Positions 1 through 45,737 of a DNA stretch of 45,737 bases are shown piece by piece. The notes under the pieces are model-generated. The model ran no database searches, was not told the origin of the DNA, and worked only from the letters and a program-made list of their open reading frames with translations. The stretch covers positions 1 to 45,737 of the IMG/VR virus record IMGVR_UViG_3300042996_000007. One strand, given 5' to 3'. This stretch comes from a virus. A program made the position numbers and the translations under genes. Within the stretch, counting starts at the first letter, position 1, and the number at the start of each line of letters is the position of its first letter.

Positions 1-639
1 TCAGTCCCGCACTGCGCGAACGATCGCCGGCACCGCGAGTCTGGCACCGGCGCCGAGTCCGATGAGGATCAGGCAGATGACGCGGTGTGTGCCGAGGGTG
101 GTGTTGCACCGGTCGGCGATCGTGGCGAGCCGGGCGTCCTCGAACGCTCCTCCGCCGCCCATGGTGGCGTCGGCCTGGCGCAGCGTGAGCTCGAGGTCGG
201 TCCAGGTGGGCGAGATCCAGGTGCCGCAGGTCTCGCCGCCGTAGGTGGGCGACGCGAGGAAGGTGATGAACAGCACCGGCAGGAGGAACGCGAGGCTGAT
301 CCCCCACGCGACGGCCTTGAGCTTCTTCTCGTCGACCGGCCTCCGACCAGCGTCGTTGACGGGCGCGATGTTCTCCGTCCACGTCGAGCCGTCCCAGTAC
401 CGCTGCGTCGCGGCCATGGTCGGGTGCGGATACCAACCGGGAGGCGGGGACTGCGCTCGGGTCGAGGCGTCCTTGGCGGCACGTGCGGCAGCGTTCCTGG
501 CCTGCTCCTTGCTCTTGCGCTCTGCCTCCTGTCGGTCGAAGGCCGCGAAGGCCTCTTCCTGCCGGCGCTTCCGCTCTGCGGCCTTCTGCTCGGCCTCCCC
601 GTCGTCCCCGCTCGCTGGGGGTCGGTCCTGGTCGCTCAC
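1..639 (-). CDS. DUF2510-domain membrane protein of the lysogeny module
   Basis: Predicted 212-aa protein. A charged, Ala/Glu/Lys/Arg-rich helical N-terminus (about 15-60) precedes a DUF2510 motif at about 65-92, recognisable by PPPGWYPHP, YWDG and W-T-E. Hydrophobic segments follow at about 110-130 and 186-205, with two cysteines (C138, C178) between them. DUF2510 is a short actinobacterial domain usually found next to membrane helices; its function is not known. The gene lies 25 bp downstream of the ImmA gene on the same strand, with a GGAAGAAG-like ribosome site before its ATG, so it is probably expressed from the lysogen. A role in superinfection exclusion or host-surface change is inference from position only. 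The stop codon is the first base triplet of the window. Confidence 0.8.
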   Translation of the reverse strand: MSDQDRPPASGDDGEAEQKAAERKRRQEEAFAAFDRQEAERKSKEQARNAAARAAKDASTRAQSPPPGWYPHPTMAATQRYWDGSTWTENIAPVNDAGRRPVDEKKLKAVAWGISLAFLLPVLFITFLASPTYGGETCGTWISPTWTDLELTLRQADATMGGGGAFEDARLATIADRCNTTLGTHRVICLILIGLGAGARLAVPAIVRAVRD

Positions 640-664
640 GGGCTTCTTCTTCCGTCGTCGTCGT

Positions 665-1126
665 TCAGCTGATCAGCAAGATGGTGTCGAGCTGGTCGTC
701 GAGCCAGGCCCGCTCGCGCGGGGAGAGCGTCGACAGCCTGGTGGCGAGCAATGCGTCGTCGACCCACAGGTCGTACGCCGCCTTGTCGTGGTCGGCCTGG
801 TGCCACGCCAAGGCGTGCCCGATGCGGCGCACGCTCGGCAGAAGAAGCCGCGCAGCCTGCCGCTCGACGAGGGCCTCCTCGGACATGCGGTCGCAGGTCG
901 AGCGGGGCCCTCGCAGGACGTGCCCGGTCTCGTGCGCGAGCGTGCTGCGGCGCTGCTCCTGGTTGATCTCGTGGTCGATGAGGATCTTCTTCTCCTCGTG
1001 CCGCGTGAGACCCCAGCGGCCGAACGGCAGCTCGTCGGTGAAGACGATCTCCCACTCGGGGAAGTACCCAATGAACCTCCATGGGTGGTGACCGCGGGCG
1101 TCCCGGCACGTTCGTCGATCGAGCAT
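665..1126 (-). CDS. immA: ImmA/IrrE-family metallopeptidase
   Basis: Predicted 153-aa zinc metallopeptidase. It has the HExxH motif HETGH at residues 65-69, followed about 15-20 residues later by an acidic segment (EALVERQAARLLLP, about 84-96) that should carry the third zinc ligand, as in the ImmA/IrrE (COG2856) family. In ICEBs1, ImmA cleaves the ImmR repressor after DNA damage and triggers excision. Here the gene lies directly downstream of an HTH repressor on the same strand, so the repressor is the likely substrate (inference). The ATG at 1126 has no clear ribosome site. The gap to the repressor stop is 67 bp, so a slightly different start is possible. Confidence 0.88.
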   Translation of the reverse strand: MLDRRTCRDARGHHPWRFIGYFPEWEIVFTDELPFGRWGLTRHEEKKILIDHEINQEQRRSTLAHETGHVLRGPRSTCDRMSEEALVERQAARLLLPSVRRIGHALAWHQADHDKAAYDLWVDDALLATRLSTLSPRERAWLDDQLDTILLIS

Positions 1127-1193
1127 GCGGCGACGCTAGGTGCGCCCGCCGACACCACGGTGCAACCAGCGACCGAGCCGCACCGACGGGCGC

Positions 1194-1748
1194 TCACCTT
1201 GGCTCCATGTCGTCGGGATCGTCGGCCGCGGGTTCGCCGGCACGGTCCTGCTGGTCTCGAGCGATGCCCTTGCTCCCGCGCCGGCCGACATCGCGGGCCG
1301 CCTCCTTGTCGAGGTGCGCACGCTGGGCACGCCGTACGCCGAGAACCGTCGGCTCTCGCGGAGCCGTCTCGCCGTCCTTGTCTTCGTCGGGCCCAGGAGC
1401 TGGCGTACGACGGGGGTCCCCGACGATCACGTCGACCAGGTGCGCGATCGCCGCGGCCTGCTCCTCCGACAGGTCCTGTGCGCCGACCGGCATCAGCTGC
1501 ATCAACCGCGGCGCCGTGTCGTGCACCTCGAGCCCCAGAGACTCGGCGGCGGACAGGATGACCTCGCGCTGGGGGACCCGCAGGCCCCTGGCCAAGGCCG
1601 CCACGGTGGGCGGATCGGGGAAATTCTTAATGGGTTCGCGCACCAGCTGCTGGAGGCGCTTGCTCGATGGCACTCCCCCGCATTCGCGGGCGAGCTCGGG
1701 GTAGCTGCGCCGGCCCTTGTGGGTCTCGATCAGCTCGCTGAGGTTCAC
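1194..1748 (-). CDS. Phage repressor, helix-turn-helix (ImmR-like partner of ImmA)
   Basis: Predicted 184-aa protein. The N-terminal half (about 5-75) has the helix pattern of an XRE-like HTH with a segment like PPTVAALARGLRVPQREVIL. The C-terminal third is a charged, disordered tail. The GTG at 1748 is preferred because a GGAGAG-type ribosome site lies just upstream; the longer in-frame ATG at 1916 would run the coding region through the operator repeats. The gene is divergent from the Cro-like gene at 1987 and precedes an ImmA peptidase, the arrangement of ImmR/ImmA switches. It should maintain lysogeny by binding the half-sites at 1749-1973 (inference). Confidence 0.75.
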   Translation of the reverse strand: MNLSELIETHKGRRSYPELARECGGVPSSKRLQQLVREPIKNFPDPPTVAALARGLRVPQREVILSAAESLGLEVHDTAPRLMQLMPVGAQDLSEEQAAAIAHLVDVIVGDPRRTPAPGPDEDKDGETAPREPTVLGVRRAQRAHLDKEAARDVGRRGSKGIARDQQDRAGEPAADDPDDMEPR

Positions 1749-1973
1749 GCCTACCACTCTCCGCCGTTGAAGCCACAGGGAGCAACGCCGCCGCCCGACT
1801 GCCCGCCTACCACTGTTTGCCGCCTCAGAGTAGCCACGTTGCCTACCAGAAATCCGCACTCTGACCTGCAGAAACACCACGACCTGCAGAACTACACGAG
1901 TGCAAGTAGTTGACACGCCGCCTACCAGTAGGCACCCTTACGGCAAGCGTTACTTGACAGATAGGCACCTATC
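1749..1973. promoter_or_regulatory. Immunity switch region with repeated operator half-sites
   Basis: This is the intergenic region between divergent repressor and Cro-like genes. GCCTAC half-sites occur at 1749, 1805, 1841 and 1920, in the orientation reading away from the repressor. At 1920-1933 GCCTAC and GTAGGC form a perfect dyad with a CA spacer. A second perfect dyad, GATAGG-CA-CCTATC, lies at 1960-1973. Two TTGACA hexamers (1910-1915 and 1954-1959) are present, but neither has a convincing -10 box at standard spacing, so I cannot place the promoters. Operator function is inferred from the repeats and position. Confidence 0.6.
1863..1891 (+). repeat. 11-bp direct repeat in the switch region
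   Basis: GACCTGCAGAA occurs at 1863-1873 and again at 1881-1891, an 18-bp repeat interval. It differs from the GCCTAC half-sites around it, so it could bind a second regulator such as the Cro-like or excisionase protein. Function unknown. Confidence 0.5.
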
Positions 1974-1986
1974 ACCGGAGGATCAC

Positions 1987-2289
1987 ATGCAGAAGCACAA
2001 GCGCTGGCCGAAAGGGACCTGGATGCGACTCATCAGCAAGGAGCGGCTCGCCTCGTTCGTGGGCGATCCCATCAAGGAGCCCAGCAAGAAGATGAGCGGA
2101 CGGCGCCTCGCGCGCTGCGTCGGGAAGCACCCCTCGTTCATCGATCACCTCCTGTCGGGGCGTCGCAGCTCGTGCGCCCCCCGAACGGCTGAGCTCATCG
2201 CGGAGGCGCTCGACGTGCCCCTCGAGATCTTGTTCATGCCCGAGTCGGCAAGCATTGCTACTCGCTCCAGCAAGGAGCAGGTGGCATGA
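1987..2289 (+). CDS. Cro/excisionase-like helix-turn-helix protein
   Basis: Predicted 100-aa basic protein with an HTH-like region at about 38-80 (GRRLARCVGKHPSFIDHLLSG, then TAELIAEALDVP). The ATG at 1987 is chosen because a perfect GGAGG lies 5 bases upstream (1978-1982); a longer in-frame start at 1900 would read through the operator dyads. As the first rightward gene opposite the repressor it is the natural Cro candidate, though some actinophage excisionases look similar. Its stop overlaps the next start (ATGA), so it heads the early operon. Confidence 0.75.
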   Translation: MQKHKRWPKGTWMRLISKERLASFVGDPIKEPSKKMSGRRLARCVGKHPSFIDHLLSGRRSSCAPRTAELIAEALDVPLEILFMPESASIATRSSKEQVA

Positions 2290-2540
2290 GCCACCACTCG
2301 CAGGCCGGGAAGATCGGCGCCCACTCCCGGTGGGCCCGTGAAGAGGACCGCTCCGCCGCCACCGCGCCGGCGCGGGCGGCGATGTTCCGGAAGTTCGAGG
2401 ACGAGGTCGACCCCGAGCGGGTCCTGCCCGTCGAGGAGCGCGCCAAGAGGGCCGAGTCCGCGCGTCGCGCGCACTACCAACGCCTCGCCATGAAGTCGGC
2501 GCAGTCGAGGGCCGCCAAGCGGCTCAACCGCTCCGCCTGA
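2286..2540 (+). CDS. Conserved actinobacterial small basic protein, unknown function
   Basis: Predicted 84-aa protein, highly charged and mostly helical, with regularly spaced Arg and Ala (for example ARWAREEDRSAA-like and KRAESARRAHYQRLA segments). I recognise the style of small helical ORFs found in actinobacterial genomes and phages, but no function is known to me. It starts with ATGA overlap of the Cro-like gene, and an 83-bp gap follows before the next gene. A nucleic-acid-binding role is possible from the charge pattern but not shown. Confidence 0.65.
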   Translation: MSHHSQAGKIGAHSRWAREEDRSAATAPARAAMFRKFEDEVDPERVLPVEERAKRAESARRAHYQRLAMKSAQSRAAKRLNRSA

Positions 2541-2623
2541 CCCAGCACCACCCCACACAAGCCGGAACCCCCGGCCACAGCTTGGCAGCAGACCAGGGGT
2601 TCACGAACTGGAAGGAGTCTCCC

Positions 2624-2887
2624 ATGACGGAGACCAGCACCACCACACCACCGTTCACCGCAGCGGACGCCGTCACGCTCCTCGAGGAGCACCTCAGCGA
2701 GGTCGGCAAGCACGTCATCCTCGAGACCACCGCGGGCGACGAGGTCCGCGTCCGCACCGAGGTCGACGAGTCCACGCTCTCCGAGCTGGTGATCTACGCG
2801 ATCGAGTCGCGCACCGACGCAGACCTCGGGCGCTTCCGCATCACCGTCACCCGGGTCGACGACGACGGCGCGGAGGTGACCGCATGA
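2624..2887 (+). CDS. Small acidic protein, unknown function
   Basis: Predicted 87-aa acidic protein that begins with a Thr-rich segment, then helical and beta-prone stretches rich in Asp and Glu. The ATG at 2624 is chosen because an AAGGAG ribosome site sits 8 bases upstream; the upstream in-frame TTG at 2582 lacks one. It overlaps the next gene by ATGA. No family recognised. Acidic early phage proteins often act as inhibitors of host proteins, but nothing here shows a target. Confidence 0.65.
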   Translation: MTETSTTTPPFTAADAVTLLEEHLSEVGKHVILETTAGDEVRVRTEVDESTLSELVIYAIESRTDADLGRFRITVTRVDDDGAEVTA

Positions 2888-3225
2888 CCGCCTCCCCCGC
2901 CATCGAGACGATCGGCCGGCAGGCGCCCACCGCGCTCCTCGCGATCGTCCAGCACATCAACGACCACCAGCTCGGCGTCCCGCTCAGCATCCACGCCCCC
3001 ACCGACGCCGCGCCCGCCTTCGGCATCACCGTCGCCTCCTACGGCCTCGACGCCTGGGCCGCTTCCGGGTTCGACGTCACCCACGAGCACACCGAGCTCG
3101 TCGGCGGCCGCGTCCTCGGGTCCCGCTGGGAACGGGTCGTCCAGGACGGGCTGCTCCAGCCGTACGGCGTCCGCGTCCGGCTGACCTCGCACCGTGCAGT
3201 GCCCGCGATGGCGGTGACCGCATGA
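2884..3225 (+). CDS. Hypothetical early protein
   Basis: Predicted 113-aa protein with no recognised domain. The middle contains alternating hydrophobic strands (FGITVASYGLDAW) and the end a segment PYGVRVRLTSHR, suggesting a small alpha/beta fold. ATGA overlaps link it with both the preceding and following genes, so translation is probably coupled across the run from 2624 to 3790. Confidence 0.65.
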   Translation: MTASPAIETIGRQAPTALLAIVQHINDHQLGVPLSIHAPTDAAPAFGITVASYGLDAWAASGFDVTHEHTELVGGRVLGSRWERVVQDGLLQPYGVRVRLTSHRAVPAMAVTA

Positions 3226-3644
3226 GCAGCCAGCCCGACTACGACTGGATGGCCCTGGCCGACGCGTTCGGCGTCAACGCCACCCCCGAGCAGGCAGCCC
3301 CGGCGGCCGAGACCGTCACCAACTGGTCCGCGCACCCGTGCCACCAGCACGAGTTCACCGACCCGGCCCTCGCCGCGATCCTCGCGAACTGGTCCCGCGC
3401 CGCAGCCGGCGCCGACCGCTCCGTCCTCGAGCTGTTCGAGGACCTGGCCGACACCCCGGTGCCCTTCGTCGTCACCGACCACGACGACTGCGCCAACCCC
3501 GACTGCGACCGCCAGGTCTGCATGTGCGACACCCCCTGCCCCGGCGTCTCCGAGCGGTGGTGCCTGCACAACAACGTCCTCTGCGACGACTGCCGCCTCG
3601 AGTGCACCGACTGCGCCAACGACTACCGACAGGACGGTGCCTGA
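3222..3644 (+). CDS. Cysteine-rich (zinc-ribbon-like) early protein
   Basis: Predicted 140-aa protein. The first 80 residues resemble a small helical domain. The last 50 residues hold a dense cysteine cluster with patterns CxxPxC, CMC, CLH, CDDC and CTDC, enough for two zinc sites. No named family recognised. Zinc-ribbon proteins in phage early operons often contact nucleic acid or host polymerase, but that is inference here. Its TGA overlaps the next ATG by one base. Confidence 0.65.
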   Translation: MSSQPDYDWMALADAFGVNATPEQAAPAAETVTNWSAHPCHQHEFTDPALAAILANWSRAAAGADRSVLELFEDLADTPVPFVVTDHDDCANPDCDRQVCMCDTPCPGVSERWCLHNNVLCDDCRLECTDCANDYRQDGA

Positions 3645-3790
3645 TGCGCGAGCACACCGAAGCCGCCTGGGCACGCGCCCGGGCCGTCATCGAATCCGAC
3701 CCGCTGCTCCGCCCGCCGACCCAAGCCGACCGCGACCTCGTCGTCGCGTGCGGCTCCGCCGTCGACGAGCAGATCGCTGGTGCGCGGTGA
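3644..3790 (+). CDS. Small ORF in the early operon
   Basis: Predicted 48-aa protein, short and helical, with no recognised domain. It is supported by one-base overlap with the preceding stop (TGATG) and a four-base GTGA overlap with the nuclease gene that follows. Codon third positions are GC-rich in this frame. Function unknown. Confidence 0.55.
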   Translation: MREHTEAAWARARAVIESDPLLRPPTQADRDLVVACGSAVDEQIAGAR

Positions 3791-4812
3791 GCGAGAACGA
3801 GATCCCGCAGGACGCGCCGCTGATGATCGCCGGTCACGACGTGCCCGAGGTCACTGGTCGACCGATGGACCACAAGGCCCAGCCGAAGAAGAAGGACAAG
3901 GGTCCCATCCCCGCACGGCAGGGCAACGGCTACTACGCCGACCACGCCACCGGCGACCGGCTCCGCTCCGTCACCACCATTCTTGGCGGAGGGGTGCCCA
4001 AGCCGGCGCTCCTGTTCTGGGCCGCGATCACCTGCACCGACTCCGCGATCGAGAACCTCCCCGCCCTGGTGGCCGCGTCACGCCACCCCGAGCGACTCGC
4101 CGAGATGCGCGCATGGATCAAGAACGCCCACACCCGCAAGAAGGACGAGCGCGCCGACGTCGGCACGACGGTCCACACCATCATCGAGTCGAAGCTGCTG
4201 GGCACCCCGATGCCGGAGGCCATCAAGGTCGGCGACGAGCTCGTGCGACTGGACTCCGAGGACCTCGCCCCGTTCGTGCGACAGATCGACCGGTTCCTGC
4301 TCGAGTGGGCCCCGGAGTTCACCGCGTCGGAGATGGTCGTCGCCAACCCCGAGCACGGCTACGCCGGGACGCTCGACTTCATGGTCCGCTCCGACGGGCG
4401 CATCGGGGACTCGCTGCGCGCCGCGGGATTCGTGATCCCCGAGGGGTGTGACCTCATGGGCGACACGAAGACCGGTGGCGACTGGGGCCGGCTGACCTCG
4501 CAGGGTCACGTGCACGGCGTCTACCCGGAGGCAGGCCTGCAGATGTCGGCCTACCGCAAGGCGCTCGTCGCGTGGCTCCGCGACGGGTCACGGGTCACAA
4601 TGCCGGCGACTGCGGAGGTCGGGGTGGTCCTGCACCTGCGCCCCGAGGGATACCGCCTCTACCCGGCCCGGTGCGGCGACGCGGAGTACGCCTACTTCCG
4701 ACACGCGCAGATGGTCGACGAGTGGGCGTCACGGATCGCGTCCGCCAAGGCCGACAACCCGGTCATCGGCAGCCCGCTCGTGCTGCCCGCACCCGCGGTG
4801 GCGGTGGCCTGA
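3787..4812 (+). CDS. PD-(D/E)XK nuclease of the RecB/Cas4-like exonuclease family
   Basis: Predicted 341-aa protein. The family core is visible: VGTTVH with His130, an early acidic residue near Glu189 before HGYAGTLDF with Asp197, GDTKTG carrying Asp226 and Lys228, and LQMSAY with Gln252 and Tyr256. The last fits the QxxxY motif that marks RecB-type nucleases. Such enzymes resect double-stranded ends or process phage recombination intermediates. The GTG at 3787 overlaps the preceding stop. Neighbours include a Gp3-like protein, a DEDDh exonuclease and a RuvC-like resolvase, so this is part of a recombination and DNA-processing set. No RecT/Erf annealing protein is recognisable nearby. Confidence 0.85.
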   Translation: MSENEIPQDAPLMIAGHDVPEVTGRPMDHKAQPKKKDKGPIPARQGNGYYADHATGDRLRSVTTILGGGVPKPALLFWAAITCTDSAIENLPALVAASRHPERLAEMRAWIKNAHTRKKDERADVGTTVHTIIESKLLGTPMPEAIKVGDELVRLDSEDLAPFVRQIDRFLLEWAPEFTASEMVVANPEHGYAGTLDFMVRSDGRIGDSLRAAGFVIPEGCDLMGDTKTGGDWGRLTSQGHVHGVYPEAGLQMSAYRKALVAWLRDGSRVTMPATAEVGVVLHLRPEGYRLYPARCGDAEYAYFRHAQMVDEWASRIASAKADNPVIGSPLVLPAPAVAVA

Positions 4813-5036
4813 TGACGATCTACCAGGTCACCACCGACAGGGCCGCCGTGCCCGCGGCCCGGTTCGCCGCCGACGACCTCGTCGATCTCGGCGCCCAGGT
4901 CGCCAACTACCTCGCTCGGCACCGCGTGCTCTCGCGCGCCGTTCCCTACGACGCCCAGGTCGGCAACGACCACGGCGCCATCCATCAGTCCGGGCTCCAG
5001 CGGCCCGTCACCTTCACCGTCCGCAAGGAGTCCTGA
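4812..5036 (+). CDS. Small hypothetical protein
   Basis: Predicted 74-aa protein starting at an ATG that overlaps the nuclease stop (TGATG). It has a helical centre (DDLVDLGAQVANYLARH) and a beta-prone end (RPVTFTVRKES). No family recognised. Lying between the nuclease and Gp3-like genes, it may work with them, but that is position only. Confidence 0.6.
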   Translation: MTIYQVTTDRAAVPAARFAADDLVDLGAQVANYLARHRVLSRAVPYDAQVGNDHGAIHQSGLQRPVTFTVRKES

Positions 5037-5038
5037 CC

Positions 5039-6190
5039 ATGCCCATCCTCGACATCCAGAAGCGCGCCCGCGAGCTCGGCCGGATCCGCATCGGCCAGGT
5101 CGTCCCGACCGCCAACGGCAAGACCCGGCCCGAGAAGCTCGACCGGTTCCGTCTCACCTCGGCCAGCCGGCCGCTGCTCGAGAAGGTTGCCGAGCTCTAC
5201 GGCGGCGAGGTCGTCCAGTGGCAGCCCCAGGGCGGCGGAGCATCGGCATGGGAGGTCGTCACCGACTCCCGACGCCTCCCGATCATGGTCCCGCCGCAGC
5301 CGGTCACCCAGTGGTACGAGTTCTGGACTGCCGGCGGCTGCAAACACCGTTGCGACGGGCGCACGAACGTCCTGACCGACGAGCTCTGCGACCCGGACGA
5401 CCACGGACACAAGGAGGCCCTCAAGCGGCCCACGACCCGCCTCAACGTGGTGCTCCGCGACGTCGAGGGCATCGGCGTCTGGCGCCTGGAGTCTCACGGC
5501 TGGAACGCTGCCGTCGAGCTGCCCGACTCCGCCGACTTCCTCGCTGCGGCCGGTGGCTACGTCAACGGCTGGGTCTCCCTCGAGGCCCGCACCAGCAAGG
5601 CCGAGGTGCCCGACCGCAATAACGGCGGGACCAAGATCGAGACCCGCCACTTCATGGTCCCGATCATCGAGATCGACGTGACCCCTGCGCAGCTGATGGC
5701 CGGGCGTGGCCGCGTCGCCGCACCCGCGCTCGCCGGCGGCCCGGTCGTCGAGACCCCGGCCCTGGCCGCGGCCGGCCCGGACTACGTCGCCCTGGCCGCC
5801 GAGCTCACCACGGCCGACGAGATCCGCGACCTGTGGCACAAGGCCAACCAGGCCGGGCACATGACACAGGGGCTCTCCGACCACTTGCAGCAGCGCGCGA
5901 CCGCCCTCAAGGAAGCGGGCACCCCGCCCGCCCAGGAGGTAGCGGACGATGAGGTCGCGGTCGGCGAGGTCGTCGAGGACTCCCCCGCAACCGCGGGTGC
6001 CCCAGCGGCAGAGCTCGACCCGGACGTCGTGTGGCAGCAAATCATCAAGGTCGCCGGTGAGGGCGGGATGACGCTGCCCGACGTCCAGGACCACTTCTCC
6101 GCCCGCATGGGAGGCCTGTCGTCGGCCGACGCCTCCGCGGCCGAGCTGCAGGCCTACCTCAACATCCTGGTCGACGGCGTGCCGGCATGA
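5039..6190 (+). CDS. Gp3-like protein (phiC31-type recombination directionality factor homologue)
   Basis: Predicted 383-aa protein. The first 230 residues match, from memory, the phiC31 gp3 / phiBT1-type family: an opening MPILDIQKRARELGRIRIGQ, then TRPEKLDRFRLTS (29-41), the block PIMVPPQPVTQWYEFW (81-96), a probable zinc site (C101, C105, C117 and nearby His), and TRLNVVLRDV. In phiC31 this protein turns the serine integrase toward excision. This window encodes a tyrosine integrase and no serine integrase, so a replication or recombination role is more likely here. Residues 240-383 are Ala/Glu-rich with a possible small helical C-terminal domain. AAGGAG precedes the ATG. Confidence 0.65.
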   Translation: MPILDIQKRARELGRIRIGQVVPTANGKTRPEKLDRFRLTSASRPLLEKVAELYGGEVVQWQPQGGGASAWEVVTDSRRLPIMVPPQPVTQWYEFWTAGGCKHRCDGRTNVLTDELCDPDDHGHKEALKRPTTRLNVVLRDVEGIGVWRLESHGWNAAVELPDSADFLAAAGGYVNGWVSLEARTSKAEVPDRNNGGTKIETRHFMVPIIEIDVTPAQLMAGRGRVAAPALAGGPVVETPALAAAGPDYVALAAELTTADEIRDLWHKANQAGHMTQGLSDHLQQRATALKEAGTPPAQEVADDEVAVGEVVEDSPATAGAPAAELDPDVVWQQIIKVAGEGGMTLPDVQDHFSARMGGLSSADASAAELQAYLNILVDGVPA

Positions 6191-6936
6191 GCGCCGCCAC
6201 GAAGTGGGCCGACATGCCCCTCCTCGCCTTCGACGTCGAGACCACCGGCATCGACACCGCCAACGACCGGATCATCCAGGTCGCCCTCATCAAGATGCAG
6301 CCCAGGCAGCGCCCCGAGTCCCACACCTGGCTCATCAACCCCGGCGTCGACATCCCCGAGGGAGCCACCGCGGTCCACGGCATCACCACCGACCACGCCC
6401 GCACCCACGGCGCCGACCCCGGCCAGGTGCTCTTCGAGGTCACCGGCCGGCTCGCCCTGTGGATGGGCCGCGGGTTCCCCACCGTCGTCTACAACGGCGC
6501 CTTCGACCTCTCCATGCTCGAGCACGAGAACGCCCGGCACGGCGTCGACACCCTCGTGTCCCGCCTCGGCCACGGCAAGGTCGGCCCGATCGCCGACGTT
6601 CACGTCCTCGACAAGCACGCCGACCCCTACCGCAAGGGCGGCCGCAAACTCACCGACGTCTGCGCCCACTACGGCGTCGTCCACACCGGCGCCCACGACG
6701 CGACCGCAGACGCTCTCGCGACCGCCCGCCTGTTCCCGCGGGTCATGGCCAAGCACGCCCGGAAGTTCCCCGGCATGGCCATCGGTGGCCTGCACCAGTC
6801 GCAGATCGGGTGGCGCAAGGCGCAGATGGATGGGCTGCGCGCCTACTTCGACAAGAAGGGCACCGAGCACGACGGGTGCGACGGCGGGTGGCCGCTCTAC
6901 GCGGCCGCCGCGCAGCTGCAGGGGGCCGCGGCATGA
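6187..6936 (+). CDS. DnaQ-like DEDDh 3'-5' exonuclease
   Basis: Predicted 249-aa protein. Motif ExoI is AFDVETTG with Asp16 and Glu18; ExoII is YNGAFDLSML with Asp107; ExoIII is HDATAD with His170 and Asp175. This is the complete DEDDh set of DnaQ/epsilon and RNase T-like exonucleases. The substrate is likely single-stranded DNA or a mismatched 3' end. No polymerase lies in the window, so it may act alone in recombination or host DNA breakdown. The C-terminus (about 195-249) is an extra basic and aromatic tail. ATGA overlaps on both sides. Confidence 0.9.
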   Translation: MSAATKWADMPLLAFDVETTGIDTANDRIIQVALIKMQPRQRPESHTWLINPGVDIPEGATAVHGITTDHARTHGADPGQVLFEVTGRLALWMGRGFPTVVYNGAFDLSMLEHENARHGVDTLVSRLGHGKVGPIADVHVLDKHADPYRKGGRKLTDVCAHYGVVHTGAHDATADALATARLFPRVMAKHARKFPGMAIGGLHQSQIGWRKAQMDGLRAYFDKKGTEHDGCDGGWPLYAAAAQLQGAAA

Positions 6937-7232
6937 GCCTCTCCTCGATCGCCTCCACCCCGGCCGGCACCATCAGCGCCCCGCGGCAGCCCCGCGCGCC
7001 GCACGAGCACCCCGACCAGGTCGCCGTGTACCTCGGGCACGCCCGCGCCGCCGGCGTCCAGGCCGCCCTCGGTCACCTGCTGAACGACAACTATGCCGAC
7101 GACCCGGTCCGCCGCCGAGCCAGGGCGTGGATCGCGATGCAGGTGTCGCTCCGTCGGCAGCTCGTCATCGCCGGCCTGGGCGACATCCACCTCGACGACA
7201 CCGCGACGCCGCGCGAGCGGGGTGCGCGATGA
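6933..7232 (+). CDS. Hypothetical early protein
   Basis: Predicted 99-aa protein with a Pro/Ala-rich first third and a helical remainder containing several Arg residues. No family recognised. Overlap with the exonuclease stop (ATGA) and with the next ATG (ATGA) supports it as a real gene. Function unknown. Confidence 0.6.
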   Translation: MSLSSIASTPAGTISAPRQPRAPHEHPDQVAVYLGHARAAGVQAALGHLLNDNYADDPVRRRARAWIAMQVSLRRQLVIAGLGDIHLDDTATPRERGAR

Positions 7233-7888
7233 GGTACACCGTCCGCCCTCTCTCCAACCGCACGTGGCTCCGCCCAGCCAGCGCACGCAAGCGCAGCCAG
7301 TTCGACTCGAGCTGGACCCAGACCCTCGAGCTGCTGGCCCGCGAGATCGACCACCTCGGCGGCCGCGACGTCGCCATCGAGATCGACGTTCGCGAGCAGG
7401 ACCTACGCCTCGACGGCACCCTGCGCGCCAACGCCCGCACCCCGGAGCACCCTGCCGTCGTGGTCGCCTTCGAGACCCGAAAACACGGCCCGATGCTCTA
7501 CCGCTCCGACCGCTTCGAGGCGTCGTACCGGCGCGGATCGCTCGGATGGCAGGAGAACGTCCGCGCCGTCGCGCTGACCCTCGAGGCGCTCCGCTCCGTC
7601 GACCGCTACGGCGCCACGGAGACCGGCCAGCAGTACGCCGGCTTCAAGGCGCTGCCCGCCGGCCGCGCCATGCCCGCCAGTCACATGACCAGCGACGAGG
7701 CCTGGGCAATCATCGGCTCGTACCAGGGCAGGCCGATCGCAGACCTCCGCGCGTCGTACTCGGAAGGCGAGCTCGCCGCTGCGTACAGGCGCGCACGAGC
7801 GGCAAACCACCCCGACAAGCGCGCGGGCGACCGCACGCTGTGGGACCAGGTCGAGGCCGCCGCGAAGGTCCTGGGGGTGTCGTCGTGA
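7229..7888 (+). CDS. J-domain (DnaJ-like) protein
   Basis: Predicted 219-aa protein. The last 65 residues fit a J-domain: helices leading into YRRARAANHPDK, with the diagnostic HPD at 194-196, then WDQVEAAAKVL. The first 140 residues form a separate domain of unknown type with beta strands (RDVAIEIDVREQDLRLDG). J-domains stimulate the ATPase of host DnaK. A phage copy could recruit DnaK to replication complexes, as lambda P and host DnaJ do, or to virion assembly. Its position in the DNA-processing block favours replication (inference). Confidence 0.75.
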   Translation: MRYTVRPLSNRTWLRPASARKRSQFDSSWTQTLELLAREIDHLGGRDVAIEIDVREQDLRLDGTLRANARTPEHPAVVVAFETRKHGPMLYRSDRFEASYRRGSLGWQENVRAVALTLEALRSVDRYGATETGQQYAGFKALPAGRAMPASHMTSDEAWAIIGSYQGRPIADLRASYSEGELAAAYRRARAANHPDKRAGDRTLWDQVEAAAKVLGVSS

Positions 7889-7980
7889 CCGCCCGCCGTG
7901 CCCTCGGCTGGGCGCTCCTCGTCGGCTCCTGCGCCACCGCCTGGGCCGTCCTCGTCTACACCCTGGCGGTGAGCCTGTGA
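7885..7980 (+). CDS. 31-aa single-span membrane peptide
   Basis: Predicted 31-aa peptide. After a short basic start (TARRALG) nearly all residues are hydrophobic, forming one transmembrane helix (about 8-29). GTGA overlaps at both ends (with the J-domain gene and with the RuvC-like gene) support translation. Function unknown; a lysis or exclusion role for small membrane peptides is known in other phages but not shown here. Confidence 0.5.
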   Translation: MTARRALGWALLVGSCATAWAVLVYTLAVSL

Positions 7981-8492
7981 CGACCGTCCTCGCCATCGAC
8001 CCCGGCAACATCGAATCCGCTTGGGTCGTCGTCGACGCCACCACGCGGCGGCCGCTGCACTTCGACAAGCAGCCCAACGCTGACGTCCTCCGCCTCTGCT
8101 ACGGCTACGGCCCCGCCTCAACCTACGACCACGTCGCCGTCGAGATGATCCGCTCCTACGGCATGGCCGTCGGCGCCGAAGTCTTCGAGACCTGCGTCTG
8201 GATCGGCCGATTCACCGAAGCACTCAGCATCCCCGACACCAACACCATCGGGCACGCCGGCGCAGACCTCATCTACCGCGCCGACGTCAAGCTCCACCAC
8301 TGCCGCACCACCCAGGCCAAGGACACCAACGTCCGCCAGGCCCTCGTCGACCGCTTCGCCCCCGGCCAGCCCAACCACGGAAAGGGCACCAAGACCTCCC
8401 CCGGCTGGTTCCACGGCTTCCGCGCCGACGTCTGGCAGGCCTACGCCCTCGCGGTCCTCGTCGCCGACACCCAGGAAGGACCCACGTTCTGA
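7977..8492 (+). CDS. RuvC-like Holliday junction resolvase (RNase H fold)
   Basis: Predicted 171-aa protein. The first strand carries VLAIDPGN with Asp8; a second acidic site is VAVEMI with Glu56; the C-terminal helix GFRADVWQAYALAV carries Asp151. These are the positions of the RuvC catalytic acids. Length matches RuvC (about 170 aa). It should cut four-way junctions and branched DNA before packaging. It starts at a GTG overlapping the membrane-peptide stop. Confidence 0.82.
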   Translation: MTTVLAIDPGNIESAWVVVDATTRRPLHFDKQPNADVLRLCYGYGPASTYDHVAVEMIRSYGMAVGAEVFETCVWIGRFTEALSIPDTNTIGHAGADLIYRADVKLHHCRTTQAKDTNVRQALVDRFAPGQPNHGKGTKTSPGWFHGFRADVWQAYALAVLVADTQEGPTF

Positions 8493-8746
8493 TGCCCACC
8501 CAACCCCCAGCAGCCGCCAACGCCCGCGACGTCGACGCCACCATCGAAGATCTCACCTGGCTCGCCGACCACCACGTCGGCGCCCACGAAGCCGCCCGAC
8601 GCGCCGGGTTCCCGACGTACGACGCGCTCGAGAAGTGGTTGCGCCGCTGGGACCGCTACGACCTTATGGCGCGCCTCCGCGCCCACGACCCCATTCCCCT
8701 CGGCCGCTTCCGCCGCGACCCCTACGGCCTCGAGCGGAGCGCCTGA
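8492..8746 (+). CDS. Small HTH-like protein upstream of the WhiB fusion
   Basis: Predicted 84-aa protein. Residues 15-50 read as an HTH-like unit (TIEDLTWLADHHVGAHEAARRAGFPTYDALEKWLRR, in part), similar in type to the domain inside the next gene. It is one-base coupled (TGATG) to that gene. A DNA-binding role is likely but the target is unknown. Confidence 0.6.
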   Translation: MPTQPPAAANARDVDATIEDLTWLADHHVGAHEAARRAGFPTYDALEKWLRRWDRYDLMARLRAHDPIPLGRFRRDPYGLERSA

Positions 8747-9495
8747 TGCCCACCACCAAGATCGGCACCGGGTCCTTCACGCTCAACTGCGACACCGGCC
8801 AGAAGGCAGCCACCGCTCACACCCGGGCACGCGGCGACCTCGCTCAACGCGTCTCGACCTACCAGGAGAACGAGGAGCTCGAGGGCACGCCCTACATGGC
8901 GAACCTGCTCGAGGAGATCAAGCACCTCCGCGCGCGCCTGCAGTCCCAGGCGATCGAGGTGCAGCGTCACGTCGCCCACTGCACCGCCGGATGCACGCGC
9001 ACTAGCGACGGGCTCAGCAACGACGCGTTCAGCAACGACCGTTCACCGGTCCACTCGAAGCCGACCCTCCCACCCATCGCAGAGATTGCGAGCCGAGTCC
9101 GCGCCGGCGAAGCGCTCGTCGTCATCGCCGCAGAGTACGACCGACACCCCTCCACGATCGTCTCGCGACTCACCAAGGCCGGCTACAGCTCCCGCACCGG
9201 CATCGCCGCCCGGGCGCGCGGCCCCGTCCGCGAAGCGCCGGAACCCACGCCGCCTTGGTGGCAGCCCTGGCGCGAGGACGCACTCTGCGCCCAGACCGAC
9301 CCCGAGGGCTTCTTCCCCGAGAAGGGCGGCAGCACCCGGCACGCCAAGTCCATCTGCGATCGGTGCACCGTGGCCGCCGAATGCCTCGACTACGCCCTCG
9401 CCAACCAAGAGCGGTTCGGCATCTGGGGCGGTCTCTCCGAGCGCGAACGACGTCCGCTCACCACCGTCCCGACCCTCCAGGAGAACGCGTCATGA
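8746..9495 (+). CDS. WhiB-family Fe-S regulator fused to an N-terminal HTH region
   Basis: Predicted 249-aa protein. The C-terminal 80 residues are a WhiB domain: C181, then CDRC (C204, C207), then C213 give the four-cysteine [4Fe-4S] pattern, followed by FGIWGGLSERERR. Most WhiB proteins are 80-130 aa and little more than this domain. Here about 165 residues precede it: a coiled-coil-like stretch (about 40-76), a small Cys/His cluster (H75, H78, C79, C83) and an HTH-like segment with a recognition-helix style YDRHPSTIVSRLTKAG (about 110-147). WhiB proteins bind sigma factor region 4 in RNA polymerase. A phage WhiB such as TM4 WhiBTM4 can affect host division and superinfection. Confidence 0.85.
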   Translation: MPTTKIGTGSFTLNCDTGQKAATAHTRARGDLAQRVSTYQENEELEGTPYMANLLEEIKHLRARLQSQAIEVQRHVAHCTAGCTRTSDGLSNDAFSNDRSPVHSKPTLPPIAEIASRVRAGEALVVIAAEYDRHPSTIVSRLTKAGYSSRTGIAARARGPVREAPEPTPPWWQPWREDALCAQTDPEGFFPEKGGSTRHAKSICDRCTVAAECLDYALANQERFGIWGGLSERERRPLTTVPTLQENAS

Positions 9496-10175
9496 CCGAC
9501 CACAGCGCCGAGAAGAAACTCACCGTCCTCAAGCACCTCGCCAGCGGAAAGACCGCCGACGTCGTCGCCACCATCACCCGCCTCGACCGCTACGAAGTCA
9601 TCGACCTCGCCTCCAGCCACGGCTACCCCGACGTCGACAAGATGACCAAGGCCGTTGGGCTGCTCACCGACCGCATCAACCGCGACCGCCAGAGCGAGAT
9701 CCCCACAGCGCAGCCGACGCGGCCGCAGCCGGTGGCCGTTGCCCCGCTCGTCGCGCAGAGGACGCCGCAATCCTCCGGCCCGCTGACGCCGCCCGACGAG
9801 ATCCGGGCCCTCCTCAACACCGCGAAGGACCACCCCTCCAGGCGGATCCAGGCCGCCGCCGACCGGGCCTTCGACCAGCTCGACCGCGTCCGCGCACTGC
9901 TCCGCGAAGACCAGGAGAAGCACGCCGAAAAGCGCGCCGAGCAGGCACGCAAGGCCGCCGCCCGAGCAGAGGTCGAGCGCCTCGAGCGCCAGCTCGCCGA
10001 TGCCAAGGCGAAGCTGCGCGGCACCGCCGCCGCGACGGCCCAGAGCAGCGGCCCTGCCGCCTCCGTGATCCGTGACTGGGCCCGCACCGCCGGTATCGAG
10101 TGCCCCGCCACGGGCAAGGTCCCCCGCTCCGTCCGCGAGGCCTACGACCAGGCACACCACCAGGCCGCCTCATGA
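9492..10175 (+). CDS. Lsr2-type DNA-binding domain protein with coiled coil
   Basis: Predicted 227-aa protein. The last 40 residues (IRDWARTAGIEC, then GKVPRSVREAYDQAH) fit the Lsr2 C-terminal DNA-binding domain, which reads AT-rich minor grooves. A long charged coiled coil lies at about 125-180 (DQLDRVRALLREDQEKHAE onward). The canonical Lsr2 N-terminal dimerisation domain is absent, replaced by a small helical domain (about 5-60) and a Pro-rich linker. It could bind host AT-rich DNA or counter host Lsr2 silencing (inference). ATGA-type overlap with its neighbours. Confidence 0.75.
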   Translation: MTDHSAEKKLTVLKHLASGKTADVVATITRLDRYEVIDLASSHGYPDVDKMTKAVGLLTDRINRDRQSEIPTAQPTRPQPVAVAPLVAQRTPQSSGPLTPPDEIRALLNTAKDHPSRRIQAAADRAFDQLDRVRALLREDQEKHAEKRAEQARKAAARAEVERLERQLADAKAKLRGTAAATAQSSGPAASVIRDWARTAGIECPATGKVPRSVREAYDQAHHQAAS

Positions 10176-10501
10176 GCGTCACCGCCCACCAGATCAGCAA
10201 CGCCGCCAACATCACCTACCGCCAGGTCGACTTCTGGACCCGCGCCGGCTACCTCATCCCGGACGCAGCACCCACCTTCCTCTGCGGCACCGGCTACCCC
10301 CGTACCTACCCGCTCGACCAGATGCGCCACGCCGTCGTCATGGCGGACCTCACCCGCGTCGGCTTCACACCTCGAGCCGCACACCTCGTGGCTCTCGCCA
10401 TCGAGCAAGACGGCGCCGCCGAACTGGGCCCCTTCACCCTCACCCGAGCCACCACCGGCCGGGACCGCGCCGCCAACCCGACAGGAGCACGCACCGCATG
10501 A
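10172..10501 (+). CDS. MerR-like helix-turn-helix protein
   Basis: Predicted 109-aa protein. The start reads HQISNAANITYRQVDFW followed by TRAGYLIP, the winged HTH opening of the MerR family, and FTPRAAHLVALAIEQ forms a later helix. It lacks the long MerR dimerisation helix and effector domain, so it is a truncated or phage-type version. Overlaps ATGA with both neighbours. It is the third predicted DNA-binding regulator in a row after the WhiB fusion and Lsr2-domain proteins. Confidence 0.72.
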   Translation: MSVTAHQISNAANITYRQVDFWTRAGYLIPDAAPTFLCGTGYPRTYPLDQMRHAVVMADLTRVGFTPRAAHLVALAIEQDGAAELGPFTLTRATTGRDRAANPTGARTA

Positions 10502-11148
10502 GCGACACCACCGCGAAGATCCGAGGCAAGGGCCTCGAGCACACCGGCGTCACCGAAGACCACGCCGCCCACATGTACAACAACATCGGCGGCCACTACG
10601 TCGGCGTCGTCGACCTCAAGGTCGTACGCCACTCCGTCGACGACCAAGGCAACCGCTCCGTCGAGCTCGTCATCGACACCATCGAGGTCGCCCCCAACGA
10701 CGACACCGCCGAGCACATCCGCCGCCTCACCCGCGCCTTCCACTACGAACGCGGCCTCGCCGTCAACGGCGGTGACCAGCTCCCCATCGAGGGCAACGAC
10801 GAGCCCACCGTCGAGCAGGTCCGTGCCGCCGGCGCGGCACTCGAAATCCTCGACGACGACGAGGACGACAACCTCGACGACGACCCGGACGTGGACGAGG
10901 AGCCCGACGAGCCCGTCGTCGAGGAGACCGCACAGCTCGACGACAGCCCGCGCGCCATGCTCGACGACCGACCCGCCGACGACGTCTTCGACCCCGCCAA
11001 CCAGCCCCACGACTACGCCGGCACCCCCGGCGACCCCGACGGGTGCAACATCTGCGGCGGCCCCACCAACTGGGGCATCCACGACACCGCCCGCACTACC
11101 ACCAGCCGCGGCGTCCCCAACCCCTTCGATCCCGTCCCCGCCGCCTGA
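10498..11148 (+). CDS. Acidic early protein with C-terminal CxxC
   Basis: Predicted 216-aa protein. The first 110 residues form a beta-rich domain (VVDLKVVRHSVD, SVELVIDTIEVAP). The middle (about 115-170) is almost entirely Asp/Glu with runs of four or more acids. The end has CNICGG with a nearby His, possibly half of a zinc site. The acidic tract resembles DNA-mimic or SSB-like tails, but I do not recognise the family. It sits immediately upstream of the gap before the helicase. Confidence 0.65.
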   Translation: MSDTTAKIRGKGLEHTGVTEDHAAHMYNNIGGHYVGVVDLKVVRHSVDDQGNRSVELVIDTIEVAPNDDTAEHIRRLTRAFHYERGLAVNGGDQLPIEGNDEPTVEQVRAAGAALEILDDDEDDNLDDDPDVDEEPDEPVVEETAQLDDSPRAMLDDRPADDVFDPANQPHDYAGTPGDPDGCNICGGPTNWGIHDTARTTTSRGVPNPFDPVPAA

Positions 11149-11314
11149 ACCACCGCGCGGGGAGTCAACGCCACGCCCAGCCTGCCCAACTCTCCAGGCT
11201 GCAAGCGAACGAAGGGCACCCCCACAGGCCGCGCCACCCTTTCAGCCCGGCCGGTGCTCCTGCTCCCCGCGCGGCACCCCCAACCACCGCCCCACCAACG
11301 ACAGGGACCACCAC
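11149..11314. other. 166-bp noncoding gap with distant inverted repeat
   Basis: I find no convincing gene here. CCGCGCGGGGAG at 11153-11164 is matched perfectly by its reverse complement at 11263-11274, 98 bases apart. The intervening DNA is GC-rich. A folded leader controlling the helicase, or simple chance in GC-rich sequence, both fit. Confidence 0.35.
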
Positions 11315-12919
11315 GTGACGAACGACGGACCACCATCCCGTCACCTCCACCCCGTCGGGCAAGAACCACCCTTCGACCCCGACTACGACGCCAACCCCAC
11401 CGGCGGCACACCCACCAGCAACACCCCACCCGCCGACCGGGCAGCCGAACGCGCCCTCCTCGGCGCCCTCCTCGCCGAACCACAACGCGGCCCCGACCTC
11501 GCCACCCACCTCACCCACACCGACTTCTACTGGCCCCTCCACGGCGACTTCTGGGACCACTGGCACCACCTCACCACCACCACCGGCACCCCACCCGACT
11601 TCGTCACCCTCAACGCCCACTTCCAGACCATCCGCAACGTCGAGCTCGTCCGCCTCGTCCCCGACCTCCTCACCGCCTGCCCCGACCCCCTCAAGGCCGA
11701 GCAGTACGCCACCATCATCCGCAACCACGCCCGCGTCCGAGTCGTCGACGACGCCGCCGTCGGCCTCCGCGACCTCGTCCGCAAGGCCAAGGTCGACCAG
11801 GTCGACGGGTTCCTCGCCGAAGCCCTCCAAAGAGTCGAAGAAGCAGCCACCCGCTTCGGACCCACCACCCCCGGCACCGCCGACACCGGCCTCGCCGACC
11901 TCGCCTGGGTCCTCACCGGCGACCGCCCCGAACCCGTCCCACCCACCTACGCCCGCCGCACCGACGGCACCGCCCTCTTCTACAAGGGCCGCCACAACGG
12001 CGTCTTCGGAGACCCCGAAGGCGGCAAAACCTGGCTCGCCCAAGTCGCCGGCGTCGAAGCCCTCGAAGCCGGCGAAACCTTCGCCATGATCGACGTCGAC
12101 CACAACGGCCAAGACCACACCGCCGCCCGCCTCGCCCTCCTCGGCGTCCCCTGGGAAACCATCGCCGACCCCACCCGGTTCCGCTACTACGAACCCGAAG
12201 ACGCAGACCAGCTCCGCGCCGCCGTCACCGACATCACCAACCTCGCCCCCGCCGTCGTCGTCATCGACTCCCTCGGCGAAATCCTCCCCATGCTCGGCGT
12301 GAAGTCCGTCGACAACGACGAGATCACCGCGGCACTCCGCACCATCGTCATGCCCCCCGCCAAGGCCGGCTCCTGCGTCATCTCCGTCGACCACCTCCCC
12401 AAGTCAGCCGAAGCCCGCACCACCGGGTTCGCCATCGGCGGCACCGCCAAGAAACGCGCCGTCGACGGCGCCTACCTCCGCGTCGAAGCCAAGGTCAAGC
12501 CCGCCCCCGAGTCCGTCGGCCGCATCATGCTCCGCATCGAGAAGGACCGCACCGGCGAACTCCGACGCACCTCCGGCGGCGGCTACGCCGGCACCTTCGT
12601 CCTCGACTCTACCCACGGCCCCCACACCACCACCTGGGCCATCAGCCGCGACGAAGCACCCCGCAACGAGGACGGATCCTTCCGACCCACCAGCTTCATG
12701 GAGAAGGTCGCCACCTACATCGCCGAGAACGACCTCTGCACCCAACGCGACCTCGAACGCGACCTCCCCGGCAAGGCCTCCACCCTCCGCGACGCCGTCA
12801 AGGTCCTCGTCTCCGAAGGCCACGTCGCACGCGTCAAGGGACCCCGCGGAGCCAACCAGCACACCCTCCTCATCCCCTACCGAGAGGCCGAAGATGACCG
12901 CGCCAGCAACCCCCTCTGA
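11315..12919 (+). CDS. Replicative helicase: DnaB-N domain plus RecA-like (RepA/AAA_25) ATPase
   Basis: Predicted 534-aa protein. Residues about 41-145 resemble the DnaB N-terminal domain (AAERALLGALLAEP, then TDFYWPLHGDFW). The ATPase core has Walker A GDPEGGKTW (232-240), Walker B VVVIDSLGE (about 314-322) and a conserved VDHLPKS loop. A winged-helix domain ends the protein (about 460-530). This order fits actinophage RepA-like helicases that load host polymerase. The GTG at 11315 follows an AGGGA site. It is the only replication enzyme in the window, and an iteron-like array follows at once. Confidence 0.85.
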   Translation: MTNDGPPSRHLHPVGQEPPFDPDYDANPTGGTPTSNTPPADRAAERALLGALLAEPQRGPDLATHLTHTDFYWPLHGDFWDHWHHLTTTTGTPPDFVTLNAHFQTIRNVELVRLVPDLLTACPDPLKAEQYATIIRNHARVRVVDDAAVGLRDLVRKAKVDQVDGFLAEALQRVEEAATRFGPTTPGTADTGLADLAWVLTGDRPEPVPPTYARRTDGTALFYKGRHNGVFGDPEGGKTWLAQVAGVEALEAGETFAMIDVDHNGQDHTAARLALLGVPWETIADPTRFRYYEPEDADQLRAAVTDITNLAPAVVVIDSLGEILPMLGVKSVDNDEITAALRTIVMPPAKAGSCVISVDHLPKSAEARTTGFAIGGTAKKRAVDGAYLRVEAKVKPAPESVGRIMLRIEKDRTGELRRTSGGGYAGTFVLDSTHGPHTTTWAISRDEAPRNEDGSFRPTSFMEKVATYIAENDLCTQRDLERDLPGKASTLRDAVKVLVSEGHVARVKGPRGANQHTLLIPYREAEDDRASNPL

Positions 12920-13094
12920 CACCCCCAAACGACTGCGTCCCCAGTGCGTCCCTGACTGCGTCCCCACTGCGTCCCCGGGCAGACGCGAAGCGAGTGCGTC
13001 CCCCGTCCCCCTATCTTCGATGGGGACGCACTCAGCGAGCCCGCCGGGACGCACTGACCAGCGCGTCCCCGAGCGCGTCCCGGCAGGTGCATGA
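12894..13094 (+). CDS. Small ORF that contains the iteron-like repeats
   Basis: Predicted 66-aa protein. Its ATG overlaps the helicase end by 26 bases and its stop overlaps the next start (ATGA), which supports translation. The sequence is low complexity because each DNA repeat encodes Cys-Val-Pro or Arg-Val-Pro; the inverted copies give other residues. The reading frame may be kept open mainly to allow coupled translation across the repeats. No family recognised. Confidence 0.5.
   Translation: MTAPATPSDTPKRLRPQCVPDCVPTASPGRREASASPVPLSSMGTHSASPPGRTDQRVPERVPAGA
12932..13082. repeat. Iteron-like array, candidate replication origin
   Basis: The 11-bp unit WSTGCGTCCCC-type (A-C/G-TGCGTCCCC) occurs in direct orientation at 12932, 12943, 12955, 12966 and 12993, inverted at 13022 (perfect) and 13045 (one mismatch), and as weaker AGCGCGTCCC variants at 13060 and 13072. 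The first four are spaced 11-12 bp, near one helical turn. The copies at 12993 and 13022 form a perfect 11-bp dyad around an AT-richer core (CTATCTTCGAT). Position directly after the helicase gene suggests an origin; this is inference. Confidence 0.55.
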
Positions 13095-13372
13095 CCATGG
13101 CCTTCCCCACCAACATCGGACCCCGCACCCGGCCCGCCTGGGACGCCATCGCCAACACCCTCGCCGACGGCCAGTGGCACACCCACGCCGAGCTCGCCAT
13201 GGAAGCCGGCGCAGAGTCCGACCTCAGCGACAAGTCCATCGACGAGCTCATCCGCAAGGGCTACCGCACCCGGCACTACACCCGCCGCACCAGCAACGCC
13301 CACGGCCACTCCCCGGTTCAGGACGCGGTCTACCGCCTGGTCGACGTCGACCCCAAGGACGGCGCATCGTGA
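13091..13372 (+). CDS. Small winged-helix-like protein next to the iterons
   Basis: Predicted 93-aa protein. Residues 10-50 (WDAIANTLADGQWHTHAELAMEAG) followed by IDELIRKGYRTRHYTRR fit a winged-helix domain, with a strand-like C-terminus. Its start overlaps the repeat-containing ORF. An origin-binding or replication-control role is plausible from position only. Confidence 0.6.
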   Translation: MTMAFPTNIGPRTRPAWDAIANTLADGQWHTHAELAMEAGAESDLSDKSIDELIRKGYRTRHYTRRTSNAHGHSPVQDAVYRLVDVDPKDGAS

Positions 13373-13953
13373 CCGCGAACCCCATGGACCCTCGGCGCTG
13401 CCAGGCCCGGTCGAAGCAGTCCGGTGAGCAGTGCAAGCGGTACGCGATCGCGGGCGGCACGGTGTGCACGATGCACGGCGGGAAGTCGCCGGCGGTCCGT
13501 GCTGCTGCCGAGGAGCGGCTGCTCGTCGCTGCTGCTGACCGGGTCGTCGCCGATCTGTGGGTCGGGCTCGACCAGGCCACCCCTGTGAAGGACCCGGTCG
13601 CGTCGTTGGAGCGGCTCGCGGGTGCGCTTGAGCAGCTAGTCGACGAGACAGGCCGGCAGGTGTCGACGATGAAGAACCTCGCGGGGGGTGGGCACCTGAC
13701 GCAGCTGCGTGCCGAGGTGACGCTCTTCGACCGGGCGTTGGATCGGTTGTCGCGGGTGTTGGTCGACATGGCGCGGTTGGGGATCGCGGAGAAGCACATC
13801 GAGTTGGAGCAGCAGCGTGCGCAGATCATCATCGCGGCGTTTCTCGCGGCGCTCGACCTCGGGGGTTTGGTGCCGGAGGTGCGGACGGCGATGGTCGACC
13901 GGTTCCTGGCGGGGCTGGGCGAGTTGGTGCCCGGCGAGGTGGTCGAGCCGTGA
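13369..13953 (+). CDS. HGGxxP-motif zinc protein, possible terminase small subunit
   Basis: Predicted 194-aa protein. The N-terminus has a Cys/His motif, CQARSKQSGEQC then VCTMHGGKSP (about 11-42), seen in many actinobacterial phage proteins. Helical segments follow (45-110 and 120-175). Such proteins often lie upstream of terminase and are sometimes called small subunits, but the large subunit here is 4.9 kb away. Codon use differs from its neighbours, with more TTG and GGT and a clear G bias on this strand, suggesting separate origin. Start at GTG, four-base overlap with the previous stop. Confidence 0.55.
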   Translation: MTANPMDPRRCQARSKQSGEQCKRYAIAGGTVCTMHGGKSPAVRAAAEERLLVAAADRVVADLWVGLDQATPVKDPVASLERLAGALEQLVDETGRQVSTMKNLAGGGHLTQLRAEVTLFDRALDRLSRVLVDMARLGIAEKHIELEQQRAQIIIAAFLAALDLGGLVPEVRTAMVDRFLAGLGELVPGEVVEP

Positions 13954-14549
13954 GGCTTGCCATCGCTGATCCGCCCTACCCGCCATCGGTCTCTGAGCGA
14001 CACGACACCGCGACGGGCGTCCCGCGGCTGACAGTCAGGTCGCGCGCCCGCCGCTACTACGGCGACGGCTCAGACGACCAGCGCCGCCACAAGGCCGACC
14101 ACCACGACCAGGCCGGCGCCTGGGACGACCCGGCCCACCACCGCCTACTGCTCGAGCAGCTGCTGGCGAAGTACGACGGGTGGGCGATCGCGACGTCCAT
14201 GGACGGGCTCGACGCCTATCGGCCGCTGCCACCAGGTGCGCGGGTCCTGATCTGGCGCAAGCTCACCTCGACCCGTGGCGGCGGGCTGATCGCGAACACA
14301 ATGGAGGCGGTCATCGTCTACCCGCACCACACTCGCCGCGGCCGCCGTGGCGGCCCGCTCGGGCAGGTGTCGGACTTCCTGCAGTGCGAGCCGCCGGCCA
14401 AGAGCCGGTTCGCCGGCGCGAAGCCGACGCGGTGGACGCGGTGGGTGCTCGATGCGCTCGGCTACGACCAGGAGCTCGACACCGTGGACGACCTGTTCCC
14501 GGGATCCGGGTACGTCGCCACGGAGATCTCGCAGGGAATCCTGCTGTGA
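13950..14549 (+). CDS. DNA adenine-type methyltransferase (permuted, DPPY first)
   Basis: Predicted 199-aa protein. DPPYP at 7-11 is motif IV of amino-methyltransferases, and DLFPGSG (about 181-187) near the C-terminus is motif I for S-adenosylmethionine binding. This order places it in the beta-like permuted group. There is no partner restriction gene, so self-protection against host restriction is the likely role. It is short for the group, which fits phage versions. The target site cannot be read from the sequence. GTG start overlaps the preceding stop. Confidence 0.82.
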   Translation: MRLAIADPPYPPSVSERHDTATGVPRLTVRSRARRYYGDGSDDQRRHKADHHDQAGAWDDPAHHRLLLEQLLAKYDGWAIATSMDGLDAYRPLPPGARVLIWRKLTSTRGGGLIANTMEAVIVYPHHTRRGRRGGPLGQVSDFLQCEPPAKSRFAGAKPTRWTRWVLDALGYDQELDTVDDLFPGSGYVATEISQGILL

Positions 14550-14875
14550 CCCGGGACCGGCACGAGCGTGAGCAGGACCGCGCCGACCTGCTCGCCGCCC
14601 TGGCCGAGCACCGCGACGACCCCGACACCGACGGCCCGATGCGGCTCTACGACCTGGTCGTCGCCGCCACCGGCCGCCGCGTGGTGTCACCTCAGCGTGA
14701 GCGCCGGGTCCTCGGCGACCTGCGTGCGCTCGAGCGCGCCGGCCTCGTGTGCTCCGAGCTGCACCGAGCGTCGTGGACCTACAGGTGGCGGCTCGGCACC
14801 TCGCAGGACGCCGTCGTCGACGAGGACCGGGCCGACGTCGCCCGGGCCATGGCCGACTGGGAGCCGGCGTCGTGA
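14546..14875 (+). CDS. Winged-helix-like hypothetical protein
   Basis: Predicted 109-aa protein. Helical stretches (EQDRADLLAALAEH, MRLYDLVVAATG) lead into RVLGDLRALERAGLVCSELH, the style of a winged HTH recognition region, and a short strand (WTYRWRL). GTGA overlaps on both sides tie it to the methyltransferase and the next gene. A regulator of this block is possible. Confidence 0.62.
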   Translation: MTRDRHEREQDRADLLAALAEHRDDPDTDGPMRLYDLVVAATGRRVVSPQRERRVLGDLRALERAGLVCSELHRASWTYRWRLGTSQDAVVDEDRADVARAMADWEPAS

Positions 14876-15177
14876 GCGGCCTCTACGCGATCCGCCTCGA
14901 CGACGGCCGCCTCATCACCGACCCGACCTGGCACAGCGTCGCCGACGTGATGCGCGGCGCCCACGGCCAGGGCGTGACCCGGGTCGTCGGCAAGCTGGTG
15001 CGACTCGACCCGCCCTTGATGAAGCACCACCCGACCCTGCTGTCGACCGGCCGCCACGGCTGCTGGGCCACCTGCCGGTGCGGATGGCGCTCGGCCACCT
15101 GGCGCACGGTCGTCGGCGCGCACCTCGACTTTGGCCACCACCTGGTCGAGCACCCCAACCCGAAGGAGACCCCATGA
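14872..15177 (+). CDS. Hypothetical protein with small Cys/His cluster
   Basis: Predicted 101-aa protein. The centre holds GCWATCRCGW (three Cys) followed by HLDFGHH, a possible zinc-ribbon half. The first 45 residues are beta-prone. No family recognised. Coupled by GTGA to the previous gene and by ATGA to the next. Confidence 0.6.
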   Translation: MSGLYAIRLDDGRLITDPTWHSVADVMRGAHGQGVTRVVGKLVRLDPPLMKHHPTLLSTGRHGCWATCRCGWRSATWRTVVGAHLDFGHHLVEHPNPKETP

Positions 15178-15299
15178 ATGAACTCAGGCGGTATCTGATC
15201 TTGCTCGGCTTCGGCTACAGCGTGGTGATGCGCATGCGTCGCGACGATGCCGTCGAGCTCTACGAGCTCAACCGAATGCTGAATGGTGACACCCGGTGA
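15174..15299 (+). CDS. 41-aa small ORF
   Basis: Predicted 41-aa peptide starting at an ATG with AAGGAG seven bases upstream. The first half is hydrophobic (YLILLGFGYSVVM), the second charged. It overlaps the ASCH gene by GTGA. Function unknown; it may be a small membrane-associated or coupling peptide. Confidence 0.5.
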   Translation: MNELRRYLILLGFGYSVVMRMRRDDAVELYELNRMLNGDTR

Positions 15300-15793
15300 G
15301 GGCGCTGACGGTGCAGCAGCCGTGGGCGTGGGCGATCGTGCACGGCGGCAAGCACGTCGAGAACCGGACCCAGGCGTGGTCGTACCGCGGGCCGCTCGCG
15401 ATCCACGCCGGCGGCCGCATCAGCGAGCGCGGCATGCACACCGTGCCCAGCATCACGGCCGCCGAGCGCTTGACATCGCCGACCCCCGTCGGTGAGCAGA
15501 TGCGTGAGTCGCTCGAGCTTGGCGCGATCATCGGCGTCGTCGACCTGGTCGATGTCCACGTCGCGACCCCCGAGCACATCGACACCGACGGCCTGCGCGT
15601 CGACTTCTGCTGCGAGTCGTGGTGGGCCGAAACGTCGTACGCCGAGCACGGCGGCCGCACCCGCCGCGACGTCGTCCACCTCGTGCTCGAGAACCCGCGG
15701 CCGCTGCCCGAGCCGATCCCGTGCAAGGGCCGCCTCGGACTGTGGACCCCTCCGGCCGACGTTCTCGAGCAGCTCGCGGGGGTGACCCGATGA
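15296..15793 (+). CDS. ASCH-domain protein
   Basis: Predicted 165-aa protein. The opening LTVQQPWAWAIVHGGKHVENRT and YRGPLAIHAG is the hallmark of ASCH domains, a PUA-like fold that binds RNA or modified nucleotides; some members are ribonucleases or amidohydrolases. Later strands (GAIIGVVDLVDV) complete the barrel. In phages ASCH proteins are common but their substrates are seldom known. It may act on host RNA or recognise modified bases. It follows a DNA methyltransferase block. Confidence 0.85.
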   Translation: MRALTVQQPWAWAIVHGGKHVENRTQAWSYRGPLAIHAGGRISERGMHTVPSITAAERLTSPTPVGEQMRESLELGAIIGVVDLVDVHVATPEHIDTDGLRVDFCCESWWAETSYAEHGGRTRRDVVHLVLENPRPLPEPIPCKGRLGLWTPPADVLEQLAGVTR

Positions 15794-16191
15794 CGGCCCC
15801 TGAGCGGATCCTGCACCTGAGCCCCGACGGGACCAGCCTCACCGTCGACGGCCCGCTCCTGGCCGAAAGCGACCCGATGGGGCACTTCGCGCTGTGCGAG
15901 TGGTGCGTCACGCACGGCCTCGACCCGCACCAGATGCCAGGGCGGCAGACCATCGAGCGTGACGTCGAGCGCTGCCGCGTCGTCTACGACCTCGTCGTGA
16001 ACGACCCACACGCCGGGCGCCCGAGCCGCGACGAGGACGTGGTGGTACGCCGGGTGCACGCCCAGGGCGAGACGCCGCCGCTGCCGTGGCCCTCGATCCT
16101 GACCTGCCTGGACTGCGCATGGGTCGAGACCCGTGCGCTCTGTGAGCGGTTCCCGAACTTCAGGCGTGTGCCGTGCGAGGAGCACCGATGA
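15790..16191 (+). CDS. Hypothetical protein with Cys pairs
   Basis: Predicted 133-aa protein. There is CEWC in the first third and CLDC in the last third, so these two CxxC pairs could form one zinc site. The N-terminus is beta-prone. No family recognised. ATGA overlap with both neighbours. Confidence 0.6.
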   Translation: MTAPERILHLSPDGTSLTVDGPLLAESDPMGHFALCEWCVTHGLDPHQMPGRQTIERDVERCRVVYDLVVNDPHAGRPSRDEDVVVRRVHAQGETPPLPWPSILTCLDCAWVETRALCERFPNFRRVPCEEHR

Positions 16192-16511
16192 CTCTCGGTC
16201 TTGATGCCGCCCGCACCATGGCTGCCCTCACCATCCCGGCCGCCATCCACCGCCTCGACAACCTGGACGACCCCATCAGCCGCGCCGTGCTTGACCTTCA
16301 TCGGCGCGAACCGTGGGACCGCTACGAGAACTCCAAGCACTGGACCTGCATGGAGTGCCTCGCCGGCGAAGACCGCGACGAGTGGCCGTGCCGCACCGTC
16401 ATCACCGTCGCCAGCGTGCACGGCATCGACCTCGACGACGCATGGCTCTTCCCCCGCCCCACCGACGGCAGCCTCGACCAACCCGACCCCGCACCGGAGG
16501 CCACAGCGTGA
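16188..16511 (+). CDS. Hypothetical protein (CMEC, small helical)
   Basis: Predicted 107-aa protein with a CMEC pair and a nearby cysteine (WPCRT). The rest is helical and acidic. The start at 16188 gives the usual ATGA overlap; a longer in-frame start 15 bases earlier is unlikely. It overlaps the long zinc-ribbon gene by GTGA. Function unknown. Confidence 0.6.
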   Translation: MTLGLDAARTMAALTIPAAIHRLDNLDDPISRAVLDLHRREPWDRYENSKHWTCMECLAGEDRDEWPCRTVITVASVHGIDLDDAWLFPRPTDGSLDQPDPAPEATA

Positions 16512-17947
16512 CCCAGCCCCTGCACGACACCCGCCGTCGCCCCACATGCCACTACGACCGCGCCCTCGGCCACCGCGTCACCCGAGACCACGGCGAGAAC
16601 TGCCCCACCCACACCGGCGGACCCTGCCCCGCCGCCGGAACCGGCTGCACCCCCTGCACCGCACCCCACTGCACCACCTGCACCCGCACCCACCTCGACA
16701 ACGACCACCCGCTCACCTGCCCCACCTGCATCGGCCACACCCGCGACGACCTCCACGAAATCACCTGGCTCTGCCGCCACCTCCGGACCCAAGCCGCCCG
16801 CGCCGGACGCAACGGCCGCCTCGCCGCCGCCGCGCCCATCCCCGGCGCCGACGCCATGGTCATGCTCGCCCGCGCCGGCGCTGACGGCGACGACCTCATC
16901 TGGCGCCCCGACCTTGACGACGACCACCACCCCGATGACCCAGTCCCCCCGCTCGTGCCGCTCGCAGCCTGGGCACACCAGTGGGCCACCTGGCACCGCC
17001 AACAGCTCCCCACGCGGGTCACCATCTCCGGCACCGTCGGCTACCTCGTCGAGCACCTCACGTCCATGTCCCAAGCCACCGACGGCCCCGACTGGACCCG
17101 CTTCGCCCGCGACATGGCCGACCTCCGCCGCCGCCTCGAGGCCGTCCTGCACGACGAACGCGAGCCCGAGCGGGGCGTGTCGTGCTTCGAGTGCGGCGAC
17201 ACCCTGGTGCGGAAGTTCGGCCGGCCCCAGGCGTGCCGTCACCGCACGCGCGCCGACGAGCACCTGGAGCGGGTCACCGCGGCGGCCTCGGCCGCCCGGG
17301 TGTTCCTGGTCGAGGTGCTCCCGACGTACCCCGAGCTCGGGGCCGCGACGTACGGCGACCGCAAGGCCGCCCGCCGCACGCCGACTGCGGCCGAGCTGGC
17401 CGCCGCGCGGGTGCCGTGCACCAGGTGTACGACTTCGCGGGCCGGTCAGGGCGGCATCATCGACCCGTCAATCGGGCAGTCGTGGGAGTGCACGGGGTGC
17501 CGCAAGCTCTACACGCCGGGCGAGTACGGCAACGCCGTACGCCGCGACCTCCTTGAGGGCGGGCCTGACGGTGACGGGTGGACGCACATCGGCATGGCGG
17601 CCGAGGCGGCGACGACGATGACGGGCTACCACGTGCCGGCGGCGACGGTGCGGAAGTGGATGGACCGCGGGAAGGTGGCGGCGGTGTGTCGGTGGTCGCC
17701 GGGCACGGAGTGGGGTCTGCGTCTGGTGTTCTGGCCCGACGTCGCCGACGAGGCGGCCGCCGCGGTCGTCCGTGCGCAGGCTGCAGCTGCAGCGCGCGAG
17801 GCGCGTGCCCGCCAGGCCGGGCTGCTCGCAGCCGCGGTCGCCGCCGGCGAAGACGTCGACGCCGCGGGCCGGCGCCTGGGTATCCACCCGGCCCGGGTGC
17901 GGGCGATCGTCGACGAGTGGGCTGCGGTCGAACACGCGACCGCCTGA
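16508..17947 (+). CDS. Multi-zinc-ribbon protein with HTH-like segments
   Basis: Predicted 479-aa protein. At least ten cysteines lie in the first 90 residues (C14, C32, C40, C47, C50, C55, C58, C71, C74, C89). More pairs follow in SCFECGDT with CRHR, CTRC, and WECTGCRKLY. Near the C-terminus, TGYHVPAATVRKWMDRGKV and AAGRRLGIHPARVRAIVDEW look like two HTH units. I know this type from actinophages, where it ends the early operon, but no function is established. Base composition shifts from C-rich to G-rich about halfway, hinting at a composite gene. Transcription or translation control is a guess. Confidence 0.65.
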   Translation: MTQPLHDTRRRPTCHYDRALGHRVTRDHGENCPTHTGGPCPAAGTGCTPCTAPHCTTCTRTHLDNDHPLTCPTCIGHTRDDLHEITWLCRHLRTQAARAGRNGRLAAAAPIPGADAMVMLARAGADGDDLIWRPDLDDDHHPDDPVPPLVPLAAWAHQWATWHRQQLPTRVTISGTVGYLVEHLTSMSQATDGPDWTRFARDMADLRRRLEAVLHDEREPERGVSCFECGDTLVRKFGRPQACRHRTRADEHLERVTAAASAARVFLVEVLPTYPELGAATYGDRKAARRTPTAAELAAARVPCTRCTTSRAGQGGIIDPSIGQSWECTGCRKLYTPGEYGNAVRRDLLEGGPDGDGWTHIGMAAEAATTMTGYHVPAATVRKWMDRGKVAAVCRWSPGTEWGLRLVFWPDVADEAAAAVVRAQAAAAAREARARQAGLLAAAVAAGEDVDAAGRRLGIHPARVRAIVDEWAAVEHATA

Positions 17948-17979
17948 CACGGTCCCGCTCCCCACGGCATGATCGCCGA

Positions 17980-18704
17980 ATGCCTTCTCGGAACCGACGT
18001 GCAGACGCTGGCTTCGCGCTCGAAGTGGTGCTCGCCGGGCTTGTCGTGTTCGCAGTAGCGCTCACGATCGGTCTAGTCACGGGCGCAGAATCAGGCTCGG
18101 TTGCCGAGTGGGTCGGTGCGATATCCACTCTCGCTGCGTTCCTCGCCGCCGTCGTCGCCGCGTGGTTTGCCTCGAAGGCCTACGGGCGTGAGGTCGCCAG
18201 AGACCGGCAACTAGCAAGAGACCAGCGTCGCCGCCAGGCGGGCCTCGTCGCGGCGTGGGGCGCAACTACTCAGGAAGCACACCACCGCACCAGCACCGAT
18301 GGCTCCGCTGATGTCTTCGAGACCCCGTCGCTGACCTCGTTGTTGCTGACCGTCCGCAACGCCTCGGAGTTGCCCGTGAGCATATTTCAGGTCCACATCT
18401 ACGTGGGAGTGCACGACACCGAGCTGGTGCGCATCGCCGAGGTCAACAAGGGCGTGATCGAGCCTGGGACGAATGGGCCAGAAGAGGCCTTGACGAACCT
18501 ATGGTTGCCGTCATCCGCCACCGCACTAGCGTCGTGTTCGGGCGCCTGGAGTGGCCGCTCAGGGTGCGACTCGGTTGGACGTTCAAGGATGCAAATGGCC
18601 GGCAATGGACCCGGCTTCCTAACGCTCGGATCGTGCGGGGATACCGCCCGCAGTGGGGCTACGAAGGCGCCACGCTGCTCTATCCGGGAGAGGGAGCGGA
18701 CTAG
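17980..18704 (+). pseudogene. Frameshifted N-terminally membrane-anchored protein (cargo gene)
   Basis: The first frame (17980 to about 18495) encodes a hydrophobic helix (ALEVVLAGLVVFAVALTIGL), a second one (ISTLAAFLAAVVAAWFA), then a charged linker and a beta domain (SLLLTVRNASELPVSIFQVHIYVGV). After about 18500 that frame becomes improbable, while frame +2 continues with RVRLGWTFKDANGRQWTR, the usual ending of this type of protein. The break suggests a one-base deletion or two-base insertion. GC content is clearly lower than in neighbours, which fits recent acquisition. It sits between early and late operons, a typical cargo-gene site. A sequencing error is also possible. Confidence 0.6.
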
Positions 18705-18710
18705 CACTGC

Positions 18711-18740
18711 TTGACACAAGACTCGTCACTGGTGTCTCAT
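18711..18740 (+). promoter_or_regulatory. Possible late promoter
   Basis: TTGACA at 18711-18716 is a perfect -35 hexamer. TCTCAT at 18735-18740 is a weak -10 box at 18-bp spacing. It lies between the cargo gene and the terminase, the expected place for a late promoter. Late genes may instead need a phage activator. Confidence 0.35.
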
Positions 18741-18756
18741 CACCTCAAGACCTCGC

Positions 18757-18782
18757 GACCCCGAAACCCGGACCGCGGGGTC
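18757..18782 (+). terminator. GC-rich stem-loop before the terminase gene
   Basis: GACCCCG at 18757-18763 pairs with CGGGGTC at 18776-18782, a 7-bp stem with a 12-base loop. Flanking bases do not extend it much and there is no U tract. It may end early transcription or fold in the terminase leader. Confidence 0.4.
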
Positions 18783-18810
18783 TTCGCACGTCCAGGGAGG
18801 CGGTGCCGCC

Positions 18811-20301
18811 GTGACCGCCACCCGCGACCTCATGGTCGAGATGATCCGCACCCAGCTAGCCCCCGAACGCCGCCAGCAACCCTGGGCCACCCCCGGCCAC
18901 ATGGCCGCAGCGCTCGACCGGTCCACCATCCAGACCCCCGCACTTGACGCCATCGACAAGGCCCTCGTCGACGTCGCCAACGGCGACTGCGAGCGGCTCA
19001 TCATCTCGATGCCCCCTCAGGAGGGGAAGTCCGAGCGCGCCTCGCGCCGCTTCCCGCTGTGGCTGCTGCACCGCAACCCCAACCTGCGGATCGCGATCGT
19101 GTCCTACGGCCACGACATCGCCCGCCGCTGGGGCCGCCGCATCCGCGACGACCTCCGCGAGCACCCCGAGCTCGGCCTGCAGCTCTCGCAGTCCTCGCAG
19201 CGCCAGGACGAGTTCGAGCTCCTCGGCTACGACGGCGGCGTGACCTGCGTCGGCATCGACGGGTCGCTGACCGGTCGCGCGGTCGACGTGATGATCATCG
19301 ACGACCCGTACAAGAACGCGGCCGACGCGGACTCGAAGGCCTGGGCGAAGACCGTGCGCGACTTCTGGGAGAACGTCGCCCTGACCCGCCTCGGCCCGGG
19401 CGCACCGGTGGTGCTGATCCAGACCCGGTGGCGCGAGGACGACCTCGCCGGGTGGCTCGCTGCCGAGGGCGACGGGTGGACCGTGCTCAACATCCCCGCC
19501 CAGGCCGACCACGACCCCGCCAAGGGCGAGACCGACATCCTCGGCCGTCAGCCCGGGGAGTTCATGGAGTCCGCCCGCCGGCGCACGACGGCCGACTGGG
19601 TGAAGAAGATCCGCGAGGTCGGCTCGAGGGTCTGGAACGCCCTCTACCAGGGCCGGCCCTCGCCGGCGCAGGGCACGATCTTCGCCCGCGACCAGTGGCG
19701 CGAGTACCACCAGCCGTTGTGGATGGTCCGCGACGACGGGTCGCACTACGTCACCGGGTTCGACGACCTCCTCATCAGCTGGGACATGACGTTCAAGGGC
19801 ACCGAGGGCACAGACAAGGTCGCCGGCCAGGTGTGGATGCGCCGCCGTGCAGACGCCTACCTCCTCGACCAGGTCCATGGCCGCATGGACTTCGTCGCGA
19901 CCCTCCGCGCGTTCCGTGAGCTCGCCGCGAAGTGGCCGCAGGCGCTGCTCAAGGTCGTCGAGGACAAGGCCAACGGCCCTGCCGTGATCAGCATGCTCGG
20001 CCGCACGGTGCCCGGGATCGTGCCGGAGGAGCCGCAGGGCGGCAAGGAAGCACGCGCCGCCGCGGTGTCGCCGCTCGTCGAGGCCGGCAACGTGTGGCTG
20101 CCCTCCCCCGAGATCGCCCCGTGGGTCGGCGGGTTCATCGACGAGGCCGCCGGGTTCCCCACCGCGGCGCACGACGACCAGGTCGACGCCATGTCGCAGG
20201 CCCTCAACCGGCTCGTGCTGCAGCCCCTGCTCGCCGGCGGCCTCGTGACCGAGGACGACCTCGACGACGAGCTCTCCGAGTTCAACATCACCCCGTACTG
20301 A
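18811..20301 (+). CDS. terL: Terminase large subunit
   Basis: Predicted 496-aa packaging motor. Walker A is SMPPQEGKSE (66-75) and Walker B is VMIIDDP (160-166). The nuclease half starts with LLISWDMTF (Asp near 325) and ends with AAHDDQVDAM (about 452-461), giving the acidic residues of the RNase H-like headful/cos nuclease. The GTG at 18811 follows GGGAGG. It pumps DNA into proheads through the portal encoded next. Length fits the family. No small subunit lies directly upstream; the protein at 13369 is one candidate. Confidence 0.95.
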   Translation: MTATRDLMVEMIRTQLAPERRQQPWATPGHMAAALDRSTIQTPALDAIDKALVDVANGDCERLIISMPPQEGKSERASRRFPLWLLHRNPNLRIAIVSYGHDIARRWGRRIRDDLREHPELGLQLSQSSQRQDEFELLGYDGGVTCVGIDGSLTGRAVDVMIIDDPYKNAADADSKAWAKTVRDFWENVALTRLGPGAPVVLIQTRWREDDLAGWLAAEGDGWTVLNIPAQADHDPAKGETDILGRQPGEFMESARRRTTADWVKKIREVGSRVWNALYQGRPSPAQGTIFARDQWREYHQPLWMVRDDGSHYVTGFDDLLISWDMTFKGTEGTDKVAGQVWMRRRADAYLLDQVHGRMDFVATLRAFRELAAKWPQALLKVVEDKANGPAVISMLGRTVPGIVPEEPQGGKEARAAAVSPLVEAGNVWLPSPEIAPWVGGFIDEAAGFPTAAHDDQVDAMSQALNRLVLQPLLAGGLVTEDDLDDELSEFNITPY

Positions 20302-20319
20302 GCACCCGAGGAGGTCACC

Positions 20320-21909
20320 ATGACGCTCGACGTCGTCGAGACCACCGCCCCCGCCTCGTACGCCGAACTCGCATCCCTGCTCGACGCGACCACGAACCAC
20401 AACGAGCTCCTGCAGGAGTCGGTGGCCGACCTCGAGCTCGCCGCCGAGGACCGGGGCTGGCAGCGGATGGCCTTCACGCTCGAGCGCGAGTTCTCACGCC
20501 AGGGCCTGAACGACATCGCACGCAACTGCCGGGTCATGGTCCTCGCCTCCCCGCTGATCAAGCGCGGCGTGCAGCTGCGCATCGGCTACATCTGGGGCCA
20601 AGGCGTCACCGTGCAAGCCCGAGCCGGCAAGGATGCAGAGCAGGACGTCAACGCCGTCATCACCGCATTCTGGGACGACGAGTCCAACCAGGCTTCGTTC
20701 ACCTCCTCGCAGGCTCAGGAGGAGAACGAGCGGGCCCTGGCGACCGACGGCAACGTCATCCTGGCCCTCTTCACCGATCCCTCGACCGGGCGCGTGCAGG
20801 TGCGCTCGACGCCCTTCGAGGAGATCACCGACAAGATCACCAACCCCGAGGACCGCGACGAGACCTGGTTCTTCCTGCGCCAGTACGACACCACCGTCGT
20901 CCGCCCCTTCCAGCCCGCCCGGGGACCGCTCACCACCCGGTCCCGGGCCGTGACCGTCAAGGTCCTACACCCGGCCCTCGGCTACCGCCCCGCCCGCCGG
21001 CCCCGCAGCATCGACGGCGTCGAGATCATGTGGGACGCCCCGATGCTGCACGTACCGGTCAACCGGCTCGACGGGTGGAAGTGGGGCGTGCCCGACACCT
21101 ACGCCGCCCTTCCGTGGGGCCGCGCCTACGACGGGTTCCTCACCGACTGGGCCCGCCTGGTCAAGGCGCTGTCGAAGTTCGCGTGGAGGCTCTCGGGCGA
21201 CAAGTCGTCCCGCGCCCGGCGCGCCGCCGAGACCATGCGCGCCGCGCTCCCCGCCGCCGCTCTCCCCGGCATGTCAGATGCCGGCAACGTCGCCGCGATG
21301 GGCCCCGGGCAGAGCCTCGAAGCGATCCCGAAGTCGGGCGCCACCATCGACTCCGAGTCCGGCCGGCCGCTGGCCGCCATGGTCGCCGCCGCGATGGGCG
21401 TCTCCGTCGTCTCGCTCCTCGCAGACCCCGGAACCACCGGCAACCGAGCCACCGCCGAAACCCTCGACAAGCCGACCATCCTCGAGATGGGCATGCGCCG
21501 CATGCTGTGGACCTCCGTCATCGAGACCGTCACCGGCTACGTCATCGACCAGGCCGTCCGAGCCCCCCGCGGGCCCCTGCGCGGCACGCTCGGCCGCGAC
21601 CCGTACACCGGCCGCGAGACCGTCACCCTCGCCGGGGACGTCGAGCGCACCGTGGTCGTCGACTGGCCCGACCTCAACGAGCTCGACCCGGTGCAGCTGG
21701 TCGAGGCCATCGTGTCGGCCGACAGCACGCGGAAGCTGCCCCCGCTCGAGACCGCACGGCTCCTGCTGCACGCGCTGCGCGTCAAGGACGTCGATGACCT
21801 TCTCGAGGACATGACCGACGAGGCGGGCAACTGGCTCGACCCCGACGCGACGGCCGGTGACCAGGCCGTCCAGCGGTTCCGCAACGGCGACGACCCGGCC
21901 GGCGTCTGA
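20320..21909 (+). CDS. Portal protein
   Basis: Predicted 529-aa portal, identified by position between terminase and MuF and by its features: a helical N-terminus, a GYIWGQG segment, a long beta/alpha wing, SGRPLAAMVAAAMGVSVVSLLADP with the portal stem/crown style, and an acidic C-terminal tail. Twelve copies form the ring through which DNA enters. The leader AGGAGG-TCACC-ATG is the same as that of the internal scaffold start at 24189. Confidence 0.9.
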   Translation: MTLDVVETTAPASYAELASLLDATTNHNELLQESVADLELAAEDRGWQRMAFTLEREFSRQGLNDIARNCRVMVLASPLIKRGVQLRIGYIWGQGVTVQARAGKDAEQDVNAVITAFWDDESNQASFTSSQAQEENERALATDGNVILALFTDPSTGRVQVRSTPFEEITDKITNPEDRDETWFFLRQYDTTVVRPFQPARGPLTTRSRAVTVKVLHPALGYRPARRPRSIDGVEIMWDAPMLHVPVNRLDGWKWGVPDTYAALPWGRAYDGFLTDWARLVKALSKFAWRLSGDKSSRARRAAETMRAALPAAALPGMSDAGNVAAMGPGQSLEAIPKSGATIDSESGRPLAAMVAAAMGVSVVSLLADPGTTGNRATAETLDKPTILEMGMRRMLWTSVIETVTGYVIDQAVRAPRGPLRGTLGRDPYTGRETVTLAGDVERTVVVDWPDLNELDPVQLVEAIVSADSTRKLPPLETARLLLHALRVKDVDDLLEDMTDEAGNWLDPDATAGDQAVQRFRNGDDPAGV

Positions 21910-22100
21910 TGCGTCCCCACGTGGCGTACGCCGTCCGCGTCGAGCAGCTCGCGATCGACACAGGCCTGTGGTGCCGTAACTGCGCACTGCCGTCCGGGGC
22001 CCGCGTCTGGTTCACCCTGACGATCGGCCCCGTGATGTCGCTTCGACACACCCTGCGGTGCCTCGACTGCAGCGGCGACGACCTCGAGGTCGACTCCTGA
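21909..22100 (+). CDS. Small zinc-ribbon protein between portal and MuF
   Basis: Predicted 63-aa protein with two Cys pairs, WCRNC and RCLDC, about 30 residues apart, enough for a zinc ribbon. One-base overlaps (TGATG) with both the portal stop and the MuF start support it. Function unknown. Confidence 0.65.
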   Translation: MRPHVAYAVRVEQLAIDTGLWCRNCALPSGARVWFTLTIGPVMSLRHTLRCLDCSGDDLEVDS

Positions 22101-23152
22101 TGGCCGTCACGCGCCGCACCCTGCGCCTGCAGGAGGAGCTGCGCGCCCAACTGCAGCAGGTCACCGACGAGCAGACCCGCGCGCTCACCAGCGCCTGGGC
22201 CGACGCCTGGGACGAGGTCGCCACCGACCTGCGCGACACCCTGGTCACGATGCTCGCCGACGGCGCCCGCCTCACGCCCGCGCTCGTCCTGCGCTCGCGC
22301 CGCCTGCAGATCGTGCTGCTCGGCATCGCCGGCCGTCTCGACGTCCTCGCCCAGGCCGCCCGCATCACCATCACCGCCGACCTGCCCGGCATCGTCCGCA
22401 CAGCAGCCCACGCCCAGGCGCAGATCGTCGACTCACAGCTGCCCGAGCTCACCGGTCTCGTCGACTTCGAAGCCCGTGTCCCCGACCGGGCGCTCGACGC
22501 CATCGTGCGCCGCTCCACCCAGCAGATCACCGCGCTGACCCGGCCCTTGTCAGCCGAGGCCGCCAGCGCCGTACGCCGCGAGCTGATCCGCGGCGTCGCC
22601 TCAGGCACCGGAGCCCGCGACACAGCAGCACGCATGGTGCGCCGCTCCGAGCAGCGCTTCAACGGCGGCCTGACCCGGGCCATGACGATCTCCCGGACCG
22701 AGACCCTCGACGCACACCGCACCGCAGCTCAGGAGGGGCAGGCTCTGCACGCCGACGTGCTCGCCGGGTGGACGTGGCTCGCGAAGCTCGACGAAAAGAC
22801 CTGCCGCTCATGCTGGTCGAAGGCCGGGACGGTCTACCCGGTGACCGAGGCCGGACCGCTCGACCACCAGTCCGGCCGGTGCGCGCGGATGCCGAAGACG
22901 CAGTCGTGGGCTGACCTCGGGTTCGACCTCGAGGAACCGGCGGACCTCACCCCCGACCCGACGGCCCAGTTCGCAGCCCTCGCACCTGAGCAGCAGGCCC
23001 GGATCCTGGGCCGCGCTGGCTACGCCGCCTGGCTGCGCGGCGAGTTCCCCATCGAGGCGTGGTCACGGAAGCGGACCAGCACTGGGTGGCGCGACTCGTT
23101 CGGCGTCGCGCCAGCACCTCAGAGCGGCGGCCGGCTCGGGTCCGTGGCCTGA
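22100..23152 (+). CDS. MuF-like minor head protein
   Basis: Predicted 350-aa protein. The first 200 residues are long helices. The C-terminal part has ISRTETLDAHRTAAQEG, then WTWLAKLDEKTCRSCWSKAG and DHQSGRCARMP, the conserved MuF / SPP1 gp7 pattern with three cysteines. Such proteins are injected or sit inside the head near the portal. No extra C-terminal toxin domain is present. ATG overlaps the previous stop. Confidence 0.9.
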   Translation: MAVTRRTLRLQEELRAQLQQVTDEQTRALTSAWADAWDEVATDLRDTLVTMLADGARLTPALVLRSRRLQIVLLGIAGRLDVLAQAARITITADLPGIVRTAAHAQAQIVDSQLPELTGLVDFEARVPDRALDAIVRRSTQQITALTRPLSAEAASAVRRELIRGVASGTGARDTAARMVRRSEQRFNGGLTRAMTISRTETLDAHRTAAQEGQALHADVLAGWTWLAKLDEKTCRSCWSKAGTVYPVTEAGPLDHQSGRCARMPKTQSWADLGFDLEEPADLTPDPTAQFAALAPEQQARILGRAGYAAWLRGEFPIEAWSRKRTSTGWRDSFGVAPAPQSGGRLGSVA

Positions 23153-23286
23153 GCCCCGACGTACGCCACCGCACCGCACCGCCCGCATTCCTGCGCACGG
23201 TCGAAGCGCAACGTCTCCGGGTTCACCGCCAGCTCAGCCAACGACCACACGTGCTCGACGCAGTCCGCGTCGTCGTCAACTCCCAC
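23119..23286 (-). CDS. Antisense small ORF with CxxC motif, between MuF and protease genes
   Basis: Predicted 55-aa protein on the opposite strand, shorter than usual gene-calling limits. It starts at a GTG (23286) and reads DADCVEHVWSLAELAV, then QECGRCGAVAY, ending in a Pro-rich tail. Third positions are nearly all G or C, and no rightward gene fills this 169-bp gap. It overlaps the MuF end by 34 bases. The look is of a small actinophage protein with a zinc knuckle. No strong ribosome site is seen. It would be the only leftward gene in the late operon. Confidence 0.5.
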   Translation of the reverse strand: MGVDDDADCVEHVWSLAELAVNPETLRFDRAQECGRCGAVAYVGAQATDPSRPPL

Positions 23287-23321
23287 CCGCCAGACGCTAC
23301 TCGTGACCGGGAGGTCCCGCC

Positions 23322-24644
23322 ATGCCCCAGCAGCTGCACGAGAGCGTCAAGCTCACCGAGGCCGCCACAGCATCCGACCGCAAGTCCGGCCGGATGACCA
23401 TCCAGGTCCTCACCCCGGGCTGGGGCTCGTCCGGGTACTACTCCCCCGAGGTCTGCGAGGCCGCCGCTCCCCTGGTCGCCGTCGGCACCCAGATGTACCT
23501 CGACCACCCCCACGCCGACGGCTCTGGCGTCGACATGAACGGCAACCGCTCGGTCGCCGACATCGCTGCCGTCATCACCGAGGCCGCCATCTGGGACGAC
23601 AACGCCCAGGCCCTGGTCGCTGAGTGCACCGTGACCAAGCCCTTCCGGGAGTTCCTCGCCGACGACAACTTCGCCCCCCACCTCGGCCTGTCCATCCGCG
23701 GCTCCGCCACCGACGTCACCGTCGGCGAAGCCGAAGGCCGCACCGGCTCGATCATCGAAGGCCTGGCCCACATCAGCTCCGTCGACTTCGTCTCACGCGC
23801 CGGCCGCGGCGGACGCGTGCTGCAGGTGCTGGAGTCCCTGCCCCCCTCGGCCGTCCTCGAGCGCGCCATCGGGCACGGCGTCGACGAGGCCACCGTCAAC
23901 GACACCCGCGAGGCCCTGCAGGCCGAGCTCCGCGACGCCTACGGCACCCCGAACGACGCCGACCGGTCGGTGTGGGTCTACGTCCGCGACTTCGACGACA
24001 CCACGGTCTGGTTCGAGGTCGAGGGCGCCACCGACGACCCCGGCACCTTCGGGCAGGCCTACACGAGCACCGACGGCGCGGTCGCGCTGGCGGGCGAGCG
24101 GACCGAAGTCAGGGTCCGCACCACATACGTCCCGGTCACCCGGCCGGACAGCACCAACCCCACCACCGAGGCTGACCAGGAGGTCACCATGGGCAACATC
24201 TCGATCGAGGAGTCCGTACACACCGGGCTCATCGAGAAGGCCGGTCGGGTGGACGTTCTCGAGTCCGAGAACGCCACTCAGAAGGCACGCATCACCGAGC
24301 TCGAGGAGGCCGAGGCCACCCGTGCTCGCGTCACCCGCGCCTCGACGATCATCGCCGAGCGCGCGAAGGAGGGCGACGTCGAGTTCACCGCGCTCGAGTC
24401 GCGCGGCCTGCTCGCCGACCTGCCCCTCAAGGACGGCGACCTCGACGAGGCCGCCTTCACCAAGGCCGTCGACGAGTCGGCCGCCGACAAGAAGACCGCC
24501 GCCGGCACCGGGCGCGTCCGCGGCTTCGGCAGCGACACCAGCATCGACGAGAGCGACGACGAGGACTTCGACCTCGACAAGCGCCTCGCCGAGTCCCTGG
24601 GCGACCTCATGCCCACCAACGCTCGCACGGTCAAGGAGGCCTGA
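23322..24644 (+). CDS. Prohead protease fused to scaffold
   Basis: Predicted 440-aa protein. Residues 1-170 are the protease: the likely catalytic pair is His62 (YLDHPHAD) and Ser124 (LGLSIRGSATD), followed by IEGLAHISSVDFVSRAGRGG, typical of HK97-type capsid proteases. Residues about 180-285 form a linker domain with beta strands. Residues about 290-440 are a coiled-coil, acidic scaffold region (ENATQKARITELEEAEATRARV). The scaffold shapes the prohead and is then cut. GGGAGG precedes the ATG at 23322. Confidence 0.9.
   Translation: MPQQLHESVKLTEAATASDRKSGRMTIQVLTPGWGSSGYYSPEVCEAAAPLVAVGTQMYLDHPHADGSGVDMNGNRSVADIAAVITEAAIWDDNAQALVAECTVTKPFREFLADDNFAPHLGLSIRGSATDVTVGEAEGRTGSIIEGLAHISSVDFVSRAGRGGRVLQVLESLPPSAVLERAIGHGVDEATVNDTREALQAELRDAYGTPNDADRSVWVYVRDFDDTTVWFEVEGATDDPGTFGQAYTSTDGAVALAGERTEVRVRTTYVPVTRPDSTNPTTEADQEVTMGNISIEESVHTGLIEKAGRVDVLESENATQKARITELEEAEATRARVTRASTIIAERAKEGDVEFTALESRGLLADLPLKDGDLDEAAFTKAVDESAADKKTAAGTGRVRGFGSDTSIDESDDEDFDLDKRLAESLGDLMPTNARTVKEA
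24189..24644 (+). CDS. Internally started scaffold protein (nested in the protease gene)
   Basis: An in-frame ATG at 24189 is preceded by a perfect AGGAGG at 24178-24183 with TCACC spacing, the same leader as the portal gene. It would yield a separate 151-aa coiled-coil scaffold with an acidic end, as lambda Nu3 is made inside gene C. This would provide excess scaffold over protease. The start is read from sequence; the protein product is not proven. Confidence 0.65.
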   Translation: MGNISIEESVHTGLIEKAGRVDVLESENATQKARITELEEAEATRARVTRASTIIAERAKEGDVEFTALESRGLLADLPLKDGDLDEAAFTKAVDESAADKKTAAGTGRVRGFGSDTSIDESDDEDFDLDKRLAESLGDLMPTNARTVKEA

Positions 24645-24646
24645 GC

Positions 24647-25036
24647 ATGAAGAACGAGCGCACCCAGATCGCCGACTACTTCTCCGCCAAGGTCCCCACC
24701 GGCACCAAGGCCGGCGACCCCGTCCTGGCTCTCGCTGCCAGCACCCCGGCCGTCGCCGCCACCGACGAGGGCAAGGGCGGCAACATCGCCGGCCGCGCCT
24801 CCGTCCAGTCGGTCGGCATCTACGACCTGTGGACCACCGACGCCGTCGCCGCCGAGGGCACCGCGATCTACATCACCGGCGACGGCACCGCCGCCGGCAC
24901 CCTCACCACCACCGCGTCCGGCAACACGCTGTTCGGACGCACCATCGCCGCGCCCGACGGGTCCGGCGCCACCAAGGCCTCCGGCGGCACCAAGGCCGAC
25001 GGCCCCTTCGTCCACGTGCGTCTCGTCAAGGCCTGA
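24647..25036 (+). CDS. DUF2190-like capsid decoration protein
   Basis: Predicted 129-aa protein, mostly beta, rich in Gly, Ala and Thr (GTAIYITGDGTAAGTLTTTASG). The composition, length and position just before the major capsid gene fit DUF2190 cement proteins that stabilise capsids. It starts three bases after the protease stop. Confidence 0.75.
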   Translation: MKNERTQIADYFSAKVPTGTKAGDPVLALAASTPAVAATDEGKGGNIAGRASVQSVGIYDLWTTDAVAAEGTAIYITGDGTAAGTLTTTASGNTLFGRTIAAPDGSGATKASGGTKADGPFVHVRLVKA

Positions 25037-25050
25037 GGAGGGCCCAGATC

Positions 25051-26184
25051 ATGAAGAAGAACACCCTGCTCGACCTCGCCGAGTCGTTCGGCGTCACCGA
25101 GGCCAACCTCGCCGCCTCCGGCACCGGGCCCGTCGCCCGACGGCGCTCCATGGCCAAGGCCCGCATGATCCGCGTGGCCGAGGCCTCCGAGATCATCGCC
25201 CAGGCCCGCTCCGGGTCGTCCTACGCCCAGATGGTGCTCCAGGAGGCGCTCACCACCTCCGACCTGTTCCAGTCGGTCGTCGGCGACGTCTTCGACCGCA
25301 TCATGCTGGCCCAGTACCAGGCCATGCCCGCGTCGTGGTCGAAGTTCTCCACCCGCACCACGCTCAAGGACTTCCGCCCGAAGTACTTCCGCGAGCTCCA
25401 GGGCGGCCGCACCCGCCTCGAGCTGGTGCCCGAGAACACCGCCTACCCCTCGACGACCTACTCGGTCGGCGAGCGGTCCGTCTCGGTCAAGAAGTACGGC
25501 CGCCGGTTCGGCTACACCTTCGAGATGAAGATCAACGACCAGCTCGACGAGCTCATGCAGGTCCCCGGGGAGTTCGGCAACGCCGCGATCCTCACCGAGA
25601 ACTACATCTCGCTCGTCCAGCTGGCCAACCCCGCCACCGGCGCCCCCAACACGTCGTTCTTCAACGTCGGTAACGGCAACCTCGGCACCGGCGTGCTGAA
25701 CCAGGCCAACGTCGAGGCCGCCCGCACCGTCGTCACCACCAAGCGCGACGCCGACGGCAACCTGCTCTACCCGGGCCGCCTCAAGCTTCTCACCGGCCCG
25801 GCGCTCGAGATCACCCGCGAGCGGCTGCTCAACCAGACCGAGGTCCGCGTCGTCTCCGGCGGCACCACCACGCTCGAGCCCAACCCGCTCAGCGGCAAGA
25901 TGACCGGAGACACCATCGACGACCTGCCGGGCAACGCCTGGTTCATCGTCCCCGAGCCGGAGACCGCGCCCATCCCGGCGTTCTACACCGGCTTCCTCCA
26001 GGGCTACGAGACCCCGGACATCCGGTACAAGAACGACCAGGGGTCCCGCCCGGGCGGCGGCACCATCGCGCCCGACGAGGGGTCCTACGACACCGACAGC
26101 GTCGACTGGCGCTGCCGCCACATCACCGGGTCGGCGCCCGGCGACCCGCTCTTCACCTACGCCTCCGACGGCCTGCCGGCCTGA
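25051..26184 (+). CDS. Major capsid protein
   Basis: Predicted 377-aa HK97-fold capsid protein, identified by position and pattern: a helical N-arm (about 20-75), RTTLKDFRPKYFRELQGG, then KYGRRFGYTFEMKINDQL (E-loop and spine region), a long central domain, and QGYETPDIRYKNDQG near the end. There is no N-terminal delta domain longer than about 50 residues because scaffold is separate. GGAGG lies before the ATG. Expression should be the highest in the window. Confidence 0.9.
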   Translation: MKKNTLLDLAESFGVTEANLAASGTGPVARRRSMAKARMIRVAEASEIIAQARSGSSYAQMVLQEALTTSDLFQSVVGDVFDRIMLAQYQAMPASWSKFSTRTTLKDFRPKYFRELQGGRTRLELVPENTAYPSTTYSVGERSVSVKKYGRRFGYTFEMKINDQLDELMQVPGEFGNAAILTENYISLVQLANPATGAPNTSFFNVGNGNLGTGVLNQANVEAARTVVTTKRDADGNLLYPGRLKLLTGPALEITRERLLNQTEVRVVSGGTTTLEPNPLSGKMTGDTIDDLPGNAWFIVPEPETAPIPAFYTGFLQGYETPDIRYKNDQGSRPGGGTIAPDEGSYDTDSVDWRCRHITGSAPGDPLFTYASDGLPA

Positions 26185-26201
26185 TCGGGGAAGGAGACAC
26201 C

Positions 26202-26549
26202 ATGAGCGTGTACACGAAGTCCGACATGGTCGACGTCGTCGACGCCAACGGGCAGGCCATCCCCGGCCTGCCCCAGGTGCCGAAGGCGTGGCTGGAGTCC
26301 AAGGCCGGCCTGGTCCCGCCCGGGACGAAGAAGGGCAAGCCGAAGGACCCGGCCGCGGGCTCGGACGCCTCGAGCTCACCGGCCCCCGCTGCCCGCCAGC
26401 CCGGCGAGGAGCCCAAGGGCAACGCACCCATGGCCGAGTGGGTCGCCTACGCCAAGGAGAAGGGCGCCACCGACGACGACCTCCTCGACGACAAGGCCGA
26501 GCCCCTGTCGTACGCCGACCTCAAGGCGAAGTACGGCACGAAGGCCTGA
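26202..26549 (+). CDS. Small head-associated protein
   Basis: Predicted 115-aa protein. It begins MSVYTKSDMVDVVD, has a Pro/Ser/Ala-rich middle (about 45-70) and ends with a helical segment (MAEWVAYAKEKGATDDDLLD, then LKAKYG). A perfect hairpin follows its stop. A head-tail or decoration role is inferred from position. Confidence 0.65.
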   Translation: MSVYTKSDMVDVVDANGQAIPGLPQVPKAWLESKAGLVPPGTKKGKPKDPAAGSDASSSPAPAARQPGEEPKGNAPMAEWVAYAKEKGATDDDLLDDKAEPLSYADLKAKYGTKA

Positions 26550-26567
26550 CCCAGGCCCCGCAAGACC

Positions 26568-26609
26568 CAGGTGGCCGGCGCGGACACCGTGCACCGCGCC
26601 GGCCACCTG
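26568..26609 (+). terminator. Perfect 16-bp hairpin after the capsid genes
   Basis: The 16-base arm at 26568-26583 (CAGGTGGCCGGCGCGG) pairs without mismatch with 26594-26609, with a 10-base loop. No U tract follows, so it may act as an attenuator or mRNA-end barrier below the capsid genes. Confidence 0.65.
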
Positions 26610-26633
26610 CACTACCGACCCTGAGGAGCTGAC

Positions 26634-27011
26634 ATGCCCGAGACCGATCCCGCCGTGAACGACGTGCGGCTCCTCATCAACGCCCCCGGCACTGACACCG
26701 TCTTCACCGACGACGAGATCGCTGCGTTCCTCCGCCTCGAGGGCGGCGCGGTCAAGCTCGCCGCCGCGCAGGCCATCGACACCATCGCCGACAACGAGGC
26801 CCTGGTCTCCAAGGTCATCCGCGACGGCCAGCTCTCGACCGACGGCGCCAAGACCGCCGACTCGCTGCGCAAGCGCGCCGCCGCGCTGCGCGCACAGCAC
26901 ACCGCGGCCCTCGACGACGAGGACGACGGCTTCTTCGAGGTCATCGACATCACCACCGACCGCGAGACCGTCGAGCTCGGCGAGCGGTACAGCGCCGGCG
27001 GCTGGTTCTGA
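26634..27011 (+). CDS. Head-to-tail adaptor (connector)
   Basis: Predicted 125-aa protein made of helices: VRLLINAPGTD, FTDDEIAAFLRLEGG and AAAQAIDTIADNEALV, then an acidic end. This is the usual pattern of gp6/gp15-like connectors that sit under the portal. GAGGAG precedes the ATG. Confidence 0.78.
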   Translation: MPETDPAVNDVRLLINAPGTDTVFTDDEIAAFLRLEGGAVKLAAAQAIDTIADNEALVSKVIRDGQLSTDGAKTADSLRKRAAALRAQHTAALDDEDDGFFEVIDITTDRETVELGERYSAGGWF

Positions 27012-27012
27012 C

Positions 27013-27456
27013 ATGCCCCGCCCGCTCCACCCGGGCCGCCCCGGCTCCCCCGGCGCCATCACACCCGGATGGGCCGCCGCGCACGCCCCGGTCGTGACCG
27101 GCACCCTCGACTGCACCGTGCAGATCGGGCCCGCCGGCGGCACCCCGGCGTGGAACGAGGACGCCGGCCGCACCCTCGCCCCCGTCCTGGCACCGCTGTA
27201 CGACGGCCCCGCCTCGGTGGGGCTGCTGTCCACCTCCGACGGCACCACGCGCACCGCCGGCGAGGACGTCACCGACGAGCGGGCCTACGAGATCAAGCTC
27301 CCCGCCGGCCAGGGCAACGACCTCGCCCCCGAGCACCTCGTGCGCGTCACCCACGCCCCCAACCCGGCGCTCGTCGGCGAGGTGCTGCGGGTGACCTCGA
27401 TCGCCGAGCCCGGCCGCGAGTTCTCACGCGTCCTGTACGCCACCGCCACCACCTGA
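27013..27456 (+). CDS. Head-tail joining protein (DUF6093-like stopper)
   Basis: Predicted 147-aa protein with a beta-barrel pattern; it opens with a Pro/Gly-rich segment and contains YEIKLPAGQGND and VRVTHAPNPAL followed by VLRVTSIAEPGREFSR. That fits the stopper position (lambda FII or SPP1 gp16-like). Begins two bases after the adaptor stop. Confidence 0.7.
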   Translation: MPRPLHPGRPGSPGAITPGWAAAHAPVVTGTLDCTVQIGPAGGTPAWNEDAGRTLAPVLAPLYDGPASVGLLSTSDGTTRTAGEDVTDERAYEIKLPAGQGNDLAPEHLVRVTHAPNPALVGEVLRVTSIAEPGREFSRVLYATATT

Positions 27457-27475
27457 CCCGCCCCAGGAGGCCCCG

Positions 27476-27823
27476 ATGATCACGATCGACGCCTCCGAGG
27501 TTCACGCTCTGGCCGCCGACATCCGCACCAACACCGCCCAGGTCGAGCCCGTCGCGCAGAGGATCATCGCCAAGACCGCCCTCGACGTCGTCGCGACCTC
27601 CCAGCAGCTCGCCCCGGTCGACCTCGGGATCCTCAAGTCCTCCATCAGCGCCGACATCGACGGGCTGTCCTTCGAGGCCGGCCCGAGCGTGGAGTACGGC
27701 ATCTACCAGGAGCTCGGCACCTCCGAGATGGGCGCCCAGCCCTACCTCGGCCCCGCCTTCGACCGTCACGCGCCGCGCGCCGTCGAGGCGCTCGCCCAGC
27801 TCGGCGAGCGGATCCTGCGATGA
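27476..27823 (+). CDS. HK97 gp10-like tail-completion protein
   Basis: Predicted 115-aa protein. The pattern QQLAPVDLGILKSSI, then VEYGIYQELGTSEMGAQPYL, is the signature of the HK97 gp10 family. It probably joins head and tail or caps the tail. AGGAGG precedes the ATG. It overlaps the next gene by ATGA. Confidence 0.85.
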   Translation: MITIDASEVHALAADIRTNTAQVEPVAQRIIAKTALDVVATSQQLAPVDLGILKSSISADIDGLSFEAGPSVEYGIYQELGTSEMGAQPYLGPAFDRHAPRAVEALAQLGERILR

Positions 27824-28302
27824 GCCCCGCCGACCTGCCGACCATCCGCCGCAAGTCCATCGGCGACCAGATCGAGGCCCGGCTGCGGACCCTGACCGAC
27901 GTCACCTACTACCGCGGCGAGGTCCCCGACGCTCCGCCCCTCATCGAGACCGGCGGAGTCACCGACCCATCCGGGCGGGTCGCGCCGTACGTCGTGCAGT
28001 TCACCGGCACCGGAACCCACTACGTCAACGGCGAACGCGACGTGGCCGACACCCACGACGACCTCACCGCGGTCCACCAGGTCACCTGCGTCGCGGGCTA
28101 CGAGGCCGACTGCCTGCACCTCGTCGACCAGGTCGACCACCTGCTGCGCCGCTGGTCCCCCACCACCGAGGGCCTCGCGTTCGGGCGGCTCACCCCACCC
28201 GCGGGCTACGACCCCGGCCAGCCCCGCCGCGACAACACGCTGCAGGGCTCCCCGCCCCGGTACTTCGTGCCGCTGCAGTACCGCCTCGACGTCACCACCT
28301 GA
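27820..28302 (+). CDS. Tail terminator protein
   Basis: Predicted 160-aa protein with alpha/beta pattern (IGDQIEARLRTL, then HQVTCVAGYEADCLHLVDQVDHLLR), placed between the gp10-like protein and the tail tube, the slot of lambda U-like terminators. Identification rests mainly on order. Confidence 0.75.
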   Translation: MSPADLPTIRRKSIGDQIEARLRTLTDVTYYRGEVPDAPPLIETGGVTDPSGRVAPYVVQFTGTGTHYVNGERDVADTHDDLTAVHQVTCVAGYEADCLHLVDQVDHLLRRWSPTTEGLAFGRLTPPAGYDPGQPRRDNTLQGSPPRYFVPLQYRLDVTT

Positions 28303-28352
28303 CCGCACCGGCTGCCCTGCCTGGTGCCAACCCACCAGAGGAGCACACCGCC

Positions 28353-28559
28353 ATGTCCGACGGCTTCGTCAACGCCTACTCCACGACCACCGGTGACAAG
28401 CACCGGATCCCCGCGCACTGGGTCGACCACCCGGTGCTCGGCAAGGGGTTCCGCAAGACCCCGAAGCAGAACGCCCGCGACGCCGCAGACGGCCCGCCGG
28501 TCAACAGCAACACCCCGACCCCGGCCGCCATCCCGGCGTCCGACAAGACCCCGGCCTGA
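28353..28559 (+). CDS. Small hypothetical protein before the tail tube
   Basis: Predicted 68-aa protein. It opens MSDGFVNAYSTTTGDKHRIPAHWVDHPVLG and ends in a Pro/Ala/Thr tail. I recognise this style from small ORFs near the tail tube gene in actinophages but know no function. GAGGAG precedes the ATG. Confidence 0.65.
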   Translation: MSDGFVNAYSTTTGDKHRIPAHWVDHPVLGKGFRKTPKQNARDAADGPPVNSNTPTPAAIPASDKTPA

Positions 28560-28578
28560 CGGGGAAGAAGGAGCCACC

Positions 28579-29109
28579 ATGCCTCGCTCACTGGCCGACG
28601 GCCACAAGAAGATCGCCGTCCTCACCACTAAGCCCGTCATCCCGAACGCACCCACCGCCGCCGAGCTCTCCGCCGGCATCGGCGGCGCGGCCGGCGCCGG
28701 GTGCCGCATCCTCGCCTCCGACTGGTCCTTCGGGCCCACCGACTCCGCGACGTTCAACGAGCGCGCGGTCTGCGAGGACAACGACGTCCAGGCGTTCGGG
28801 GTCTCGAACTACCAGGCCGGCGCCACGATCTTCCGTTACTTCGACGAGGACGGGAAGCCCGACCCGCTCGAGGACGCCCTCTTCGAGGCGCTGAAGCTCA
28901 AGGGCACCACGCTGTGGATCTACGAGCGCCACACCGGCCAGCCCGAGTCGGAGGCGTGGACCACCGGCGATGAGCTCCGCTTCGGCGGCGAGGTCCTCAC
29001 CGACAACCTGCAGCCCCCCTCCGACCAGGGCGGCTACATCAAGGCCCGCTCCCCCATGCAGGTCCAGAAGGGCTACCCGTACGTCGTGGTCGGCCCCGTC
29101 ACGCCCTGA
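28579..29109 (+). CDS. Major tail protein (tail tube)
   Basis: Predicted 176-aa protein of tube-like beta fold, with ASDWSFGPTDSATFNERAVCE, NYQAGATIFRYFDEDG and TTLWIYERHTG. It stacks as hexamer rings around the tape measure. AAGGAG lies upstream of the ATG at 28579. A perfect hairpin follows the gene, which fits very high expression. Confidence 0.85.
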   Translation: MPRSLADGHKKIAVLTTKPVIPNAPTAAELSAGIGGAAGAGCRILASDWSFGPTDSATFNERAVCEDNDVQAFGVSNYQAGATIFRYFDEDGKPDPLEDALFEALKLKGTTLWIYERHTGQPESEAWTTGDELRFGGEVLTDNLQPPSDQGGYIKARSPMQVQKGYPYVVVGPVTP

Positions 29110-29124
29110 CCGGCACCTCACGCA

Positions 29125-29159
29125 GGGGCGGCCTCTGCCCGGGAGTCAGAGGCCGCCCC
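29125..29159 (+). terminator. Perfect 13-bp hairpin after the tail-tube gene
   Basis: GGGGCGGCCTCTG at 29125-29137 pairs exactly with 29147-29159, with a 9-base loop. It has no U tract. Likely an attenuator lowering expression of tail-assembly genes below the tube gene. Confidence 0.65.
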
Positions 29160-29222
29160 GCTCCACCCCGCACCACCACTCCCGCACCCGGCACAACCCA
29201 CTCCTCACTCCCAAGGACCCCC

Positions 29223-29855
29223 ATGTCAGAGCAGGCCCTCGGCGCCGCCGAGCCCACCAACCCCTTCGTCGTCGCCGACAAGGAGCCGTCGATCGTCGAC
29301 ACCATCCTCGACCTCGACGCGCTCCTGTCCGCCGACGTACGCCGCGCCGAGAAGACCGCCCGGTTCTCCATCCGCCCCGACCTCGAGGCACGCCTCGATG
29401 AGCTGCAGGGCGAGCTCGAAGGCCTCACCGACGAGACCGGCCGCCCGATCCTCGAGCCCGACGCCGCCGTCGGCACCGGCGGCACCCGCACCGCCGAGGT
29501 CGTCGCCCAGGAGTGGCGCGAGGTCCAGGCCGAGTACGCCGCCTCGATGCGCTCGGTGCGGATGCGACAGATCCCCGACGAGGACTGGGCTGCGTTCGAG
29601 ACGAAGTGGCGCGCGGAGATCAAGTCCGAGGACCCCAAGCCCCAGGCGTTCTGGGACGAGCTCATCGTCGCCACCGCGCACACCCCGGCCATCCCGGCCG
29701 ACAAGGTCAAGGCCATGCGCAAGCAGCTCGGCCGGCCCGCGATGGACGAGCTTGGCCTCGTCGCGTGGCGGGTGAACACCAGCTCGGGGGTGGACGTCCC
29801 AAAATCGCGGCTCGTCTCGGCCGTCCTGAGGCCGCGGGTGCCCGCGCGGAGCTAG
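29223..29855 (+). CDS. Tail assembly chaperone G
   Basis: Predicted 210-aa acidic, helical protein placed between tail tube and tape measure, the lambda G position. It holds helices such as SIVDTILDLDALLSADV and EWREVQAEYAAS. Its last 16 residues are basic and read past the slippery site. It binds and protects the tape measure during assembly. The longer GT product is made by frameshifting. Confidence 0.8.
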   Translation: MSEQALGAAEPTNPFVVADKEPSIVDTILDLDALLSADVRRAEKTARFSIRPDLEARLDELQGELEGLTDETGRPILEPDAAVGTGGTRTAEVVAQEWREVQAEYAASMRSVRMRQIPDEDWAAFETKWRAEIKSEDPKPQAFWDELIVATAHTPAIPADKVKAMRKQLGRPAMDELGLVAWRVNTSSGVDVPKSRLVSAVLRPRVPARS

Positions 29856-30277
29856 CGCTCGCGCTCAAGCTGCAGGTGTCCCCGTCGGTGCTGCGCGGGC
29901 GCCGCGCGGTCACGGTCTACGAGTACGACGACCAGGGCCGCGTGGCGCGCACCTCAACCCGCTCACCGTGGACCGCTGAGGACCGGGCGCTGATGCTGGC
30001 CTACGAGCAGCACCTCAACACCCTGTGCCCCGGCATCTGCGGGCAGCCCAAGGCGCTGGCGTGGCACTCCGACAACGAGGGCTGGTACCGCACGCCCGAC
30101 GACGACGTCAGCGTCTGCCAGGCGTGCACCGCGCTGCGCCGGCACACCGATGAAACCGCGAAGCCGGTCGAGTTCATCGGCCTGGTGCACGACCGCGACT
30201 ACGAGACCGACCCGCTGCCGGCCTACGCCTCAGCGGCCCAGCGACGCGCAGCCAAGAGAGGTGGTGGCCGGTCATGA
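29223..30277 (+). CDS. Tail assembly chaperone GT fusion by -1 frameshift
   Basis: Frame 0 runs from 29223 to the Lys codon at 29802-29804. A -1 slip then continues from 29804 as IAARLGRPEAAG and ends at 30277, giving about 351 aa. The T part contains CPGIC and CQAC pairs that may bind zinc, and its stop overlaps the tape-measure ATG by four bases. No good independent start exists for T near the slip site. This matches lambda G/GT, where a few percent of ribosomes shift. Confidence 0.75.
29798..29804 (+). other. Ribosomal -1 slippery sequence CCCAAAA
   Basis: In the G frame the codons are C-CCA-AAA, so this is a canonical X-XXY-YYZ heptamer. It is one of very few A runs in this GC-rich genome and sits exactly where the two frames must join. 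Confidence 0.8.
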
Positions 30278-33200
30278 CGACTCAGGTCCGCTCCGTCTCG
30301 GTGTACATGGACGCCGAGGTCGGCGCCTACGTCGCGAAGATGCGCCTGGCCGGCCGTGAGACCGACAAGGCGTTTGCGTCGTCGACGTCGAACCTCCGCG
30401 CCACCAACCGCGAGCTGCGCCTTAACGAGACCCGCCTCGACGCCGTCACCGCGAGGACGAAGGCCCACGCGACCGCCGTCGCGCGGCTCGACACCCGCAC
30501 CGGCAAACTCAGCAGCAGCGTCGCCGACCTCAACGGCAACCTCCGCGAGACCGACGGCCACCTCGACAAGGCCGGCGCCCGGATGATCGATCTCGGCTCG
30601 AACGTCCGCGGCGCCTCGCGCGACCTCGACGCCGGCGGCAACGCCATCGACCGCTACTCCGGGCGCCTCGGGATCCTCCTGCAGGCCGCCGCCGTCTTCG
30701 GCCCGACCCTGTCGCCCCTCGGTGCCGCCACCGTCCCGGTGCTCGGCGCCTTGACGGCAGGGCTCGGGGCCGCGGCCGGCGCCATCGGCGTGACCCTGCT
30801 CGCCGCCGGCGGGCTCGGCGACGCCTTCGACGCCCTCAACGAGGCGCAGCTCGAGCCGACCACCGAGAACGTCGCCGCCATGCGCGCCGAGTTCGAGCGC
30901 GTCGGGCCCGCCGGCGAGCAGTTCATCCGCTACATCGACTCCCTCACCCCGGTCCTGTCCGACCTCCAGATGACCGCCCGCTCCGGGCTCTTCCCCGGCG
31001 TCGAGGACGGCATCGACAGCCTCCTCGAGCGCACCCCCCAGGTGCGCACGATGATCCGGTCTCTGTCCTCCGAGCTCGGCGACCTCGCCCGCGACGGCGG
31101 CGACGCCCTAGCCTCCGACCGCTTCGACGGGTTCTTCGACTACCTCGAGACCGAGGCCGGCCCGATCCTCTCCGACTTCGGACGCATCGCCGGCAACATC
31201 TTCGAGACGATCGCCAACACGATCGTCGCCCTCGATCCCGTCACCCAGGACTTCACCGGCGGCCTCCTCGACAAGACCCGCGACCTGGCCCAGTGGTCGC
31301 GCGAGCTCGGCTCCAACGACTCCTTCCAGTCCTTCCTCGACTACATCCAGGAGTCCGGCCCCAAGGCCCTCGACTTCATCAGCACCCTCGTCACCTCGCT
31401 GGCCGACATCGCTGTCGCCGTCGCTCCCGTCGGCGACGTCGTACTGCCGATCCTGACCAGCGTCGTCGGCATCCTCGGCGACATCGCAGCCTCCGACATC
31501 GGCACCCCGCTCTTCGCCGGCGTCGCAGCGCTGGCGGCCTACAACCGGGCCATGGCGACCACCGTCGCGCTCCAGGCCCGCATGTCGACCGCCGGGACCC
31601 TCGGCGGCGCAGCCACGATGCTCGGAGTCCGCGGCATGGCCGACGACGCCGACAAGGGCGCTCGGTCCCTCGGCAGCCTCGCCTCGGCTGCTGGCCGCGC
31701 TGCGCTGCCCATCGCAGGCATCGGGATAGCCGCCTCCGGAGCCGCTGACGGCATCGGCCTCAGCAACACCGCTTCGCTCGGGCTGCTCGGCACCCTCGGT
31801 GGCCCGCTCGGCGCGGCGCTCGGCGCCGCGGCCGGCTTCACCCTCGACCTGGCATCTGCCAATGACGACCTGCAGGCCAGCATCGACGCGGCCGCAGGCG
31901 CCAACGCCGGCGACCCCCTCGCCGACCTTCTCGCCAAGCGCCAGGAGCTCGTCGATCAGTTCGTCGAGACCACCACCAAGGGCGGCTTTTCCGGGGCCGT
32001 CGGGCGCATCTCAGCGTTCCTCTCTCGCGACGAGGAGGAGACCAACGCCGCGATCGAGAGCATCGATCGGCTCATCGCTGCTCGCCGTCGGCTCGACGCG
32101 CTCCCCGACCAGGACCCCCTCGACGGCCTCAACGATCTCTTCGGCGAGCTGAACGGCACCGTGCTCGAGTCCACGTCGCTGATGTACGACTTCGCCGACG
32201 CGGCCGCAGCGGCCATGGGCTTCCTCGACCGCCGCGCAGCGATGCGCAACTACGAGGAAGCGCTCGACGCCGTCAACGCCGCGCTCGAGGAGAACGGCAA
32301 GACCCTCGACCGCACCACGCCGAAGGGGCGCGCCAACCAGGAGGTCCTGGACCAGATCGGCCGCAGCGCCCTCATCGCCGCGGAGAACCTCAAGGGCAAC
32401 AACCGAGCAACCTTCCTCGACGACTTGCGCGGCAACCTGCGCGCTGCCGCCGAGGACCTCGGCGCCAACGACCGGCAGGTCCGCCGTCTTCTCAACAGCC
32501 TCGGGCTCATCGACCAGAAGAAGGTCAGGCCCGAAATCGAGGTCGAGACGGGCGAGTTCGACAGCCGCACCGAGCGTGCCCTGGCGCAGCTGCGCAAGCT
32601 CGACCTCGACCAGGCTGACCCCGAGGTCAACCTGCTGATCGGGAAGTTCCTCGCCGGCAACGACAACGCCCTGCGCAAGCTGCGCGCCTTGTCGCGCGAG
32701 AGGGCAGAGCCCACGGTCGACCTCAACGACAACTCGTTCGCCGCCGTGTTCGACCCCACGATGCGCGACCTGCGCCGCCTCGACGGCGAGCAGGCCAGCC
32801 CGACCGCCGACCTCCTCACCGGCGCCTTCGACGACGGCTTCTTCTCAACCAAGGCCCGCATCCAGAGCCTCGACGGGGACACCGCAACCGTCACCATCAT
32901 CACCAACGAGATCCTCAACAAGATCACCAACTTCCGCAGCAACGTGATCGGTAACCTCAACCCGTTCGGCAGCGCCGACGGCTCGACGGTGCCGGACGAC
33001 GGCGGCGGCTACCGCGACTTCCTGCTCTACAAGCTGGCCCCCGGTGAAGAGGTCATCTCCAACCGTCGTCGCCAGGCCGACCGCAACCGACCGCTCCTCA
33101 AGGGCATCAACGCCGACCTCCCGCCCGACCGCCTCATGAAGCTCGTGGGCCGAGCAGCCGACGGTGCCACCGCAGGCGCGAACACCCTCGCCGCGTCGGT

Positions 33201-34779
33201 GTCCGCGTCTCGTGGCAACGGCATCGGACCCAACAGCCAGCTCTTCGGCATCGGTCAGGCCTTCCTGTCCATCCGCGAGCTCGCCGCCCGCATCGACAAC
33301 CTGAACCGCGAGCAGCTCAGCGACATGTCCCGCGACATCGACAACCTGAACAAGAAGGGCCTCGAGAAGCTGTCGGCGGCACTGGGCAAGGCCAACACCC
33401 AGGCTGACCGTTTCGGCCCGGTGCTCGAGGCGCTGAACGCCGCAGCCAACGGCAAGGCCGCCGTTCGCCGCACCCTCGAGGACCAGCTCGCGATCGCACA
33501 GTCCATGCAGGAGATCCGGCAGCTGCGTCGCTCCCTGGCCGCTGACGGCAAGGACAAGCTCGAGGGCCTTAAGCGCAAGATCGCCGAGCTGCAGCTGCGC
33601 GCGGCCGAGAAGGAGCTCAACCTCGTCGAGAACCGCGAGGAGCGCGAGACCAGGCAGGCAGCCCGAGAGCAGGCTCGCGAGGCCAACCAGGCCGCTCGGG
33701 AGACCAGCAGGGCCGTCCGCGGCCTGCTCGAGGGGTTCGATCTCGGCAACATCGTGCCGGACGAGCGCCCGGTCACGGTGGCCGACCAGGTCGGCGGCGA
33801 GCTCGCGAAGCTCAAGTCCGACATCCTCGATGCCGGCGGCGAGTGGAACCGGTCCATGAACCGCTGGGCCAAGGGTCTCGTGGCCGCGGCGTCCGAGCTC
33901 GACGACGTCAACGCCCAGCTCGAGGCCGAGACGAAGACGCGCGACGACCTGGTCAAGACGCTCGCCGATCAGCAGCAGGCGCTCGACGAGCTCAACTCGA
34001 CCATGGCGTCGTACGCCGAGTCGGTGGCCAACCGGTTCCTCAACGACCCGTTCAACGGCTCCTACACCCGCACCATCCCCGGCGTCACCAACACCGGGCC
34101 CTCCCCCGAGCTCGCGGACGCCGAGGCCCAGCTGGCCGCGATCCGCGCCTCGGCCACGGGCGACTCGGTCGAGTCGGCGGCCGCGGCGTCGCGGCTCATC
34201 GCGCAGATCGCCGAGCTGCGCGCCCGCGAGCAGACCACCGAGGCGACCGAGGAGACCGTCACCGGGCTGGAGGCGTTGCGCGAGCAGCTCCTGGCCGATA
34301 CCGACGCCGCCGAGCGCATGGCCGACGCGCTGGCCGCGCTCGAGGCGAAGGGCCTCGACACCACCGGCACGCTGGGCGGGCTGTACCAGCAGCTCGCCGC
34401 GTCCGGGGACTTCGCCACCGCCGAGGAACTCGCCGCGCTGTCGCAGGCTCAGGTTGACGAGTACGAGAAGCTCTTCGCCACCCGGGAGAACGCGGCCGCG
34501 CTCGTCGCGGCCCAAGCCACGCAGGCGATCTACGGCGCCCAGCAGGCCGAGCTTGTCGCGCAGGTCGCGGCCAGCACGGCGGCTCTGTCGACCGTCGAGG
34601 CGACGATCGCGGTGCTCAACGAGAAGGTCGCGGTCCTCGGCGAGCAGGTCCGCGACGGCGCCACCGAGGGGTCTGAGGCGGGGGCGCGGCTGCTGAAGCC
34701 CGACCTGATCGACATCAAGAACGCGATCCGAGCCATCCCGCGCCAGACCGGCGAGCAGAAGAAGAAGGCGAAGGTCTGA
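30274..34779 (+). CDS. Tape measure protein
   Basis: Predicted 1501-aa protein, the longest gene. It is helical with coiled coils at the start (about 30-120) and end (about 1100-1190 and 1210-1260). Hydrophobic stretches at about 130-185 and 465-530 may span the host membrane during injection. A central part (about 700-900) repeats the idea of L-R-x-L-D with D-x-x-L-L. At about 1.5 angstrom per residue the tail would be roughly 220 nm. ATGA overlap with T. No lysozyme or peptidase motif seen. Confidence 0.92.
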   Translation: MTTQVRSVSVYMDAEVGAYVAKMRLAGRETDKAFASSTSNLRATNRELRLNETRLDAVTARTKAHATAVARLDTRTGKLSSSVADLNGNLRETDGHLDKAGARMIDLGSNVRGASRDLDAGGNAIDRYSGRLGILLQAAAVFGPTLSPLGAATVPVLGALTAGLGAAAGAIGVTLLAAGGLGDAFDALNEAQLEPTTENVAAMRAEFERVGPAGEQFIRYIDSLTPVLSDLQMTARSGLFPGVEDGIDSLLERTPQVRTMIRSLSSELGDLARDGGDALASDRFDGFFDYLETEAGPILSDFGRIAGNIFETIANTIVALDPVTQDFTGGLLDKTRDLAQWSRELGSNDSFQSFLDYIQESGPKALDFISTLVTSLADIAVAVAPVGDVVLPILTSVVGILGDIAASDIGTPLFAGVAALAAYNRAMATTVALQARMSTAGTLGGAATMLGVRGMADDADKGARSLGSLASAAGRAALPIAGIGIAASGAADGIGLSNTASLGLLGTLGGPLGAALGAAAGFTLDLASANDDLQASIDAAAGANAGDPLADLLAKRQELVDQFVETTTKGGFSGAVGRISAFLSRDEEETNAAIESIDRLIAARRRLDALPDQDPLDGLNDLFGELNGTVLESTSLMYDFADAAAAAMGFLDRRAAMRNYEEALDAVNAALEENGKTLDRTTPKGRANQEVLDQIGRSALIAAENLKGNNRATFLDDLRGNLRAAAEDLGANDRQVRRLLNSLGLIDQKKVRPEIEVETGEFDSRTERALAQLRKLDLDQADPEVNLLIGKFLAGNDNALRKLRALSRERAEPTVDLNDNSFAAVFDPTMRDLRRLDGEQASPTADLLTGAFDDGFFSTKARIQSLDGDTATVTIITNEILNKITNFRSNVIGNLNPFGSADGSTVPDDGGGYRDFLLYKLAPGEEVISNRRRQADRNRPLLKGINADLPPDRLMKLVGRAADGATAGANTLAASVSASRGNGIGPNSQLFGIGQAFLSIRELAARIDNLNREQLSDMSRDIDNLNKKGLEKLSAALGKANTQADRFGPVLEALNAAANGKAAVRRTLEDQLAIAQSMQEIRQLRRSLAADGKDKLEGLKRKIAELQLRAAEKELNLVENREERETRQAAREQAREANQAARETSRAVRGLLEGFDLGNIVPDERPVTVADQVGGELAKLKSDILDAGGEWNRSMNRWAKGLVAAASELDDVNAQLEAETKTRDDLVKTLADQQQALDELNSTMASYAESVANRFLNDPFNGSYTRTIPGVTNTGPSPELADAEAQLAAIRASATGDSVESAAAASRLIAQIAELRAREQTTEATEETVTGLEALREQLLADTDAAERMADALAALEAKGLDTTGTLGGLYQQLAASGDFATAEELAALSQAQVDEYEKLFATRENAAALVAAQATQAIYGAQQAELVAQVAASTAALSTVEATIAVLNEKVAVLGEQVRDGATEGSEAGARLLKPDLIDIKNAIRAIPRQTGEQKKKAKV

Positions 34780-34780
34780 G

Positions 34781-35212
34781 ATGCCGATCATCGTCGACCT
34801 CCCCGAGGCCCTCGACCCGGACACCGGGTTGCAGCTGTGCCAGGTCTACCTCAACGCCGCCGACAACCCAGCCGACTTCTGCGCGTTCCGGTTCGCTGGC
34901 GAATCGATCAGCATCACCTCGAGCTCGCGGGCCGAGGTGCGGCAGCTGATCGGGCGGCGCCGCATCGTCCGCACCGGCACCGAGGTGTACGACCAGATCG
35001 GGCTCGACCTGCGGTGGTTGACCTCGGCGCAGCAGCAGTGGCTCCGCGACCACGTCGCGCAGATCGTGTGCGTGCGGGACCACGTCGGCACCAAGGTCTA
35101 CGGGGCGTACCTGGACCTGCCGCGAGAGATCTCGACGTCGCCGATGGCCGGCGCGTACGTCGCGTCGGCCCGTGTGTCGCTCGACGAGATCACCTTCTCG
35201 GAAGCGGTCTGA
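34781..35212 (+). CDS. Minor tail protein (distal-tail-like position)
   Basis: Predicted 143-aa mostly beta protein (SISITSSSRAEVRQLIG, then LDLRWLTSAQQQWLRDHV). It follows the tape measure, where distal tail (Dit-like) proteins lie, but is shorter than Dit (about 250 aa). One base separates it from the tape-measure stop. Confidence 0.7.
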   Translation: MPIIVDLPEALDPDTGLQLCQVYLNAADNPADFCAFRFAGESISITSSSRAEVRQLIGRRRIVRTGTEVYDQIGLDLRWLTSAQQQWLRDHVAQIVCVRDHVGTKVYGAYLDLPREISTSPMAGAYVASARVSLDEITFSEAV

Positions 35213-35216
35213 GGGC

Positions 35217-36524
35217 GTGCAGGCTCTGACAGGGTCGCCTAGGGAGCACCTCTCCGAGGATGCTGTCAGGGCGTTGCTGACCGGGCCGTCGGTCGCGTTT
35301 GCCGGGGGCCTGGATCTGCTCGACGGGTCTAACCGGTTCGTCGAGGACATCTCCGACGACCTCGTGACCGGGACGATCTCCTGGGACAACCGGGACGCGG
35401 TCAACGGGTCGTGCCGCCTGTCGATCCAGCGGACCCTGGCGTGGGGTCGCGATCGGGTGCGCCCGTTCATGGTGGTCTCCGACGGTGCCGTTGAGGCGCG
35501 GTTCAACTTGGGCGTGTTCGTGCTGACCGCGCCGGAGGAGAACCGGGGCCAGGACGTGCAGACGTTCGACGTCACCGGCTACGACCTGCTCACCCTGCTG
35601 CAGACCGGCCCTGGCGACACCTACGTGGCGCTGGCCGGCACGACGTACTTCGACGCGCTGCAGGCGATCGTGACTGCCTCGGGTGTCGGCGCGCGGCTGC
35701 TGATCGACGGCACCCGGCAGGCCACCGCGATCCCCGAAACGCGGGTGTGGGCGCTGACGAATTCCATCCCGTCGTGGCTGCGGATGATGTACGACCTGCT
35801 GACCGAGATCGGCTACACCCCGCCCTGGGTCGACGTCGACGGCAACATCCGCGCCCGGCCCTACCAGGACATCTCGGTGCGCGCCTCGGAGTGGCCCCTC
35901 GACACCACCGACCCGGCCACGAACATCGTCGGCGAGGAGCGCAAGGTCACGGTCGAGGCCGGCGACGTCGCCAACTCCTACCGCTTCATCCGCACCAACA
36001 TGGACACCACCCCCGTCGAGGGCGACGGGATCTACACCCCACCCCAGGACGACGCCTCCATCGCAACCCTGGGCCGGGTGATCCCGAAGGTCGTGTGGCT
36101 CGACGCCGCCGACCAGGCCGCGCTCGTCGCGCAGGGCGACAAGGTCATGGCCGAGGACCGCGCCTCCGTCCGCACGATCAACCTAAGCATCGACCCGCTG
36201 CCGATCATGGGCATGGACGACGTGTTCACCTTCACCGACGCCGGGCAGACCGAGAAGATCCAGGCCGCCTCCTGGGACCTCAACCTCGACGGCTCCCCCG
36301 GCGCGCTCCAGCTCGGCGGCGCACCGGCCGAGCCGCTGCCGAAGATCGAGACCCAGGTCAAGGCGACCGTGACCTCGGCCGCCGAGCTGCGGGTCGTCGT
36401 GGACGGCGCGACGGTCGACTCGTTCGCCAACGCCCTCGACGCCGCCGCCTACTCGGTCGGCGACCGGGTCACGGTGACCGTCAGGAACCCCCTCCCGCCC
36501 CTCGTGCAAGGAGTCGAAACCTGA
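35217..36524 (+). CDS. Minor tail / baseplate hub-like protein
   Basis: Predicted 435-aa protein. Segments such as DDLVTGTISWDNRDAVNGSC, FNLGVFVLTAPEEN and FDVTGYDLLTLLQTGPGD resemble hub domains of siphophage tails. A C-terminal beta domain (VKATVTSAAELRVVVDGATV) follows. The GTG at 35217 has only a close GAGG before it; TTG or later starts are possible. It probably forms the tail-tip base to which the next two proteins attach. Confidence 0.7.
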   Translation: MQALTGSPREHLSEDAVRALLTGPSVAFAGGLDLLDGSNRFVEDISDDLVTGTISWDNRDAVNGSCRLSIQRTLAWGRDRVRPFMVVSDGAVEARFNLGVFVLTAPEENRGQDVQTFDVTGYDLLTLLQTGPGDTYVALAGTTYFDALQAIVTASGVGARLLIDGTRQATAIPETRVWALTNSIPSWLRMMYDLLTEIGYTPPWVDVDGNIRARPYQDISVRASEWPLDTTDPATNIVGEERKVTVEAGDVANSYRFIRTNMDTTPVEGDGIYTPPQDDASIATLGRVIPKVVWLDAADQAALVAQGDKVMAEDRASVRTINLSIDPLPIMGMDDVFTFTDAGQTEKIQAASWDLNLDGSPGALQLGGAPAEPLPKIETQVKATVTSAAELRVVVDGATVDSFANALDAAAYSVGDRVTVTVRNPLPPLVQGVET

Positions 36525-38239
36525 TGGTCGTCATCCTCTCCTGGCAGTCCGTCGCCAACCTGGGCACGACCGGCCCCAGCGCAGCCGCGGTCGACAACCA
36601 GGGACGCATCTACGCCCTCGGCGGCGACGGACCGACCGGGACCCTGCAGCGCTTCGACCCCAACACCGGGCAGTGGACCACGCTGACCAGCATGCCCACC
36701 GCGCGAAGGCTCGCCGGTGCCGCAACGGACTCGCTGGGCCGCATCTACGCCATCGCCGGGCAGAGGCAGTTCGAGGCCACCGGGGTCGTCGAGCGCTACG
36801 ACCCCGCCACCGGGCAGTGGACCACCCTGCCCAGCATCGTCGCCCGCAACGGCGTCGCGGTCGCCAGCGACCTCGTGGGCCGCATCTACGCCTTCGGCGG
36901 GTTCACCTCGCCCAGCACGTTCAACACCGCACAGCGATTCGACCCGGGCACCAGCGAGTGGACCACCCTGGCCAACCTCCCTGTCGCCCTATCTGGGCAC
37001 TGCGGTGCTAGCGACAACCTCGGACGCATCTACTCCATCGGCGGCACCGACACCGCCGGCACCGCGCGCGCGTTCTACCGCTACGACCCCGCCACCGGGC
37101 TGTGGACCGACCTGGGCGACCTCCCCAGCGACCGCAACAACGCAGCAGCGGTCTCGGACGCGCAGGGCCGCATCTACGTCCTCGGCGGAAGCAGCAGCGG
37201 GAAGCTCGTCGACCGCTACGACCCCGCGACCTCCACCTGGGAGTCCGCCTCCCCCATGGCGTTCAACCACTCCACCTTCGGCGCGGCCCGCGGCCTCGAC
37301 GGACGGCTGTACGCCATCGGCGGCAGCAGCTCCAACGTTGCAGAGCGAGCCAGTTTCAACGCACCCCCCGACGCCCCCACCCTCACCACGATGGCCGCCG
37401 GTGGCACCGTCGACCGTGCCGCGGTCAACCGCGCCTCGCACACCTTCTCCGACCCCAACCCCGGCGACTCGCAGTCCGCGTTCGACCTGCGCTACCGCCT
37501 CGTCGGCGCACCCACCTGGACCACCGTCGCAGCACCGACGCCGAACCCGTTCTACGACTTCGCCGCCGGCACGTTCGCCGCGGGCGACTACGAGCGCCAG
37601 GTCCGCACCTACGACTCCCTCGGCGTGGTCGGCCCGTGGTCGGCCTCGGGGTTCTTCTCTGCCGCCGACGTCCCCGACGGGCCGTCGATCACGTACCCGG
37701 TCAACGGCCAGTTCGTCGAGCTCGAGGAGACCCTCACCTGGTCCACCGCGGACCAGGACGCCTACCAGGTCCGTCGCGTCGCCGACGACGCCGGCGAGCC
37801 AGACCCCGGCGTCGTCTACTTCGACACCGGCGAGGTCGCCAGCACCACCGCCCGCTCGCTGCCGCTGACGTTCACCGTCAACGACCGCATCGAGCACGTC
37901 CAGCTGCGGGTCAAGAACGACGGGCTCTTCTCGCCGTGGACGTCGGTCTCGGTCGAGGTGTCGTTCGCGCCGCCGCCGACCCCGCTCCTGGCGTTCGAGG
38001 CCGAGCCCGACACCGCCTCCCTGGTGCTGACGATCACTAACCCCGAACCAGCCGGTGACGAGCCCGCCGCGGCGTACAACGACGTCTACATCGACGACGG
38101 AAACGGCGAGGAGCGCAAGGCCACCCTGCTGCCCACGAACACCACCTGGCGCTACTGGACCCCCCGCAGCGGCCGCGACTACGCCGGGTCGGTCCGCGTC
38201 GAGGCCGTCGCCACCAACGGCACCACCGCGAGCACCTGA
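36524..38239 (+). CDS. Kelch beta-propeller tail protein with Fn3-like domains
   Basis: Predicted 571-aa protein. Residues 1-280 hold six kelch blades, each with GRIY, then a hydrophobic pair and GG (or AG), then YDPATGQW-like end, at about 28, 73, 119, 168, 216 and 261. A linker leads to Fn3-like beta domains at about 283-380, 380-480 and 480-571 with SxWSxxxxF-type strands. Kelch propellers often bind proteins or sugars, so this is a likely host-recognition protein. AAGGAG lies 10 bases before the ATG, which overlaps the preceding stop by one base. Confidence 0.85.
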   Translation: MVVILSWQSVANLGTTGPSAAAVDNQGRIYALGGDGPTGTLQRFDPNTGQWTTLTSMPTARRLAGAATDSLGRIYAIAGQRQFEATGVVERYDPATGQWTTLPSIVARNGVAVASDLVGRIYAFGGFTSPSTFNTAQRFDPGTSEWTTLANLPVALSGHCGASDNLGRIYSIGGTDTAGTARAFYRYDPATGLWTDLGDLPSDRNNAAAVSDAQGRIYVLGGSSSGKLVDRYDPATSTWESASPMAFNHSTFGAARGLDGRLYAIGGSSSNVAERASFNAPPDAPTLTTMAAGGTVDRAAVNRASHTFSDPNPGDSQSAFDLRYRLVGAPTWTTVAAPTPNPFYDFAAGTFAAGDYERQVRTYDSLGVVGPWSASGFFSAADVPDGPSITYPVNGQFVELEETLTWSTADQDAYQVRRVADDAGEPDPGVVYFDTGEVASTTARSLPLTFTVNDRIEHVQLRVKNDGLFSPWTSVSVEVSFAPPPTPLLAFEAEPDTASLVLTITNPEPAGDEPAAAYNDVYIDDGNGEERKATLLPTNTTWRYWTPRSGRDYAGSVRVEAVATNGTTAST

Positions 38240-38272
38240 TGCGCGCACCGTCGAACCCCGAGGAGACCTGAC

Positions 38273-39430
38273 ATGGCCCGCACCCTCTACGGCGGACGCC
38301 CCGGCGACTTCGTGGCCTCGCTCTACGACCTCGGCCGCACCGGCACCGGCCCGATGCTGCTCGCGCTCCCCACCGACGCCAACGGCGACCCAGCCCCGCT
38401 CACGCTGCAGGTCTACGACGAGCCCGACGGCACCCAGCTGACCGACCTGCTCGCCGCCGACGGCACCACCCCCATCGACGAGGTCGTCGTGCCCACCGAC
38501 GGCCAGGTGCCCGCGTTCTACGGCCCCGACGGGTACGACACCGGCGTCTGGGTCCGCGACCCCGACGGCGACTACTACCGCCTCGACGTCGGCCCCGTCG
38601 GACCACCGGGAGCCGACGGAACCGACGGCGCCCCAGGCGAGGTCTCCACCGCGCAGCTCAACGCCGCCATCGCAGCCGCCATCGCAGGGCTGATCGACTC
38701 GTCCCCCGCGACACTGGACACCCTCAACGAGCTCGCCGCGGCGCTTGGTGACGACCCGAACTTCGCCACCACCGTGACGACGGCCCTCGCCGCCAAGCTC
38801 GCCAAGGCGAGCAACCTCTCCGACCTCGCCAGCGCGTCGACCGCCCGCACGAACCTCGGCCTCGGCACCGCCGCCACCGCCAACACCGGCACCGCCTCGG
38901 GCGAGGTCCCCCTGCTCGGGACGGGCGGGCGCCTCGCCATCGCCCGCGTGGCGTCCGGCACCCCCGACGGCACCAAGTTCGTCCGCGACGACGGCACCCT
39001 CGCCTCGCCGGGGGGCGGCAGCACCCTGTTGAACCGGAAGATCGGGGTGTCGGGCAGCTACAGCATCTCCTCAGGGACGCCAGTCGACGTCGACGCGACC
39101 AACCTCGCGATCACGTTCACTGTGCCCGCCTCAGGCGCGGTCCGAGTGGTGCTCGAGGGGGTCTGCAGCAACAACGCCGGTTACTGCTTCTGGTCACTGA
39201 GGAACGGCACCACCAACGTCGTCACCTCCGAGCGGCTGATCACCTTCTCGCCCTCGCCTACGCTCTACAGGGCTGAGATCTACCTCTCGGGACTGACGTC
39301 TGGCGCCTCCGTGACGTACAAGTGGGCGGCGCGCGTGAACGGCGGAACGCAGATCCTTCGCAGCCTGGACAACGTAGAGTTCGCGAACTTCTACGTCCAC
39401 GCCGCGCGCATGGAGGTTCACGCCGCATGA
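38273..39430 (+). CDS. Tail fibre with collagen motif and phage-fibre repeats
   Basis: Predicted 385-aa protein. Residues 1-105 are an attachment domain. Six G-X-Y triplets lie at 107-124 (GPVGPPGAD onward), then a tail-fibre repeat (LDTLNELAAALGDDPNF) and a NLSDLASASTARTNLGLGTAA motif of trimeric phage fibres. The end (about 250-385) is a beta-rich head domain, probably receptor-binding, with lower GC content, suggesting exchange. GAGGAG precedes the ATG. Confidence 0.85.
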   Translation: MARTLYGGRPGDFVASLYDLGRTGTGPMLLALPTDANGDPAPLTLQVYDEPDGTQLTDLLAADGTTPIDEVVVPTDGQVPAFYGPDGYDTGVWVRDPDGDYYRLDVGPVGPPGADGTDGAPGEVSTAQLNAAIAAAIAGLIDSSPATLDTLNELAAALGDDPNFATTVTTALAAKLAKASNLSDLASASTARTNLGLGTAATANTGTASGEVPLLGTGGRLAIARVASGTPDGTKFVRDDGTLASPGGGSTLLNRKIGVSGSYSISSGTPVDVDATNLAITFTVPASGAVRVVLEGVCSNNAGYCFWSLRNGTTNVVTSERLITFSPSPTLYRAEIYLSGLTSGASVTYKWAARVNGGTQILRSLDNVEFANFYVHAARMEVHAA

Positions 39431-39780
39431 GCGCCGTGACCACGACGCGGCTCATCAACCTGGGCCAGCTCGCCGCCGAGATGGCCGGCAAGCCCCTTTC
39501 GGCTCTCGGCGACCAGGGCACCACGACGGTCACCTGTCACGACCCCGCCGTCACCCAGGCCGCCCTGCAGGCCGCGATCAACGCCCATGTCGCGATCGAC
39601 GAGCAGGCCAACCGCGCCACCCTCGAGCAGCAGGCCGCGACCGCCCTGACCGGTAACCGCGACTTCCTCGCCCTCGCGTCCCCGACGAACGCCCAGGTCG
39701 TCGCCCAGGTCAAGGCGCTGACCCGGCAGAACAACGGCGTCATCCGGCTGATCCTCGGCCGCCTCGACGGCACCTTCTGA
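39427..39780 (+). CDS. Small protein after the fibre, possible fibre chaperone
   Basis: Predicted 117-aa helical protein, Ala/Gln-rich (TQAALQAAINAHVAIDEQANRATLEQQ), ending in RLILGRLDGTF. ATGA overlaps the fibre stop. A chaperone or tail-associated role is inferred from place. A 14-bp perfect hairpin follows. Confidence 0.6.
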   Translation: MSAVTTTRLINLGQLAAEMAGKPLSALGDQGTTTVTCHDPAVTQAALQAAINAHVAIDEQANRATLEQQAATALTGNRDFLALASPTNAQVVAQVKALTRQNNGVIRLILGRLDGTF

Positions 39781-39782
39781 CC

Positions 39783-39821
39783 CCGGCGCGGGCGAGGTCC
39801 GCCGCTGCTCGCCCGCGCCGG
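39783..39821 (+). terminator. Perfect 14-bp hairpin after the fibre genes
   Basis: CCGGCGCGGGCGAG at 39783-39796 pairs exactly with 39808-39821, with an 11-base loop. It marks the boundary between structural genes and the lysis cassette. Confidence 0.65.
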
Positions 39822-39865
39822 CACCACCACGACCGCACCACGACCATCCCCCTGGGAGGCCCCGC

Positions 39866-40153
39866 GTGACCGAGACCGGCGATCTGCGGGAATCCATCCG
39901 CGACCTCAAGACGTCCATCGATCAGCTCCGCAACGACCTCGTGCGCCGCGACGTCTACGAGTCCGACCAACGCGGCGTCGCGGCACGCATCGCGGTGCTC
40001 GAGAAGGAGCTCGCCGAGCAGGAGGCCCGCGTCAATAAGGCCGAGGAGCGCCGCGCGGCCGACCGCCGCCTCATCATGACCTCGCTGGTGCTGCCGATCG
40101 TGGTCGCCCTGGTGTTGCTCTACATCACCAGCCAGCTCGGCGGTGTGCAGTGA
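39866..40153 (+). CDS. Coiled-coil protein with C-terminal membrane helix
   Basis: Predicted 95-aa protein. Residues 5-65 form a charged coiled coil ([20 protein letters not shown]), then one membrane helix ([20 protein letters not shown]). This fits XhlA-like proteins of lysis cassettes. GTG start after GGGAGG. It overlaps the next gene by GTGA. Confidence 0.7.
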
Positions 40154-40755
40154 TCGACGGGCTACCGACCCGCCCGGTGTGGCACCGCTGGGTCTACGCG
40201 CTCATCGCGGCGATCTTCGCGACGTTCCTGTTCCTGACCCTCGACCGGCTCACCGACCGCATCGTGGCAGCCGAGGAGCAGACAGCGATGGCGGTCGAGG
40301 TGGCCGAGCGGCTGGGCGAGCAGGTCGAGCAGCTCGGCGGCACCCCTGTTGTTGACCCGGACGATCTGTCCGGGCCCGCCGGCCCGCAGGGTGAGCCGGG
40401 CCTTCCCGGCCTCCCTGGCCTGCCGGGTCTGGACGGGCTGGACGGTGTCGACGGCCTGGACGGCGAGCGCGGCCCGGTCGGCCCCCGTGGGCCCGCCGGT
40501 GAGGACGGGCAAGACGGCGCGTCGATCGTCGGCGATCAGGGCCCAGCCGGAGAGCAGGGGCCGCCGGGCCCTGAGGGCGAGCCCGGACCCGCCGGAGCCC
40601 AGGGCCCCGCCGGCCCGAAGGGCGAGCCCGGCGCGACCGGCCCCCAGGGGCCCGCCTGCCCGGACGGGTCGGTGCCGCGTGAGCGCGAAGTGCCAACGAA
40701 CGAAGAACCTCTCGGGGAGACCGTCACCATCTGCGTGAAGGAGAGCCAGCCGTGA
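40150..40755 (+). CDS. Membrane-anchored collagen-like protein
   Basis: Predicted 201-aa protein. One membrane helix (about 14-31), a short coiled coil (35-62), then collagen triplets: sixteen from G75 to D122 and a second run from G128 to A169, broken at G123-ASIV. The end has two cysteines (C170, C195). Collagen triplets can form trimer rods. With its helix at the N-terminus it may be a membrane-tethered rod in the lysogen or during lysis. Collagen motifs in phages are usually in tail fibres; a membrane form in the lysis cassette is unusual. Confidence 0.8.
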
Positions 40756-41204
40756 TCGACGAACCCCTCAACCTGCTCCGCATGGCCAACGTGGCCCTCA
40801 CCCTCGCCGCCGGCGGCGGGCTGTTCGTCCGCGGCAACGACGACTGGGCGCGCCTCACCCACGGGTGGCGCACCACCCTGGCCTTTCTCGTCGCCACCTT
40901 CCTCGTGCTGTCCTACGGCTCCGTCGAGGCGCTCTACCAGGAGGCCCCGGTCGGAGCCCGCACCGTCGCGCTCACCGTCGTCAGCCTCGGCGTCGTCGTC
41001 GGCCTGGTCCTGGCACGCCGCGACGTCACCACACCCGGCGCCCGTGTCGTCGAAGCCTCCCGCGTGCTCGACGCCGTCGCCCGCGCCGACAACGGAGAGT
41101 TCGGCGAGCCGTGCACCCACCCCGGCTGCGTTGCTGCCCGCAACGAGCTGCGCCGCCTGCTGCTGCGCGAGCACCCCGTCGACCACGGCCCCCTCGCCTC
41201 CTGA
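40752..41204 (+). CDS. Three-helix membrane protein, holin candidate
   Basis: Predicted 150-aa protein with likely membrane helices at about 10-26, 41-58 and 70-87, then a cytoplasmic tail with CTHPGC. The three-helix plan fits class I holins, but the 60-residue charged tail is longer than usual. GTGA overlap with the collagen-like gene. 68 bp separate it from the endolysin. Confidence 0.65.
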
Positions 41205-41272
41205 TCCACCGCATCCGCCTCGCCGTCGCCCGCCTGGTCGTCGGCCCACTCGCACGCCCGAAGGAGTCCGAC

Positions 41273-42094
41273 GTGGCCTACCTCGACGACCACCCCAACC
41301 CGTACCAGCGCCAGCAGCGCGATCGCTACGACGACCCGTCCGGCGTCATCGTCGTGCACACCGCCGAGTCCGCGCTCGACGTCATCGGCGAGGACACCGG
41401 AGCCGAGGGCGTCGCCGCGTTCATCGCCCGCCGCACCGACCCCGGGTCCTATCACCGCCTCGCCGACTCCGACACCGTCGTCGCGGTCGCCCGGTTCGAG
41501 ATGTGCACCTACGGCGACGGCACCGGCTCCAACGACCACGCCATCCACGTCTCCTTCGCCTGCCGCGCCGCCGACTGGCCCGCCATGTCGGCCGAGCGCA
41601 GGGCCGCCTTCATCGCCAACGGTGCCCGGGCCGCGGCCGAGGCCAACACGTGGCTGCAGGAGCACCGCGGCATCACCGTCCCGCCTCGCCGCATCACGCG
41701 AGTCCAGTCCGACCAGAAGGTCCCTGGCTTCATCAGCCACGGCGAACGCGACCCCGGCCGCCGCACCGACCCCGGCCCCGCCTTCCCGTGGGACCTGTTC
41801 ATCGACACCTACGCCGCACTCACCACCGACCAGGAGGACATCGACATCATGGACGAGAAGACCAAGGCCTACTTCGACGCCCGCTTCGACGGCTCGAAGA
41901 AGCGCGACCAGGCCCACCGCGCCGCCGACCGCAAGATCGCCCGCGCCCAGGCCGAGCAGCTCGGCGCGCTCGGCGAGGCCATCGCCGCCGGCGACCAGCG
42001 CACCCGCGACGTCGTGCGCCGCAACACCGAGAAGGTCCTCGCCGCCCTCGACGAGGCCGACGCAGCCGAAGCCACCGAGGACACAGAGCCGTGA
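41273..42094 (+). CDS. Endolysin, N-acetylmuramoyl-L-alanine amidase (Amidase_2)
   Basis: Predicted 273-aa lysin. The amidase domain (about 10-175) has VVHTAES with His29, HAIHVSF near 89-95, and SHGERDPG...TDPG with His156 and Asp166 as zinc ligands. It cleaves the MurNAc-L-Ala bond. Residues 190-273 form a helical, charged C-terminal domain, probably for oligomerisation or wall binding. The GTG at 41273 follows AAGGAG by 6 bases. An in-frame ATG at 41849 with AGGAGG upstream might yield the C-terminal part alone. Confidence 0.9.
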   Translation: MAYLDDHPNPYQRQQRDRYDDPSGVIVVHTAESALDVIGEDTGAEGVAAFIARRTDPGSYHRLADSDTVVAVARFEMCTYGDGTGSNDHAIHVSFACRAADWPAMSAERRAAFIANGARAAAEANTWLQEHRGITVPPRRITRVQSDQKVPGFISHGERDPGRRTDPGPAFPWDLFIDTYAALTTDQEDIDIMDEKTKAYFDARFDGSKKRDQAHRAADRKIARAQAEQLGALGEAIAAGDQRTRDVVRRNTEKVLAALDEADAAEATEDTEP

Positions 42095-42240
42095 GCCTCC
42101 ACGTCACCAACCGCGCCGAGGTCGTCGAGCTCAGCAGCATCCTCGGCGACGCTGCCCGCGAGATCGGTCGCAGCCTGCTGAGCCTGGTCCTGGCGCCCGT
42201 GCTCGCGTTCGCGCGGTACGTCGACCGGTGCGACGAGTGA
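42091..42240 (+). CDS. 49-aa small lysis-cassette ORF
   Basis: Predicted 49-aa peptide with an amphipathic or membrane helix (LLSLVLAPVLAFARYV) and charged ends. GTGA overlaps with both the endolysin and the nuclease gene support it. Function unknown; a small spanin-like or antiholin role cannot be told from sequence. Confidence 0.5.
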   Translation: MSLHVTNRAEVVELSSILGDAAREIGRSLLSLVLAPVLAFARYVDRCDE

Positions 42241-42971
42241 TCACGGCCCGCCGGCTGCGGCGCGACCTCGGGCTGAGCGCGTGGAACACCCACAACGCCA
42301 GCGCGAAGAGGCTGCGCCGCTTCATCCGGTCCCGGATCCGGCGCGGCGACGTCGCGATCGTGCTGACCGAGGTGTGGGCGCGTTACGACGACCTGATCCG
42401 CATAGCCCAGGACCTCGGCCTCACCGTGCTCGGCGAGCGCCCCGAGCCCGGCGCGCGCGGCCGCAACCCCGTCCCCGAGCAGGGCGACACCGTCATGCTC
42501 CTCGCCCCGGCCTTCGAGCTCGAGTCCTGGGACGTCATCGAGCTGCGCGAGCAGTGGCTCGTGCACTCCTCGAACCGCGTGCACCGCCCCCGCCGGCTCA
42601 TCCAGGCCCGCGGCCACGTAGACGGCCAGCGCCTCGAGCTTCTCGGCGTGCACGGCCCCACCGACATCGAGGCGAACGAGCACGCCATGGCCGAGTTCGT
42701 CGACGTGGTGTCGAAGATCCTCACCAAGACCAAGCCCGGCACCATCAGCGCCGCCCTGGGCGACGTCAACCTGCGCCTCGACGAGGCCCGCGCCTGGGCC
42801 ACCCGCATCGGCGCGCAGGTGTCCGGCCACGGCCCCGACCTGGTGCTCGCGATCGGCGCGTTCGTGTCCTCGCGCACCCGCGGCCGTCGCGGCTCCGACC
42901 ACTTCGCGCTCGCCCACAAGCTCAGCCGCCGGCGGCCCCGCCGTCGACCTTCCCGACGCAAGGAGACCTGA
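42237..42971 (+). CDS. Endonuclease/exonuclease/phosphatase (DNase I-like) family protein
   Basis: Predicted 244-aa protein. EEP motifs appear in order: LSAWNTHN (Asn17 or 20), VLTEVW (Glu45), VHGPTD (His139), ALGDVNLR (Asp176, Asn178), GPDLVLAI (Asp201) and GSDHFAL (Asp221-His222). This is a full set for metal-dependent phosphodiesterases such as DNase I. It has no signal peptide, and its tail is very basic (RRRPRRRPSRRK). Placed between endolysin and holin, it may destroy host DNA at lysis or act on released DNA. GTG start overlaps the previous stop. Confidence 0.8.
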   Translation: MITARRLRRDLGLSAWNTHNASAKRLRRFIRSRIRRGDVAIVLTEVWARYDDLIRIAQDLGLTVLGERPEPGARGRNPVPEQGDTVMLLAPAFELESWDVIELREQWLVHSSNRVHRPRRLIQARGHVDGQRLELLGVHGPTDIEANEHAMAEFVDVVSKILTKTKPGTISAALGDVNLRLDEARAWATRIGAQVSGHGPDLVLAIGAFVSSRTRGRRGSDHFALAHKLSRRRPRRRPSRRKET

Positions 42972-43255
42972 TGACCATTCTCGACCGCATCTACCGTGAG
43001 CCCGCCGCCTTGCTCGCTCTGGCTGCTGCCGTGCTCGCCGTGCTCACCTGGCAGGGCGTCCTCGACGACACCGGCGCCGCTGTCGCGCTCGGCGTGCTTA
43101 CCGCTGCCATCGGCGCGCTTCGCTACTTCGTGACGCCGTCGGCCGAGGTCGTCGCCCAGCGCAAGCCCGGCGACCGTGCCGCCATCGCAGGCCCAGCCGC
43201 CGGGCACGTCGAGACCGGCGACAAGGTCGTCGTGCGACCGCTGCTGCCCGAGTAG
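42971..43255 (+). CDS. Two-helix membrane protein, holin
   Basis: Predicted 94-aa protein with helices at about 12-27 (ALLALAAAVLAVLTWQ) and 33-52 (GAAVALGVLTAAIGALRYF), then a polar tail. That is the layout of class II holins. AAGGAG lies before the ATG. It is the last gene of the late operon and is followed by a strong hairpin. Confidence 0.75.
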   Translation: MTILDRIYREPAALLALAAAVLAVLTWQGVLDDTGAAVALGVLTAAIGALRYFVTPSAEVVAQRKPGDRAAIAGPAAGHVETGDKVVVRPLLPE

Positions 43256-43283
43256 CGTTAACTCCCTCGCTCGCCCGAGCACC

Positions 43284-43315
43284 GCGCCCCGTCAGCCCAC
43301 CGGCTGGCGGGGCGC
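43284..43315. terminator. Hairpin at the convergent end of the late operon
   Basis: GCGCCCCGTCAGCC at 43284-43297 pairs with 43302-43315 over 14 bp with one wobble and a 4-base loop. It directly abuts the stop of a leftward gene, so it may serve both strands. Confidence 0.75.
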
Positions 43316-43537
43316 TTAGTCGCGCGCGCTGTGCTTCTGCTGCTCGCGGTAGACGGCCAGCATCCCGAGGAGCATGGAGGTCAGCCCGGCGAGCCCGAAG
43401 AGGGAGACGAAGACAACGGTGCCGGTGGCCCATCCGTCTCCCCCTCTGGTGGCCCACGCGAGGAGCAAGAGGCCGCTGGCGATAGCCACGAGCGCGCCGA
43501 GCCAGATGTAGGTCCAGGTGTCCTTGTTGGGCTGCAT
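43316..43537 (-). CDS. Two-helix membrane protein, convergent with late genes
   Basis: Predicted 73-aa protein with helices at about 9-28 (YIWLGALVAIASGLLLLAW) and 38-60 (GTVVFVSLFGLAGLTSMLLG). The start has a polar MQPNKDTW; the end is basic. It stands alone on the minus strand, a place where lysogen-expressed cargo genes are common. A role in exclusion is possible but unproven. Confidence 0.65.
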   Translation of the reverse strand: MQPNKDTWTYIWLGALVAIASGLLLLAWATRGGDGWATGTVVFVSLFGLAGLTSMLLGMLAVYREQQKHSARD

Positions 43538-43642
43538 GGAGGGACGCTACCCCGGTATGTGGCGGACCTTGCTGCAGCCGAAGCAACCTCTCGGGTTCGG
43601 TGCAACCCCGCCGGTGTCGTATCCGGGTGGCACCCTGACGGG

Positions 43643-43810
43643 GTGAAGATGCACGCCGCCTCCCGCCCGACCAACGACACCGCCGCCGAGCCGCACCGGT
43701 GGACCGTCGAGGCCGCCGACTACGACGCCGCCCTGGCCGAGGTCCACGCTGCCGTGCCCGAGGGGTTCGTGCTGCTGTCCGTCCAGGTCGAGCGCCCCGA
43801 GCACGCCTGA
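43643..43810 (+). CDS. 55-aa small ORF
   Basis: Predicted 55-aa protein starting at GTG 43643 (or ATG 43649). It reads HRWTVEAADYDAALAEVHA then GFVLLSVQVERP, an alpha/beta pattern. Third positions are GC-rich. A gap of about 105 bases precedes it with nested dyads but no clear promoter. Function unknown. Confidence 0.5.
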   Translation: MKMHAASRPTNDTAAEPHRWTVEAADYDAALAEVHAAVPEGFVLLSVQVERPEHA

Positions 43811-43812
43811 CC

Positions 43813-44130
43813 ATGGCCGACCCGATCGTGCAGCTGCACGGTGCCGGCGTCGGCCTACGCCGCCCGCCCGGGCCCGACCCGATGGCGCCAATCGGCGCAG
43901 CAGCCACGCACGTCCCCGCCCAGGGCCAGACCGCCACCTACCGCCCCGTCGAGCCTTGCCACGTGTGGGTCACCACCGAAGCCGGCCGACATCCGGGGCT
44001 CCTACTCGAGTGGCGCAAGCCGCACCAGCTGCCCTGGGAGGGCCACGTCATCCACGCCCGCCCCGGGGCTGGCGGCCGGTGGGTGCAGGTCGACGAGTGG
44101 GTGCTCGCCGGGAGCATCGAGAAGGCCTGA
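43813..44130 (+). CDS. Hypothetical accessory protein
   Basis: Predicted 105-aa protein, beta-prone in the second half (CHVWVTTEAGRHPGLLLEW, then GRWVQVDEWVLAG). It looks like a small SH3-like or Tudor-like barrel, but no family is assigned. It starts two bases after the previous stop. Confidence 0.6.
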   Translation: MADPIVQLHGAGVGLRRPPGPDPMAPIGAAATHVPAQGQTATYRPVEPCHVWVTTEAGRHPGLLLEWRKPHQLPWEGHVIHARPGAGGRWVQVDEWVLAGSIEKA

Positions 44131-44181
44131 CCCTGTGGACGACGCCAGCGGCGACCGGCCGCGCTGAGGCAGGCTGGCGTC

Positions 44182-44283
44182 ATGCAACCCGACGAGTGGA
44201 CCGACCTCGACGACGCCTACCTACAGATCTTCGGCGAACACCCCGAGCTCGATGAAGCGCCCGGCTTCATCGGTCGAGAGTGA
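44182..44283 (+). CDS. Possible 33-aa acidic ORF
   Basis: Predicted 33-aa peptide (DEWTDLDDAYLQIFGEHPEL). It overlaps the end of the convergent DUF3263 gene by 17 bases. It lacks a strong ribosome site. Kept as a low-confidence call because codon use fits. Confidence 0.3.
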   Translation: MQPDEWTDLDDAYLQIFGEHPELDEAPGFIGRE

Positions 44284-44521
44284 AGGTCGCCGCCGCGCGC
44301 TCGCGCTGCAGCCTCCGGGCCGCGCGGAGCCGCCGAAGCCGGCGCACCGTCATCGGGTACGCCGCCAGTGCCTCGGGCCGCTCGATCAGCGCGTTGAGCT
44401 CCTGGTAGTACCGCGTCGAGCTGACCCCGAAGTGCTCGCGCACGTGCTCCTCCTTCGCCCCGGCGTACTTCCACCACGACGTCTCAAGGTCCAGCATCAT
44501 GTGCTCCCGAACGCTCAGCAC
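44267..44521 (-). CDS. DUF3263 protein
   Basis: Predicted 84-aa protein. MMLDLETSWWKYAGAKEEHVREHFG followed by YYQELNALIERPEAL is the DUF3263 pattern, a small actinobacterial helical domain likely to bind DNA as an HTH. It is downstream of the integrase in the same direction, and its start overlaps the previous stop. It could control integration or lysogeny (inference). Confidence 0.82.
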   Translation of the reverse strand: MLSVREHMMLDLETSWWKYAGAKEEHVREHFGVSSTRYYQELNALIERPEALAAYPMTVRRLRRLRAARRLQRERAAATFTLDR

Positions 44522-44802
44522 GGCTCATCACCAACGGCGCTCTGATCCTCCTCGCCGGCCGCAGCCTGACGCTCGAGCAGCAACTCGGCGGCGCGCTGTT
44601 CCTCCGCTTGGTCCTCGTGGGCGCGCCGTACGCCGCTCGGCACTCCGCGCCTGCCACAGGTGCCAGACATGCCGCTAGCGATCTCGCTTCGAACCTGACG
44701 GCCGATCTCGTCTGCCTCGGCGACGGCTGCCAGCACCTCGTCGCGAGTCGACTCCATCGTGAGGGCCGCCCACTTCCTCGGGGCTGGGGTCTCGTTGCTC
44801 AT
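44515..44802 (-). CDS. Hypothetical protein between integrase and DUF3263 gene
   Basis: Predicted 95-aa protein, helical (RDEVLAAVAEADEIGRQVRSEIASG and a long Glu/Arg/Ala helix at the end). The ATG at 44802 is preferred over an upstream in-frame start inside the integrase. The gene ends by overlapping the DUF3263 start. Function unknown. Confidence 0.6.
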   Translation of the reverse strand: MSNETPAPRKWAALTMESTRDEVLAAVAEADEIGRQVRSEIASGMSGTCGRRGVPSGVRRAHEDQAEEQRAAELLLERQAAAGEEDQSAVGDEPC

Positions 44803-44831
44803 GGCTGCGACCGTAGGCGCGGCCACCGACA

Positions 44832-45737
44832 TCACAGGTTGTCCATCGGCGAGCGGCCCTTGTAGGCCTCCCGGGCACGCTCGGCCCGCGTCGCCGCCGC
44901 GTAGCGCGTCAGCATCTGCCGCGACCGCCACCCCGCGAGTTCCATCAGGTCACCCTCCGCACCACCGGCGCGCAGCCACGCGTCAGCGAACCCGTGCCGG
45001 AACATGTGCGCGTGCAGGCCCTCGACCCCAGCCTGCTTGCCGCGGCGCCGCAACATCTGCTTCACCGCATCAGGCGTCAGCCCCCGACCGTCCTTGCCCG
45101 AGAGCCACAGCCACGGCCCCTCGGCGTACGGCTGACGCCCGCGGATGCGCAGGTACCGGTCGAGGGCGCGGGCGGTCCTAGCGCCGAACGGCAGCACCCG
45201 TTCGCGGCGACCCTTGCCGGTGATCAGGAGGGTGCGCTGGCGCAGGTCGAGGTTGGCGACCTCGGCGAGGGCGATCTCTGAGAGCCGGCCTCCGGTGTCG
45301 GCGTACAGCAGGATCAGTGCCTCGTCGCGGCGGTCGATGAGCAGCGGCCCCTGGCAGGCTGCGATCACGTCCTTGAGCTGCTCGACGGTGAGCATCTGCA
45401 CGAGCTTCTCCGGCAGCGCTGGCGCGGTGACCGCGGCCATGGGGTTGACCTCGAGCTCCCCTTCGGCCAGGCACCAGGCGAAGAACGACCGCAGCCCGTT
45501 CCACCTGGTCCTGGCGGTCGAGGCGGATCGGGTCTCGCGCAGCTCGACGAGCCACTCGCGCAGCTGCGTCACGGTGACCTCGTCGGGTGCGATCTTCTGG
45601 TCGTGGTCGAGGAGCCAGCGCACGAGGAGGTCGAGGGACTCGCGGTAGTTGCCTACGGTGCGGGGAGACTTATTCTCGGCCTCGAGGGTGAGGGTCCAGG
45701 AGTCGAGGAGCGCGGTGAACGAGGGGATGGTGGTCAT
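44832..45737 (-). CDS. int: Tyrosine integrase (XerC/D-like recombinase)
   Basis: Predicted 301-aa recombinase. A SAM-like core-binding domain (about 1-95) precedes the catalytic domain with Arg151 (TGGRLSEI), Lys175 (GKGRRER), His244-x-x-Arg247 (HMFRHGF), Trp270 in the usual His/Trp place, and the nucleophile Tyr279 (TRYAAAT). It lacks the arm-binding N-terminal domain of lambda Int, so it is short like Xer proteins. It inserts the phage at an attachment site not visible here. The start codon is the last triplet of the window. In a circle it would follow the DUF2510 gene directly. Confidence 0.92.
   Translation of the reverse strand: MTTIPSFTALLDSWTLTLEAENKSPRTVGNYRESLDLLVRWLLDHDQKIAPDEVTVTQLREWLVELRETRSASTARTRWNGLRSFFAWCLAEGELEVNPMAAVTAPALPEKLVQMLTVEQLKDVIAACQGPLLIDRRDEALILLYADTGGRLSEIALAEVANLDLRQRTLLITGKGRRERVLPFGARTARALDRYLRIRGRQPYAEGPWLWLSGKDGRGLTPDAVKQMLRRRGKQAGVEGLHAHMFRHGFADAWLRAGGAEGDLMELAGWRSRQMLTRYAAATRAERAREAYKGRSPMDNL

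Follow-up and report, generated by a model that had tools for sequence, protein, structure and literature searches.

A repeat array directly downstream of a phage helicase gene is probably the replication origin of a temperate phage of the Nocardioides type, with the phage's own helicase as the initiator, based on comparison of the sequence with its relatives. The array lies in the window, which is the whole stretch of 45,737 nucleotides of viral DNA analysed here (IMG/VR record IMGVR_UViG_3300042996_000007, positions 1 to 45,737). In the best reading, the array is a predicted origin to which a DnaB/RecA-type initiator helicase binds through its C-terminal winged helix. The preliminary description had proposed a helicase-loading origin here; this is supported over its rivals by a conserved layout, by occurrence on small plasmids, and by covariation between the repeat word and the winged helix, and initiation itself would be the presumed outcome.

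Genome context

The left part of the window carries genes for a recombination directionality factor, an exonuclease, a Holliday-resolvase-like protein, WhiB, and an Lsr2-like protein. Terminase and portal genes are in the middle and an integrase gene is at the right end (44832-45737). Among the genes examined, none was recognized as encoding a DNA polymerase, a dedicated primase, a helicase loader, or a separate initiator. The WhiB-family gene (8746-9495, within ORF 8635-9495; Pfam Whib, E 6e-25) is in the early region, and 9492-10175, just upstream of the replication genes, encodes an Lsr2-like DNA-binding C-terminus; in phage MinS1 an Lsr2 family gene is also annotated upstream of the helicase. 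The recombination directionality factor-like gene (5039-6190; Gp3 match, E 7e-42) is far from the integrase gene, which is adjoined by a DUF3263 gene (44267-44521) that is possibly host DNA at the prophage edge.

The helicase gene and the repeat array

The helicase frame ends at a stop at 12919 and its most likely start is the GTG at 11315, predicting a protein of 534 aa. It matches DnaB (E 5e-13) and AAA_25 (E 6e-4) in Pfam, is assigned as a DnaB-like helicase in PHROG, and matches DnaB and RecA among PDB profiles. In both Pfam and the PDB profiles, it is AAA_25 and RecA that the core matches, not the DnaB C-terminal family. The ATPase core was poorly modelled by AlphaFold at full length until a deeper alignment was used; in the winged helix the block means are mostly 80-97. 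The features of the locus are listed in the table.

Features of the helicase gene, the repeat array, and the adjoining frames, with positions in the window.
Feature	Position	Strand	Basis
Putative initiator-helicase gene; 534-aa product with a DnaB-type N-terminal domain, a RecA-type ATPase core, and a C-terminal winged helix	11315..12919	+	Pfam, PHROG, AlphaFold, PDB profiles
DnaB N-terminal (primase/loader-contact) domain, residues 38-136	11426..11722	+	PF00772 E 5e-13; helices pLDDT 73-89
C-terminal winged helix, residues 459-518: H1 459-471, H2 477-483, H3 488-500, wing 504-518	12689..12868	+	AlphaFold; 52-element alignment
Winged-helix residues 477-492, covarying with positions 4-7 of the repeat (position 5: E481; position 6: R492 and A488)	12743..12790	+	Mutual information against phylogenetic null
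66-codon bridge ORF spanning the whole array; its ATG lies within the end of the helicase gene and its stop overlaps the start of the next gene (ATGA)	12894..13094	+	ORF call; openness in relatives
Four direct repeats TGCGTCCC (12934, 12945, 12957, 12968)	12934..12975	+	Same block in relatives
Outer 5-bp stem, left strand CGGGC	12976..12980	+	Counterpart stems in relatives, read by eye
Hairpin dyad GAGTGCGTCCCC / GGGGACGCACTC, inner partial copy CGTCCCCC, tip TATCTTCGAT	12992..13033		Perfect 12-bp inverted repeat; same dyad, with other words, in relatives
Outer stem, right strand GCCCG	13039..13043	+	Read by eye
Additional inverted repeat copy	13046..13053	-	Word search
Two distal near copies CGCGTCCC (13062-13069, 13074-13081)	13062..13081	+	Array count
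Next gene, 93 aa, possible small DNA-binding protein	13091..13372	+	Sub-threshold Pfam match only

The word TGCGTCCC occurs nine times in the 45.7-kb window, with seven of these occurrences within 120 bp. These seven exact copies are on the plus strand at 12934, 12945, 12957, 12968, and 12995 and on the minus strand at 13023 and 13046. Together with the near copies, CGCGTCCC, at 13062 and 13074, there are nine copies past the helicase, spanning 12934-13081, as had been described from the sequence. The report of four copies at 11-12 bp is also correct: the first four are separated by 11, 12, and 11 bp, about helical-turn spacing, near the putative initiator gene. Of the perfect dyad around an AT-richer core, the dyad itself stands (12992-13003 and 13022-13033, perfect across 12 bp with an 18-nt centre), whereas the centre, CGTCCCCCTATCTTCGAT, is only mildly enriched for AT. 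No strongly AT-rich stretch was seen in the array, the dyad tip being only mildly richer than its flanks.

The array is the densest 8-mer cluster of the window, and its word recurs eight times outside its own hairpin, compared with at most once in shuffles of the same region. No Rfam family was matched at the array region and no DnaA-box cluster was found. The GC skew steps at the array from -0.29 to approximately 0, with no clean sign change along the genome. Over 11000-13500, where it goes from -0.38 in the helicase gene to approximately 0 past the array, the step is the steepest of the window, and a step in the same direction is present in 34 out of 43 relatives.

Conservation of the array layout in relatives

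Comparisons were made with about 50 related viruses and plasmids, taken from viral contigs, named Nocardioides genomes, and genome searches. The same RecA-type helicase is followed by this array layout in dozens of phages and prophages, of Nocardioides and others, as well as on two small plasmids and distant viral contigs. In the first relative, L002, which is 74 % identical over the aligned ATPase/winged-helix region, the array is in the same place and all of its copies, including the dyad, are GTGTCCC. The L002 helicase (1958-4906) is 982 aa, due to an intein-like insert that splits the ATP-binding loop (GDPESGK | ... HN | TWLAQ); the window helicase is without this insert.

Within any one element the word is uniform, while between elements it differs. 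The words across the relatives are GTGTCCC, GGTTCCC, TCGTCCC, TCGCCC, CTTTCCC, AGTTCCC, and AAAATCACG, with GTGGTTCCC, GTGGGTCCC, TGCGGCCC, GTGCGTCGG, CTGTCGCG, CCTCGTCCC, CCTCGCCCC, ACCCTTTCCC, and GCTCCTCCC listed for further relatives. The geometry of the array is stable. Direct copies are 10-12 bp apart (the commonest spacing, 43 elements), the hairpin copy commonly lies 38 bp (35-38) beyond the third copy, and the inverted copy is approximately 28-30 bp further on, followed by one or two more. In relatives the dyad contains a second, partial copy of the word, and both strands of its outer stem change, read by eye as AGGGC/GCCCT, CGGGC/GCCCG, and, in L029, AGGCC/GGCCT.

Where the ATPases of relatives end in another C-terminal domain (L039, L073, L083, and L099, for example), there is no array within 500 bp of the stop. 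The position of the array is otherwise not fixed. In L043 it is inside the helicase gene, and in L056 (4782-4881) and L060 (4734-4833) there is no 3′ array; instead, it is 1.2 kb downstream of the helicase, behind intervening sequence. These displaced arrays carry the word of L105, the recognition helix of which matches theirs.

A set of 2.9 million viral contigs was scanned for three hairpin words alone, identifying 17 stretches, several of which were already known loci. In 14 of the 17, the hairpin sits 9-113 bp after a protein of this helicase type; an ATPase of this type was detected upstream by HMM in 13, and for the fourteenth, L135, a winged-helix-like end at 83 bp was judged by eye. 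In L126, a GTGTCCC hairpin (436-471) is on a 174-kb viral contig with no such helicase in the fetched stretch, which could be due to chance or to a borrowed origin.

Covariation of the repeat word and the winged helix

Alignments by word and by winged helix were made for 52 elements, with the repeat register set by hand. Tree-free mutual information is dominated by phylogeny at word positions 2-4, therefore a simulated null was used, with word evolution simulated on the ATPase-core tree for 43 non-redundant elements and the maximum taken over 263 columns. Against this null, word position 5 covaries with residue 481 (family-wise p=0.019), position 6 with residue 492 (family-wise p=0.037), and CG at positions 5-6 with residue 481 (p=0.0013). 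With residues 478 and 487 as their best columns, positions 4 and 7 fail the family-wise correction when taken alone (p 0.18 and 0.41), and positions 1-3 simply track phylogeny. For every word position tested, the best column falls in the winged helix, and in confident models the covarying residues belong to H2 and to the beginning of H3, the recognition helix.

The pairings can be read from individual elements. In the GTGTCCC elements that belong to the clade of the window, there is a KD near the start of the recognition helix; L002, for example, has GTGTCCC with the helix start AKDK, which is common to other GTGTCCC elements. Most elements with CG at positions 5-6 have Glu 481 and Arg 492, while GGTTCCC and AGTTCCC elements are without Arg at 492. 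One subgroup pairs GKAEWVR with TCGTCCC, GKREFVR with TCGCCC, GKTEWVL with CTTTCCC, and GRREWVL with GTTCCC, and in the distant L097 GKREYVR is again paired with TCGCCC. The new distant matches from the hairpin scan mostly obey this code: L139 has both the Glu and the Arg with GCGT, and L136 and the group of L127, L130, and L134 have GGTT without the Arg, although L137 has the Arg only, the expected Glu at 481 being missing.

It is likely, from the sequence comparisons, that the repeat word is recognized by the helicase's own C-terminal winged helix. The helicase and the protein encoded at 13091 had both been suggested as binders. Of the two, the helicase C-terminus is the likely reader; the 13091 gene is not conserved beside the array, and other genes follow the array in relatives. 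The sole viral match to a query with the 13091 protein, L003, is spurious.

Covariation is evidence of recognition rather than of replication, and the same pattern would be given by an autoregulatory operator, at which the winged helix regulates transcription or translation of its own operon while replication starts elsewhere. The array is flanked by genes of a single operon, and in the mRNA the dyad could fold as a hairpin. However, an operator is unlikely. The array is 3′ of the gene for the regulator, it may be as far as 1.2 kb away (L056) or within the helicase gene (L043), and neither a sigma-70-like promoter nor an intrinsic terminator was found in the array region. The two 10-bp arms of the dyad match exactly, with zero G-U pairs, in 14 aligned elements, as for DNA sites. 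Such arrays serve as origins for known proteins with this overall design (PMC7581432, PMC4234260).

The open frame through the array

The repeats had been described as lying inside an open frame coupled to the genes on both sides, which is upheld here. All nine copies are inside the bridge ORF, which overlaps both neighbouring genes. The bridge frame was investigated in 38 elements, of which 31 were testable, with an out-of-frame ATG no more than 30 nt ahead of the stop codon of the helicase gene. Every one of the 31 has this frame open through the hairpin, whereas shuffles predict 18.1 (sd 2.4), and for 25 of them its stop codon overlaps a further start codon (background 31 %). The view of the bridge ORF as a mere by-product of high GC is reversed by this shuffle result. 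In pKRAD02 and some others the array is within the ATPase frame itself.

The consistently open frame would also be expected if the repeats were by-products of a selected, repetitive protein of 66 aa, yet this is very improbable. GC by codon position in the bridge ORF of the window is 0.72/0.72/0.72, unlike the phage's genes, and the codon composition of the bridge frame, 0.68/0.64/0.72, is not gene-like. The peptide shows no conservation among relatives and has no Pfam or PHROG match, and an indel between the window and L002 shifts how the core is read in this frame. In addition, the repeat spacing is not a multiple of three, therefore the copies are read in different frames. It seems that the openness of the frame is maintained while its peptide is not under selection. 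Ribosomes crossing it would probably keep the operon transcript translated through a structured, C-rich stretch, and a guess at the reason for the open frame is that premature transcription termination is avoided.

Arrays on plasmids

The two small plasmids are pKRAD02 (12.9 kb, Kineococcus), in which the ATPase gene contains the array within its 3′ end, and p-XQ-29-C (7.9 kb, Streptomyces), in which the array follows a homologous ATPase gene with a different C-terminus. No terminase, capsid, or other phage gene is among the annotated genes of either plasmid, the gene tables of which are incomplete. The presence of the array on plasmids without annotated terminase or capsid genes therefore argues against packaging and for replication. 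A packaging (pac/cos) site, with the small terminase-like protein from 13369-13953 as its binder, might be suggested by the large terminase and portal genes 6-7 kb downstream and by the PHROG 3678 gene close behind the array, but with the plasmid arrays and the covariation of the word with the helicase winged helix there is very little probability of this. A centromere-like partition site (parS) is the least credible of the possibilities: short direct repeats do occur in the phage genome and eight 8-bp direct repeats bind ParB in extrachromosomal mycobacterial prophages (PMC7157519), but here there is an integrase gene, no ParA or ParB was identified among the genes scanned, and the array follows a helicase rather than ParB.

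Proposed mechanism and significance

For the array as an origin, a model can be proposed in which several helicase subunits would bind the phased direct copies via their winged helices. The dyad may nucleate assembly on its opposed copies and then melt or extrude, the RecA-type ring would close around the exposed strand, and the DnaB-like N-terminal domain would recruit host primase.

On balance, the evidence favours an undescribed, large class of replicon in Actinobacteria and beyond, in which a RecA-type motor with a winged helix would read a cis iteron-hairpin origin. Many members would have the DnaB-like N-terminal domain, the specificity would be legible from covariation (E481/R492 with CG, non-Arg 492 with GTT, and KD with GTGT), and the bridge frame would be open with its peptide irrelevant. 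For most of the actinobacterial temperate phages that lack a recognizable initiator or loader, little is known of how replication starts; a concrete candidate origin and initiator are offered here. The specificity code would predict which helicase reads which origin. It would allow annotation of origins from sequence, compatibility grouping, and the spotting of satellites that borrow the origin of a helper, as well as the building of orthogonal replicons for poorly tractable hosts. The bridge ORF poses the further question of why ribosomes should cross an origin.

Comparison with known replication systems

In phage P4, the alpha protein binds iterons by its C-terminal domain and unwinds DNA, with its own primase and an SF3 helicase. 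The proposed system would work alike with an unrelated helicase fold, and its N-terminal domain is DnaB-like. The iterons of lambda are embedded in translated sequence, as they are here, but within the O gene itself. The O protein, a separate initiator, depends on P and on host DnaB.

The Rep helicases of staphylococcal islands have a C-terminal domain that reads iterons just downstream of their own gene (PMC7581432). The array of the window resembles SaPI Rep/ori and SCCmec Cch2 in being directly downstream of the helicase gene and, as predicted here, in being read by the C-terminal domain of that helicase. SaPI Rep, Cch, and Cch2 are of DUF927 type or primase-associated, in contrast to the RecA-type core and DnaB-type N-terminal domain found here, and a composite hairpin and bridge ORF such as those of the window are not described for SaPI Rep and Cch2 in that text (PMC7581432). 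There is no sequence homology to the SaPI Rep, Cch, and Cch2 helicase families; it is DnaB and RecA that are matched in the Pfam, PDB, and fold comparisons.

The origin of Streptomyces plasmid pWTY27 combines short direct repeats of GTGGGAAC/TTCCCAC with a long inverted repeat, and RepA (522 aa) binds and footprints both (PMC3583192). This is likewise an actinobacterial short-repeat origin with an inverted repeat adjoining the rep genes, although a separate primase-polymerase gene, repB, is needed in pWTY27 (PMC3583192). For the archaeal plasmid pRN1, a stem-loop located 3′ of the gene for its winged-helix replication protein is essential (PMC4234260). Its ORF904 protein is a primase-polymerase with an SF3 helicase and iterons are absent from pRN1, but ORF904 and phage BIP-1 share with the present system the C-terminal winged helix and a stem-loop just 3′ of the gene, conserved in structure and not in sequence (PMC4234260). 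Beside these, the system of the window would be an initiator helicase and iteron origin of a known kind, on a new DnaB/RecA chassis.

Follow-up and report, generated by a model that had tools for sequence, protein, structure and literature searches.

The window analysed here is a 45,737-base viral record and carries a gene for a membrane-anchored collagen-like rod protein, which forms a conserved pair with the gene preceding it. The anatomy of the protein, the conserved pair, a lysis-gene context, a narrow range of rod length and purifying selection could be observed in a family of 114 members. In our preferred reading, to which we give about an even chance, the rod protein serves phages of actinobacteria as an accessory factor in lysis, with a position and an architecture similar to those of the corynephage protein LysZ.

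Anatomy of the rod gene and its neighbourhood

The features of the rod gene and the surrounding genes are collected in the table. The original prediction had described an N-terminal membrane helix, about 30 G-X-Y triplets with one break, two cysteines at the end, and a location between two membrane proteins ahead of the endolysin. All of these were borne out: the helix was recovered by AlphaFold2 together with hydropathy, the two runs are perfect and add up to 31 triplets around a two-residue break, both cysteines belong to the C-terminal hairpin region, and the neighbours are the partner, a further membrane protein and an Amidase_2 endolysin.

Features of the rod gene and its neighbourhood in the window
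Feature	Position	Strand	Details
Tail-fibre-like gene	38273-39430	+	Has a short collagen stretch
Small protein	39427-39780	+	No assignment given
Partner (XhlA/holin-like)	39866-40153	+	95 aa; N-terminal charged helical region, C-terminal membrane helix
Collagen-like rod gene, membrane-anchored	40150-40755	+	GTG start, 201 aa
Uninterrupted helix of the rod protein	40180-40332	+	Residues 11-61, membrane segment and then coil; AlphaFold2 and hydropathy
Family signature L..QV..LGG.PV	40312-40350	+	Residues 55-67, directly N-terminal to the rod
Collagen run 1	40372-40524	+	Residues 75-125, 17 G-X-Y triplets
Two-residue break IV between runs	40525-40530	+	GASIVG, G4G interruption
Collagen run 2	40531-40656	+	Residues 128-169, 14 G-X-Y triplets
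C-terminal tip	40657-40740	+	Cys170, Cys195; predicted two-strand hairpin 174-180/191-197 (AlphaFold2)
Membrane protein, possible holin	40752-41204	+	150 aa, two predicted membrane segments; overlaps rod gene by 4 nt
Endolysin, N-acetylmuramoyl-L-alanine amidase (Amidase_2)	41273-42094	+	Pfam E 1e-5; phrog_12609 endolysin E 3e-29
Second small protein, holin candidate	42971-43255	+	Two predicted membrane segments; hydropathy only

The N-terminus of the rod protein is short and basic, and the hydrophobic segment begins at about residue 12 by hydropathy. In the AlphaFold2 model, built with 48 relatives, block pLDDT values were 91–97 for the membrane part and about 80 for the coil, which was predicted as a long helix and is a putative coiled coil. 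Confidence was low across the rod, as expected because a single collagen chain was modelled; a Foldseek search with this monomer model gave meaningless output, a single collagen chain being unfolded, as expected. The longest perfect run comprises 17 triplets, whereas shuffling the residues 2000 times never gave more than 7, and the longest G-X-Y run in the other five frames of the gene was 2–4. The match to Pfam Collagen (PF01391) reached 60 bits (E 1.9e-16), above the curated cutoff of 27.2. Within the signature preceding the rod, L55, Q58, V59, G63 and P66 were invariant in an alignment of 50 relatives.

The rod gene overlaps each of its neighbours by 4 nt (GTGA), its start overlapping the stop of the partner. 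The membrane segment of the window partner lies at about residue 66 by hydropathy. This partner matched phrog_38457 (E 4e-6) and, at E 0.003–0.005, phrog_937 and phrog_1193 ('hemolysin'); no match to XhlA (PF10779) was found at E 0.05, and the window partner was not placed in that family. No relative was found when it was searched against viral contigs. The window pair is regarded as a divergent member of the family; its assignment derives from the architecture and the motif, from the two cysteines in the tail and the 4-nt overlap, and from weak matches to PHROGs. The membrane protein directly downstream of the rod gene had no family match in Pfam or PHROGs. A sigma-70 scan revealed no promoter, and the one terminator-like site was given no weight. 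Farther upstream, before the tail-fibre-like gene, a tail-region ORF (approximately 36530-38239) contains repeats of the form 'GRIYALGG..RYDP.T..W..L', which we take to resemble a Kelch propeller.

Matches in a DNA similarity search were confined to the endolysin (Pam4 and three Arthrobacter phages). Over 24% of the query, the window endolysin shares 80% DNA identity with an amidase gene (L002 15001-15541) in 'Pseudanabaena phage Pam4'. As this phage was reported from a cyanobacterium, either the gene was transferred recently or the host label is doubtful. Pam4 gp72 and gp73 were ruled out as a rod-partner pair, and the two membrane genes ahead of the endolysin in phage Aoka are likewise not the pair.

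The family and its holin-like partner

A first scan of viral contigs using the whole rod protein as query returned 80 loci, 18 of which encode an N-terminal membrane helix ahead of the collagen; L066, which looks like a secreted protein, was left out of this set. The second scan was based on an alignment of the N-terminal part, from which most of the collagen had been left out, with the pattern [AQ]LA[QRN]QV[RQE]xLG. It produced 190 stretches, of which 126 were relatives and 80 were kept, and G-X-Y repeats followed the motif in all 80 (three being cut by the contig end). A genome scan with a closer motif query added 41 loci, all from Streptomyces, Streptantibioticus or Actinacidiphila, and 16 members were added by hand (the window, 11 first-scan loci and four named-phage records). 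The merged 135 loci formed 114 clusters below 90% identity, which constitute the members described here. Three contigs end within the rod gene; two of these (L117, L150) are absent from the member set.

The linker motif QVxx[LM]GxxP[VI] was present in 101/114 members, a frequency that is not independent because motif queries were among the member searches. Exactly two cysteines follow the rod in 108/114 members, and positive charge is higher before than after the membrane helix in 105/114. The G4G break occurs in 69/114 members, with 57 of the counted breaks at triplet 3. Tails begin in a CPxG-like form in 76 members and carry a W/FTF form in 30; RR occurs within the last 12 residues in 76/114, and tip sequences vary. 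The rod measured 100 ± 12 residues (CV 0.12) in the 112 complete members, whereas it measured 291 ± 186 residues (CV 0.64) in the controls, which were the 53 complete sequences among 61 first-scan collagens without a membrane helix. Nei-Gojobori dN/dS medians were 0.25 for the N-terminal part, 0.20 for the collagen and 0.24 for the tail, calculated from up to 263 usable of 276 non-independent pairs, and reveal purifying selection on the family. Rod length is kept within narrow limits and rod sequence is freer to vary, a pattern that a spacer would be expected to show.

The N-terminal profile matched 22/295 genomes of one genus at E below 1e-15 and 44 at 1e-4; the genus of genome G001 was taken as Streptomyces because L166 is a Streptomyces contig. 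A phylum-wide sample gave strong matches in 2/396 genomes and matches at 1e-4 in 5, and the weak genome matches (E 1e-4 to 1e-6) are probably unrelated. Metagenomic members with other neighbours (L007 type) indicate that the family is not restricted to Streptomyces. Several members depart from the common layout. L048, L059 and L069 are divergent and have no clear partner, the assignment in L059 being doubtful (231 nt away); here the rod gene lies directly ahead of an endolysin-like ORF, and a cysteine pair occurs in the linker preceding the rod. In L054 (5998-6654), a long break within the rod holds two cysteines (QCLLEPSKC). The copies in L171 (Streptantibioticus silvisoli) and L186 (Streptomyces atriruber) look decayed and have a short rod, and neither a partner nor an endolysin was found at these two loci.

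In 106/114 members, the end of an ORF that encodes a membrane segment near its C-terminus lies between −60 and +12 nt of the rod start, compared to 8/364 other genes of the member loci and 1/53 control collagens under the same criterion. An exact 4-nt overlap between partner and rod gene was observed in 100/114. Searches with three partner proteins alone returned 39, 16 and 29 loci, and the rod gene lay directly downstream in every readable one (37/37, 16/16 and 29/29; 82/82 together), two of the 39 being too short to tell; these locus sets overlap earlier contigs and one another's kin. Among 13 partners scanned, phrog_38457 (unknown) was matched by 10, phrog_689 (holin) by 4 and two 'hemolysin' PHROGs by 3 and 2, while Pfam XhlA matched 1/13 (E 1.9e-4). 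The partner appears to be an obligate, XhlA/holin-like coiled-coil protein with a C-terminal membrane helix.

Such a partner could also be accommodated if the collagen only trimerises the membrane helix and the two proteins form a holin/antiholin complex that sets lysis time. The obligate holin-like partner, its resemblance to XhlA and the 'hemolysin' and 'holin' matches of some partners are in line with this, as are the F1 mycobacteriophages, in which, according to PMC13056207, lysis is jointly controlled by two distinct holin-like proteins. However, a bare trimeriser would need neither a rod of such constant length nor a conserved two-cysteine tip, and we regard a purely regulatory role as improbable.

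Lysis-gene context and existing labels

Context statistics derive partly from family-seeded searches; the members were gathered using a collagen-containing query, motif queries and named phages. In 101/114 members an ORF of 180 aa or more was present upstream, and the nearest such ORF matched phrog_1493 endolysin in 77 cases, Amidase_2 in 54 and GH25 in 9. A same-strand endolysin was found within 2.5 kb in 99/114 members (94 upstream, 5 downstream) compared to 3/61 control collagens, with endolysin models built from 15 seeds (7 annotated or from the window, 8 identified here), a training on family loci that favours the family over the controls. The occurrence of the endolysin on either side indicates that the neighbourhood is kept while gene order changes. 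In a further 5/114 members the endolysin lies only farther upstream, and none was found in 10/114 member loci. Of the 71 loci in which at least 150 nt separate the endolysin from the partner, 50 have a small ORF encoding a membrane segment in this gap.

Isolated phages could be added to the family by a suitable choice of query. No hit was obtained with the whole rod protein in a tblastn search against them at E 1e-5, nor with a shortened L023 protein at E 1; a motif query recovered Streptomyces phages Kromp and OnionKnight, and a full relative as query added SF1 and SF3. The gene order is endolysin-holin-gp27-gp28 in Kromp, endolysin-holin-holin-gp25 in OnionKnight, where the second 'holin' is the partner, and endolysin-holin-'hol-like chemotaxis'-'collagen like minor tail' in SF3, so that a holin is annotated in all three cassettes. 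In Kromp and OnionKnight the pair closes the late block and adjoins regulators and integrase.

This last arrangement, in a place usual for lysogeny genes, would also fit a protein of the lysogen surface that is merely housed near lysis genes, its rod passing through the wall to mask receptors, exclude other phages or alter hyphal adhesion. The window itself presumably has an integrase at its end, as judged from inspection of its sequence. The variable tips, with their frequent RR motif near the end, agree with such a display, as do the 5/114 loci where other genes separate the pair from the endolysin. These are the prophages L168, L153 and L185 (also L131 and L152). The intervening ORF in L185 has a match among PHROGs to a glycosyltransferase classed as 'moron', and a similar ORF occurs in L168 and L153; opposite-strand ORFs lie just ahead of the pair in two of these three inspected loci, and the pair may thus have its own promoter there. 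Against surface display stand the 4-nt overlap with a holin-like partner in most members, the failure to find the partner without the rod in any readable locus, and an endolysin neighbourhood that is kept across differing gene orders, whereas genes for exclusion should be found in more varied places. Moreover, SF1 and SF3 are called virulent in the title of PMC5336643. Surface display is therefore considered unlikely, at perhaps one chance in a handful.

The family is already represented in PHROGs under a virion label, as phrog_18350 'tail fiber protein' matched 49/49 family members scanned (best E 6e-75). The rod genes of the four Streptomyces phages are labelled 'minor tail protein' (Kromp), 'hypothetical' or 'collagen like minor tail' (SF3), while in SF1 the gene was missed, a reverse-strand ORF (L165 4503-5030, gp45) being annotated over it. 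The main text of PMC5336643, which describes SF1 and SF3, contains no word beginning with collagen or holin. Taken at face value, these labels would make the rod protein a minor tail protein or tail fibre of the virion. The N-terminal membrane helix, the holin-like partner and a location near endolysin rather than tail genes speak against it, and phage collagens without a membrane helix are much longer and more variable than the rod. The window also has a separate tail-fibre-like gene. As far as can be seen, the tail labels derive from collagen similarity, and a virion role is very improbable. A full-text literature search, judged mostly by titles and with the original LysZ paper outside its scope, returned no paper on a collagen protein that is anchored in the membrane and encoded among lysis genes.

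Proposed mechanism and comparison with known systems

Under the preferred reading as a lysis accessory factor, the rod protein would be made late and co-translated with its holin-like partner, and would insert through its single membrane helix with the N-terminus inside and the C-terminus outside. The coil and the collagen triplets suggest a trimer, which would form a stiff rod. Collagen rises 0.29 nm per residue, so the 93 collagen residues would span approximately 27 nm, about as much as a Gram-positive wall is thick; the roughly 30 helix residues outside the membrane would add approximately 4–5 nm. Such a rod could bring its tip, presumably closed by a disulphide, into the thick wall or across it, where the tip may contact polymers of the wall or polymers anchored in the membrane. 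Once the peptidoglycan is cut by the endolysin, the rod protein may help to loosen the remaining envelope and let the progeny out, as proposed for LysZ and in a loosely spanin-like manner.

A bolder reading, to which we give somewhat less than an even chance, is that the pair represents a new class of Gram-positive lysis factor. A membrane-anchored collagen rod of fixed length and its obligate tail-anchored partner would then form a two-protein device through the actinobacterial wall, either disrupting wall polymers or coupling holin triggering to wall failure, and convergent with LysZ and spanins. LysZ is only a beginning in explaining how lysis is completed in thick-walled actinobacteria. 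The rod family would be a second solution, conserved and readily recognised, that occurs in Streptomyces phages available for culture and has been concealed by tail-fibre labels. If this is true, collagen serves within the envelope as a rod whose length is fixed, and the annotation of a whole PHROG must be corrected.

The closest functional likeness is to LysZ. As cited in PMC13056207 and PMC13148394, LysZ of corynephages has a single membrane helix, an N-in/C-out topology and a place after lysin and holin. In the Corynebacterium glutamicum phages CL31 and Cog, it shares with the rod protein one N-terminal membrane helix, a long extracellular part and the proposed N-in/C-out topology; its gene is the last of lysin-holin-lysZ, and the presumed CL31 gene, clg_49, shares 4 nt with the preceding holin gene. 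Deletion of LysZ resulted in small plaques and could be rescued in a host without lipoarabinomannan, according to PMC13056207. Several mycobacteriophage clusters encode single-helix proteins of low sequence similarity at the same position (PMC13148394), which fits a convergent use of this position. The assignment of clg_49 as LysZ of CL31 was inferred from position and size; the gene (L207 21899-22414, − strand) is annotated 'exonuclease' and reads as a helical protein with a single membrane helix. Unlike the rod protein, the presumed CL31 LysZ is helical and has no collagen, and its partner is a two-segment holin rather than a tail-anchored coiled coil. An hhalign comparison of the rod N-terminal profile against clg_49 gave a probability of 0.2%, and no homology to LysZ is claimed. 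The rod family has in common with LysZ one predicted N-terminal membrane helix with the bulk outside and a location in a lysin-holin cassette. Because position and architecture agree and sequence does not, the claim is that the rod protein works like LysZ, not that it is a homologue.

Like XhlA of Bacillus PBSX-type lysis cassettes, the partner is short and combines a coiled coil with a membrane helix at the C-terminus, whereas its profile matches to XhlA are weak, as given above. Collagen-like phage tail fibres (phrog_1806 and phrog_18350, as labelled) share the G-X-Y repeats, but the ordinary ones have neither a membrane helix nor a lysis partner, and their collagen is longer and varies more.

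To our knowledge, the Streptomycetaceae, which include the named hosts, have no outer membrane. The spanins of Gram-negative phages (Rz/Rz1 and unimolecular) are, like the rod protein, membrane-anchored and extended, encoded beside holin and endolysin, and proposed to function once the wall has been cut; the rod protein differs in having collagen in place of a coiled coil and in belonging to phages of Gram-positive hosts. The original prediction had suggested a spanin-like link between membrane and wall. The defining activity of spanins, bridging and fusing the inner and outer membranes, does not carry over, as no lipoprotein partner or second membrane element was seen in the family. The idea is otherwise supported in part, by the predicted membrane anchoring, a rod placed outside by the charge bias, the lysis cassette, the near-constant length and the published precedent of LysZ.
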